Source of the DNA: Rhodobacterales bacterium 56_14_T64 | GTDB taxonomy: Bacteria; Pseudomonadota; Alphaproteobacteria; Rhodobacterales; Rhodobacteraceae | DNA length: 46,968 nt | Reading direction: 5' to 3' | Assembly (NCBI GenBank): GCA_002162795.1 | Contig: MAAY01000050.1 | Span: 13,943-60,910 of the forward strand | In this document: positions 1-46,968 of the stretch, piece by piece | Layout: every line of letters begins with the position of its first letter | Numbering within the stretch: position 1 is the stretch's first letter | Position numbers and translations under genes: made by a program | Notes under the pieces: model-generated | The model's database searches: none | Told to the model about the DNA's origin: nothing | What the model saw: only the letters and a program-made list of their open reading frames with translations

Positions 1-554
1 AAACCCGCCGCATACCCCGGCTCAAGCCCCGCAAGATTGGCCCCAACCACGCATATCACCCAGTTCAGGCTCCACACCAAAAAGGAGATTACCAGGAACG
101 CCAATGCCCCTGATCTGAGACCAGAAAAGAACTGCGGCCCCACCTTCAAGCCAAGCGCATACATGAAGAACAACAGGAACACGCTCGATAGAATTGAGGG
201 GATCGAATAGGTTAGCCCAAAGGCGGATTCAGCCACCATCGACATGGCGACGGCGGCGATCAGGACACCGGCGGTGGATCCAAGCGAGACACCCGCAAGG
301 CTGAGCCGACCCAGAGGATAGCCAATCGCCATTGCCAGTAGCAAAAACACGATGGGTTGATCACCCAGCAGCACAAAAAAACCATGCGAGCCTGTCTCGG
401 CAATGGGTTCGAAAAAGCTGAACACATTGCCAATCGCCCCTACAGGTGCGGTGTCTGCCTCGGTGGATTGTGCCAGTGCAATACCAGGGAAGAGTGAAAC
501 CAACAGCAATGCTGCAAGTCGTTGGAAAATCGAAGGGACTAATAATCGTGACAT
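1..554 (-). CDS. AspT/YidE-type amino-acid antiporter, N-terminal part (runs off window)
   Basis: Only the first 184 residues are present; the gene continues beyond base 1. Translation from the ATG at 554 gives a hydrophobic, signal-like N-terminus (MSRLLVPSIFQRL...GIALAQ), a loop, then several membrane segments including AMAIGYPLGRLSLAGVSLGS and a following hydrophobic helix ending LGLKVGPQFF. That layout fits the aspartate-alanine exchanger (AspT) and YidE/YbjL duplication family of inner-membrane carriers. The start has a GGAG ribosome site six bases upstream. It lies directly downstream of a glutamate decarboxylase on the same strand. A glutamate/GABA exchange role is therefore a reasonable inference, but the substrate cannot be read from this fragment. 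A hairpin at 606-638 lies between the two genes and may reduce read-through. Confidence 0.75.
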   Translation of the reverse strand, partial: MSRLLVPSIFQRLAALLLVSLFPGIALAQSTEADTAPVGAIGNVFSFFEPIAETGSHGFFVLLGDQPIVFLLLAMAIGYPLGRLSLAGVSLGSTAGVLIAAVAMSMVAESAFGLTYSIPSILSSVFLLFFMYALGLKVGPQFFSGLRSGALAFLVISFLVWSLNWVICVVGANLAGLEPGYAAG

Positions 555-601
555 GAAAATCTCCGGACAATGGTCGATGGCTCACCAGCCTGATACGGCC
601 T

Positions 602-638
602 AAAAATGCAGCGGAGGCCGACGAATTGGTCGGCCTCC
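602..638 (-). terminator. Hairpin with T-run after gadB
   Basis: A perfect 10-bp stem (GGAGGCCGAC at 613-622 with GTCGGCCTCC at 629-638, six-base loop) starts ten bases after the gadB stop codon. On the minus strand five Ts follow after a six-base gap. It looks like a weak intrinsic terminator or attenuator between gadB and the antiporter gene. Confidence 0.6.
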
Positions 639-647
639 AAACTTCAG

Positions 648-2048
648 TCAGTGGTGGTAACAACTGCCTTCTTCAGCACTTAGCGGCACAGCGATTGGGT
701 GCTCAGCGAAATACTCCATGCAGCGCTTGATATCCTCCACCAGCAAAGACCCCAGATCGCGGCTGACCCCGTGACGGACCAATATGCGCTGTATCACCAG
801 ATCTTCACGGTCGGCGGGCATCGTATAGGCCGGCACCTGCCAGCCCCGCATCCGCAGCCGGTCCGCCAGATCATAAAGACTGTACCCATTGGTCACTGCA
901 TCGTCTTTCAGGGTCCAGCAGAGTGCCGGGATGCCCTCGTTCATGTCGCCATCATAGAGAACCTTGAACGGGCCCAGCTTGTCGATCTCTCGGGCAATGA
1001 ACTGGGCCGTGTCGTAACAAGCCGTGTGGATCTTGCGATAGCCTTCGTGGCCTAACCGCAGGAAGTTGTAGTATTGCGCCACGATCTGGCCGCCGGGCCG
1101 CGAGAAGTTCAGCGCAAAGGTGGGCATATTGCCACCCAGATAGTTGACATTGAACACCAGATCCTCGGGCAGATCCTCTTTGTGACGCCACACCACCCAA
1201 CCGACACCCAATGGGGCTAGGCCAAATTTATGCCCCGAGGCATTGATGGATTTCACCCGTGGCAGTCGGAAGTCCCACTCGATATCAGGCGCACAAAACG
1301 GCGCCAAAAAGGCCCCCGAGGCGCCATCCACGTGCATCGGAATATCCAAGCCAGTTTCGGCCTGTAACCTGTCCAGCGCGTCGCTGACGTCTTTCACCGG
1401 CTCATACTGGCAGGTGAAGGTGACACCAAGGGTCGGCACCACGCCGATGGTGTTCTCATCCACCCGCTTCAACACCTCTGCGGGTGTCATCAGCAGGCGG
1501 TCGCCTTCTAGCGGGATCTCGCGGATTTCCACGTCGAAATAGCGGGCAAACTTGTGCCAGCAGATTTGCACCGGGCCAGTGACGATGTTTGGCCTATCGG
1601 TCGGTTTCCCCTGCGCCCGCATCTTGTCGCGCCAGCGCCATTTCAACGCCAAGCCGCCCAGCATTGCCGCCTCGGATGAACCGGTGGTTGAGCAGCCGAT
1701 GGTGTGTTTGGCCTCCGGAGAGTTCCACAGGTCGGCCAACATGTTAACACAGCGCGCTTCGATCTCGGCGGTCTGCGGATACTCATCCTTGTCGATCATG
1801 TTCTTGTCGATGCATTCGTCCATCAACTTATGCACTTCGGGCTCTTCCCAGGTCTGGCAAAACGTCGCCAGGTTTTGGCGGGCGTTGCCATCCAACATCA
1901 ATTCGTCGTGCACAATTCCGTAGGCATGCCGAGGATCCAGCTCTTGGTCAGGGAACTTGAACTTGGGTGCTGTTCTGGTCAGATCGTCTGAGCCATAAAG
2001 CTCATCAATTGATTCAGCTTTCGTTGTATGACTTTTGTTCAATGCCAT
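648..2048 (-). CDS. gadB: Glutamate decarboxylase (PLP-dependent)
   Basis: Cytoplasmic PLP enzyme that decarboxylates L-glutamate to GABA and consumes a proton, the core reaction of glutamate-dependent acid resistance. The chosen ATG at 2048 has a GGGAGA ribosome site and gives exactly 466 residues, the length of E. coli GadA/GadB; an in-frame extension to 2120 is unlikely. Diagnostic blocks match the E. coli enzyme closely: [15 protein letters not shown] (53-67), [13 protein letters not shown] (158-170), [13 protein letters not shown] (239-251) and INASGHKFG with the PLP lysine at K274. The protein ends CYHH, so the penultimate histidine (H465), which in E. coli caps the active site at neutral pH, is retained. 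An AspT-type antiporter follows on the same strand, suggesting an exchange couple. No regulator gene of the E. coli gad type is seen nearby. Confidence 0.95.
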
Positions 2049-2346
2049 TGTAATGGTCTCCCAAAATATCTTTCTCAAAAAGGGGTCAAAATTCGCCCCA
2101 AACCAGTTTGCCAGCGTCAAACCGGCACAGCGTATACCTCTACCAGTACCGGTTGATCTGCAACCTGTGCCACGACCATTTGAAAATCTGTGATTTTTTT
2201 ACGTGTGATACTTCAGTCATTTGGTGAACGCATCGGCGCAAGTGATCCAGTCCGACAATCCGCCGAAATCCACATACGCATCGGTCTGATGAACCGCTTC
2301 TCGGTCCTGGGAACGGTCGAGATCATTTGCGAGGCATGAACGCGTG

Positions 2347-3045
2347 TCACTGCCGCCTGGGAATGGGGAAATCAAAGCTGCGGCCCCTAAATGGTTCATT
2401 TTTAAACCTGAAATGCCACCACTCTCTAGGATAGTTTCTAAACCCAGCGCGGTCCATTGTTGCAACCAAGAATCGACGATTTTGCGCAGCACGTTCGGAA
2501 ACCAGCTTCGAGCTCGACTGGCTTTTCAGATCGAAAAAGTCGAATTTAGTGCCCATTTCCAATAGCGTTAATTTATCCGAGGTTTTACGCGCGATTGTCA
2601 GGTCTACCGTTCCACCCGCAGAATGCCCGGACCGGGAAGCAATATAGCCTTTTGGAATAAGTTGATGTGACGTCAGGTTCGGAAAATAGGTCTCATCAGA
2701 AAAATCATGTGCGGTTACGTATTCTACCATTTCACGTACCGCACGTGCAGGACGGTAACAGTCAAGAACCACCAGCGTTAATCTCTTTTTTGCTAACTCT
2801 CTTTGCAAAGAGGATAAAGCTCTGGCTGCGTGCTCCACCAGTATACAGTCCGGAGAGTCGTACCCGGCAAGGGGTTTGCCGACAAAATTATTACCTGTCG
2901 CATACCGAATATCCTCAACAATAGATGCATCAATATCTTGCAGATATACAAACCCAGCGGGTAGATCGGCGGCATCGGATTGATGCGCCACGACGTTGAG
3001 AAAAATTAAACAGACGATCCCACAAGCCCGCGACCATATAGTCAC
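2347..3045 (-). CDS. Secreted VanX-type D-alanyl-D-alanine dipeptidase
   Basis: Peptidase family M15D zinc enzyme, 232 residues, which cleaves free D-Ala-D-Ala. An N-terminal signal peptide (to about residue 26, ...HQSDAA) predicts a periplasmic location. The VanX active-site set is complete: R98 in DCYRPAR, zinc ligands H141 and D148 in SGHSAGGTVDLT, catalytic base E208 and zinc ligand H211 in REWWHF. The spacings (7 between H and D, 3 between E and H) equal those of VanX. The start is GTG and overlaps the stop of the upstream caspase-like gene as GTGA, so the two are probably translationally coupled. There is no vanA or vanH partner, so glycopeptide resistance is unlikely; D-Ala-D-Ala salvage or peptidoglycan-peptide degradation fits better. 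Confidence 0.88.
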   Translation of the reverse strand: MTIWSRACGIVCLIFLNVVAHQSDAADLPAGFVYLQDIDASIVEDIRYATGNNFVGKPLAGYDSPDCILVEHAARALSSLQRELAKKRLTLVVLDCYRPARAVREMVEYVTAHDFSDETYFPNLTSHQLIPKGYIASRSGHSAGGTVDLTIARKTSDKLTLLEMGTKFDFFDLKSQSSSKLVSERAAQNRRFLVATMDRAGFRNYPREWWHFRFKNEPFRGRSFDFPIPRRQ

Positions 3046-4499
3046 TGAAGCCGCAATTCGCTTATTGCAGTGTCACGATACCTCGTTCCTCTATGCACGC
3101 CAGTCAGGGTCAATGTTATCCAATTCACGTCGCCCAAATATGGGATGTTTAACACCTGAAATCGGCCGCTATCGACAACTTGAATATCTCCCTCGAAACC
3201 AGTTGAAGTCCGCACGTTGAATGATCTCACCCGGCCATTTTTCAAGTAAGTACTTTTACTTTTATTGTAGCCGTTAGCGATCAGAATTTCATTTATGGTG
3301 GTTGGTCGCTCGAACGAAAAACGCAGAACTTCACCTAGCCCGTCGCCGCTATCACCTTCTACCCAGGCAGTGTTCATATTACCGTCGGCCAAATTGTCGC
3401 CGCTGTATGTATTTCCAGATTGCATACCAAGGACCGATGAAACGCAGAGATCACTCTCGATGTTGCCAAATCGCCGTGTATAGCACTCCCGCATGCGGAT
3501 ATCGGGCATCGGTAAATGTCGCGCGGCCTGCTTTACAGGTTCTTCCAGCCTGGAAAGTGCGTCGATAGCCAAAACGACATAAAAATTATTCGGTACGTCT
3601 TGATAGTCGTTCAGGAACGCTCTCCATGCTGCGCTGCTGTCAAGCCGTTCGGCCAGAGCGTATTTGCTGGCTATAGCGTCTTCAGTAGGCACAAAAGCTG
3701 TTGAACTGGATTTTTGCGCAGGTTGGCCCTGATCTGAATGGAAATAGAAATCCCCGGTTATTGAACTGGTTTCCCAAGGAACCTGCTTTTCGCCGGTGAC
3801 GGCCAGCACCTCACTTCTGGCTGTTTTGAAAATAGATTCGATGGTGCGCCCTCCGCCAGAGGAAATCGCCGCTGTAAGCGCTTTGGTATAAGGCGAATTC
3901 TGCCCCACCCCGTCAAGCGCAACAGAACCGGGAGCCGTCGCATAGGCAATAAAGGTCCCTTTAGGTGCGTCAACCGAAGCCAACCCCCTTGAAGTAGAGC
4001 GCGAAGACCCGACGAACGGATTGTTGCGACACGCATCCAATATGATGATGTTGATATCCGCGTTTGAAGAGTTCATTACCTTAAGAAAATTGTTTACATT
4101 GATCGCCTCAAGATCAATCTCATCCTCATCAAGAATCTGCGCATTCACGGGAACCAGATAATTCTCCCCATGCAGCTGAACCCCATGCCCGGCATAATAG
4201 AACAACCCCGCATCAACATTGTCCTCCCGCAGACGCCGCCCAAACTTCAGCAGCTCCTTTTTCATCGTCCCCTGATCTGCATTCAGCAGCTTGGTCACGG
4301 TAAACCCGGCCTCGCGCAGGGTGCTGGTCATTGATATCGCGTCATTTTCCGGGTTGGCCAATGAAGATGTATGCGTGTATTTTGAGTTGCCTATAACCAA
4401 GGCAACGCGGTCCCCAGCCAAGACGCTGCTGTTCCAAAAGGTGAGGGTCAGCAGGGCAACGATGGCTGTTCCAATAGCGTGCATTACAACTTGGGTCAT
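3042..4499 (-). CDS. Secreted caspase-family (C14) protease with C-terminal discoidin-like domain
   Basis: A 485-residue protein with a signal peptide (about 1-28, ending VLAGD). The caspase fold spans about 30-255: strand motif RVALVIGNSKY, the His of the catalytic dyad in YYAGHG (H105) and the Cys in LDACRNNPF (C157), so it should be active. The C-terminal part (about 350-485) has the pattern of a galactose-binding/discoidin-like beta-sandwich of the NADase-type glycan-binding kind (SGDNLADGNMNTAWVEG; INEILIANGY; FNVRTS). Metacaspase-like enzymes of this type usually cut after basic residues, but the target is unknown. It is the first gene of a two-gene unit with the VanX-type dipeptidase, sharing a GTGA overlap. 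Codon use and base composition look more AT-rich than the surrounding core genes, which suggests acquisition. A second, broken caspase gene lies about 0.7 kb upstream. Confidence 0.85.
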   Translation of the reverse strand: MTQVVMHAIGTAIVALLTLTFWNSSVLAGDRVALVIGNSKYTHTSSLANPENDAISMTSTLREAGFTVTKLLNADQGTMKKELLKFGRRLREDNVDAGLFYYAGHGVQLHGENYLVPVNAQILDEDEIDLEAINVNNFLKVMNSSNADINIIILDACRNNPFVGSSRSTSRGLASVDAPKGTFIAYATAPGSVALDGVGQNSPYTKALTAAISSGGGRTIESIFKTARSEVLAVTGEKQVPWETSSITGDFYFHSDQGQPAQKSSSTAFVPTEDAIASKYALAERLDSSAAWRAFLNDYQDVPNNFYVVLAIDALSRLEEPVKQAARHLPMPDIRMRECYTRRFGNIESDLCVSSVLGMQSGNTYSGDNLADGNMNTAWVEGDSGDGLGEVLRFSFERPTTINEILIANGYNKSKSTYLKNGRVRSFNVRTSTGFEGDIQVVDSGRFQVLNIPYLGDVNWITLTLTGVHRGTRYRDTAISELRLQ

Positions 4500-4924
4500 T
4501 GCGCTAAACTCGCCTATTTTCTGGGGTTAAGATTGCCAGACTGCCGCCATTTGACCAAGCTTTTTCTCATATCCCTCCAGTCCTATGAAAAGATGAGACT
4601 GGGTTATCGCTCCAATTCACCTCAATCATGTTCATAGTGCGAGCCGTCAATCCTGACTTTCGCCAATGTCAGTCGAATAGGGGAGAGTCGCGGTCCATGC
4701 GAACCCCAGAAAGGGCTGCCTGCTTGCATACCAAGTCGCATTGCGAATGAAGACCAGCCATCTTCTATGTGTCCCTGATTACCGGTCAATCTGTTGACAA
4801 AATGTCAATATTCACGTTGATCCAAAGTGCAAAAAGGGGAGATTTGAAAGGTGGGTCGTAAAGTGGGCAGCAATCGCCGCTCAGCCGTTTAGTCGTTCAC
4901 AATAATGGATTTATTTAGGATAGT
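4500..4924. other. Non-coding stretch between caspase-like gene and tRNA-Leu
   Basis: About 425 bases without a convincing gene on either strand. It must contain the promoter of the caspase/VanX unit. The only structured element I see is the 15-base palindrome at 4794-4808. No copy of the tRNA 3' end was noticed here. Confidence 0.5.
4794..4808. promoter_or_regulatory. Palindrome TTGACA-AAA-TGTCAA, possible operator
   Basis: A perfect inverted repeat with six-base arms and a three-base centre, lying about 295 bases upstream of the caspase-like gene and 117 bases below the tRNA 3' end. The left arm also matches a -35 hexamer. It could be a repressor or activator site, or chance; no regulator family is assigned. 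Confidence 0.3.
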
Positions 4925-5010
4925 TGGTGCGGTCGAGAAGACTCGAACTTCCACGGGTGTTACCCCACAGCGACCTCAACGCTGCGCGTCTACCATTCCG
5001 CCACGACCGC
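4925..5010 (-). tRNA. tRNA-Leu (anticodon GAG)
   Basis: Read on the minus strand: acceptor arms GCGGTCG and CGACCGC, discriminator A with an encoded CCA (4925-4927), anticodon stem CAGCG/CGCTG around the loop TTGAGGT giving anticodon GAG, a long class II variable arm typical of leucine tRNA, and a T-arm with TTCGAGT. Total length is 86 with CCA. The 3' end points towards the VanX/caspase pair, the side on which integrating elements usually sit. Confidence 0.96.
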
Positions 5011-5233
5011 ACTGTCAGGCTTGGTAGGGCGGCGTATAGACGAAGCGCGCGGCGGTGTGAAGCCGAAAATCGCAGACCTAGACAGATTGTCGTACTTCAC
5101 TAGGAGAGCCCGTTGAAATGACCACGTCTTGTCCAGAAATGCTGGCGTAACCTATTGGGACAGATAGGAAACCCATCTGCCCCCTTGATATCTGTGGCTA
5201 CTCAAGCGCGCCATCTGGCGCCCCAGAAAATGC

Positions 5234-6824
5234 TCATTTGGTTGCAGACGCTGTCGTGCGGGCCAGGAATAAGTCACCTGACATCTGATCATAATAGGCT
5301 GGAAACTGGTCATGATTAACCGTGGACGCCAGATTTTGCACATCGCGGCGCACCTGCTTGGCCAATTGGTGCAGGGTCATGTTCGGGTCCTGCAGTCGTG
5401 GCAGCAGTGCCCGTGTAAATACTGAATTGGGATCAGCATCACCGTCCGACAGGCGATCCAAGGCTGTCTGCCCTGCCCAGCAGAATAGAGAATGAACGCC
5501 CCCTCTGGTGGCGACATACGAACCAATCCTCGCTTACCGCCAATCGACCGCTTGCCGTCTGATGGGAACGGATTATTCCGGCAGGCATCAAGGATCATCA
5601 CCGTTGTACGCGCGCCTCGCTTTTGGAACGTATCCAAAATCCGGTCTGCCGCAATGCTTTCGCCAGTCAGAAAACTCTCGTCCCCTTAATTGATTACTGG
5701 AACATCCGAGGGCAGCAGAAAGTTGCGGCCTTCGACTTCGACCCCGTGGCCCGCGAAATAAAACAATACTTCGTCGCCAGGGTCGATTTGATTGGCCATG
5801 GTAGAAACCGCACCATTGATATCCCGGCGGTCAGGGTCATAGAGCGTGCGCACCTCGAACCCCTGTCCCGACAATACACTGCTTATCGACTGCGCGTCAT
5901 TGCGGGCTTTTATCAGGTTTTCAAGGCTTTGGTAGCCATCGGCGCCAATCACCAACGCCCATCTTCGGTTTGTTGGAGCGGCCATGGGCTGGGGCTGCTG
6001 GGGAACTGCGACCTGGGTCACAACCGCACCGGTGTCTGGCAAGTCAGCAACAAGAGCGCCCTGCGGAACAAACGGCATCTGGACAGCCTGCTGCACAACT
6101 TGGCCCTGCGGTACATACTGTTGCTGCGCGCCATAGGCTTGCACATTCGGCTGCACAGCACCGTAAGAGGGTTGCTGAACGGGTTGACCGTATTGCTGTT
6201 GGGCGCCGTAGGCATTGACATTAGGATTGGCAAAGGCGGCTTGCGGCTGCCCATTTTGCTGTTGCCCATTAAAGGCGCCAGGGTTTGTGTTCACCATCAT
6301 TGTCGGCTGCTGAGAATATTGCTGCGGTTGGTTCTGTTGCGGGAAATTGGGCTGCGGCACCCTGCGTTCCGTCAGATATATATTCAACAGCCCCCTTGGC
6401 CCGCCGGGATGCGCCATTGATTGCTGCGTTGCCAGATAACCGCTGGACATCGCATGTTGATATGAACTGATAAGGAGGTCTTGCCCATAGGGGCTAAGCT
6501 GGCCGGACACCGGATAACCAAGATACGCCTGATATTGCGAGACCGCCACCTTGGACTTGCGACCCAACTGACCATCCACAGAGCCCTCGTCGAACCCGAA
6601 ATAATTGAGCGAGGCCTGGATCTGTTTGCCTTCTTGCGTCGATGGCAGCCTGGAACCTTGGCTCCCCCCGGGTTGCTTTCGTTTCCCCCTGAGAAAGCGC
6701 TCCGCCAATAAGTCCACCGATAAGAGCCCCAGCGGCAAAATCGCCAACGTCAGCCATCACTCGTTCAACTGGCACTAGGCAACGAGCAAGACAAGACGGC
6801 AGCTGTTAATGACTTCAATTGCAT
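5234..6824 (-). pseudogene. Broken caspase-family gene with peptidoglycan-binding domain
   Basis: Assembled across frames, the reading gives a secreted protein of roughly 520 residues. It has a signal-like start (ATG at 6824 after a GGAGG site), a peptidoglycan-binding-1 type segment (LNYFGFDEGSVDGQLGRKSK), a Q/N/P-rich linker with YGAQQQY repeats, then a caspase fold with WALVIGADGYQ, FYFAGHG and LDACRNNPF. It is damaged at four places: a frameshift in the leader (about 6780-6800), another near 6670-6700 at a G-rich run, an in-frame TAA at 5686-5688 between the two catalytic motifs, and a one-base shift near 5465-5490 (the tail continues as TALDRLSDGDADPN). Several lesions of different kinds argue for gene decay, although the homopolymer-linked ones could be sequencing errors. 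The longest intact piece (5686-6747) keeps the His but loses the catalytic Cys. Confidence 0.8.
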
Positions 6825-6952
6825 TTCAACCTCCAAAATTACTCATACTTAAAAGCAGCGCCCCTTTTATCAGGGGGAATCATTCTGAAAAGGCTGGAAT
6901 CCACCACCTAAAGAGCCGTATTGAGAGGCTATACTGAGGAAATGGGCTGAAT

Positions 6953-7627
6953 ATGGTTGAATGGATCACCAGTGACGGGCTGACCGACTATGCCGCTGCG
7001 GTCGACTTTATGGAGAGTCGCGCCGCCATGATAGCGTCCGGCCAAGCTGATGAATGCATCTGGTTGGTTGAGCATCCGCCACTTTACACTGCAGGCACTT
7101 CGGCCAAGCCTGCTGACCTGACCGATCCGGATCGTTTTCCGGTCCACGACAGCAAGCGCGGTGGCCAGTACACCTATCACGGCCCTGGTCAGCGGGTGGT
7201 CTATGTGATGCTCGACGTTGGCAAACGTGGCCATGATGTGCGCCGTTTTGTGCAACAGCTAGAGCAATGGGTGATCCTGGCCTTGGAGCAGTTCAACGTC
7301 ACTGGCCACATCCGCGAAGGACGGGTTGGAGTCTGGGTCGAGCGTGACGACAAGCCACTGAACATTTCTGGATCCAAGGCCGAGGACAAGATTGCTGCCA
7401 TCGGTATCCGTTTGCGAAAATGGGTCAGCTTTCACGGCATCTCGATCAATCTCGACCCGGACCTTAGCCATTTCGACGGCATTGTACCCTGCGGCATCAC
7501 CGAGCACGGAGTGACCAGTCTGGTAGATCTGGGCCTGCCGCTGTGCATGGAAGATGTCGACCTCGCGCTGCGGCGCAGCTTTGAACGGGTCTTTGAAACG
7601 GCAGGCGATACTTGCCTGCCTGACTAA
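6953..7627 (+). CDS. lipB: Lipoyl(octanoyl) transferase LipB
   Basis: Transfers the octanoyl group from octanoyl-ACP to a conserved lysine of lipoyl-dependent enzymes, the first step of protein lipoylation, in the cytoplasm. The 224-residue length is normal. Family motifs are present: [12 protein letters not shown] (69-80, H76), [13 protein letters not shown] (140-152) with catalytic K146, and IVPCGI with the catalytic C180. The ATG at 6953 is preceded by a GAGGAA stretch. It is transcribed away from the broken caspase gene and converges on the next gene, with only five bases between the stop codons. The partner lipA is not in this window. Confidence 0.95.
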
Positions 7628-7632
7628 CAGCA

Positions 7633-9354
7633 TTACCTGTCGGCCAATTCCTCAAGCGCCGCAAACACCAATTCGGGGCGAGTGTATAACAACATCGCCC
7701 CGCCACCCCGGCAAAGCCGGACCTGAACGTTATTGCGCCCGGCCATTGTTCGCTGTAAACGATCAACCGAGGTCACCTGATCATCATCGCCATGCAAATA
7801 GATGACCGGTGCCGAATGGCCGTCAATATGGCGCCGCCAATCGCTCACGATCCAATGAAAATCAGCCATCAACCCGGCGCCATTTTGCTGCAGGGACAAA
7901 TTGTGACTGGCCTGCAGCAGGGCAGCCATTTGTAAGCGGTCAATTTGTGCGCTGGTATTGCTGTCCGGCTGCCGCTTCTGCCTCATCAGCACCATTGGCC
8001 CATTCCGGCGAATACCGCGCGCCCATAGCTTCACCACCAGCGGCAACACGCGGGGGCAATAGGTCGCAGCAATTGCCATGGACCAGTGATGCCAGCGCAG
8101 GGCCGATAATTGCCCCAACTTTTGCACCGGCCCCATGCCCGAGACAACCACCGCCCCTGCGATCCTGTCCCGCAGTCTCCGCGCCGCGATATGTGCAAAA
8201 GCCGCCCCGCCTCGGTGTCCCAACAAAATGGGGCGCTGCAGGTTTTCCCGCTTAATCATGGTTTCCAGCTGATCGATAAATACATCCATACTGCGTTCAT
8301 TGGACGGCACCGGACCTGACTGCCCGTATCCACTGCGCAACGGCGCGTAGACGCGAAACCCGCGTTTTCTGAATTGCAACTGTAACCGCTGCACCCCGGC
8401 AATTCCGTCTAACAACCCATGCAGAAAGATAACCGGCTGCCCGGTTTCCGCACCCAGTTTGAAGAACTGCAAGCATTGACCCTCGGGCAATTCTACACGG
8501 CCGCCTGGTGGCGTGACCTCACCACTTGCAATCCTGTCATCCGAGGCAACCTCGGCGATCAGAAAACAAAACAACCGCAGCATTTCGGCAAGCCCCGGCG
8601 CCCCGGACTTGGCCTGGATGACCCGCAATTGTGCATTCAGACTAGAAATACCGCCGCGGGTCGGGTTTGCCAAATCGCTCAGACTGTCGCCTTCGAGAAG
8701 TCCGCCCAATAACAACATTTCCTGTCGGTGCAGTGCAAATGTCGCCGACAACATGTCTTGGGCGCGGCTCGACCAGTGAAAGTCCAGGGCTTCAATCATC
8801 AACCCGTAGGAGGCCTGCAGACCCTGGCCGCATTGAACGGTTCGACACATCAATTTGCGAGACGGGTCAGGCGTGGCCAAGATCTCGGGGTCCAGCCAGC
8901 TGCCATGCTGCTGCCTTAACTGTGTCAGGCGTTGCTCTATCCGGCCTTGCGCGGCATCATTCAGACCCAGAGCCGTTTGCACTTCCCCCTCGGATCCCTG
9001 CAAACAGGCCTGGGCAGCCCGACTGGACCTGGAAACTCTACCAGAGGCCGTCAACAAGATCCAAAAATTTTCATTATCTTCATAAAACTCTGCAGGGGCT
9101 GGACGACCTGACCTGATCCATTGCTGCTCCAAAATCTCGCTGGCGTGCGCAAAATGCAATTGCAGATCTGGACTGATTCGGTTTCCGAGTAGGCCTGCAT
9201 CCGGTGCAGATTCGGAAAACCCGCTAGAGCCGTCCACTGGTGACCGTAAAAACCGATCATATAATTCTGCCCGAATCACTGTTTCATAGATCGCGGCAAT
9301 CGTCTGATCCTGAGACAGGGCATCTACATGCCGTGGGCTTATCACATCGTTCAT
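7633..9354 (-). CDS. LuxR-type HTH protein fused to a degenerate alpha/beta-hydrolase domain
   Basis: A 573-residue soluble protein. Residues about 50-110 are PAS-like in character. Residues about 205-267 read as a LuxR/sigma-4 type helix-turn-helix (LLGGLLEGDSLSDLANPTRG followed by an L..I.AK.G...AEMLRL pattern). Residues about 305-573 are an alpha/beta hydrolase: oxyanion HGLLDG, strand-turn GHRGG, acid loop LHGDDDQV and terminal GGGAMLLYTRPELV. The nucleophile position of GxSxG is Arg (R381) and the usual catalytic His is Ala (A553), so hydrolysis is unlikely. A ligand-sensing transcription regulator is my inference; no ligand can be named. The start is taken at ATG 9354, with a TTG just upstream as an alternative. 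It stands alone and converges with lipB. Confidence 0.65.
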   Translation of the reverse strand: MNDVISPRHVDALSQDQTIAAIYETVIRAELYDRFLRSPVDGSSGFSESAPDAGLLGNRISPDLQLHFAHASEILEQQWIRSGRPAPAEFYEDNENFWILLTASGRVSRSSRAAQACLQGSEGEVQTALGLNDAAQGRIEQRLTQLRQQHGSWLDPEILATPDPSRKLMCRTVQCGQGLQASYGLMIEALDFHWSSRAQDMLSATFALHRQEMLLLGGLLEGDSLSDLANPTRGGISSLNAQLRVIQAKSGAPGLAEMLRLFCFLIAEVASDDRIASGEVTPPGGRVELPEGQCLQFFKLGAETGQPVIFLHGLLDGIAGVQRLQLQFRKRGFRVYAPLRSGYGQSGPVPSNERSMDVFIDQLETMIKRENLQRPILLGHRGGAAFAHIAARRLRDRIAGAVVVSGMGPVQKLGQLSALRWHHWSMAIAATYCPRVLPLVVKLWARGIRRNGPMVLMRQKRQPDSNTSAQIDRLQMAALLQASHNLSLQQNGAGLMADFHWIVSDWRRHIDGHSAPVIYLHGDDDQVTSVDRLQRTMAGRNNVQVRLCRGGGAMLLYTRPELVFAALEELADR

Positions 9355-9624
9355 CAATTCTATTCCAATCAGCCCAACTGCTGGACCGCGCGATAAACTC
9401 TCTTGTCTACAACGCTAGCTTACTTACATCTCTCTTGGCAAAGCCCAGCAAAGCAGCATTAGAAATCTAACGTTGCCTACTGACAGTTAATAATTCACTT
9501 ATTAAAGAGATATTTTTGCGCAACATCACACAACGTAAAGGTGTTTTGCAAACGGGAATTTGAACACCCTCCAGAATTCAAGCGCAAATCACACTAGAAT
9601 CAGATGTAATTATCCAGTAAAAAC

Positions 9625-10047
9625 CTAAAGATCTAATATCGAGGCACGAATTTTATCGGCGTTCTGACTAATTACAACCTGATCGCCCATTTTCCCTGGC
9701 GCACCAAGGCGATCGCCCTCATGTCGGGCAAGTACATGAAAGTGCAGGTGGAAAACTTCCTGGCCACCAGCCGTCTCATTAAACTGCTGCAGCGTAATTC
9801 CATCGGCCTCAAAAGCCACCATCAGCGCGCGCGACATCAGCTGAACTGTTTTCATCACCGCTGCCATCTGCTCGGCGGTTGCGTCCAGCATATTTCGGCA
9901 GGGCGTTTTGGGAACGACCAGTACATGCCCGTCGGACCGTGGCATGATATCCATAAACGCAATGGTGTCAGCATCCTCGTATACCCGAGTTGATGGAATC
10001 TCATCGCGCAGAATTTTGGCAAAAATGTTATCGGAATCATAAGTCAT
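9625..10047 (-). CDS. HIT family nucleotide-binding protein
   Basis: A 140-residue cytoplasmic protein of the histidine-triad superfamily (HINT-like), which hydrolyses or transfers nucleotide monophosphates from phosphoramidates and similar adenylated compounds. The catalytic triad HLHFHV is at residues 100-105, and the N-terminal block ending DGHVLVVPK (39-47) is the usual dimer/nucleotide region. The length is typical. The physiological substrate is not known for most members. The gene stands alone; the 270 bases downstream are AT-rich with no evident gene, and ctaD is transcribed divergently. Confidence 0.9.
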   Translation of the reverse strand: MTYDSDNIFAKILRDEIPSTRVYEDADTIAFMDIMPRSDGHVLVVPKTPCRNMLDATAEQMAAVMKTVQLMSRALMVAFEADGITLQQFNETAGGQEVFHLHFHVLARHEGDRLGAPGKMGDQVVISQNADKIRASILDL

Positions 10048-10246
10048 GGTATTTCCTTACTGTCATCGTGTCCGAGTTCGGCACTTTCAAAATTTACTTT
10101 TTGCACAGTCAAATCTGCAGCCAGCCATCAATCGCACCACCCACCGCAAGCACTCTGTCCACACCGTCATGCTCTTTAAGATGGTTCCCCTTAACGCTTA
10201 GCGGCACTTTTTCAAGCCACCCATTGGGGGGGCGCGTCAATTTATC

Positions 10247-10260
10247 TTGATGCAGATCAA
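10247..10260. promoter_or_regulatory. FNR/FnrL-type binding site upstream of ctaD
   Basis: The sequence TTGATGCAGATCAA is a perfect match to the FNR consensus TTGAT-N4-ATCAA. It is centred about ten bases upstream of the end of a promoter-like -35 box (TTGAAG at 10270-10275) and 104 bases before the ctaD start. This implies oxygen-dependent control of the terminal oxidase. Confidence 0.7.
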
Positions 10261-10269
10261 ACTCCGCCA

Positions 10270-10298
10270 TTGAAGGCACAGCCTTGCCACTCTAAAAA
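10270..10298 (+). promoter_or_regulatory. Probable sigma-70 promoter of ctaD
   Basis: TTGAAG (10270-10275) and TAAAAA (10293-10298) are separated by 17 bases. Transcription would start near 10305, leaving a leader of about 60 bases, and the FNR-type box would be centred near -51. Confidence 0.45.
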
Positions 10299-10363
10299 CC
10301 CTATGAATCAAGGTGCCCGGAGTCCGCTCTCGGGGCCTTTCTAAATATAACAGGAGGCACCAA

Positions 10364-12037
10364 ATGGCAGACGCAGCCATTCATGGTCACGATCACGCGG
10401 ACGAGCGGGGGTTTTTTACCCGCTGGTTCATGAGTACGAACCATAAAGATATCGGCATTCTCTATCTGATCGTTTCGGCGTTTGTCGGTCTGATCTCTGT
10501 CACGTTCACCGTTTACATGCGGCTAGAGCTGATGGATCCGGGTGTTCAATACATGTGTGAAGAAGGTGCGCGTTTGTTCGCAGACGCCTCGGCCGCATGC
10601 ACCCCGAACGGCCACCTGTGGAACGTGTTGATCACCGCACACGGCATCCTGATGATGTTCTTTGTGGTGATTCCGGCGTTGTTCGGCGGTTTTGGCAACT
10701 ACTTCATGCCGCTGCAAATCGGCGCGCCTGACATGGCCTTCCCGCGTTTGAACAACCTTAGCTTCTGGCTTTATGTGGCTGGTACTTCGCTTGCGGTTGC
10801 GTCGGTATTGTCGCCAGGCGGTAATGGTCAATTGGGGTCCGGTGTAGGCTGGGTTCTGTATCCACCGCTGTCCGTGAAAGAAGGCGGTCTGTCGATGGAT
10901 CTGGCGATTTTTGCCGTCCACGTCTCGGGTGCCTCGTCGATCCTGGGTGCGATCAACATGATCACCACTTTCCTGAACATGCGTGCCCCCGGCATGACCC
11001 TGTTCAAGGTGCCGCTGTTTTCATGGTCGATCTTTGTCACCGCCTGGCTGATCCTGCTGAGCCTGCCTGTTCTGGCTGGCGCTATCACCATGCTGCTGAT
11101 GGATCGCAACTTTGGCTTTGCCTTCTTTGACGCCGCCGGTGGCGGTGATCCGATCCTGTACCAGCACATCCTTTGGTTCTTTGGTCACCCCGAAGTCTAC
11201 ATCGTGATCTTGCCGGGCTTTGGTATCATCTCTCATGTGATCGCGACCTTCTCGCGCAAGCCGGTGTTTGGCTACCTGCCAATGGTCTGGGCGATCATCG
11301 CGATTGGTGTTCTGGGCTTCGTCGTTTGGGCGCACCATATGTACACTGTCGGCTTGACGCTGAACCAACAGGCCTACTTCATGCTGGCCACCATGGTCAT
11401 CGCGGTGCCAACTGGCGTGAAAGTGTTCTCCTGGATCGCCACCATGTGGGGCGGCTCGATCGAGTTCAAAGCACCTATGATGTTCGCCTTTGGCTTCCTT
11501 TTCCTGTTCACCGTTGGTGGTGTAACCGGAGTGGTGCTGTCGCAGGCTGCCGTGGATCGCTTTTATCACGACACCTACTACGTTGTGGCGCACTTCCACT
11601 ATGTGATGAGCTTGGGCGCGGTCTTTGCCATCTTTGCCGGAGTTTACTTCTACTTCGGCAAGATGACCGGTCGTCAGTACTCCGAAAAGTTCGCACATCT
11701 GCACTTCTGGATGTTCTTCATCGGCGCCAACGTGACCTTCTTCCCACAGCACTTCCTGGGTCGTCAGGGCATGCCGCGTCGTTACATCGACTATCCCGAG
11801 GCCTTTGCCTACTGGAACTATGTCTCGTCGATGGGTGCGTTTCTCTCGTTTGCATCATTCCTGCTGTTCTTTGGTATCGTATTCCACGCTCTGTTGCGTG
11901 GCGCCCGTATCACCCAGAACAACTACTGGAACGAGTACGCCGACACGCTGGAGTGGACCCTGCCGTCACCTCCTCCAGAGCACACCTTTGAAATCCTGCC
12001 CAAGCAGGAAGACTGGGACAAAGCTCCGTCGCACTAA
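10364..12037 (+). CDS. ctaD: Cytochrome c oxidase subunit I (aa3-type)
   Basis: Catalytic heme-copper subunit of the aa3 oxidase: an inner-membrane protein of 557 residues with about twelve membrane helices that reduces oxygen to water and pumps protons. Visible hallmarks are [13 protein letters not shown] with the heme a ligand H93, [17 protein letters not shown] (the CuB histidine and the cross-linked Tyr), the K-channel region, and [14 protein letters not shown] with the paired heme ligands. ATG 10364 follows a strong AGGAGG site; an upstream in-frame start at 10313 is unlikely. The other cta genes are not adjacent, as is common in Rhodobacterales. The upstream region carries a consensus FNR box and a promoter-like pair. 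A hairpin terminator follows. Confidence 0.97.
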
Positions 12038-12055
12038 GACGCGTCTACAAGAAAT

Positions 12056-12092
12056 AAAAAGGCCTCAGAGCACCTGCTCTGGGGCCTTTTTT
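12056..12092 (+). terminator. Rho-independent terminator of ctaD
   Basis: GGCCTCAGAGCA (12061-12072) pairs with TGCTCTGGGGCC (12075-12086) with one mismatch, flanked by an A-run and followed by six Ts, about 20 bases after the ctaD stop. Confidence 0.88.
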
Positions 12093-12187
12093 CATTAGCT
12101 GGTAAGAGATCATTTTTCCACCATGCCCATGTTATCTTTACATCGAGCAATCTCGACATACCCTGACCTTGGATTACTATGGTCTTT

Positions 12188-12673
12188 ATGCCCTATGACT
12201 GGATCCCCTCACCCTCGGACACCACAGAACAGTTACACCTGTGGCCGCACCAATCGTTGCCACCCAAGGGCTATTTCCGTATCCTATTGGCCACGGCTGT
12301 GCTGATTTCGCTGCCGCTTTTGCCTGTGCTGGGCACAATTGTGCTCTGGGGGCTGCTGCCCTTTCTACTGCTGGCGTTGTTTGGCTTGAAATGGGCATTG
12401 GATCGCAACCGCCTCGATCATCAGGTTCTGGAGGTCCTGACCCTCACCCCTGACAGTGCCCAACTGCAACGTTACAATCCACACGGCAAACCGCAAAGCT
12501 GGCAATGTAACCGGCATTGGGCAACCGTACAGCTCCACAAAAGCGATGGCCCTGTGCCCAATTACGTCACGCTGCGCGGCAATGGCCGGGAAGTGGAGAT
12601 TGGCGCCTTCCTCTCTGAAAAGGAACGTAGGATGCTTTTTGATGACTTGAATAACTCTCTGCGTGTGACTTGA
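12188..12673 (+). CDS. DUF2244 membrane protein
   Basis: A protein of 161 residues (164 if the ATG at 12179 is used) of the DUF2244 family, function unknown. Two adjacent hydrophobic helices (about residues 29-65) are followed by a cytoplasmic-type beta-rich domain containing WQCNRHWATVQLHKSDG and ending with an EKERRMLFDDL helix. I chose ATG 12188, which begins MPYDW, because related proteins start this way; neither ATG has a clear ribosome site. Its stop codon overlaps the region where the next gene may start (TTGA at 12670), so the two are probably co-translated. It follows ctaD but is separated from it by a terminator. Confidence 0.72.
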   Translation: MPYDWIPSPSDTTEQLHLWPHQSLPPKGYFRILLATAVLISLPLLPVLGTIVLWGLLPFLLLALFGLKWALDRNRLDHQVLEVLTLTPDSAQLQRYNPHGKPQSWQCNRHWATVQLHKSDGPVPNYVTLRGNGREVEIGAFLSEKERRMLFDDLNNSLRVT

Positions 12674-12678
12674 CTGAT

Positions 12679-13170
12679 ATGCTGATCCGCCCCCTTGACG
12701 TGATGAAAGATCTGGAAGCGGTTATCGATTTTTATCACCAAAACGCCGACTACTGGCTGATGGCAGAAGGCCAGTTGCCTGGGGTGCAAAAATCAGCTGA
12801 CTTCTTTACCGACGGGCCACCCGGATGTGACCCCATGCAATCCGAACGGCTGGGGCTGTTCCTGAATGACGAACTGGCCGGTTTGGCCGAACTTTCATTT
12901 GGGTTTCCGGAACCAGATGCAGCTTACCTTGGCCTGATGTTACTGGGCACCGCAGCGCGTGGCCTCGGTCATGGAAAAACCTTGTTGTCCCACGTTGAGA
13001 ACCTCGCCCGCAGGGCTGGCTCACCGCAGCTGTACCTTGCAGTCCTGCAAGCCAACTCGCGCGGCCATGCTTTCTGGACCCGCGAAGGATATGTCTCAAC
13101 TGGCCTCAGCCGCGTCGACAATTCCAACGGGTTGAACCATGTCATCACCCGGCTGGTAAAGGTGCTATGA
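12679..13170 (+). CDS. GNAT family N-acetyltransferase
   Basis: Acetyl-CoA dependent transferase of about 163 residues. The acetyl-CoA loop is seen as GTAARGLGHGKTLL (the R/Q-x-x-G-x-G/A signature), followed by LYLAVLQANSRGHAFWTREG, the usual beta5-alpha4 region of the fold. The substrate cannot be inferred. Two starts are possible: ATG 12679, or TTG 12670, which would overlap the DUF2244 stop as TTGA and imply translational coupling. A convergent yqeY-like gene follows, with a hairpin between them. Confidence 0.82.
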   Translation: MLIRPLDVMKDLEAVIDFYHQNADYWLMAEGQLPGVQKSADFFTDGPPGCDPMQSERLGLFLNDELAGLAELSFGFPEPDAAYLGLMLLGTAARGLGHGKTLLSHVENLARRAGSPQLYLAVLQANSRGHAFWTREGYVSTGLSRVDNSNGLNHVITRLVKVL

Positions 13171-13187
13171 CCCAGAGGCCCGCCAAC

Positions 13188-13216
13188 AAAAAAGCCCCAC
13201 AGCAAAGCTGAGGGGC
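13188..13216 (-). terminator. Terminator of the yqeY-like gene
   Basis: GCCCCACAGC (13194-13203) and GCTGAGGGGC (13207-13216) form a 10-bp stem with one mismatch and an AAA loop. On the minus strand six Ts follow directly. Confidence 0.82.
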
Positions 13217-13243
13217 CAATCACGTCTTATTCTAAGGTCTGGC

Positions 13244-13717
13244 TTAGCAGTCGCCGCCCGAGCAAAGCTGATCCTTGACCAGCGGTCCCACTTTGCCAAA
13301 ATCCATCTGGCCTGTGTATTTCGCTTTCAGCGCGCCCATCACCTTGCCCATCTCACGAATCGAGCTGGCGCCCGTCGCCGCAACGGCTGCGCGGACCGCC
13401 TCAGCCACTTCGCTCTCACCCAATTGCTTGGGCAGGAATTCTTCGATGATGGTGATTTCCTCAAGCTCTCGCTCGGCCAGATCCAACCGGCCACCTTCTT
13501 CGTAAGCGCGCGCACTTTCGTTGCGTTGCTTGGTCATCTTGCTGAGAATCGCCAGCACATCGCTGTCAGAGATGGTAATTTCTTCGCCACTGCCGCGCGA
13601 GGCGATTTCCATGTCTTTGATCGCAGCATTGATCAGACGCAATGTGGCCAGACGGCTGGCCGCCCGATCCTTCATTGCCTGTTTCAGGGCCGTGTTGACC
13701 CGCGTGCGCATATCCAT
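13244..13717 (-). CDS. GatB/YqeY domain protein
   Basis: A protein of 157 residues of the YqeY family, resembling the tRNA-interacting tail of the GatB amidotransferase subunit. The family is thought to be linked to tRNA metabolism, but its exact role is not settled. Typical features are the first helix RTRVNTALKQAMKDRAASRL, ATLRLINAAIKD and the EFLPKQL turn, with a C-terminal GKVMGALKAKY block. The start is taken at ATG 13717 (MDMRTRV); in-frame starts up to 13780 exist but would add an unconserved tail. It is divergent from carA across about 180 bases and ends at a clear terminator. Confidence 0.85.
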   Translation of the reverse strand: MDMRTRVNTALKQAMKDRAASRLATLRLINAAIKDMEIASRGSGEEITISDSDVLAILSKMTKQRNESARAYEEGGRLDLAERELEEITIIEEFLPKQLGESEVAEAVRAAVAATGASSIREMGKVMGALKAKYTGQMDFGKVGPLVKDQLCSGGDC

Positions 13718-13838
13718 TGTATATTCCATCCCCATGGCATTGGAATTCACAGCCTTACCCAAACAACCCTCGCTAGACAAGGGCGCCCTGTTTAGCCTGA
13801 CGTGATGGAACGCTTTGGCTAGCCAGCTCCGGCTGGAC

Positions 13839-13867
13839 TTGACCCTCCCGAGCCCTGCCCTTAAGAA
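13839..13867 (+). promoter_or_regulatory. Probable carA promoter
   Basis: TTGACC (13839-13844) and TAAGAA (13862-13867) are spaced by 17 bases, about 35 bases before the chosen carA start. A small palindrome CCAGCTCCGGCTGG lies just upstream (13822-13835). Confidence 0.4.
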
Positions 13868-13900
13868 CCCATGAATTTATCCCACATGGAGACTCGCGTT

Positions 13901-15070
13901 ATGGCCGTTACCGCCCCGTCCAAGCCCACCGCATGCCTGGCAATGGCTGATGGTACAGTGTTTTATGGCGTTGGTTTTGGTGCCACCGGACAGACCGTGG
14001 CCGAGCTCTGCTTTAACACCGCGATGACTGGCTATCAGGAAATCATGACGGATCCGTCTTACGCTGGTCAGATCGTCACTTTCACCTTCCCTCATATCGG
14101 TAACACAGGTGTGACCCCGGAAGACGATGAAACCGCTGATCCAGTGGCTGCGGGCATGGTCGTCAAGTGGGATCCCACGCTAGCCAGCAGCTGGCGCAGC
14201 AATGAAGAATTGAAAGACTGGCTGACCCGCACTGGTCGCATCGCCATTGGCGGCGTCGACACCCGGCGCCTGACCCGCGCCATCCGCCAGCAAGGCGCGC
14301 CACATGTGGCACTGGCACATGACCCCGACGGCAATTTCGATGTCGAGGCGCTGGTGGCTTCTGCGCGCAGCTGGGCCGGACTGGAAGGCATGGATCTGGC
14401 CAAAGAAGTCACCTGTGCGCAAAGCTATCGCTGGAACGAGATGCGGTGGGCCTGGCCTGATGGCTATCCAACTCAGGAGGCACCCAAGCATAAAGTCGTC
14501 GCGATCGATTATGGTGCCAAGCGTAACATCCTGCGTTGCCTGACTTCGGCTGGCTGTGATGTGACTGTACTGCCTGCAACGGCAACCGCCGAAGAGGTCC
14601 TGGCGCATAACCCGGATGGCATCTTTTTGTCCAACGGCCCCGGTGATCCTGCCGCAACCGGCGAATATGCTGTCCCGATGATCAAAACGATCCTCGACAC
14701 CACCTCCCTGCCCGTCTTTGGCATCTGCCTTGGCCACCAGATGCTAGCGCTGGCGCTGGGGGCCAAGACCATCAAAATGAACCACGGCCACCACGGCGCC
14801 AATCACCCGGTCAAAGAATACGAAACTGGAAAGGTCGAGATCACCTCGATGAACCACGGGTTTGCCGTTGATGCCCAGACCCTGCCCGAAGGCGTGGTGG
14901 AAACACACGTGTCGCTGTTCGACGGATCAAACTGCGGCATCCGACTAGCCGACCGCCCGGTTTACTCGGTGCAGCACCACCCCGAGGCCAGCCCCGGCCC
15001 GCAGGACAGCTTCTACCTATTCGAACGCTTTGCCGAGGCCATGCAGGCCCAAAAATCGGTCGACGCGTAA
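13901..15070 (+). CDS. carA: Carbamoyl-phosphate synthase small subunit
   Basis: Glutaminase subunit that supplies ammonia to the CarB large subunit for carbamoyl phosphate, the shared precursor of pyrimidines and arginine; cytoplasmic. It has 389 residues. The N-terminal CPSase domain is at about 8-155 and the class I glutamine amidotransferase domain at about 198-380, with the nucleophile C276 in PVFGICLGHQ and the His-Glu pair in HHPEASPGP. ATG 13901 is preceded by a GGAGA site at nine bases; the upstream in-frame ATGs at 13871 and 13886 are less well placed. carB is not in this window, which is usual for Rhodobacterales, where the two are unlinked. Confidence 0.96.
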   Translation: MAVTAPSKPTACLAMADGTVFYGVGFGATGQTVAELCFNTAMTGYQEIMTDPSYAGQIVTFTFPHIGNTGVTPEDDETADPVAAGMVVKWDPTLASSWRSNEELKDWLTRTGRIAIGGVDTRRLTRAIRQQGAPHVALAHDPDGNFDVEALVASARSWAGLEGMDLAKEVTCAQSYRWNEMRWAWPDGYPTQEAPKHKVVAIDYGAKRNILRCLTSAGCDVTVLPATATAEEVLAHNPDGIFLSNGPGDPAATGEYAVPMIKTILDTTSLPVFGICLGHQMLALALGAKTIKMNHGHHGANHPVKEYETGKVEITSMNHGFAVDAQTLPEGVVETHVSLFDGSNCGIRLADRPVYSVQHHPEASPGPQDSFYLFERFAEAMQAQKSVDA

Positions 15071-15169
15071 GCCCAAAGTAAAATTCAGCCAGTCGTCCAT
15101 CATGGTTAACTGGCTGTTAACCCACCGCCGCTCAGGCTGACCTAACGTCCAAGGGCAAGTGGTGGTGTG

Positions 15170-17074
15170 ATGCGGGATCAATCGGTAGTTCTGTTCGATC
15201 CCCGACTGGCTCGGAAAACCCCGCGAACACGGTTGCCGCTTGGGCATCATCTTGTTGATGCACGGGCAATCCGAGACACCGACCTGCTGCGGGCACTGGT
15301 CTTGCAGCGACATCAGGACGCCCCGCTTGGTCACATCCTGATATCTCAGGGCTGGGCCAATCAGGATCAAGTCCTTGAGGCCCTGTCGCGGCAGCATGGG
15401 TTGCAACGGGTCGACTTGACCAATCACCGACCAGATACCCGATTGTTAGCCCGCAAACCCGCGCAATTCTGGCTGCAACACCGCGCCCTTCCCTGGCATC
15501 AAGAGGGTCGCCAACTGGTGGTCGCCGTCGCCCACCCCGAACAATTTGACGCGCTACAGAAAGGTCTAAGCGGCAGCTTTGACCAAATCCGGCCAGTGCT
15601 GGCAGCCGAAGACAATATCACCGCGTTATTGACGGCTCATTTTCGCGACACTCTGGCGCAAAGAGCCAATACGCGGGTTTCTCAAGAGTGCAGCAATCGC
15701 CATGGGCAAGCGACCAACCGTCCCCACCTGCCCCTGATACTCTGCGGCGCGCTTGCTGGATTGGCAGTCTTTGCTCCGACGGCAACCTTTACCGCACTCT
15801 GCGCCCTCGCAGTACTGACGCTGATCTTATTCATTGGATTGAAGGTCACCGGGTTTGTGACCCATCTGGCAAATGGCGGAGAAATCCAGAGCAATCATCT
15901 GCCCGCGAATTCCCCACGCGCCCCCCATCGCCTGCCCCGAATGTCGATGCTGGTGCCCCTGTACCACGAGGCCGAGGTGAGCAAGGATCTGTTGCGGCGC
16001 CTGCAACACCTGACTTACCCGCGTTCCTTGCTAGAGGTGATTTTGGTGCTTGAGGAACACGATCAGATCACGCGCACCGCGCTAACCAAGATAACCCTGC
16101 CTGTGTGGATCACGATCATAGAAGTTCCGCAATTTGGCACATTGACCACCAAACCCCGGGCCTTGAATTATGCGCTCGATTTCTGTCACGGCGATATTAT
16201 CGGGGTCTGGGATGCCGAAGATGCACCAGCACGCGGACAGCTCGAACATGTCGCCCGTACCTTTGCGCAGGCGAACAAGGACGTCGCCTGCCTGCAGGGG
16301 GTGCTGGACTACTACAATCCGCGCACCAATTGGCTGTCACGCTGCTTTACCCTGGAATATGCCAGTTGGTTCCGCATTGTGCTGCCCGGCTTGGCCCGTC
16401 TGGGACTGGTAATCCCATTGGGCGGCACCACACTGTTTGTAAAACGCGCCGCCCTGGAACACTTAGGCGGTTGGGATGCCCACAATGTCACCGAGGACGC
16501 CGATCTTGGGGTGCGGCTCTGTCGGGCCGGATACCGCACCGAAATGATTGCCACCACCACCCATGAAGAGGCCAATTGCCAGGCGTGGCCGTGGATCCGG
16601 CAGCGGTCGCGTTGGCTTAAGGGCTTCATGACCACCTATCTGGTGCATATGCGCCGCCCGCGCCATCTGCTTGCTCAACTAGGATGGTGGCGTTTTTTTG
16701 GCTTCCAGGCCTTCTTTGTCGGCACAGTTGGGCAGTTTCTGCTGGCGCCATTCCTGTGGTCGTTCTGGCTGCTGCTGTTGGGTTTGCCACATCCCAGCGC
16801 AACACTGCTCCCGATGAGCGTTCTCTATGCCACCGCTGCCATACTGGTGCTGTTCCAACTGCTTGAGATCAGCATAGCCGTCACCGCCGCCTTTGCTTCA
16901 AACCGGCGCAGCTTGGCCCTGTGGTCACCCACCATGGTATTCTATTTTCCGCTTGGCGTCATCGCCACCTACAAGGCCCTGCACGAGCTGATCTGGCATC
17001 CGTTTTTCTGGGACAAAACCGCGCATGGTCTTAGCAATGCAGACCCCAACCCGGCACAAACAACGGCTCCTTAA
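15170..17074 (+). CDS. Inner-membrane family 2 glycosyltransferase with N-terminal MshEN-like domain
   Basis: A 634-residue protein. Residues 23-75 show two consecutive MshEN-type c-di-GMP motifs (first starting PLGHHLV, second PLGHILISQG, each ending in Gln at 46 and 75) separated by exactly five residues. A hydrophobic pair of helices at about 187-234 precedes a GT2 catalytic domain with DAED (348-351), TEDADLG (441-447) and QRSRW (478-482), the processive-synthase D, TED and QxxRW signatures. Four or so membrane helices follow. It probably makes an extracellular beta-linked polysaccharide at the inner membrane, with c-di-GMP control inferred from the N-terminal domain. In the first motif the conserved Gly and Arg are replaced (R32, P23), so binding needs testing. 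It has no obvious operon partner. Confidence 0.8.
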   Translation: MRDQSVVLFDPRLARKTPRTRLPLGHHLVDARAIRDTDLLRALVLQRHQDAPLGHILISQGWANQDQVLEALSRQHGLQRVDLTNHRPDTRLLARKPAQFWLQHRALPWHQEGRQLVVAVAHPEQFDALQKGLSGSFDQIRPVLAAEDNITALLTAHFRDTLAQRANTRVSQECSNRHGQATNRPHLPLILCGALAGLAVFAPTATFTALCALAVLTLILFIGLKVTGFVTHLANGGEIQSNHLPANSPRAPHRLPRMSMLVPLYHEAEVSKDLLRRLQHLTYPRSLLEVILVLEEHDQITRTALTKITLPVWITIIEVPQFGTLTTKPRALNYALDFCHGDIIGVWDAEDAPARGQLEHVARTFAQANKDVACLQGVLDYYNPRTNWLSRCFTLEYASWFRIVLPGLARLGLVIPLGGTTLFVKRAALEHLGGWDAHNVTEDADLGVRLCRAGYRTEMIATTTHEEANCQAWPWIRQRSRWLKGFMTTYLVHMRRPRHLLAQLGWWRFFGFQAFFVGTVGQFLLAPFLWSFWLLLLGLPHPSATLLPMSVLYATAAILVLFQLLEISIAVTAAFASNRRSLALWSPTMVFYFPLGVIATYKALHELIWHPFFWDKTAHGLSNADPNPAQTTAP

Positions 17075-17081
17075 CCTTGTC

Positions 17082-17732
17082 TCAACGGTCGCCCCGCTGA
17101 TTGGCATCCTGCTTCAATCGCGTCATGTAAGCGGTCGAGATGTGGTCATTCAGCGCCTGCCCTGCGGCTTCTTCGTCGCGTCGCGCAATGGCGTCAACTA
17201 TGATCTTATGTTCGCTCTGCGCAATCTCACCTCGCCCCTTGGCTGCCAGTGAGGTTGTCGCCATCAACGCCATGGTCCGGTGCACCAGGTTCAACTGCTG
17301 CACCAAATAGCGATTATGCGAAGCCAGGTGGATCTGCTCGTGAAAACGGCGATTGGCCTTGGACAGCGCAACCGGATCACCAACCAGAGCATCATCGGCA
17401 TCCACCATGTCACGCAGCACGGTGATCTCTTCTTCGGTGGCATGACGAGCGGCCAGTTTCGCCGCCAACCCCTCTAGTTCGCGGCGAACCACATAAAGCT
17501 CGGCCATTTGGTTGTGATCCAGCGAGGCCACAATCAGTGAACGGCCGTCGCGTTCCAGCAGGGATTGCGTCTCAAGCCGTTGCAACGCCTCGCGAATTGG
17601 TGTGCGCGATACTCCAAACCGCTCCGCCAGATCGCTTTCCACCAGCCGGTCGCTGGGTTTGTAGATACCAACGTCGATCGCTTCCAGAATCAAGCTATAG
17701 GCATCTTTCTGATTTGGTCGGCTCTGGCTCAT
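17082..17732 (-). CDS. GntR family regulator, FadR/FCD subfamily
   Basis: A DNA-binding regulator of 216 residues. The winged helix-turn-helix is at about 15-75 (LVESDLAERFGVSRTPIREA, then a short wing), followed by the all-helical FCD ligand domain (about 85-205) with the metal/ligand residues spread over RRFHEQIHLASHN and EHKIIVDAI. Members usually sense organic acids or sugar acids. ATG 17732 was chosen (MSQSRP) with an AGGTGAG site; an extension to 17783 is possible. It is convergent with the glycosyltransferase gene (seven bases between stops) and divergent from the nucleotidase gene. No catabolic cluster is adjacent, so its targets are unknown. Confidence 0.88.
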   Translation of the reverse strand: MSQSRPNQKDAYSLILEAIDVGIYKPSDRLVESDLAERFGVSRTPIREALQRLETQSLLERDGRSLIVASLDHNQMAELYVVRRELEGLAAKLAARHATEEEITVLRDMVDADDALVGDPVALSKANRRFHEQIHLASHNRYLVQQLNLVHRTMALMATTSLAAKGRGEIAQSEHKIIVDAIARRDEEAAGQALNDHISTAYMTRLKQDANQRGDR

Positions 17733-17872
17733 GCTCACTCTCACCTTGGGTTCCGCATTTCTATATGGCTGATCCCCCAGCAATCAAGCCCGGGACCGTG
17801 TTGCGAGGCAATTCAACACACCAAGGCACGCTTTTGTTTGCAAATCCGCTGCGCGCTGCCTAAGCCGGGGCC

Positions 17873-18517
17873 ATGGTCAAAGATAGTTTTTCTCACGTCA
17901 ATCACTGGGTGTTCGATCTCGACAACACTCTGTATCCGCCGTCAGCCCGTCTGTTCGATCAGATCGAGGTCAAGATGACCCGCTATGTCATGGATGCCCT
18001 GAAGGTGGATCAGCCCGAGGCCAACCGTCTGCGCGATCTCTACTGGCGGCAGCACGGCACCACCCTGGCCGGTTTGATGCGCGAGCATGACCTGGATCCG
18101 GTGCCCTATATGATCGACGTCCACAATATTTCACTGGATCATTTGCAAATAGATGTCGACTTGGCCAGCAGGATCGCTGCCCTACCCGGACATAAGATCG
18201 TCTACACCAACGGCAGTGCCCCCTATGCAGAACGGGTTCTGCAAGCGCGCGGGCTGAGCGGTTTGTTTGATGGTATCTATGGGGTCGAACACGCGGATTA
18301 TCTGCCCAAGCCCGAACAAGCGGCTTTTGAACAGGTGTTTGCCCAAGCAGGTGTGGCTCCGACCAGCGCTGCGATGTTCGAAGACGATCCACGCAATCTG
18401 GCAGCGCCACACCAGATGGGCATGCGCACCGTGCACGTGGCGCCTGCCCCGCATAGCGCTGATCACATCGAGTACCACACCGATGATCTGACTGAATTTC
18501 TGCGGCATTTCGACTGA
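17873..18517 (+). CDS. Pyrimidine 5'-nucleotidase (HAD superfamily)
   Basis: A HAD-type phosphatase of 214 residues in the pyrimidine 5'-nucleotidase (SDT1/YjjG-like) group, which dephosphorylates pyrimidine and related mononucleotides. Motif I is FDLDNTLYP with nucleophile D15 and acid D17, motif II is TNGS, motif III is the lysine of LPKPEQ, and motif IV is FEDDPRNL. An all-helical cap lies between motifs I and II. Length and motif order are complete. The ATG at 17873 (just downstream of a GGGGCC stretch) gives a normal start. It is probably independent of the monooxygenase gene 89 bases downstream. Confidence 0.88.
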   Translation: MVKDSFSHVNHWVFDLDNTLYPPSARLFDQIEVKMTRYVMDALKVDQPEANRLRDLYWRQHGTTLAGLMREHDLDPVPYMIDVHNISLDHLQIDVDLASRIAALPGHKIVYTNGSAPYAERVLQARGLSGLFDGIYGVEHADYLPKPEQAAFEQVFAQAGVAPTSAAMFEDDPRNLAAPHQMGMRTVHVAPAPHSADHIEYHTDDLTEFLRHFD

Positions 18518-18606
18518 CACTGCAGTTATTGATCCCCTACACCCGCGACCGCTTGCCATTGCCCATGCACAGGCCTAGATCAGCGCCATAAACGGAGGGC
18601 TGACAC

Positions 18607-19803
18607 ATGGCCGATACCTGCGACATCCTGATTTCCGGCGGCGGCATTGCGGGTCTGACCGCAGCCTGCGCCTTTGCCTTGGCGGGGTTTGACGTGATTT
18701 GCGTCGACCCAACAGCACCAGTGACTGAGCGCGACGCCGAAGGGTCTGACCTGCGCACCACCGCCTTTTTGCAGCCCGCGCAGACGCTGTTGCAACGCTG
18801 CGGATTGTGGGACAGATTGGCTGATCACGCCGCAGCCTTGCAAATCATGCGTATTGTTGATGCGGGTGGTGAGTTGCCGGAACCGCGCGTGATCAAAGAT
18901 TTCAATGCCGCCGACCTGTCCGACAAACCTTTTGGCTGGAACTTGCCCAACTGGTTGCTGCGGCGCGAGATGCTGGCGCGGTTGAGCGAGCTGCCGAATG
19001 TCGATTTCCGCCCGGGCGTGGCGACCACGAGCCTGTTCACCCGCATTAGAGAAGCACGGGTGGGCCTAAGTGATGGCAGCCGGGTCACGGCCAAGCTGGT
19101 CATTGCTGCCGATGGCCGTGATTCTCCGATGCGCGACGCCGCTGGGATATCCGTAAAAACCACCCGCTACGGACAAAAGGCACTGGCTTTTGCCATCACC
19201 CACCCGATGCCACATGACAATGTGTCAACCGAGGTGCACCGCTCTGGCGGCCCCTTCACTCTGGTGCCGCTGCCCGATTATCAGGGCAAACCCAGTTCGG
19301 CGGTTGTCTGGATGGAGCGCGGCCCAAGAGCACAGGAATTGCGGGACCTGCCGAGCGAAGAGTTCGAAGCGGCCATGACCCAGCGGTCTTGTGGAGTGCT
19401 GGGTGATCTCAAGCTCGCCTCGCGCCGCACTATCTGGCCAATCATCAGCCAATCCGCCGAACGGCTGAATGGGGAACGACTGGCGCTGATGGCCGAAGCG
19501 GCCCATGTGGTGCCGCCAATCGGCGCGCAGGGTCTGAACATGTCACTGGGTGATCTGGGTTGTCTGCTGGAGTTAGCCGAGGCGCGCCCTGAGGGATTGG
19601 GTGATGCGCAGATGCTGCAAGCCTACCACAAGGCGCGCTATAATGAGATCAAGCTGCGAGTGAAGGGTATTGATTTGTTGAATCGCGCCTCGATGCTGGA
19701 GGCCCGCCCATTGCGGGACGCGCGGGCCTTGGGCCTGAATGCACTTTACTCGCTGGCGCCAGTGCGCCGCACCTTGATGCAGATGGGGTTGGGTGTGAAG
19801 TAA
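18607..19803 (+). CDS. UbiH/UbiF/VisC-type FAD monooxygenase
   Basis: Flavin-dependent aromatic hydroxylase of 398 residues. The N-terminal dinucleotide-binding fingerprint is GGGIAGLTAA, the mid-protein flavin block is VIAADGRDS, and the C-terminal block is HVVPPIGAQGLNMSLGD, all typical of the ubiquinone-biosynthesis hydroxylases. It most likely hydroxylates a ring position in ubiquinone synthesis, but the exact position (UbiH, UbiF, UbiI or UbiL) cannot be decided by eye. The start is preceded by GGAGG a few bases upstream. A strong hairpin and a REP-like element follow the stop codon. Confidence 0.88.
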   Translation: MADTCDILISGGGIAGLTAACAFALAGFDVICVDPTAPVTERDAEGSDLRTTAFLQPAQTLLQRCGLWDRLADHAAALQIMRIVDAGGELPEPRVIKDFNAADLSDKPFGWNLPNWLLRREMLARLSELPNVDFRPGVATTSLFTRIREARVGLSDGSRVTAKLVIAADGRDSPMRDAAGISVKTTRYGQKALAFAITHPMPHDNVSTEVHRSGGPFTLVPLPDYQGKPSSAVVWMERGPRAQELRDLPSEEFEAAMTQRSCGVLGDLKLASRRTIWPIISQSAERLNGERLALMAEAAHVVPPIGAQGLNMSLGDLGCLLELAEARPEGLGDAQMLQAYHKARYNEIKLRVKGIDLLNRASMLEARPLRDARALGLNALYSLAPVRRTLMQMGLGVK

Positions 19804-19812
19804 GCAAGTGAT

Positions 19813-19838
19813 CCGGCTTTTCCTTACGGAAAAGCCGG
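19813..19838 (+). terminator. Strong hairpin after the UbiH-type gene
   Basis: A perfect 11-bp stem, CCGGCTTTTCC (19813-19823) with GGAAAAGCCGG (19828-19838), and a TTAC loop, nine bases after the stop. There is no T-run, so it may be a transcript-end stabiliser; a second small hairpin (CCTCC-GGC-GGAGG) follows at 19841-19853. Confidence 0.5.
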
Positions 19839-19840
19839 TG

Positions 19841-19870
19841 CCTCCGGCGGAGGTATTTAAGACAAGAAGA
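19841..19870 (+). repeat. REP-like intergenic repeat, copy 1
   Basis: A small GC palindrome followed by GAGGTATTTAAGACAAGAAG (19851-19870). This 20-mer matches the complement of 32221-32240 at 18 of 20 positions, and both copies sit next to a GC-rich hairpin between genes. Similar elements are widespread in roseobacter intergenic DNA. Confidence 0.6.
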
Positions 19871-19893
19871 AGGCCAGAAGGGCGAGAGCGCCT

Positions 19894-21018
19894 TTACAGA
19901 ACTTGATCTAATGTCACTTGCAGACGGGCAAGAGTGGCATCAACATCGTACAGCTTGTCCAAGCCGAACAATCCTAGACGGAAGGTCTGGAAGTCTTCCG
20001 GCTCGTCACATTGCAGTGGTACTCCGGCTGCGATCTGCATGCCAAGGGCTGCAAATTTCTTGCCGGTGCTGATGTCCGGGTCAGTGGTGTAGCTGACCAC
20101 CACACCCGGCGCACCAAAGCCATCAGCTGCGACCGAAGTCACACCCTTGGCCTTGAGCATCATCCGCACCCCGTCGCCCAACGCCCATTGCGCCTCTTGT
20201 AGCTTGTCAAAGCCATAGTCGCGGGTTTCCAGCATGGTGTCCCGGAAGGCGCGCAGAGCGTCTGTCGGCAGGGTCGCGTGATAGGCGTGGCCGCCGTTTT
20301 CATAGGCCACCATGATCTGTCGCCATTTCTTGAGATCAATGGCAAAGCTGTCCGAGGTGGTGTCCTCGAGCCGCTCTACAGCGCGTTCGGAGAACATCAC
20401 CAGACCGGCACAGGGCGAGGCACTCCAGCCTTTTTGCGGTGCGGAGATCAGCACATCGACACCTGCGGCCTGCATATCGATCCAAGCACAGCCAGAAGCA
20501 ATACAATCCAGCACCATCAAAGCGCCCACTTCATGCGCGGCAGACGCCATCGCGGTGACGTAGGCGTCTGGGAGGATCACACCCGCAGCGGTTTCCACAT
20601 GTGGTGCAAACACGATGCCTGGCTTTTGCTCATGGATGGCCGCCACCACCTCGTCGATTGGGGCGGGGGCAAAAGGCGCCGGGCTGGTGTTGCCGCTTTG
20701 CCGCGCCTTCATCACGGTTGCAGAAGCTGTCAGCCCGCCGGTCTCGAAAATCTGGCTCCACCGGTAAGAGAACCAGCCGTTGCGCACCACCAGAACATCT
20801 TCGCCGCGGGCAAACTGACGCGCCACGGCCTCCATCGCGTAGGTGCCGCCGCCGGGGATCAGGGCAACGGCTTCGGCTTTGTAAACATCCTTTAGCATGG
20901 CATCGATATCCAGCATCACCTGCTGGAAGGTTTTAGACATATGGTTCAGGGAGCGGTCGGTAAACACCACCGAGAATTCGTCCATCCCGTCCGGATCAAC
21001 AGTTTGCAATAGTGCCAT
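19894..21018 (-). CDS. Class V PLP aminotransferase (alanine/serine-glyoxylate type)
   Basis: A fold type I, class V aminotransferase of 374 residues. The PLP lysine is K196 in SAPQKGWSASP, the phosphate-binding glycine cluster is IPGGGTYAMEA, and the aspartate contacting the pyridine is in MVLDCIASG. It is related to alanine-glyoxylate and serine-glyoxylate aminotransferases; the amino donor is not resolved. ATG 21018 has a GGAGGA site eight bases upstream. It lies 115 bases downstream of two Lrp/AsnC regulators on the same strand, which may control it. Transcription runs towards the REP-like element and the end of the UbiH-type gene. Confidence 0.85.
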   Translation of the reverse strand: MALLQTVDPDGMDEFSVVFTDRSLNHMSKTFQQVMLDIDAMLKDVYKAEAVALIPGGGTYAMEAVARQFARGEDVLVVRNGWFSYRWSQIFETGGLTASATVMKARQSGNTSPAPFAPAPIDEVVAAIHEQKPGIVFAPHVETAAGVILPDAYVTAMASAAHEVGALMVLDCIASGCAWIDMQAAGVDVLISAPQKGWSASPCAGLVMFSERAVERLEDTTSDSFAIDLKKWRQIMVAYENGGHAYHATLPTDALRAFRDTMLETRDYGFDKLQEAQWALGDGVRMMLKAKGVTSVAADGFGAPGVVVSYTTDPDISTGKKFAALGMQIAAGVPLQCDEPEDFQTFRLGLFGLDKLYDVDATLARLQVTLDQVL

Positions 21019-21132
21019 TTTTCAGTCCTCCAAATCATTGTTACACAATGGCTATCCCTGAGTGCGCAGCTTAGTAAAGGCTTCTTTGGTCACGGATAGC
21101 TGAAAGAGTTTCCTCAAACCGAAAGAAAACTT

Positions 21133-21588
21133 TCACCCCAGCGGCCCCGGTCTACGTTCTTCGCTCAACAGTACATTTGCCTCGACGTCGCCAACCCCCG
21201 GCAAGGTCATGACCCGGCGACGCAACACCCGCTCAAAATCAGCAATATCACGGGCAGTTACGCGCAATCGGTAATCATACATGCCCAGCACGTGCTCCAC
21301 CGTCTGCACCTCGGGGATCGCACTGACCGCGCGTTCAAAGTCATCTAGGCTTACGCGCCCCTTGGTGGCCAGTTTGATGCCCAAAAACACGGTAACCCCA
21401 AAGCCCAATTTTTCACGATCCAGATCGAGACGGCGACCGACAATGACACCCGCCTCGGTCAGCCGTTTGATGCGACGCCAGGTGGCAGGTTGGCTGAGGC
21501 CAAATTTACGCCCCAGAGCACCCGCAGACTGACTGGCATCCAGCGCCAGGGCCCGCAGCAACTGGTGGTCGATATCGTCCGTATCCAT
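21133..21588 (-). CDS. Lrp/AsnC family regulator (second of pair)
   Basis: A 151-residue amino-acid responsive regulator. The N-terminal winged helix (LGRKFGLSQPATWRRIKRL) and C-terminal RAM/AsnC effector domain (about 70-145) are both present. Its start, ATG at 21588 (or GTG at 21591), overlaps the stop codon of the upstream Lrp gene as TGATG, so the two are translationally coupled. The pair probably acts together as a hetero-oligomer or on the same targets. Nearby candidates are the class V aminotransferase gene downstream and the divergent ilvC gene. It shares only family-level similarity with its partner, so this is an old duplication or an assembled pair. Confidence 0.9.
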   Translation of the reverse strand: MDTDDIDHQLLRALALDASQSAGALGRKFGLSQPATWRRIKRLTEAGVIVGRRLDLDREKLGFGVTVFLGIKLATKGRVSLDDFERAVSAIPEVQTVEHVLGMYDYRLRVTARDIADFERVLRRRVMTLPGVGDVEANVLLSEERRPGPLG

Positions 21589-22043
21589 CACAACGGCAGC
21601 CCCTCGTCGCTTTTGATCCGGGCTACATGCATCAACGCCTCGATGTCGGCAATATGCGGCAAAGTGAGAATACCGGCCCGGTAGATCTGCTGGTAATGCG
21701 CCATGTCGCGCGCGATTACTGACAATCGCACATCAACCCGGCCCAGAAAGGTCTGAATCTCCAGCACCTCGGGGATGTCACGCGCCGCCGCGATGAATTC
21801 GTCAAAAGCGCGGCTCTGGGTCTTGTCCAGGGTCACCCTCAGGCTGACCTCCACCGCATAGCCAAGCGCGCGCCAGTTGATCACCGCCTGTTGGCCACGC
21901 AGCACGCCATTGTCGCGCAGCTTATCCAGCCTCCGGGTCACACGAGAGGTCGACACACCAAGACGGTCGCCCAGGTCCGGAATCGATTGAGCTGGGTCGC
22001 TTTGCAAGTGGCGCAGAATGCGTCGGTCGAGATCATCTAACAT
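21588..22043 (-). CDS. Lrp/AsnC family regulator (first of pair)
   Basis: A 151-residue protein with the Lrp plan: helix-turn-helix at about 17-40 (IPDLGDRLGVSTSRVTRRL) and the RAM effector domain from about residue 65 on (FLGRVDVRLSVIARD). It is the promoter-proximal gene of the pair and is divergent from ilvC, with about 143 bases between the starts. That position is usual for a regulator controlling its own promoter and the divergent branched-chain amino-acid gene. The downstream Lrp gene starts within its stop codon. Confidence 0.9.
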   Translation of the reverse strand: MLDDLDRRILRHLQSDPAQSIPDLGDRLGVSTSRVTRRLDKLRDNGVLRGQQAVINWRALGYAVEVSLRVTLDKTQSRAFDEFIAAARDIPEVLEIQTFLGRVDVRLSVIARDMAHYQQIYRAGILTLPHIADIEALMHVARIKSDEGLPL

Positions 22044-22141
22044 GATTTCATCGATAATTGAACTCTTAGAGAATGAATAGAGCGAAATATCTGCGATGCA
22101 TCACAAAAACCCTCTCGAACCTTTCAGCCACAGCGCTATGA

Positions 22142-23209
<1,068 letters not shown>

Positions 23210-23246
23210 AACGGGCGGGCGGCTCTGCCGCCCAAACCTGACTATC

Positions 23247-23274
23247 AGAGCGCCCCGGATTGGGGCGCTCTTTT
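23247..23274 (+). terminator. Rho-independent terminator of ilvC
   Basis: A perfect 10-bp GC-rich stem, AGAGCGCCCC (23247-23256) with GGGGCGCTCT (23262-23271), and a Ts tail, about 38 bases after the ilvC stop. A smaller GGGCGGC hairpin lies just upstream. Confidence 0.88.
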
Positions 23275-23291
23275 CATTTGGAGATTTGGAC

Positions 23292-24206
23292 ATGAGTGCC
23301 CCTGCTGGAATGACAAACTGGATCAAACTCTTGACCCTTGGCCTGATCTGGGGCGCGTCGTTCATGTTCATCTCAGTCGCCCTGCGCGATCTGGGACCAC
23401 TGACCATCGTGGCTGGCCGTGTCGGGCTGGGGGCGCTGGTTCTGCTGGCCATTGTCCTAATGCGCGGCATCGGACTGCCTAGCTTTAAAACCAGCATCGG
23501 TCGCCGCGTCTGGGTCTCGGCAGCGGCCATGGGGTTGTTTTCCAGTGCCCTGCCCTTTGCCTTGCTCAGCTGGGGCCAAAAATATGTCGCCAGCGGTTTT
23601 GCCGGGGTTTGTATGGCGGTGGTGCCGCTGTTTGTGCTGCCGCTGGCCCATTTCCTGATTCCTGGCGAGCGCCTGACCCTGCAGCGCGGTATCAGCTTTC
23701 TGGTTGGCTTTGCCGGGGTTGTGGTGCTGATTGGTTTCGACGCCCTGCGACTGGTTGGCAGTGACTACGAGGCGCTGGCCCGGATTGCCTGCCTTGCGGC
23801 CTCGCTGTGTTACGCAACCGGCGCAATCATCACCCGTCTGTGCCCCAAAGTGGATATGCTATCCCTGTCAGCAGCCGCGCTACTGTCTGCGACCATTATG
23901 ATCCTGCCCTTTGCCTTGGTGATCGAAGGCGTGCCCGCAATGCCCTCGGCATTGTCACTGGCGGCAATTCTGTATCTGGGCCTGTTCCCAACCGCGCTGG
24001 CGCAGGTGCTGTTGGTACAGGTCATCCGCGATGCGGGGCCCAGCTTTATGTCTCTGGTCAATTACCAGGTACCTGTCTGGTCGATGTTGTTTGGGGTGGT
24101 ACTGCTGAACGAGCTGCTGCCGCCGCAGCTATATATGTCTCTCGCGCTGATCCTGGGCGGACTGCTGCTGAGCCGAAAGCGACGTCAGGCCGTGACCGCC
24201 ACATAA
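23292..24206 (+). CDS. EamA (DMT) family exporter, copy 1
   Basis: An inner-membrane carrier of 304 residues with two EamA repeats and about ten membrane helices (first block GLIWGASFMFISVALRD, later VNYQVPVWSMLFGVVLLNEL). The family exports amino acids, metabolites or drugs; the substrate is not predictable. ATG 23292 has a GGAG site eight bases upstream. A homologous gene on the same strand starts 108 bases after its stop; the two share blocks such as the WGQ(K/Q)YV(A/T)SGFAGV region and VNYQVP/VSYQVP, so this is a tandem duplication. A 9-bp hairpin (24231-24256) lies between them. Confidence 0.88.
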   Translation: MSAPAGMTNWIKLLTLGLIWGASFMFISVALRDLGPLTIVAGRVGLGALVLLAIVLMRGIGLPSFKTSIGRRVWVSAAAMGLFSSALPFALLSWGQKYVASGFAGVCMAVVPLFVLPLAHFLIPGERLTLQRGISFLVGFAGVVVLIGFDALRLVGSDYEALARIACLAASLCYATGAIITRLCPKVDMLSLSAAALLSATIMILPFALVIEGVPAMPSALSLAAILYLGLFPTALAQVLLVQVIRDAGPSFMSLVNYQVPVWSMLFGVVLLNELLPPQLYMSLALILGGLLLSRKRRQAVTAT

Positions 24207-24230
24207 GCGTCAGCCCCCCCCTTACTGCAG

Positions 24231-24256
24231 ATCCCTTCGACGCGGAACGAAGGGAT
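24231..24256 (+). terminator. Hairpin between the EamA genes
   Basis: ATCCCTTCG (24231-24239) pairs perfectly with CGAAGGGAT (24248-24256), with an eight-base loop, 24 bases after the first gene. There is no T-run, so it is only a possible terminator. Confidence 0.3.
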
Positions 24257-24314
24257 GGTAATTGACCCTAAGCCACATCCCTGTGCTAGTGCCGCTAGAC
24301 CATGAGAGGCGCGC

Positions 24315-25256
24315 ATGACCGACATCACTGGACGACATTGGCTGATGGTTGCCGTTCTGGGGCTAACCTGGGGTGGAGCCTTTCTGGTGATCAAAATCGC
24401 CCTGCGTGGCATCACGCCATTGTGGCTGGCGGCAGCACGGATTGGTCTTGGCGCGCTCTTCACCTCTGCCATATGGCTGTTCCGCGGAGGCAAGCTGTTT
24501 ACGGATCGGCCAGCCCGTCATCAGCTCGCAATACTGGTGTTGCTTGGGCTGCTCAGCTCGGCATTGCCATTCATGTTGTTGAACTGGGGGCAGCAATACG
24601 TCACGTCGGGGTTCGCCGGTGTATCGATGGCCTCGGTTGCGCTGATCGTCCTGCCACTGGCGCATTTCTTTGTCCCAGGAGAGCGCCTGACTTGGCGTAG
24701 TTTTCTAGGATTTATCATCGGCTTTGTTGGCGTCAGCATCCTGATTGGCGGCCAGGCCTTCAACTCAAGCGGCGCAGAGCTGGAATTGATGGGTAGATTG
24801 GCCTGCGTCAGTGCCGCCTGTTGTTATGCCTGCACCTCGATCCTTATTCGCAGGCTGCCCAAGGTCGACCCGATTGGCCTGGCTGCAATTCTGCTGCTAA
24901 TCGGAGCACTGGCCGTTATCCCTCTGGCCCTCATCGTCGAGGGGTCGCCCCCAGTTGTGAGTGGCGAGGCCCTGATTGCCACAGTCTATCTCGGGCTGGT
25001 TCCAACCGCAGCTGCCAGCATTTTGCGCGTCGCCGTTGTGCGAAGCGCCGGACCTGTATTCATGTCACTGGTCAGCTATCAGGTGCCAATGTGGTCGGTA
25101 TTGCTTGGCACCTTCTTTTTGGCAGAGCCGCTACCAAGCACTCTGATCTGGGCTCTGGGGCTAATCTTGTGCGGGATGGGTCTCAGCCAGTATGGTGCAT
25201 TGGTGCGGCTGTTTGGCCTGCGCCGGAAAAAATCCGAGCGCAGGTTGCAAAGCTAA
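24315..25256 (+). CDS. EamA (DMT) family exporter, copy 2
   Basis: A protein of 313 residues with ten predicted membrane helices in two repeats, paralogous to the preceding gene (opening LGLTWGGAFLVIKIALRG; later SLVSYQVPMWSVLLGTFFL). The basic cytoplasmic tail (LRRKKSERR) follows the positive-inside rule. The substrate is unknown. The two copies have diverged enough that separate substrates or regulation are possible. It is convergent with glmM, with 11 bases between the stop codons. Confidence 0.88.
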   Translation: MTDITGRHWLMVAVLGLTWGGAFLVIKIALRGITPLWLAAARIGLGALFTSAIWLFRGGKLFTDRPARHQLAILVLLGLLSSALPFMLLNWGQQYVTSGFAGVSMASVALIVLPLAHFFVPGERLTWRSFLGFIIGFVGVSILIGGQAFNSSGAELELMGRLACVSAACCYACTSILIRRLPKVDPIGLAAILLLIGALAVIPLALIVEGSPPVVSGEALIATVYLGLVPTAAASILRVAVVRSAGPVFMSLVSYQVPMWSVLLGTFFLAEPLPSTLIWALGLILCGMGLSQYGALVRLFGLRRKKSERRLQS

Positions 25257-25267
25257 ACTGCGAACCT

Positions 25268-26614
25268 CTAAGTGCTCACAGCACTGGTAACTGCATCAAC
25301 AACCGAATCCACTGTGACATTCAGCAGGCTCTCATCTTCACATTCCGCCATCACCCGGATCAAGGGTTCAGTGCCCGACTTACGGATCAGCAATCGCCCC
25401 TGCCCGTTCAGCGCCTGCTCGGCTGAATGGATGGCCTGTTGCACAGCATCCATTTCCAACGGCGCCTGCCCCGCTTGAAAGCGGACATTCTTTAGAAGTT
25501 GCGGCACCGGCTGGAACTGCCGCGCCAGTTTTGAGGCAGGCTGCTCGGTGCGCACCATCTCGGCCAGGAAATGCAACCCGGCCATCAGACCGTCGCCTGT
25601 GGTGGCATGGTCCATCATAACGATATGCCCCGATTGCTCACCGCCCAGATTAAAGCCACCGCTGCGCATCCGCTCGACCACATAACGGTCACCGACCGCC
25701 GTCCGCTCCAGCCCGATGTTCCGGTCATTCAGATAGCGTTCCAGACCAAGGTTGGACATCACTGTAGACACCAGCGCATTGCCCGACAACTGGCCCTGCT
25801 CAGCCCAACGCGAGGCCAGCAGTCCCATCAGTTGATCGCCGTCCGCAACATCGCCATTTTCATCAATCACGATCACCCGATCCGCGTCGCCATCCAAGCA
25901 GATCCCAACATGAGCACCATGGGCAACAACGGCTTCAGCCGCAGCCTGAGGATGGGTCGAGCCGCAGCCCCGGTTGATATTGACTCCATCCGGCGACACC
26001 CCAATCGGCACCACCTCGGCGCCCAATTCCCACAAAATTTCGGGCGCGGCGCGATAGGCCGCCCCATTGGCGCAATCAATCACCACTTTCAGCCCGTCAA
26101 ATCGAATATCCTTGGGCAAGGAACTTTTGACCCGCTCACCATAGCGAAAGCGTGCATCATCAATCCGCTTGGCCCGGCCGATGTTACCGCTTTGGGCGGG
26201 TTCCACTCCGGCTTCGATCAGCGCCTCAAGTTCCAGCTCTGCGCTGTCGGACAGCTTGAACCCATCGGGACCAAAAAACTTGATGCCATTGTCCTCGGCG
26301 GGGTTGTGGCTGGCCGAGATCATCACGCCCAGATCCGCGCGCATGGACCGGGTCATCAGCCCCACAGCAGGGGTTGGCACCGGGCCCATCAGCAGCACGT
26401 TCATACCGGTCGAGGTCAGCCCTGCGGTCAGCGCGTTCTCAAACATATAGCCGGACTGCCGCGTGTCCTTGCCGATCACCACCCGGTGCACACCCGAGGC
26501 ATCTCGGCGGAAATAACGCCCCACCGCAGCGCCGATACGCAGCGCCATCTCGGCGGTCATCGGGTGAATATTGGCTGTGCCACGCACGCCGTCGGTGCCG
26601 AATAGTTTGCGCAT
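25268..26614 (-). CDS. glmM: Phosphoglucosamine mutase
   Basis: Converts glucosamine-6-phosphate to glucosamine-1-phosphate, feeding UDP-GlcNAc for peptidoglycan and lipopolysaccharide. It has 448 residues and opens [12 protein letters not shown]. The phosphoserine S102 is in ISASHNP, the Mg2+ loop is CLDGDADR, and the sugar/phosphate-binding C-terminal motif is [12 protein letters not shown]. It is the last gene of a folB-folP-glmM operon (21 bases after folP), an arrangement also seen in other alphaproteobacteria. It ends 11 bases from a convergent gene, with no evident terminator. Confidence 0.97.
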
Positions 26615-26635
26615 ATTCTTCTTTCTTATCGGGTC

Positions 26636-27631
26636 TTAACGGGTCGCTTGCCACAGCCGCACAGCCTGCGCCGTTGCGGCAACATCATGCACCCTAAGGA
26701 ATTGCACGCCTTGCGCCAAGGCCGCAAGCCCCACAGCAATCGACCCCGGTGCCCGCGCCGTCGCCTGCGGTTCCTTGCCGATGGTTCCGATAAAGCCTTT
26801 GCGTGAGACGCCCAGCAAGATCGGGCAACCCAACCCATGAAACAAAGCGATGCCGCGCAACAGCGTCAAATTATGCTCCAGCGTCTTGCCAAAGCCAATG
26901 CCGGGATCGATGACGATCTGATCGCGCAACACGCCAATGGCCTCCAGCCGGTCAATCTGCGTCGACAGGAAATCATAAACATCCAGCAAAACATCATTAT
27001 AGAATGGCTCGTCCTGCATGGTGGCCGGATCACCCTGCGCATGCATAATGCACACCGGCACCCCAGCCTGAGCGGCCAGTGGAGCCAGCGCCAGGTCATA
27101 GGTGAACCCCGAGACATCATTGACCAAAGTGGCACCCGCAGCCATCGCCTCCGCCGCCACTGTGGCCTTGCGGGTGTCGATCGAAATTGCAACGTCACTG
27201 TTAGCGCGCAGCGCGGTGATCACCGGCGATGTCCGGGCAATCTCATCTTCTTCGGAGACAAACGCGGCACCCGGGCGCGTAGACTCACCGCCAATATCAA
27301 TCACGCTGGCACCTTCCGCAATCATCTGGCGGGCACCATCCACCGCCGCTTCCACACCATCATAATCGCCGCCATCAGAGAAACTGTCCGGGGTGACGTT
27401 CAGGATACCCATCAGCTGCGGCTGGCTCAGGTCCAGACCTGCAATTGTTGGCCGATGTCCGGACAAGCGGTGCAAGATGGGATCGGGAATCAATCCGGCG
27501 GGAATGATATGGGATGGCGTGTCTCGGCTCAGAACCTCGGCATGGCTGAACCACAGCGCCCCACCAGCCAGCTCGACCACGCCTTGTGGGCGGGCCTCTC
27601 CGTGCTGAACCAGGGGGCGGTAATAGGTCAT
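26636..27631 (-). CDS. folP: Dihydropteroate synthase
   Basis: Joins pABA to dihydropterin pyrophosphate to make dihydropteroate in folate synthesis, and is the target of sulfonamides. It has 331 residues, longer than E. coli FolP because of an N-terminal extension of about 70 residues before the TIM barrel begins at QLMGILNVTPDSFSDGG. Further family motifs are IDIGGESTRPGA, VNDVSGF, DPGIGFGKT and LLGVSRKGFIG. Its ATG overlaps the folB stop as ATGA, implying translational coupling; glmM follows after 21 bases. Confidence 0.96.
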   Translation of the reverse strand: MTYYRPLVQHGEARPQGVVELAGGALWFSHAEVLSRDTPSHIIPAGLIPDPILHRLSGHRPTIAGLDLSQPQLMGILNVTPDSFSDGGDYDGVEAAVDGARQMIAEGASVIDIGGESTRPGAAFVSEEDEIARTSPVITALRANSDVAISIDTRKATVAAEAMAAGATLVNDVSGFTYDLALAPLAAQAGVPVCIMHAQGDPATMQDEPFYNDVLLDVYDFLSTQIDRLEAIGVLRDQIVIDPGIGFGKTLEHNLTLLRGIALFHGLGCPILLGVSRKGFIGTIGKEPQATARAPGSIAVGLAALAQGVQFLRVHDVAATAQAVRLWQATR

Positions 27632-28548
27632 AACTCGGATTGTTTCTCCGAGACCGCTCGCAGTGGTACTGCTGGATTCTCTGGCAAATCAGCACCAATC
27701 ACGATCAACTCACCGGCCTCAAGGGTCGCCGCAAACCAAACCGCCAGTTCAACTGGCTCTGACGGCGGCGCCGAGGGACCATCAACCGCATCCAGAACAA
27801 TCTTAGACGGGGCCCAAACGCTGATCTGGCCATTCTTCATCGCCCAGTCCAGCTCGGTCCGGGTCGAGACCACGACGCAACGATCATCACGGGCGGCCAG
27901 ACGCCAGGCGTTTTGCTCGATTGCCAACAGGTCAATCCGCCGTTCAGTCATCTTATGACCCGTCCGCGGCACAGCCAGTTCATGCCCGCCAACACAGAGG
28001 ATCAGCGGTCGCTGACGGCTTTGCATCTGGTCGACCCAGCCAGTGAAATTATCACTATTGATGGCCGCGTTGCTAAGGTACATCAGCCGCGGATGCGGTG
28101 GCTCTTCCAGCTCTGCTTCATGGTGCAATTGATCGCGAGAGCGGACAATCTCGACGCCAAGCGCTCCGGGACCACGATCCAGTTTTTCAATTCTCACAAA
28201 GACCCGCACCGCCTGCGGTTCCAACAAAATGCGCTCTGCAACCCGTTCAGCCAGCGTTTCCAACAGGTTCAGACGCTCCTCAGACAGCTCATGCGCAATT
28301 GCCTCGGTGACCTTGTCATAGGACAGGATACGGTCCACGTCATCGTCAACATCGTCGGGCAGCGGCGTCACTTCGACCACCACGTTAAAGCAGATCCTCT
28401 GGGTGCTGCCGCGCTCGGCCTGAAAGGCCCCGATTTCGACCTCAACAGTGTGATCGCGCAATGAAATACGATCCAGCACCCGACCGGATGCCGTCGCGGC
28501 GGCCCGTTCCGAGGGATGCTCAAATGCAAGACGGATTTCTGAACTCAT
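27628..28548 (-). CDS. folB: Dihydroneopterin aldolase with C-terminal extension domain
   Basis: Residues about 20-140 are a dihydroneopterin aldolase (tunnelling fold): HTVEVEIGAFQAERGSTQRI, LSYDKVTEAI, LNLLETLAERVAERIL and KLDRGPGALGVEI. It produces the pterin branch intermediate for folP, which follows with a 4-base overlap. The C-terminal half (about 150-306) is not part of FolB. It contains LLAIEQNAWRLAARDDRCVVV and AVWFAATLEAGELIVIG, which recalls the amino-acid-kinase fold seen in some pterin-linked proteins; this resemblance is weak and my inference. The protein is thus a two-domain fusion of 306 residues against about 120 in E. coli. It is the first gene of the operon. Confidence 0.88.
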   Translation of the reverse strand: MSSEIRLAFEHPSERAAATASGRVLDRISLRDHTVEVEIGAFQAERGSTQRICFNVVVEVTPLPDDVDDDVDRILSYDKVTEAIAHELSEERLNLLETLAERVAERILLEPQAVRVFVRIEKLDRGPGALGVEIVRSRDQLHHEAELEEPPHPRLMYLSNAAINSDNFTGWVDQMQSRQRPLILCVGGHELAVPRTGHKMTERRIDLLAIEQNAWRLAARDDRCVVVSTRTELDWAMKNGQISVWAPSKIVLDAVDGPSAPPSEPVELAVWFAATLEAGELIVIGADLPENPAVPLRAVSEKQSEL

Positions 28549-28699
28549 AGGATCGTGCCTTTGGCTGGCGTTGGCAGAAGATGGTATCCTACTCTAGGCT
28601 ATGCGCCACCGTATACCAGCCCCACATGCGCCACGACAGCGCTTAAAAGCGGCGAACTGCCAACCACTGGAAATTTTTACAGATGCGACCCGCAATAGC

Positions 28700-29341
28700 T
28701 TAGTCGCTAGAGGCTGTGCGGTATCGGTCATCGCGATAGAACAGATGCACACCAATTTGGGCAGTATTGGTGAATGCCCGGCTCCAGCGCGGTCGCACGG
28801 CCGTGGTGTGATAATAGGTGGCACCCTCGGTCAGTTCCTTCTCAGCGCCGTCCAAAATGGCGCGGGCAACTTTGGCAACCCGTTCATAGGCCTGACGTTC
28901 GCCAATCACCTCTTTGCGGCCATCACATGTATAGCTGAACTGACATTGGTTTCGCCGGCCAGTGCCCTGTGTGACAACGGCGCAAATAGAATTGGGGAAC
29001 CGATCACTGGTCACCCGGTTCACCACCACTTCCGCCACGGCAAACTGCCCCATCACGGTCTCGCCGCGTGCCTCAAAATACAATGCCTGAGCCAGACACT
29101 CAAAATTGGCATCACCTGTGGCCGTTGGCTGAGTGTCTAACCAGGCATTGGTATAGCTAAACGGCACAACCTTTGACGGATTTCGACCAAAAAACAGGAA
29201 GCCCCGCTTGCGGGTTTTCACCCCCGCACCCGGCTCTGATTGTTCCCGTTGAAAAAGACGGGAAAAACCCGTTTCAGCGGTGGCCATATTTGGCACAGCC
29301 AAAGAAACCGCCAGACCAGCGGCCAATACAAATGATTTCAT
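28700..29341 (-). CDS. SleB/CwlJ-type cell wall hydrolase
   Basis: A secreted hydrolase_2 family protein of 213 residues. The signal peptide runs from ATG 29341 (MKSFVLAAGLAVSLAVPNMATA), after which the catalytic domain begins around residue 85. The key glutamate is in ALYFEARGE, followed by AVAEVVVNRV, the QFSY segment and TYYHTTAVRP, the hallmark order of the family. In Gram-negatives these proteins are implicated in peptidoglycan remodelling as lytic transglycosylases. A start at 29401 would add 20 residues ahead of the signal peptide and is unlikely. It stands between the fol-glmM operon and the PPDK-like gene on the same strand. Confidence 0.9.
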   Translation of the reverse strand: MKSFVLAAGLAVSLAVPNMATAETGFSRLFQREQSEPGAGVKTRKRGFLFFGRNPSKVVPFSYTNAWLDTQPTATGDANFECLAQALYFEARGETVMGQFAVAEVVVNRVTSDRFPNSICAVVTQGTGRRNQCQFSYTCDGRKEVIGERQAYERVAKVARAILDGAEKELTEGATYYHTTAVRPRWSRAFTNTAQIGVHLFYRDDRYRTASSD

Positions 29342-29516
29342 TTCGGATACCCCCAGGTACCAAATGGTCGCGCCAACCGTCCCATTATGCGCGCCGACCA
29401 TTTACCGTAAACTTCGAGAAAGGTCCAGTTTTGCTAAAACTTGCAACCTTAATCTGAGGCTTAAGGGGCTGTTAACCTGAAATTTCCCTGCTCATCCTGT
29501 ATGGTATTCGCTAAAT

Positions 29517-32087
29517 CTAGGCGCTTGCCATGGTCCCATCCCCCATCTGATGTGCAATCGCTAATTGAGCGGCAGCCAATCGCGCCACGGGCACCCGAAA
29601 GGGCGAACAGGACACATAATCGAACCCGGCGTCGCGACAAAACGCGATTGATTCGGGGTTGCCGCCATGTTCACCGCAAATCGACAAGGTCACGCCGGGA
29701 TTGGCGTCACGGCCTCGCTGCACCCCAAGTTTCAGCAATTCGCCCACTCCTTCGACGTCCAATACATGGAACGGGTCTTCGGGAAATACGCCCTGCCGAA
29801 CATAATCTGACATGAAGCGACCGGCATCATCACGCGACAAGCCATAGGTCATTTGGGTCAGATCATTGGTACCAAAGCTAAGAAAGGCCGTATGCGGCGA
29901 AATATCCGCGGCGCGCAGAGCGGCACGCGGAGTTTCCACCATGACGCCCAAACGATACTCAAACTCAGCACCGCGCTCGGACTTCACAGCTGCCGCCACC
30001 GCGTCGATGCGGGCCTTCACCAGCTCCACTTCACGTTTGGCCGACACCAGCGGGATCATGATTTCTGGCACCACCGGCGTTCCATCCTGCGAGGCATCCA
30101 GGGCTGCTTCAAAGATGGCACGCGCCTGCATGTCATAAATCTCGGGCACAGTGACCCCCAACCGCACTCCGCGCAGGCCCAGCATCGGATTGTATTCGCC
30201 CATTTCCTCGACCCGGCGGGTGACATCTCTGACCGGAATGCCCAGTGCTTCGGACAGCTCGCGTTGTCCAGTTTTGGTGGTGGGCAGAAATTCATGCAGC
30301 GGCGGGTCAAACAGTCGGATGCAGACTGGCATACCCACCATGATGCGGAACAATTCAAAGAAATCACCGCGCTGCATCGGCAGCAGCCGGGCCAGCACAG
30401 CAGCACGCCCAGACGAGGTTTCAGCGAAGATCATCTCGCGCATCACCGTCAGACGACCGGGCTCAAAGAACATATGTTCGGTGCGACACAGCCCGATGCC
30501 CTGTGCATCAAAGTTACGCGCCAGCTGCGCATCTGCCGGAGTATCGGCATTGGCGCGGATACCAATATCGCGTTCATCATCCGCCCACCCCATCAGGGTC
30601 TGAAAGGCATCGTCTAACGCCGCCTCCAGCATCGCAGGCTCTCCCGCCAACACCTGCCCTGAGCTGCCGTCTATGGTGATGACATCACCGGCTTCAAACA
30701 CCCGACCCTCGGCAGTAATCAGTTGTTTTTCCTTGCTGAGAAACTTCAGCGCAGAGGCGCCAACAATGCAGGGCAGGCCCAAGCCACGGCCAATCACCGC
30801 CGCATGGCTGGTTATGCCGCCCTTTTGTGTCAGCACCGCCGCAGCGGCATGCATACCACGAATGTCCTCGGGCGAAGTTTCGCGGCGCACCAGAATGCAC
30901 GGCTCGCGCCGTGCTGCACTGGCTTGCGCCTCAGCTGCAGTGAACACCAACCGCCCGCTGGCGGCGCCGGGGCTGGCTGCAATGCCGGTGCCAATCACCT
31001 CACGCGGGGCGGCGGGGTCGATCTGCCGGTGCAGCAATTCATTCAATGAATGCGGATCAATCCGCATCACCGCCTCTTGCGGCGAGATAATTCCATCCTC
31101 GGCCAGCGCAACGGCAATGCGCACCGCCGCCCGTGCCGAGCGCGCCACCCGCACCCCGTCAAGGATATGAACATGGCCATTTTCAATGACAAATTCGACC
31201 TGCATCGCCTCGCGCAAACGCTGACGCATCAGCGCCGCATGGTCTTTCAGGTCTGCAAAGGCAGACGGCGCCACGTCAGCCAAGGCCCGTCCGCGCTGAT
31301 CCGCCTCAAGATACAGCGCCGCCGCCCCAGCCCCCAAAGCATCGCGTCCCTGAGACTGGCTCAGGTAACGCCCAGTAATCTGCGGTTGCCCGGTCTGCGA
31401 ATTAATCAGCTGCAACACACCTGACCCACACTCACCCTGTCCAAGTCCAGGCACCATTTCCTGCACAACCAATCCCAGCCCAGCATCCACCGGGGCCCCT
31501 TTGGCCTGCCGCAACAACCGCGCCGTTGTACCATCCCAGGCCCGCGCCATCGAGCGCAACACCGCTGCCAACTGCTCGCCGCGATCCTGCGGAAATGCCT
31601 CGTCTGTCTCGACCTCATAGGCCTGCAAGATACGGCCCAAGGCTTCTGGGCCATCTTCAGCCACGGCATCAAACACATCCGGATCCAACCGCGCCACATG
31701 CACCGCATAAGATTGCACAAACCGCAAATACAGCGCCGCTGCAGCCTGCGCGCCCAGGCTATCGCACAGATCAACATAGCGCGCATCATTCATGCCGACG
31801 TTCAGCACCGCCCCCGGACCACCCCAATCAGGATCCTCGGACGAGGGACGCACACAGAGCAGGGCATCATCCGAAAACTCAGCCAGGACTGTTGCCAAAT
31901 CCGGCATTTGCCCCTCGGCTATTACGCGCACAGCATCAAACGACAGCGCAACCGTACAAGGCACCGGCAGATCCAGCCGCACCAACCGCTGCAAACACTT
32001 GGCACGCCCACCATGGCTTTGGGCCGCAATCGGAGCATCCGGCGTGATCAGCGCGGCAAACGGGATCTCTGGCAATTGTTTCTGCAC
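29517..32087 (-). CDS. Pyruvate, phosphate dikinase-like enzyme (diverged ATP-grasp half)
   Basis: A protein of 856 residues with the PPDK layout: N-terminal ATP-grasp part (about 1-330), swivelling phosphohistidine domain with GGITSHAAV (catalytic H428), and C-terminal PEP/pyruvate TIM barrel with EYNPMLGLRGVRLG, MVETPRAALRA, SFGTNDLTQM and SICGEHGG. The nucleotide half is weakly conserved: LNVGMND fits, but the usual LQTR strand is ILDGVR. ATP use should therefore not be assumed; phosphate/PEP chemistry at the C-terminus looks intact. The start is taken as GTG 32087 with an AAAGGAAAGG site upstream; the open frame extends to 32165 without a good site. It lies downstream of glyS in the usual roseobacter order, separated by 289 bases holding hairpins. 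Confidence 0.82.
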   Translation of the reverse strand: MQKQLPEIPFAALITPDAPIAAQSHGGRAKCLQRLVRLDLPVPCTVALSFDAVRVIAEGQMPDLATVLAEFSDDALLCVRPSSEDPDWGGPGAVLNVGMNDARYVDLCDSLGAQAAAALYLRFVQSYAVHVARLDPDVFDAVAEDGPEALGRILQAYEVETDEAFPQDRGEQLAAVLRSMARAWDGTTARLLRQAKGAPVDAGLGLVVQEMVPGLGQGECGSGVLQLINSQTGQPQITGRYLSQSQGRDALGAGAAALYLEADQRGRALADVAPSAFADLKDHAALMRQRLREAMQVEFVIENGHVHILDGVRVARSARAAVRIAVALAEDGIISPQEAVMRIDPHSLNELLHRQIDPAAPREVIGTGIAASPGAASGRLVFTAAEAQASAARREPCILVRRETSPEDIRGMHAAAAVLTQKGGITSHAAVIGRGLGLPCIVGASALKFLSKEKQLITAEGRVFEAGDVITIDGSSGQVLAGEPAMLEAALDDAFQTLMGWADDERDIGIRANADTPADAQLARNFDAQGIGLCRTEHMFFEPGRLTVMREMIFAETSSGRAAVLARLLPMQRGDFFELFRIMVGMPVCIRLFDPPLHEFLPTTKTGQRELSEALGIPVRDVTRRVEEMGEYNPMLGLRGVRLGVTVPEIYDMQARAIFEAALDASQDGTPVVPEIMIPLVSAKREVELVKARIDAVAAAVKSERGAEFEYRLGVMVETPRAALRAADISPHTAFLSFGTNDLTQMTYGLSRDDAGRFMSDYVRQGVFPEDPFHVLDVEGVGELLKLGVQRGRDANPGVTLSICGEHGGNPESIAFCRDAGFDYVSCSPFRVPVARLAAAQLAIAHQMGDGTMASA

Positions 32088-32220
32088 TGCAGCACCTTTC
32101 CTTTGCCCCGCAGCATAATGCGGTGCGCCTATGGTGCAAGCGCCGAGTGGTGCGTGCAAGCACACACCCTACACATTGGAGAGGTCACAGCTCTAGCCCC
32201 GACAAATCCCGTTTGGAATT

Positions 32221-32262
32221 CTTCTTGTTTAAAATACCTCGGGGTCCGGGGCAGCGCCCCGG
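32221..32262 (-). repeat. REP-like intergenic repeat, copy 2
   Basis: On the minus strand GAGGTATTTTAAACAAGAAG (32240-32221) matches copy 1 at 18 of 20 positions. It is preceded by a palindrome CCGGGGC-AGC-GCCCCGG (32246-32262), so the element is a GC hairpin followed by an A/T-rich tail. Confidence 0.6.
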
Positions 32263-32303
32263 TCACTTGCGTGTGTGCAACTTAGATTGCGGCGAGCGGT
32301 GAC

Positions 32304-32378
32304 TAGACGCCACTTGGTCCGGGGCTCCGCCCGTTCGCGGCTGAAAGGCTCCCCCGGAGCCTTTCATAGACGCCACTT
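32304..32378. repeat. Short direct repeat TAGACGCCACTT, two copies
   Basis: The 12-mer TAGACGCCACTT occurs at 32304-32315 and 32367-32378; the second copy overlaps the first base pair of the glyS stop codon. A perfect hairpin lies between them. Origin unknown; possibly a remnant of slippage or a small repeat unit. Confidence 0.5.
32343..32365 (-). terminator. Hairpin after glyS
   Basis: GAAAGGCTCC (32343-32352) and GGAGCCTTTC (32356-32365) form a perfect 10-bp stem with a CCC loop, 11 bases after the glyS stop. There is no T-run on the minus strand, so termination is uncertain. Confidence 0.45.
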
Positions 32379-34779
32379 ACCCTTCAACAACCGTCAAGTC
32401 AGCGACCTGTCCACAGATCTGACGGATCTGATGCAACAGGTTCAATCTATTACGGCGCACAACCGGGTTGTCCGAGTTCACCTGCACCGACTCAAAAAAT
32501 GCATCAATCGGAGCCCGCAGCGCGGCCATGCTGCCCATGGCAGCTGCGAAATCTTCGGCGTTGAGCGCCGAAGAGATCGCCCCCTCGCTCAAAGCAAGCG
32601 CTTCGAACAGGGCAATCTCAGCTGGTTCTTCGGCGAATTTCACGTCGCCGCCATAGGAATACTCCACCCCATCCTTGGCCTCGGCCTGGGTCAGGATGTT
32701 GTTGGCGCGTTTGTACCCTTGCAGCAGGTTGGTGCCGTCGTCGGATTTCATGAAGTCTTCCAATGCGCGGGCGCGTTTGACCAGCAGGGTCAGGTCGTCG
32801 TTGCCGTCCATGGCGATACAGGCGTCGATGACGTCATGGCGAATGCCCTGCTCACGCAGGAAGACTTTGAGGCGGTCGTGGAAGAAGGAGAGGAGATCCG
32901 CCGCAAAACGCTGAACTACCTCAACAAGCTCTTTAGCGGCGCACTCACGACCCAAGTTGACGGGATTGCTCCAGTCAGTTTTTTCAGCAAAACTTGAAAA
33001 CGAACACTTAGCTTCTGCAAAAACAAGATCCAAGCTTGCGACGGACAGCAAACGCCATTCTTGTTCAGAGAGATTTCCATTTTGATTGTGTTTTTCCAAT
33101 CCATTAACAGAGAAATCGGCTTCTAGAACCTCTTTCCACACTCCGAATTGGCAAAGGAACCCATGGGCATCCTCCAGATCCTGCTTTAGTTCAGGCCCAG
33201 ACTTATTTTGATAGAGGAGGTCAACAAGTTCATCTCCAAGCTTTTGGATAGCCAATTTGCCGATGCACTCAACAAAAAAGTCATACAAACCGATACAAGC
33301 ATCATTCTCCAACACCAAGCGAATAACCCCCAGCGCCGCACGACGCAGAGCAAACGGGTCTTTTGACCCGGTTGGCTTTTCATCAATCGCCCAGAACCCG
33401 GTCAACGTGTCCAGCTTATCCGCCAGCGCTACCGCGACTGAAACAGCCTCGGACGGCACATCGTCCGATGGGCCCAGCGGCGAGTAATGCGCCTCGCAGG
33501 CATTCGCCACCTCTTGCGGCAGGCCTGCGGCCTCGGCGTAGTAGCGGCCCATCAGGCCTTGCAGCTCGGGGAATTCATAGACCATTTCAGATGACAGATC
33601 AGCCTTGGCCACATTGGCGGCCTGTTCAGCCAGATCCGGGTCAGCGCCAACCGATGGAGCAATCTCGCGTGCCAGCGCGGCGATGCGGTTGATGCGTTCG
33701 GACTGAGTGCCCAGCTTGTTGTGGAAGGTGACGTTCGACAGAGCCTCGGTCCATGTCACCATGCCTTCTTTGGCGACGCGCAGGTCGTTCTCCCAGAAGA
33801 ACTTCGCATCCGCCAAACGGGCACTCAGCACCTTTTGGTTGCCGGCCAGAATGGTGGCGCCATTGTCGGCGGTGTCGCGGTTGGCGACAGTGATGAACCG
33901 CTCAATCCGGTTGGTTTTGGGGTTGCGGACCGAGAAGAACTTCTGGTGCTCGCGCATAGAGGTTTGCAGCACCTCTGGCGGCAGCGACAGGAATTCCGCG
34001 TCGATCTCGCCCATCAGCACCACAGGGAATTCCACCAGGCCCGAGACCTCGGCCAGCAGGCCCTTGTCTTCGACCACTTCCAAGCCATTGGCAAAAGCCT
34101 GGTTGGTGGCGTCCTGCCAAATCGCCTCAGCGCGTTCCGCAGGATCCAGCACCACAAAGGCGCGTTTCAGCTTCGCCGAATAGTCGTCAAAACCAGTGAC
34201 AATGAACGCATCCGGTGCCATGAAACGGTGCCCACGGGTGGAGTTGCCCGAGACAATACCATCGATATCCAGCGGCACGACCTCAGAACCGGCCTCATCC
34301 GACAACAGGCAAAGGATAGAGTGCAGTGGCCGCACCCATTTCAGGCTACCCGTGCCCCAGCGCATGGATTTCGGCCATGGAAAGTTGCGAATGGTGGTTT
34401 CCAGCACCTCGGCGATGATGTCTGCCGCCGGGCGGCCCGGCTTTTCAATGCTGGCGAAATAGATCGCGCCTTTGGGCGTATCGCGCTCTTCCAGCTGATC
34501 CCGGGTCAGGCCTGCACCGCGCAGAAATCCTTCGATCGCCTTGTCCGGCGCACCAACCTTCGGCCCTTTGCGCTCTTCTCGTACGGTGGGCGAGGCCGCC
34601 AGCAACCCGTCGACCGCCAGTGTCAGACGGCGCGGCGTCGACAGGGCGTGAGCCCCTGCATAGGTCAGACCCGCCTCGATCAAGCCATCGGTCATCCGCT
34701 TTTTCAGATCCTCACCCGCGCGGCGCTGCATGCGGGCGGGGATTTCTTCGGAAAACAGTTCAATTAGCAGGTCGGGCAT
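32377..34779 (-). CDS. glyS: Glycine-tRNA ligase beta subunit with an internal insertion
   Basis: Beta chain of the heterotetrameric glycyl-tRNA synthetase, needed for tRNA binding. It begins MPDLLIELFSEEIPARMQRRA and keeps the usual order (LHSILCL, KVLSARLADAKFFWEND, VYEFPELQGLMGRYY, ALADKLDTLTGFW). At 800 residues it is over 100 longer than E. coli GlyS (689). The excess lies around residues 500-622, between LRRAALGVIRLVLEN and ADLLSFFHDRLKVFL. That stretch (about 32907-33282) is visibly AT-richer than the rest of the gene and includes polar, low-conservation sequence, so it looks inserted. The frame is intact, so the protein is probably functional. It is the last gene of a glyQ-DUF6446-gltS-glyS unit; gltS ends ten bases upstream. 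Confidence 0.94.
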   Translation of the reverse strand: MPDLLIELFSEEIPARMQRRAGEDLKKRMTDGLIEAGLTYAGAHALSTPRRLTLAVDGLLAASPTVREERKGPKVGAPDKAIEGFLRGAGLTRDQLEERDTPKGAIYFASIEKPGRPAADIIAEVLETTIRNFPWPKSMRWGTGSLKWVRPLHSILCLLSDEAGSEVVPLDIDGIVSGNSTRGHRFMAPDAFIVTGFDDYSAKLKRAFVVLDPAERAEAIWQDATNQAFANGLEVVEDKGLLAEVSGLVEFPVVLMGEIDAEFLSLPPEVLQTSMREHQKFFSVRNPKTNRIERFITVANRDTADNGATILAGNQKVLSARLADAKFFWENDLRVAKEGMVTWTEALSNVTFHNKLGTQSERINRIAALAREIAPSVGADPDLAEQAANVAKADLSSEMVYEFPELQGLMGRYYAEAAGLPQEVANACEAHYSPLGPSDDVPSEAVSVAVALADKLDTLTGFWAIDEKPTGSKDPFALRRAALGVIRLVLENDACIGLYDFFVECIGKLAIQKLGDELVDLLYQNKSGPELKQDLEDAHGFLCQFGVWKEVLEADFSVNGLEKHNQNGNLSEQEWRLLSVASLDLVFAEAKCSFSSFAEKTDWSNPVNLGRECAAKELVEVVQRFAADLLSFFHDRLKVFLREQGIRHDVIDACIAMDGNDDLTLLVKRARALEDFMKSDDGTNLLQGYKRANNILTQAEAKDGVEYSYGGDVKFAEEPAEIALFEALALSEGAISSALNAEDFAAAMGSMAALRAPIDAFFESVQVNSDNPVVRRNRLNLLHQIRQICGQVADLTVVEG

Positions 34780-34789
34780 CTGGGGGTCC

Positions 34790-36001
34790 TCAGAAGTTCA
34801 CAATCATCTGGATGACGATGGCATTGGCGATGTCTACAAAGAAGGCGGATACAAGGGGCAATACGATAAAGGCAATAGGCGATGGGCCGTAGCGTTTGGT
34901 GACGGCGGTCATATTGGCGATTGCGGTGGGGGTTGCGCCCAGCGCAAAACCGCCAAAGCCTGCGGCCAGAACGGCACCACGATATCCGCGCCCCAGCAGC
35001 GGGAACAGCACGAACAGCACAAAGACCACGGTAAAGGCCGTCTGAGCGGTCATGATCACTGCAATCGCCAGGCCCAATTCGGCAATGGTCCACAATTGCA
35101 GCGCCATCAGGGACATCGCCAGAAACGCGCCGAGTGAAAACTCCGAGATCAGCGCCAGTGCGGGCGTGCGCGACACTGGTGCGGCCTTGGGGAACACCAC
35201 ATCGCGGATATTGGCGATAATAATCCCCGCAATCAGGCAGGGCACGAACAGTGGCAGCTTCAGCCCAGCCGCCTCGATCAGCCCGGAGCCAATGTAGCCC
35301 AGGATAATGGCGAGGTTCAGAAACAGCATCACCCGCATAAAGCTCAGATGATCGATTTGCGCTGGCGGGGCCACGTCTGCGTCAGGCAGGCCAATGGTTG
35401 CGCCTTCATCTGGGCGTGCGGGTGCCAGATTATTGCGGGTGATCAGGATGCGCGCGATCGGGCCACCCACCAGCGCCGCCAGCACCAGACCCAAGGTGGC
35501 CACCGCCACCCCCAGCTCTGTGGCACCAGACAGTCCGGTGGCTTCGGCCACATCCGGGGCCCATGCAATGGCAGTGCCATGGCCACCAATCAACGAGGCA
35601 GAGCCAAACAGCACCCCGGCCTGAGCCGGATAGCCAAACATCACCGCTCCAGTTGCACCGATAATGTTCTGGGCGATAATGGTCAGCAGCGTCATCACCA
35701 GCAGGATCACCAAGGTTTTGCCGCCGGCAATCAGATCACTCAGCCGCGCATTAAGGCCAATTCCAGCAAAGAACAGCACCAGGAAAAAGTCCCGGCTGGC
35801 CATCTCAAATTCAATCGCGCGCCCCGCCAACAGATAGACCGCCAGCACCACCAGAGAGGCCAGCAAACCGCCGGTCACCGGTTCGGGAATATTGAACCGG
35901 CGCAGAATTTCAACCCGGGCATTCAGCCGCGCCCCCAGCAGAAACACTGCAAACCCAAGGGTCACAGTCAAAAACTCCGGAATGACAAGGGCCTCGGTCA
36001 T
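34790..36001 (-). CDS. gltS: Sodium/glutamate symporter
   Basis: An inner-membrane carrier of 403 residues (E. coli GltS 401) with two inverted sets of helices typical of the ESS family: LTVTLGFAVFLLGARLNAR, VTGGLLASLVVL, GGHGTAIAWAP (glycine-rich re-entrant loop) and, in the second half, FGGFALGATPTAIANM. It imports glutamate with Na+. ATG 36001 has a GGAG site seven bases upstream. It lies between DUF6446 and glyS, with 30 and 10 bases of spacing, so it is probably co-transcribed with the glycyl-tRNA synthetase genes; there is no known functional link. Confidence 0.93.
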   Translation of the reverse strand: MTEALVIPEFLTVTLGFAVFLLGARLNARVEILRRFNIPEPVTGGLLASLVVLAVYLLAGRAIEFEMASRDFFLVLFFAGIGLNARLSDLIAGGKTLVILLVMTLLTIIAQNIIGATGAVMFGYPAQAGVLFGSASLIGGHGTAIAWAPDVAEATGLSGATELGVAVATLGLVLAALVGGPIARILITRNNLAPARPDEGATIGLPDADVAPPAQIDHLSFMRVMLFLNLAIILGYIGSGLIEAAGLKLPLFVPCLIAGIIIANIRDVVFPKAAPVSRTPALALISEFSLGAFLAMSLMALQLWTIAELGLAIAVIMTAQTAFTVVFVLFVLFPLLGRGYRGAVLAAGFGGFALGATPTAIANMTAVTKRYGPSPIAFIVLPLVSAFFVDIANAIVIQMIVNF

Positions 36002-36031
36002 ATCAGTCTCCGTCTGGTTGCAGGGTCTTGG

Positions 36032-36559
36032 CTACTGGCTTGCCTCTGGCAAATCTGGGCAGGTTTCGCCCACGACTGTGCCGTCATAAGCCTTTTTGCC
36101 GCAATTGTTCAGTTCGTGCCAGACGTATCCCTTGCCATCGTCGGTAACGGCGACAATGCGGTCGACCCCGTACGAGATGTTCTTGATCGACAAAAACGCC
36201 GTGGCTGTGCCTGCTTCCAACTCGGCGCCGATGGACTGAGCGTCGAAACACCCAAACCAGCCCGGCGCGATGCGCGGCTGATGCTGTTGGGACACGGTAT
36301 ATGTCTGGGCCAGGTTGTCGCGTGTCAGCGTAGTGGTGAAACAGGCGCGGTAGCGGATTGGCGAACTACTGGCGTCAATGGCCTGAAACGCGTCATAGAC
36401 AATGGCCACGCCTTCTTCACCATCTTGCGGCACCAGCACCACGTCTTGGCCAGGGTTAAGCTCGACCTCTTCATAAAAGCCATAAACTTGCAGATAGTAC
36501 ATTCCGCCGCCCGCACCCACTGCGCAAACGATGATTAGAATGGCAAGAAACTTACCCAT
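36032..36559 (-). CDS. DUF6446 family membrane-anchored protein
   Basis: A small protein of 175 residues with an N-terminal membrane anchor (LAILIIVCAVGAGGGMYYLQV) and a periplasmic domain with four cysteines (in RACFTTTL, WFGCFDAQS, NNCGKK and ETCPD) that could form disulfides. It belongs to a family found next to glyQ/glyS in Rhodobacterales; the function is unknown. The ATG at 36559 is preceded by AAAGGACC. It sits 149 bases after glyQ and 30 bases before gltS. Confidence 0.75.
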   Translation of the reverse strand: MGKFLAILIIVCAVGAGGGMYYLQVYGFYEEVELNPGQDVVLVPQDGEEGVAIVYDAFQAIDASSSPIRYRACFTTTLTRDNLAQTYTVSQQHQPRIAPGWFGCFDAQSIGAELEAGTATAFLSIKNISYGVDRIVAVTDDGKGYVWHELNNCGKKAYDGTVVGETCPDLPEASQ

Positions 36560-36708
36560 AATGATTGTGGTCCTTTTGACCGTATTTGCGGGGCTCTACC
36601 CCTGTGTGTTTCATCTCAGTGAGATACCACTGCCTGTTTTTCTCATTTAGTCAGGCGTTACCCGGCCTCTCGGCCAGGCAGAACCGATAATCGCCGAGCC
36701 ACCAACAA

Positions 36709-37638
36709 TCACGCCGCCCAGCCACCCGCCGTTGTCTGCACAAAAGCGTCGGCACATTGTTTGGCCAGCGCCCGGACGCGGCCGATATAGGCCTGACGTT
36801 CAGTGACTGAAATCACCCCACGTGCATCGAGCAAGTTAAAGATGTGACTGGCCTTGATACACTGATCATAGGCCGGATGTGCCATCACGATGCGTTTGCC
36901 GGTCTTAGGATCTTCGGCAGGCTGCGACAGGATCATCGCACATTCGACTTCGGCCTCTTCAAAGTGACGCAACAACACCTCGGTATTGGCGGTGTCAAAG
37001 TTCCAGCGGGCGTATTCTTCCTCGGTCTGTTTGAAGATATCGCCGTAAGTCATCGGGATTGGTGCATCCGGGTCGTTGAACGGCATGTCCATAACGTGAT
37101 CAACACCCAGCACATACATCGCAAGCCGTTCCAGACCATAGGTCAACTCGCCAGAGACCGGAGCGCAGTCGTACCCGCCAACCTGCTGAAAATAAGTAAA
37201 CTGACTGACTTCCATTCCGTCACACCAAACTTCCCAGCCTAGTCCCCAAGCCCCCAATGTCGGGCTCTCCCAGTCATCCTCGACAAAACGGATGTCGTGC
37301 AGCTCCATATCGATGCCAATGGCAGCCAGCGAGCCCAGATATAGCTCTTGCAGGTTGGGCGGGCTGGGTTTGATCAGTACCTGATACTGGTAATAATGCT
37401 GCAACCGGTTCGGGTTCTCACCATAGCGCCCATCAGTGGGACGGCGCGAGGGCTGCACATAGGCGGCAGCCCAAGGGGTTGAGCCAAGCGAGCGCAGCGT
37501 CGTTGCTGGGTGGAATGTACCCGCACCAACTTCCATGTCATAGGGCTGTAGCATGGCGCAGCCCTTGCTGGCCCAATAGCTCTGGAGCCGCAGGATGATC
37601 TCTTGGAACGAGCGCGGAGCGCCATTGATCTGGGTCAT
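36709..37638 (-). CDS. glyQ: Glycine-tRNA ligase alpha subunit
   Basis: Catalytic alpha chain of the bacterial alpha2beta2 glycyl-tRNA synthetase (class II). It has 309 residues, the usual size. Class II motifs are seen: [10 protein letters not shown]-type N-terminus ([21 protein letters not shown]), motif 2 near [19 protein letters not shown] and motif 3 near [15 protein letters not shown] 37638 follows GGGAAAGAG. It heads the glyQ-DUF6446-gltS-glyS cluster and is divergent from the trypsin-fold gene across about 250 bases. Confidence 0.97.
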
Positions 37639-37885
37639 GTCTCTTTCCCTATTGGGGCTGCAAATGCGGGTCTTTCCTATGCAAGCCCCCGGTCAGGGTC
37701 AACGTCACATGTGATAAGATGGCCCGCTGATACGCATTATTGCCAAAAATACAGATTTGCCGCTAAAACTCATCTATTATGAAGCGTCAAGACTGGAATT
37801 TCCCCTAGTATCAGGCATTCCCTTTGAGCCGCTAAAATGCTTAATTGCGCAAAAAATTTGACTCCCTAGGGATAAAGGAACTGCA

Positions 37886-39655
37886 ATGAAGACTTTCTTT
37901 GCTTCTATGCTACTGACATTGATGTCTCTGGCTTTAACTCTGCCATCTGCGGCCCAGGCACAGCAGGTCTCGCCAGATTCGGTTTGGATTCAAATTGCCG
38001 CGCATCCGTCCCTCGGTGATGCCAAAAACCGCGCGGCCAGCCTTTCCTCCCAATTGCCCGACGTCAGTGGCTACTCACTGGGTGGCGGCTGGTACGGCGT
38101 TTTGCTTGGCCCCTACAGCCGCGCCGATGCTGAACGCGCCATGCAGGTCTATCGCAGCCAAGGGCATATCCCTCGCGACAGCTTCATTGCTTTTGGCCGC
38201 AACCTGCGCCAGAAATTCTGGCCCGAGGGCGCCGAGACTGCCAATGTCGCCGTGACCACCCTGCCGGCAACCATCGCGCCAAATGAGACCACAGTTCAGC
38301 CGGTCGAAGTCATCCCAACGCCTGCTCCGGCGGATGAGACCCCGGCCCAAGCGCGACGCAGTGAACGCCTGCTCAGCGCGGACGAGCGCAAAGACCTGCA
38401 GATCGCTCTCAAAGCTGCAGGTTTTTACAACTCCGCCATTGATGGTTCCTTTGGTCGCGGCACCCGTGGATCGATGACAGACTGGCAAGCTTCCAATGGC
38501 CATGAACTGACTGGCATCCTGACGACCCTGCAACGACTGGCGCTGATGAATGAATACAACGCGCCGCTGATCTCGGTTGGTATGGCAGCGATGACCAATG
38601 CAGACGCCGGCATTTCGATGCAGATCCCAGCCCGCGAGGTGGGTTTTTCCCGGTTCGAGCCACCCTTTGCCCATTACGATGCCAAAGGTAACACTGGCGC
38701 ACGGCTGCTGCTGATCTCGCAGCCCGGCGACAAGCGCACGCTGTTTGGTCTCTATGACATTCTGCAAACACTCGAAATCGTACCACTGGTTGGCCCCCGC
38801 GAGCGCGGCTCGGACAGCTTCACCATCGAAGGCCGCGGCAATGGCATCGTCTCTTTCACTCAGGCCAGCCTGAAGAACGGTGAGATCAAAGGCTTTACCC
38901 TGATCTGGCCTGCAGGTGACGAAAATCGTCGTGCCCGAGTTCTGACCGAAATGCAGACCAGCTTCACCCGGATCGACGGCGTTCTGGATCCAGCAGCAGG
39001 CGCTGATGCACAACAAAGCATCGACCTTCTGTCCGGTCTGCAGATCCGCCAACCAAGGATGTCGCGCACCGGATTCTATGTTGATGGTGACGGAACGGTT
39101 CTGACCACCTCGGATGTGGTGGGAAATTGCACCCGTATTACCCTGAACCACGACTATGCTGTGGAACTGCTGAGCAACAATGCCGCCAATGGTCTGGCCG
39201 TCCTGCGCCCAGCAACGCCGCTGGCACCAATGGCGGTGGCCGAGCTCAGCCTCGCCGCGCCACGATTGCAGTCCGAAGTGGCCGTTTCCGGGTTCTCCTA
39301 CGAGGGCCTTCTTGGCGCGCCAAGCCTGACCTGGGGCACCCTGGCAGATATCAAAAACCTAGACGGCAACTCCGGTGTCGCGCGTCTGGACCTGTCGGCC
39401 CAGCCCGGCGATGTCGGCGGTCCAGTGCTGGATGGCACTGGCGCGGTTGTCGGCATGTTGCTGCCACAGAAAATTGGCGCACAACAACTGCCACAGGGTG
39501 TCAGCTTTGCCGCCAATGCCGAAGCAATTCGCGCGGCACTGACCGAGGCTGGCGTGACCAGCAGTGACCGCAACGCCGAGACAACTACGCTGACCAATGC
39601 CGCCATGAACAGGCTGGTCAATGGCATGACCGTCTTGGTCAGTTGCTGGAACTAA
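37886..39655 (+). CDS. SPOR / peptidoglycan-binding / inactive trypsin-fold protein
   Basis: A secreted envelope protein of 589 residues: signal peptide (1-25), a SPOR-like repeat at about 33-103 (WIQIAAHPSLGDAKNRA..., GGGWYGVLLGPYSRADAERAM), a linker rich in P/A/T, a peptidoglycan-binding-1 segment at about 164-222 (DLQIALKAAGFYNSAIDGSFG), and a trypsin-like fold from about 385 on. All three catalytic positions are replaced: Asp (D410) where the His of TTSHVV should be, Gly (G436) where the Asp is usual in the N-D-L-A-V turn, and Val (V510) in GDVGGP where GDSGGP is expected. It is therefore most likely a structural or binding protein, perhaps at septal or cell-wall sites; this is inference. 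A terminator follows. Confidence 0.85.
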   Translation: MKTFFASMLLTLMSLALTLPSAAQAQQVSPDSVWIQIAAHPSLGDAKNRAASLSSQLPDVSGYSLGGGWYGVLLGPYSRADAERAMQVYRSQGHIPRDSFIAFGRNLRQKFWPEGAETANVAVTTLPATIAPNETTVQPVEVIPTPAPADETPAQARRSERLLSADERKDLQIALKAAGFYNSAIDGSFGRGTRGSMTDWQASNGHELTGILTTLQRLALMNEYNAPLISVGMAAMTNADAGISMQIPAREVGFSRFEPPFAHYDAKGNTGARLLLISQPGDKRTLFGLYDILQTLEIVPLVGPRERGSDSFTIEGRGNGIVSFTQASLKNGEIKGFTLIWPAGDENRRARVLTEMQTSFTRIDGVLDPAAGADAQQSIDLLSGLQIRQPRMSRTGFYVDGDGTVLTTSDVVGNCTRITLNHDYAVELLSNNAANGLAVLRPATPLAPMAVAELSLAAPRLQSEVAVSGFSYEGLLGAPSLTWGTLADIKNLDGNSGVARLDLSAQPGDVGGPVLDGTGAVVGMLLPQKIGAQQLPQGVSFAANAEAIRAALTEAGVTSSDRNAETTTLTNAAMNRLVNGMTVLVSCWN

Positions 39656-39680
39656 TCGACACACACCTCCGCTAAATGCA

Positions 39681-39713
39681 AAAAACGCCGACACCTCAGG
39701 TATCGGCGTTTTT
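39681..39713 (+). terminator. Terminator after the trypsin-fold gene
   Basis: AAAAACGCCGA (39681-39691) pairs with TCGGCGTTTTT (39703-39713); the run of Ts completes an intrinsic terminator about 25 bases after the stop. Confidence 0.9.
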
Positions 39714-39740
39714 ATTTGAACTCGAGCCTTAGCAATCGTC

Positions 39741-39766
39741 GTAGGGTGCGTGCTGGCACGCACCGT
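39741..39766. repeat. Palindromic GTAGGGTGCGTGC element
   Basis: GGTGCGTGC (39745-39753) and GCACGCACC (39756-39764) are perfect inverted arms separated by two bases. Palindromes of this type (GTAGGGTGCGTGC...) occur as dispersed repeats in many bacteria, but I saw only this copy here. Confidence 0.5.
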
Positions 39767-39772
39767 CTGGCT

Positions 39773-40414
39773 TCAATACGCGTGCACACGTCCGTCCCAT
39801 GTGTGGAAACAGCCCGAAGTCGCGACGTTCAAAACATCAAACTCGTTCAACAGCCCTTCCGCCGATTCCTCTACCGAGATCTCGCCCTGCTCACCGCCCA
39901 TATCCGTGCGCACCCAGCCGGGATGATAGATCCCCACAGCAATGCCTTCGGGTTGCAGATCCGCAGCCAGATTGCGGCCAAGGTTCAATGCTGCCGCCTT
40001 GGAGGCGCGATAGGCATAGCTGCCACCTGCCGCCAGCGCATGGCTGGCCATCTGCGAGGAAATAATCGCGATCTTGGGCTCTGTTGCCAGCCGCAGATTG
40101 GGCAACAGGGCCTGCACGGTCATAAAGACCCCGGTCACATTGGTGGCAAAAGACGTGGCCCAAACCTCGGCGCTATAGTCATCAATCGCCATGTTTTTAT
40201 CTAGAAAAACCCCAGCGTTGCAGATCAGCAGATCCACTGGCTGGCCCTTGATCTGGGCGGCAAACCGCGCCTGTTGGCCCGGATCCGAGACATTCAGCCG
40301 GGTGTCAGTAGAATGATCCCGCGCCGTGCCGGTAACCTTGTGCCCTGCGGCCCGCAGTCGCGAGGTCATTTCACGGCCAATGCCGCGGCTGGCCCCTGTC
40401 ACTACAACATGCAT
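39773..40414 (-). CDS. SDR family oxidoreductase
   Basis: A short-chain dehydrogenase/reductase of 213 residues. The cofactor-binding motif is TGASRGIG (6-13), the NNAG-like segment is ICNAG, the catalytic Ser is in IISSQM, and the Tyr-Lys pair is Y135/K139 in YRASKAA. It is classical in plan but short at the C-terminus. The missing acid after the first glycine motif (T30-A31-R32) suggests NADP preference, a cautious inference. The substrate is unknown. It lies 30 bases downstream of the DUF1178 gene on the same strand and could be co-transcribed with it. Confidence 0.88.
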   Translation of the reverse strand: MHVVVTGASRGIGREMTSRLRAAGHKVTGTARDHSTDTRLNVSDPGQQARFAAQIKGQPVDLLICNAGVFLDKNMAIDDYSAEVWATSFATNVTGVFMTVQALLPNLRLATEPKIAIISSQMASHALAAGGSYAYRASKAAALNLGRNLAADLQPEGIAVGIYHPGWVRTDMGGEQGEISVEESAEGLLNEFDVLNVATSGCFHTWDGRVHAY

Positions 40415-40444
40415 ATCGCCAATTACCTCTGTTGTTTTTCGTTA

Positions 40445-40981
40445 TCAGTTGGTCTTGCGACTGGGCAGAAACGGCAGCGGCATGACGGGTATTCCCTCCT
40501 CGATCAGCGCCTTGGCGTCTTCCAGTTTCGCTTCACCGTGAATGGCCCGACCAGGCGCATCCCCCTCATGCATCGCACGCGCCTGTGAGACAAAATCCTT
40601 GCCCACATAGTCCGAGTTGTCTTCCACCTTTCGGCGCAACTCTGCCAATGCCCGATCGCTGTCATTGGCGGGTGTGCTCAGCGCACCAGCCATTGCCTCC
40701 TGCGGCTTGGCCTGATCAACCGCTTGTGCCTTACTTGGCACATTCGCCGATGCAGGCAAGGTTTCAGCGTCTGGCACTGGTGTTTCCGGCTCTCCACGAC
40801 CCGACACAGCTTTGCGCCCAGGCCGAACCCGCGGTGTCATAATGGCCTTTTCAACTGAGCCGTGCCCGCAGACCGCACAGGACACCAGCCCACTTGCTGC
40901 CAGCTTGTCAAAAGCTGCCGCAGACTGGAACCAGCTATCGAAAATATGGCCGTCGGCACATTTCAGGGCGTATTGTATCAT
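40445..40981 (-). CDS. DUF1178 family protein
   Basis: A 178-residue protein of the DUF1178 family. It has an N-terminal domain with a treble-clef-like Cys arrangement (CADGHIFDSWF, then SCAVCGHGSVEKAIM), a disordered A/P/E-rich middle, and a conserved C-terminal block (RKVEDNSDYVGKDFVSQARA, then GEAKLEDAKALIEEGIPVMPLP). The cysteines suggest metal binding. Its role is not known. It sits at the start of a two-gene group with the SDR gene. Confidence 0.85.
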   Translation of the reverse strand: MIQYALKCADGHIFDSWFQSAAAFDKLAASGLVSCAVCGHGSVEKAIMTPRVRPGRKAVSGRGEPETPVPDAETLPASANVPSKAQAVDQAKPQEAMAGALSTPANDSDRALAELRRKVEDNSDYVGKDFVSQARAMHEGDAPGRAIHGEAKLEDAKALIEEGIPVMPLPFLPSRKTN

Positions 40982-41031
40982 GTAGTGCTCTCGCTTTGCG
41001 AAATCTGATTAAAGCCCAGACTCCCGCAAGA

Positions 41032-41514
41032 TCAAGTGCAATGCGACGCTCTTTGCAGCAGACTTGGATGAAACTCCTGCAAAATTTGCGCCAGTTCCGG
41101 TTCCTGCACATTTTCAGCTGCCTTGGCCGGGGAAAACCACTGCCGCACACGCTGATCTTGTTCGGGAAACTCATCCACCAGCTTTGTTACCGCCAAGGGA
41201 TAGACCATCACGATAATCGGCAGGGGCACGGCACGATCCAGCCATTTCTTATAGGAATACAACCCCAGACATTGATCACCCGGGTCTCCGTGAACCCCAG
41301 CCTCTTCCCAGGCCTCCTGCGCTGCGGACGCCGCCGGAGTGCGCCCATCCATTGGCCAACCTTTGGGCAGAACCCAGCGCCCGGTCCCACGTGAGGTTAC
41401 CAGCAGGATCTTGGGGTTTCCCTTTTTGTTGACCCGGTAACACAGGGCCGCAAACTGACTGCGGACGTCCCGCTTGTTGGCCGCATTTGTGGTGATCGGC
41501 AATTGGGTGATCAT
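41032..41514 (-). CDS. NUDIX hydrolase
   Basis: A pyrophosphohydrolase of about 160 residues. The Nudix box is PKGWPMDGRTPAASAAQEAWEEAG; it keeps the EExG metal ligands but has Q instead of R before the first Glu, as in diphosphoinositol/dinucleoside-polyphosphate type enzymes. The substrate is uncertain. The start chosen is ATG 41514 (MITQLP), which has AAAGGACC upstream; a longer version from 41613 lacks a site. It is flanked by the DUF1178 and EcsC genes on the same strand. Confidence 0.87.
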   Translation of the reverse strand: MITQLPITTNAANKRDVRSQFAALCYRVNKKGNPKILLVTSRGTGRWVLPKGWPMDGRTPAASAAQEAWEEAGVHGDPGDQCLGLYSYKKWLDRAVPLPIIVMVYPLAVTKLVDEFPEQDQRVRQWFSPAKAAENVQEPELAQILQEFHPSLLQRASHCT

Positions 41515-41633
41515 TGGTGCGGTCCTTTGAAATTGCTCATTGAATACACCGGCACGCCTGCCTCCGCATGTAAAACATTGATGACATCCAATTCGGGGCC
41601 AAAATAGCACCAACCGCTCGCAGCTCCACAGGG

Positions 41634-42410
41634 TCAGCCCTTGGACACGGCCGGCTGCAACCGCACCTGCAACTGTTGCACCAGGTCCTGATGCGGCACG
41701 TCGGCATCAATCGCCAGCCGCCGCAAGCCAAAATGCACCTGAGCCATTTGCTGGTAATAGCCGGAAAACACGTAATTGGTGGTCGCTCCGGCCACCGCGC
41801 CCAGCACCGGCACCGCCTGAGCCGCCAGTTTCTGCCCCATGACAATTCCCAGTTTCGGTGCCACCTGGGCGATCAGCTTCTGCAAAGCGCCCCCTGACAG
41901 GCTCAGCCGCAAAGTCAGAAATCCCAGATCGGCGCCATCGTCATGCGCCAGCGGCCCGGCGGCAGCAAACACCCGGATACAGTCAAAGGTCACGTTTTCA
42001 GCCTCGGGGTCAAAGCCGTGTTCCGCCGCGACGCCCTGAATGGTACGTAGCAGAAACGCTGTGGTGGCCGGCAGTTCCACTAACGCTCCAGGCAACCCAC
42101 CCAGGCCACCAGCTGCCCCCATTGCAGCACTCATCACCCGGTTCACCCCAGGCTTTTGATCCGGCACCACCCGGCGCGAGCGAACAGCAGCCCCCATGGC
42201 CAGCCGCAAAGCCTGCTCTGTGGCGCCCCCCAACCCTGCTCGCACTGGCTCGGGCAGGCGGTCCAACAGGTTCTCAGCCTTGCTGCCCACCAGGTTCAAC
42301 AGTTGCAATCCAGCTCCGGAAGCATTGCGGTAGCGCAATGCCAATGCATCCAGTTCAGCCTCGGTCTGGTCCGGGTCAAGAACCCGCGCGGGTGACAGTA
42401 TCTCGGTCAA
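41634..42410 (-). CDS. EcsC family protein
   Basis: An EcsC-type protein of 258 residues. The family was named after the third gene of the Bacillus ecs ABC-transporter operon, but members are widespread and of unknown function. The sequence shows amphipathic and glycine/alanine-rich stretches (AAMGAAGGLGGLPGALVELP, then LPATTAFLLRTIQGVAAEHG) as in other members, suggesting membrane association. It lies 120 bases upstream of the NUDIX gene and 46 bases downstream of the GNAT gene, all on the minus strand. Confidence 0.82.
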   Translation of the reverse strand: MTEILSPARVLDPDQTEAELDALALRYRNASGAGLQLLNLVGSKAENLLDRLPEPVRAGLGGATEQALRLAMGAAVRSRRVVPDQKPGVNRVMSAAMGAAGGLGGLPGALVELPATTAFLLRTIQGVAAEHGFDPEAENVTFDCIRVFAAAGPLAHDDGADLGFLTLRLSLSGGALQKLIAQVAPKLGIVMGQKLAAQAVPVLGAVAGATTNYVFSGYYQQMAQVHFGLRRLAIDADVPHQDLVQQLQVRLQPAVSKG

Positions 42411-42456
42411 ATCAGCCTCCTGTGTCCATTGAACATTGGCTGACCGGGCCTAATTT

Positions 42457-42945
42457 TCAACCCTGCCAGCGACGCACCATGCCACAGATACCATCCCAGC
42501 CACCACGTTGCAGGGACAATCCCAGCACCCGGTCCGGGTTGGTCGGCGGCGGCATTTCGACTTCGCCAAGGCGGGCAAAACCAAACCGCTGGTAATAAGG
42601 CGCATCCCCCACCAGCAGCACCCGCGTCCAGCCGCTGCTTTCGGCCTTGGCCAGCGAGTCCCGGATCAACGACCCGCCCAGCCCTTCGCCCTGATGGGTT
42701 GGATGCACTGCCACTGGGCCCAACAACAGGGCATCGGAATCGCCAATTTGGATCGGCCAGAACCTGATTGCGCCGGCCAGAATGCCCAACTCATCACGCG
42801 CCACCTGGCTCAACCCTGCCACCGGCGCAACGTCATCCCGCAAGCGATACGAAGACAGTGCCTCACGGCCGGGCGCAAAGCACAGATCATACAGCGCCTC
42901 GACCTCCCAGCGGTCCTGCGGCTGTTCCGCTTTCAGCTCGATCAC
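42457..42945 (-). CDS. GNAT family N-acetyltransferase (YhbS-like)
   Basis: A protein of 162 residues. The acetyl-CoA loop is HPTHQGEGLGGSLIR, followed by GWTRVLLVGDAPYYQRFGF, typical of YhbS-type GNATs. The substrate is unknown. The start is taken as GTG 42945 with a GGGAGG site nine bases upstream; a TTG at 42969 is also in frame. It is first in a minus-strand run with the EcsC and NUDIX genes and divergent from the flavin reductase gene. Confidence 0.85.
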   Translation of the reverse strand: MIELKAEQPQDRWEVEALYDLCFAPGREALSSYRLRDDVAPVAGLSQVARDELGILAGAIRFWPIQIGDSDALLLGPVAVHPTHQGEGLGGSLIRDSLAKAESSGWTRVLLVGDAPYYQRFGFARLGEVEMPPPTNPDRVLGLSLQRGGWDGICGMVRRWQG

Positions 42946-43029
42946 TTTGCCCGGCCTCCCGCATGCCAACTCAGACTGGCAATCGGCCTAACACGGGTCT
43001 AAGCCTTGGGCAAACAATTGGAGACACGC

Positions 43030-43641
43030 ATGTTCTATCGCCCCGAGGATGGCCACGGATTACCCCACAACCCATTCAACGCCATCGTCACACCACGCCC
43101 TATCGGCTGGATCTCTACACGCTCGGCGGACGGCGTGAACAATCTGGCCCCCTATTCTTTCTTCAACGCGGTTGCCTATGACCCACCGCAAGTAATGTTC
43201 GCCTCGACCAGCGCCAAGCCGGATCAAGAGGGCACCAAGGACAGCGTCGCCAACATCCTTGAAACCGAGGTATTCTGCGTCAATATCGTCGAGTATGCCA
43301 TGCGCGATGCCATGAACGCCTCCTCTGCCGCCCTGCCCCGCGAAGACGACGAGTTCGCCCTTGCCGGACTGGAAACTGCGGAATGCAGCACGATCCCCTG
43401 CGCTCGCGTTGCAGCTGCGCCCGCCGCACTTGAATGCAAGTTGACTAAGGTCATCACCCTACCCGGCGAAGCTAACCGTGTTGTTTTTGGAGAGGTGGTC
43501 GGCATCCACATGCGAGATGACTGTCTGGAAGATGGCACCTTTGACGTCACCCGTTATGTGCCGCTGGCCCGGATGGGATACCGGGATTATTCGGCGGTGC
43601 GCGAGGTATTCAGCCTGACCCGGCCGGATGAAAAGAGCTGA
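43030..43641 (+). CDS. Flavin reductase-like (FMN-binding) domain protein
   Basis: A protein of 203 residues of the flavin reductase-like split-barrel family. Key segments are the N-terminal FNAIVTPRPIGWISTRS and NLAPYSFFNAVAYDPPQVMF, which form the FMN phosphate site, and LECKLTKVITLPG in the second half. It probably uses reduced FMN in an unknown oxidoreductase or reductase role. ATG 43030 has a GGAGA site six bases upstream; the 43006 alternative adds a short unconserved tail. It is followed at 112 bases by the acetyltransferase gene on the same strand. Confidence 0.87.
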   Translation: MFYRPEDGHGLPHNPFNAIVTPRPIGWISTRSADGVNNLAPYSFFNAVAYDPPQVMFASTSAKPDQEGTKDSVANILETEVFCVNIVEYAMRDAMNASSAALPREDDEFALAGLETAECSTIPCARVAAAPAALECKLTKVITLPGEANRVVFGEVVGIHMRDDCLEDGTFDVTRYVPLARMGYRDYSAVREVFSLTRPDEKS

Positions 43642-43684
43642 GGTTGCGAACCTTTAAACCTAGACCTAAAGTAGCCAAACAACC

Positions 43685-43753
43685 ATGGAGAGCGTGATGG
43701 ACCAGCACCTGTAACAATCGAAAATTCCCGCATTTTCTCTTACAGGAGGCCTC
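43685..43753 (+). promoter_or_regulatory. Possible translational attenuation leader of the acetyltransferase gene
   Basis: A tiny reading frame ATG...CTG TAA (43697-43714, coding MDQHL, with GGAG six bases before; an upstream ATG at 43685 gives MESVMDQHL) ends inside the left arm of an inverted repeat. CCTGTAA (43708-43714) pairs with TTACAGG (43740-43746), which includes the first part of the AGGAGG ribosome site of the next gene (start 43754). This arrangement resembles cat/erm-type leaders in layout. It could be chance; the stem is only seven bp with a 25-base loop. Confidence 0.35.
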
Positions 43754-44401
43754 ATGCCTTACGCTCTGCCCGACGCGACCTGCGTCCACCCCATAGTGTT
43801 GCCTGATGGGCAACCCCACCTTGGCACCGTTTTTCTGCGCAATGTCGTGGATCATCCAAAATTCGAGGTTGGCGATTTCACCTATGCCTCGGACTTTGAT
43901 CCCCCGGAACCTGATGGCTGGGCCAACCATCTGGCCCCCTATCTGTTCCCGATGTCGCAAGAGACCCTACAAATCGGGCGATATTGCCAAATTGCCCATG
44001 GTGTCCGCTTCATCACCGCGAGCGCCAGTCACGCCATGGATGGCGTGACCTGCTACCCCTTCCCAGTTTTCGACCCAGAACAAATGAGCGGCTTTCAACC
44101 CGACACCCGCGACACGGTAATCGGTCATGATGTCTGGATCGGCTACGGCGCGCTGATCTTGCCAGGTGCCCAAATTGGAAACGGCGCCATCATTGGTGCT
44201 GGAGCAGTGGTTCGCGGCACCATCCCAGCTTACGCTATTGTCACCGGCAACCCTGGCACGGTCACGAAATACAGATTTGAACAAGCACAGATCAACACAC
44301 TTCTCGACCTGCAATGGTGGCACTGGCCCACAGATCAAATTGCTAAAGCCCGCTCTGCTCTGCTCAGTGGCGATCTCAAGACGCTCAAATCCCTGACCTA
44401 A
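43754..44401 (+). CDS. Vat/CatB-like xenobiotic acetyltransferase (hexapeptide repeat)
   Basis: A protein of 215 residues of the left-handed beta-helix acetyltransferase family that includes CatB chloramphenicol and Vat streptogramin acetyltransferases. Seen features are the active-site His region in ITASASHAMDG, the YPFPVF segment, and hexapeptide repeats (VIGHDVWIGYGALILPGAQI, GNGAIIGAGAVV, TIPAYAIVTGNP). The family position does not prove antibiotic resistance; many chromosomal members have unknown acceptors. A good AGGAGG site precedes ATG 43754. See the leader-like structure upstream. The gene converges on sulP, with a terminator between them. Confidence 0.85.
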   Translation: MPYALPDATCVHPIVLPDGQPHLGTVFLRNVVDHPKFEVGDFTYASDFDPPEPDGWANHLAPYLFPMSQETLQIGRYCQIAHGVRFITASASHAMDGVTCYPFPVFDPEQMSGFQPDTRDTVIGHDVWIGYGALILPGAQIGNGAIIGAGAVVRGTIPAYAIVTGNPGTVTKYRFEQAQINTLLDLQWWHWPTDQIAKARSALLSGDLKTLKSLT

Positions 44402-44440
44402 AGATCGCTGTTTAGGTGAGACCCTAGCTCTGTCCCCCTT

Positions 44441-44478
44441 CAAAAACAAAAAGGCCGATCTGAACACTCAGACCGGCC
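44441..44478 (-). terminator. Terminator of sulP
   Basis: GGCCGATCTGA (44453-44463) pairs with TCAGACCGGCC (44468-44478), with one mismatch. On the minus strand the stem is followed by a T-rich tail (44441-44452). It serves the sulP gene that ends at 44543. Confidence 0.8.
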
Positions 44479-44542
44479 CCTCCACAATATCCAATCAAAC
44501 AAACCAGCGTGCGCCGTCAAGCGCACTCCGCTTGGCTACAGC

Positions 44543-46186
44543 TCAGTGTCCACCTAAAATGCCGGTGCGCACGGAATAATCCACCGCGATCTCGTAATCG
44601 GGATCGTCGTCGCTATCGATCATCAGATGCCCGGCTTTGGACAGCAACTGATGACAATCACGGCTGAGGTGGCGCAGAGCAAGCTTCTTACCTGCATCCT
44701 CATACTTACCAGCCAGAGCCTCAATGGCTTGCAGGGCCGACTGATCAACCACCCGGCTGCGGGCAAAATCGACGATCACGTGGTCGGGATCAGCAGCAAC
44801 GTCAAACAGTTCAGTGAACCCATCGGTCGAGCCAAAGAACAGTGGTCCTTCAATCTCATAAACCCGCGCGCCCTTATCGCTGGAAGAGTCGCGGATCACC
44901 GCGTGAATGCGGCGCGCGTTATTCCAAGCATAGGCCAGCGCCGAGACGATCACCCCAACAACCACCGCGATGGCGAGGTCTTCCAGCACCGTCACAACGG
45001 TCACCAGCACGATAACAAAGGCATCCATCAGTGGCACCTTGGTCATGATTTTCATCGAATTCCAGGCAAAGGTGCCAATCACCACCATGAACATCACACC
45101 AACCAGCGCGGCCAGCGGGATCTGCTCGATCAGGCCAGATGCGGCAACGATAAACAGCAGCAGAAACAGCGCCGCAACGATGCCAGCAATGCGCGTACGA
45201 CCGCCGGATTTGACGTTGATCATTGACTGACCAATCATCGCACAGCCGCCCATGCCGCCAAAGAAACCAGTCACAACATTCGAGGCCCCCTGCGCAATAC
45301 ATTCCTGACTGGCACCCCCACGCTTGCCGGTGATCTCACCCACCAGGTTCAATGTCAGCAGGCTTTCGATCAGGCCAATGGCAGCCAGAATAACCGAATA
45401 CGGCAGAATGATCTGCAAGGTCTCCCAGTTAAACGGCGCCAGCGCGGTGCCATAGATCCCCACACCTTCACCAAAGGGATTGTGGAATGTTGGGAACCCA
45501 CCCTGGATCGAGGCCAGATCGCCAACCCGAGGCACATCCAGACCAAACAGGATCACGATGGCCGCGACGATGCCGATCCCAGCCAAAGGCGCCGGAATGA
45601 CCGATGTGATCTTGGGCGTGCCCCAGATGATCACCATTGTCAGCCCCACCAGCCCCAGCATCATCATCAGTGGCAAACCGGACAGCCACTCGGTTCCATC
45701 GCTTCCCGGAACCTTGAACTGGGTCAGCTGGGCCAGGAAAATCACAATGGCCAGCCCGTTGACAAAGCCAAGCATCACCGGATGCGGCACCAAGCGGATG
45801 AATTTGCCCCAGTGCATCACCCCGGCAACGATCTGAATCACCCCCATAAGAACTACAGTGGCGAACAGGTATTCCACGCCGTGTTCCGCCACCAGCGCCA
45901 CCATCACAACCGCCAAAGCGCCAGTGGCACCCGAGATCATGCCCGGACGCCCACCAAACACAGCGGTAATCAGACCAACCATAAACGCCGCATAAAGACC
46001 CACCAGCGGGTGCACATCAGCCACAAAAGCAAAGGCCACTGCTTCGGGCACCAGCGCCAGGGCAACGGTCAATCCCGACAGCACCTCGGTACGCACACGG
46101 GCCACAGACCAGCCCTCATCCTGCATGATGGAAAGATTGGGCGGAGACATATGCTTGGCCAGCAAGGCCAGGGCGGCGCGTTTCAT
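44543..46186 (-). CDS. SulP family anion transporter with STAS domain
   Basis: An inner-membrane carrier of 547 residues of the SulP (SLC26) family, transporting sulfate, bicarbonate or dicarboxylates. It has ten or more helices, with the signature VPEAVAFAFVADVHPLVGLY near residue 46 and the segment GGMGGCAMIGQSMINVKSGG. The cytoplasmic STAS domain follows at about 440-540 (IEGPLFFGSTDGF; HVIVDFARSRVVDQSALQAI). BicA-like bicarbonate or sulfate uptake is plausible; the substrate is not decided. The start is at ATG 46186 (AGGTAG upstream), with an alternative Met 12 codons in. It is divergent from mtnP. Confidence 0.93.
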   Translation of the reverse strand: MKRAALALLAKHMSPPNLSIMQDEGWSVARVRTEVLSGLTVALALVPEAVAFAFVADVHPLVGLYAAFMVGLITAVFGGRPGMISGATGALAVVMVALVAEHGVEYLFATVVLMGVIQIVAGVMHWGKFIRLVPHPVMLGFVNGLAIVIFLAQLTQFKVPGSDGTEWLSGLPLMMMLGLVGLTMVIIWGTPKITSVIPAPLAGIGIVAAIVILFGLDVPRVGDLASIQGGFPTFHNPFGEGVGIYGTALAPFNWETLQIILPYSVILAAIGLIESLLTLNLVGEITGKRGGASQECIAQGASNVVTGFFGGMGGCAMIGQSMINVKSGGRTRIAGIVAALFLLLFIVAASGLIEQIPLAALVGVMFMVVIGTFAWNSMKIMTKVPLMDAFVIVLVTVVTVLEDLAIAVVVGVIVSALAYAWNNARRIHAVIRDSSSDKGARVYEIEGPLFFGSTDGFTELFDVAADPDHVIVDFARSRVVDQSALQAIEALAGKYEDAGKKLALRHLSRDCHQLLSKAGHLMIDSDDDPDYEIAVDYSVRTGILGGH

Positions 46187-46282
46187 CGGAGACTACCTGT
46201 GACTGGGAATGTAAGTTCGCTGCCCGCCCCTAGCGAAAATTCGCCAATGATACAAGGCTGCGGCGCAACAAGATGACTGTTG

Positions 46283-46302
46283 TGCCGCCCTTTTGGGCGG
46301 CA
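46283..46302. repeat. Perfect hairpin in the sulP-mtnP intergenic region
   Basis: TGCCGCCC (46283-46290) and GGGCGGCA (46295-46302) pair perfectly around a TTTT loop. It lies between divergent genes; there is no T-run after it. It may be an operator, a leader structure or a short repeat. Confidence 0.35.
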
Positions 46303-46427
46303 GTGGAATAACCTTGCGAAGCGGCCTAAAAATTTAGAGATAATCACAGCCAAACATGCTGCCGCTTGCCAAGACCTCTGCTGAGCGTCAAAAACACAAA
46401 GCAGGTGTATTTGACAGGAAGAAGATT

Positions 46428-46968
46428 ATGACCAACCCCACCATGATTGCCGTGATCGGCGGCTCAGGCCTGTATGAAATTGATGGGCTGCAGGATGCCA
46501 AATGGGTCAACGTTGAAACCCCTTGGGGCGCCCCGTCAGATCAAATCCTGACTGGCAGTCTGGATGGAGTAAAAATGGCCTTTCTGCCGCGCCATGGGCG
46601 GGGTCACGTGCATGCGCCATCCGATGTTCCTTACCGCGCCAATATTGACGCGCTGAAACGGCTGGGGGCAACGGATGTGATCTCAGTTTCGGCATGCGGT
46701 TCGTTCCGCGAAAACATGGCGCCTGGGGATTTTGTGATTGTCGATCAGTTTATTGACCGCACGTTCGCGCGCGACAAAAGCTTCTTTGGCTCGGGCTGCG
46801 TTGCCCACGTCAGCCTTGCTCATCCTACCTGTCCACGACTGGGGGACGCCTGCGAGACAGCCGCGCGCGACGCTGGTATCAATGTGCATCGTGGCGGCAC
46901 CTATCTGGCGATGGAGGGACCGCAGTTTTCCACCGTAGCTGAATCCAAAATGTACCGCGAGCAATGGG
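46428..46968 (+). CDS. mtnP: S-methyl-5'-thioadenosine phosphorylase, N-terminal part
   Basis: The first 180 residues; the gene runs off the right edge. Cleaves methylthioadenosine with phosphate, recovering adenine and methylthioribose-1-phosphate in methionine salvage. The start ATG 46428 is preceded by AGGAAG. Family landmarks: IAVIGGSGLYEIDGL at the N-terminus with the phosphate loop, FLPRHGRGHVHAPS, NIDALKRLGATDVISVSACG and the purine-binding GTYLAMEGPQFST. It is divergent from sulP across about 240 bases. Confidence 0.94.
   Translation, partial: MTNPTMIAVIGGSGLYEIDGLQDAKWVNVETPWGAPSDQILTGSLDGVKMAFLPRHGRGHVHAPSDVPYRANIDALKRLGATDVISVSACGSFRENMAPGDFVIVDQFIDRTFARDKSFFGSGCVAHVSLAHPTCPRLGDACETAARDAGINVHRGGTYLAMEGPQFSTVAESKMYREQW

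Follow-up and report, generated by a model that had tools for sequence, protein, structure and literature searches.

What task could be shared by an exported caspase-fold protease and an exported D-Ala-D-Ala dipeptidase whose genes overlap? The question is raised by two genes of Rhodobacterales bacterium 56_14_T64, found in a stretch of 46,968 nucleotides (hereafter the window), for which an original prediction had proposed a system of two genes that works in the periplasm on peptides of the cell wall. The upstream protein shares the C14 fold, the HC dyad, and an N-terminal hydrophobic segment with prokaryotic metacaspases and orthocaspases. A survey of prokaryotic caspases from 2012, in which operons and domains were analyzed, reported wall-binding domains, combinations with Amidase_2, and surface-related operons, while its main text makes no mention of dipeptidase, VanX, M15, SH3, or discoidin (PMC3501461). 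Combinations of metacaspases with a wall amidase domain were thus known before; in contrast to the surveyed caspases, the partner is here a separate, translationally coupled D,D-dipeptidase. Among the papers listed by literature searches, which covered few subscription journals, none describes a caspase-VanX pair in this coupled and recurrent two-gene form.

Domain architecture and catalytic residues

The upstream gene encodes a protein composed of a predicted signal peptide, a C14 domain, a linker, and a C-terminal NADase-type discoidin (ND) domain (Table 1). Peptidase_C14 is recognized with 148 bits, and the ND domain with 108 bits by Pfam (NADase_transloc, PF25302) and 134 bits by NCBIfam (NADase_discoid, NF047619, cut-off 38). 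The residues H105, C157, D53, and D155 are invariant in all 16 aligned paired caspases, each of which has a hydrophobic N-terminal segment immediately ahead of the domain, so that the signal-peptide protease with an intact dyad and a discoidin-like C-terminus that had been predicted is borne out. D53 and D155 are presumably the S1 acids, a role known from MALT1 and metacaspases, and the enzyme is predicted to cut after Arg or Lys. The best sequence match is MALT1, and the placement of the dyad agrees with that of this caspase-fold protein as far as alignment and model can tell. An AlphaFold model built on a 17-row alignment reached a mean pLDDT of 82.8 and a pTM of 0.50, which makes the relative placement of the domains uncertain; its top Foldseek matches are paracaspase MALT1 structures (3v4o, target TM 0.80).

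Modeled alone (20 rows), the ND domain gave a pLDDT of 94.6 and a pTM of 0.89 and matched APC10/Doc1, CBM32 modules, and other F5/8C-like folds, mostly with a query TM of 0.55-0.7. The score and the galactose-binding-like fold are shared with known NADase-type discoidin domains, but the domain is fused here to a caspase and not to an NAD glycohydrolase. It had been expected to adopt a glycan-binding fold, and the CBM32 and galactose-binding-like matches agree with this, although the top match, APC10/Doc1, is by its title no carbohydrate-binding module. Since the fold is also that of APC10/Doc1, glycan binding is compatible with the modeled fold but unproven by it.

The downstream protein contains a Peptidase_M15 domain (123 bits, Pfam), and the one PDB entry that it matches at E ≤ 0.01 is that of VanX (1r44, E 1.3e-40, residues 30-228 aligned). 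R98, H141, D148, E208, and H211 are invariant in 19 of 19 aligned VanX; we take their roles to be those in known VanX, with H141, D148, and H211 as zinc ligands, E208 as base, and R98 as the catalytic Arg. A hydrophobic segment lies right ahead of the domain in all 14 rows with at least 12 residues there, the remaining 5 of the 19 being too short to judge, and the prediction of a signal-peptide VanX with all zinc and base residues thus held. VanX, together with DdpX and PcgL, which are further M15D D-Ala-D-Ala dipeptidases, has the catalytic residues and the 1r44 match in common with the window protein. In contrast to these enzymes, the window VanX carries a predicted signal peptide, is flanked directly by gadB and the caspase gene, and scores below the cut-offs of the VanX equivalog model (166 vs. 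320) and the PRK10178 model (96 vs. 176). These scores give no support to a Van-type resistance gene.

Table 1. Positions within the window of the pair, its domains, and its surroundings.
Feature	Position	Strand	Basis
gadB (Pyridoxal_deC)	648-2120		Pfam
Block common to two congeners (90% nucleotide identity), in which it occupies an unrelated site	2345-4618		Nucleotide comparison
VanX-type D-Ala-D-Ala dipeptidase gene, predicted exported, 232 aa, GTG start	2347-3045	-	ORF call, Pfam, PDB match, alignment
Peptidase_M15 domain, residues 30-227	2365-2958	-	Pfam, PDB match, alignment
Stop/start overlap GTGA of caspase and vanX genes, 4 nt	3042-3045	-	ORF coordinates
Caspase-fold protease gene, predicted exported, 485 aa, ATG start	3042-4499	-	ORF call, Pfam/NCBIfam, AlphaFold
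ND domain, residues 351-483, galactose-binding-like beta-sandwich	3051-3449	-	Pfam, NCBIfam, AlphaFold and Foldseek
Peptidase_C14 domain, residues 31-252	3744-4409	-	Pfam, residue alignment, structure match
Codon of dyad residue C157	4029-4031	-	
Codon of dyad residue H105	4185-4187	-	
Predicted signal peptide of caspase, about residues 1-28	4416-4499	-	Hydrophobic segment; cleavage site by eye
tRNA-Leu(gag)	4925-5010		

The GTGA overlap, the location between the gad genes and a tRNA gene, and the AT-rich composition of the pair were all found as originally described. An Asp-Al_Ex antiporter gene follows gadB on the side away from the pair, and the G+C content of the pair is 0.495, compared to a window mean of 0.570 (sd 0.027, lowest value 0.485, in overlapping segments of 2155 nt). 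Promoter and terminator patterns at the pair were no more frequent than in shuffled sequence.

Distribution and arrangement of the pair

The pair is conserved outside its strain, as had been anticipated, and was found in congeners, in the window's family, in Hyphomicrobiales-type genomes, and among loci drawn from the whole of GTDB. VanX matches occurred in 15 of 292 genomes drawn from the order, with those of the own genome and one congener being close and the other 13 weak, and at E ≤ 1e-10 in 120 of 385 genomes drawn from the class and 66 of 398 drawn from the phylum. At most 30 loci were fetched from each of the latter two draws, and a C14 gene was seen in 2 of the 70 VanX loci of the three draws, both of the window genus, a count limited by the 1.5-kb flanks with which these loci were read. 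A GTDB-wide scan gave at least 588 VanX relatives; among the best 80 loci, a C14 gene is adjacent to vanX in 13 (6 co-directional, 7 convergent), one more has an ND fragment at the contig edge, and 42 have neither a protease nor alpha-2-macroglobulin/PbpC beside vanX. VanX was further found in 73 of 297 genomes of the order of genome G721, here termed Hyphomicrobiales-type, a label based on some of its VanX, which recur unchanged in loci named Mesorhizobium, Prosthecomicrobium, and Methyloligella. In this sample, C14 adjoins vanX in 18 of 74 loci (17 co-directional and upstream, 1 convergent), 2 loci have another ND-bearing partner, and 50 are without protease and without alpha-2-macroglobulin/PbpC. 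Counted as frames, 19 C14 are adjacent to vanX and 3 are not in these 74 loci, and one of the 3 is a further piece of a caspase that does adjoin vanX (L293). As the loci are related, a binomial value for these counts, which presupposes independence, would overstate them. The GTDB-wide and the Hyphomicrobiales-type samples are not independent, because six locus pairs carry identical VanX (L185/L258, L219/L254, L186/L270, L194/L279, L195/L264, and L173/L257).

Within the window's family, VanX is present at E ≤ 1e-30 in 8 of 394 genomes. Four of the seven genomes other than the window's have a caspase directly upstream of vanX, each with a possible 4-nt overlap (L347-L350); the remaining three have none, one of them lying on a 5.2-kb contig. 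The majority of all VanX loci examined are without an adjacent protease, and no third gene family was found to be common to the pair loci across lineages (16 pair loci and the window).

Where the pair is present, it occurs in two orientations, either co-directional with the protease upstream of vanX or convergent, the latter in Roseibium/Labrenzia-type loci and in three MAGs labeled as Rhizobiaceae, Hyphomicrobiales, or Mesorhizobium. The 29 co-directional loci comprise 11 with a 4-nt overlap, 12 in which a possible ATG, GTG, or TTG start follows no more than 10 nt past the stop codon, and 6 with a longer gap. The C-terminal anchor of the protease partner is either ND or bacterial SH3. SH3 scored above the Pfam cut-off in all four Hyphomicrobiales-type SH3 partners scanned (L258, L260, L261, and L277) and in two of three scanned in the window's family (L349 and L350 above, L347 below), while the remaining SH3 readings, including L348, were made by eye on C-termini resembling the scanned ones. 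The protease module can differ as well: in L297 a gene with Trypsin_2 and ND stands in place of the caspase and overlaps vanX by 4 nt, and in its product the Ser of a GxSG motif is preceded, at a distance of six residues, by an Asp, which we take to occupy the trypsin position conferring basic specificity. For the partner in L290, Pfam found only ND, along with a weak F5_F8_type_C match, and assigned no domain to the N-terminus.

History and mobility of the pair

Mapped onto a quick tree built from 157 VanX, adjacency of a protease requires 11 changes, and a test of one common origin for the 37 paired VanX gave an AU p of 0.095, short of rejection at the 5% level. The paired caspases fall into more than one clade on the quick caspase tree, from which identical rows and rows shorter than 150 aa were dropped, but the window caspase groups with other vanX-paired caspases (SH-aLRT 96), with L001, L008, and L025 representing the window-genus pairs and L260_7109 a convergent copy. 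The quick VanX tree had hinted at separate histories of the window VanX and caspase, which was not upheld: when the window-genus VanX were constrained to group with L143, L144, L180, L317, and L321, the likelihood rose by 44 units over the free quick tree. L260, whose convergent caspase belongs to the same caspase clade, was omitted here, and the contig of L180 covers no more of the partner than its ND part. Given this better fit of the constrained tree, the window pair appears to have traveled as a unit.

Within the genus, caspase orthologs with 93-100% protein identity are present in three of eight genomes (G000, which is that of the window, G162, and G296), in each case with vanX directly behind. 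Comparison of window positions 1-12000 with two 20-kb stretches of G162 and G296 limited the nucleotide homology to 2345-4614/4618, a block of 2.27 kb that contains just the caspase and vanX genes plus 115-119 nt upstream of the caspase and that occupies two unrelated sites in the three genomes. In G162, the block has an MFS gene on one side and, on the other, a sulfatase-family gene with a diacylglycerol kinase gene next after it (Pfam); its neighbors in G296 are the same by similarity. Synonymous divergence between the window and G162/G296 is lower for the pair (0.29-0.33) than for four chromosomal genes (0.46-1.32), the four out of ten tried for which the fetched stretch contained a counterpart. 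This suggests, without being proof, that the block was transferred after these genomes split. No convincing terminal inverted repeats of the block were seen. A reading of the pair as phage or plasmid cargo was not adopted: viral contigs gave no VanX relative with a single-protein query and one with a VanX profile, and all matches among plasmid records, counted for each protein separately (468 to VanX, 280 to the caspase), are below 60% identity.

Other genes beside vanX

Peptidoglycan genes beside VanX are recurrent, but not universal. Alpha-2-macroglobulin and PbpC genes lie upstream of vanX in 27 of the best 80 GTDB-wide loci and in 4 of 74 Hyphomicrobiales-type loci, as called by similarity to the proteins of L150, the one locus scanned with Pfam for this purpose. 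A related VanX is the next gene to the alpha-2-macroglobulin/PbpC (YfhM/PBP1C) operon in Mesorhizobium-type loci, one of which also has a solute-binding protein gene downstream of vanX, and three of the 27 loci additionally carry a convergent caspase-ND gene, counted above among the 13 with C14. The link matters because a function in wall defense and repair was proposed for this gene pair (PMC4498604). In the window, no alpha-2-macroglobulin or PbpC was tagged by similarity beside vanX (positions 1-12000), and the partner of vanX is a protease rather than a protease inhibitor.

Ten further neighbors of vanX were picked by hand and scanned, eight of them from loci without protease or alpha-2-macroglobulin/PbpC. 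Three of these eight are peptidoglycan genes, namely Amidase_2 with PG_binding_1, overlapping vanX by 4 nt (L272), Amidase_3 (L220), and Ddl (L325); four are ordinary (an acyl-CoA dehydrogenase of AidB type, a TPP enzyme, an AMP-binding enzyme, and a sugar-type MFS transporter), and a beta-lactamase-family protein was found in L181. In the Roseibium-type locus L160, an ECF sigma factor gene lies directly upstream of vanX, and genes similar to it in size and place are present in L167, L174, L190, and L256, which hints at stress control of vanX in such loci. Of the stress, predation, or lysis response that was originally considered, stress thereby gains a hint, while nothing pointed towards lysis or predation.

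A possible role in the cell envelope

The export and the pairing of the caspase and VanX are well supported. We infer the P1 specificity, the ligand of the anchor, the substrates, the trigger, and the benefit of the pair. The reading that we tentatively prefer, at a little short of an even chance, is a two-gene envelope module in which an anchored, basic-specific protease and a periplasmic D,D-dipeptidase serve wall turnover or a response to damage. The exported caspase-fold protease would be tethered by its C-terminal wall- or glycan-binding domain and, upon envelope damage or remodeling, would clear or process envelope proteins at the wall after Arg or Lys, while the zinc-dependent VanX encoded by the overlapping gene, exported to the same compartment, would hydrolyze D-Ala-D-Ala freed from stem peptides of the wall, thereby recycling D-Ala and keeping the dipeptide from accumulating. 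The computed support for the module consists of the domains, the catalytic residues, the export signals, the tight coupling, the recurrence in different lineages and orientations, the interchange of anchors, and the peptidoglycan-gene surroundings of some related VanX. Known VanX acts on free D-Ala-D-Ala and not on intact wall peptide, and therefore a periplasmic source of the free dipeptide has to be assumed, which is the weak point of this mechanism. A periplasmic system acting on cell-wall peptides, as originally proposed, accordingly agrees with the evidence in its location and context and is presumptive in its substrate and purpose.

Nutrient scavenging is an unlikely alternative, in which both enzymes would break down the proteins and wall peptides left by lysed neighbors and VanX would free D-Ala as food. 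The export signals and the patchy, transferable distribution fit this, as does a gene of 479-480 aa that shares 4 nt with the end of vanX in seven unpaired loci (with vanX placed by the gene caller in 142 of 157 loci), the one scanned being a sugar-type MFS transporter. An anchored protease is nevertheless a poor fit to free digestion, the alpha-2-macroglobulin/PbpC, amidase, and Ddl neighbors point to the cell's own wall, and next to the window pair there are gadB and a tRNA gene and no uptake gene.

The mobility of the pair and the mixed loci with alpha-2-macroglobulin and PbpC, given their proposed function (PMC4498604), would also suit a protease that destroys incoming basic proteins such as bacteriocins or enzymes of predators and phages, with VanX and PbpC helping in repair. 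This we consider quite improbable, since the PADLOC "caspase" model, a defense model to which a full-length match was not obtained, matches the window caspase partially and low (37 bits, positions 5-192 of 453), and no other sign of defense was found. To our knowledge, D-Ala-D-Ala hydrolysis has no role in defense against proteins.

Bacterial metacaspases have been discussed as death proteases, and four of them are reported to carry an amidase domain in combination (PMC3501461), so that programmed lysis or cell death, with the caspase as executioner and VanX weakening the wall, comes to mind. That the pair serves this end is very improbable: no holin- or toxin-like partner was recognized, and both genes are under ordinary purifying selection, the dN/dS being roughly 0.12 in the caspase gene and 0.25 in vanX. 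Moreover, cross-linked wall is, as far as we know, not cut by VanX, which would therefore not lyse the cell. Least credible of all is the absence of any functional link, with the genes being chance neighbors or joint hitchhikers, for, even though most VanX loci lack a protease and a single origin of the paired VanX was not rejected, the 19:3 ratio of adjacent to non-adjacent C14 frames (in related loci), the two orientations, the different caspase lineages, the overlapping genes, and the swaps of anchor and protease all speak against it.

Implications

The role of most bacterial caspase homologues is usually framed in terms of cell death. A recurrent, coupled partnership with a D-Ala-D-Ala dipeptidase, in which anchor and protease modules are exchanged beside one conserved wall enzyme, offers a specific and cheaply testable hypothesis instead, that of envelope and peptidoglycan turnover. 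It is possible, if rather doubtful at present, that secreted bacterial caspases are partly cell-wall enzymes and that Alphaproteobacteria have, probably more than once, coupled a wall-anchored Arg/Lys protease, of the caspase or in one case the trypsin fold, to a periplasmic D,D-dipeptidase, which would make the pair part of an unrecognized system of proteolysis and peptidoglycan salvage tied to alpha-2-macroglobulin/PbpC repair.

Gene Neighborhoods of the Caspase and VanX in Related Bacteria

The gene for the caspase with a NADase-type discoidin domain (caspase-ND) overlaps vanX by 4 nt at locus L303, from one genome, while the near relatives of this locus in the VanX tree that carry the same-sized downstream gene (547 aa, AidB-like where scanned, in L304) are without the caspase. 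Three further loci (L150, L161, and L191) carry caspase-ND convergent to a row of alpha-2-macroglobulin, PbpC, and VanX genes, and thereby bring together a protease inhibitor, a wall synthase, a dipeptidase, and a protease as neighbors.

In other species of the window genus (L055, L056, and L057), caspase-ND is present within another gene cluster, whose other members are a second caspase, a large protein of the cytochrome c/DUF4384 type, a protein resembling ferric reductases, and YARHG or weak PG_binding matches. At locus L144, a ferric reductase gene and a cytochrome c/DUF4384 gene adjoin the caspase-vanX pair itself.

VanX also varies in length: the open reading frames partnered with caspases bearing a bacterial SH3 domain (L261, L263, L265, L268, and L269) encode 410-486 aa as read, compared to 232 aa in the window, and Pfam assigned no family to the extra part in the two that were scanned (L261 and L265).

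The tRNA-Leu Region and the Surroundings of the Block

The window holds a second caspase gene, which is interrupted by an in-frame stop and loses its reading frame further along. Open-frame homologues occupy the tRNA-lipB interval, where this gene also lies, in four of the eight genus genomes (G038, G293, G294, and G295), and none was found in this interval in G162, G296, and G292. Therefore, all three pair-bearing genomes (the window genome, G162, and G296) are without an intact copy there.

In G162 and G296, the block comprising the pair and its upstream DNA lies beside dispersed repeats with dozens of copies in these genomes, and in G296 it is flanked by two 92-nt copies in direct orientation (82% alike). 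About 25 kb from tRNA-Leu(gag), G296 carries a 22-nt exact copy of the 3' end of this tRNA, which suggests that an island integrated at tRNA-Leu(gag).

Features of the window and of related loci
Feature	Location	Strand	Remark
Second caspase gene (PG_binding_1 + Peptidase_C14)	window 5377-6747	-	adjoins tRNA-Leu; broken
Caspase-ND gene and vanX	L303 7614-9793		
Caspase-vanX pair with adjoining genes	L144 7540-12034		
Dispersed repeat	L053 10950-11137		beside block
Dispersed repeats	L054 9212-9303 and 11750-11841		beside block
Copy of tRNA 3' end	G296:C112:109509-109530
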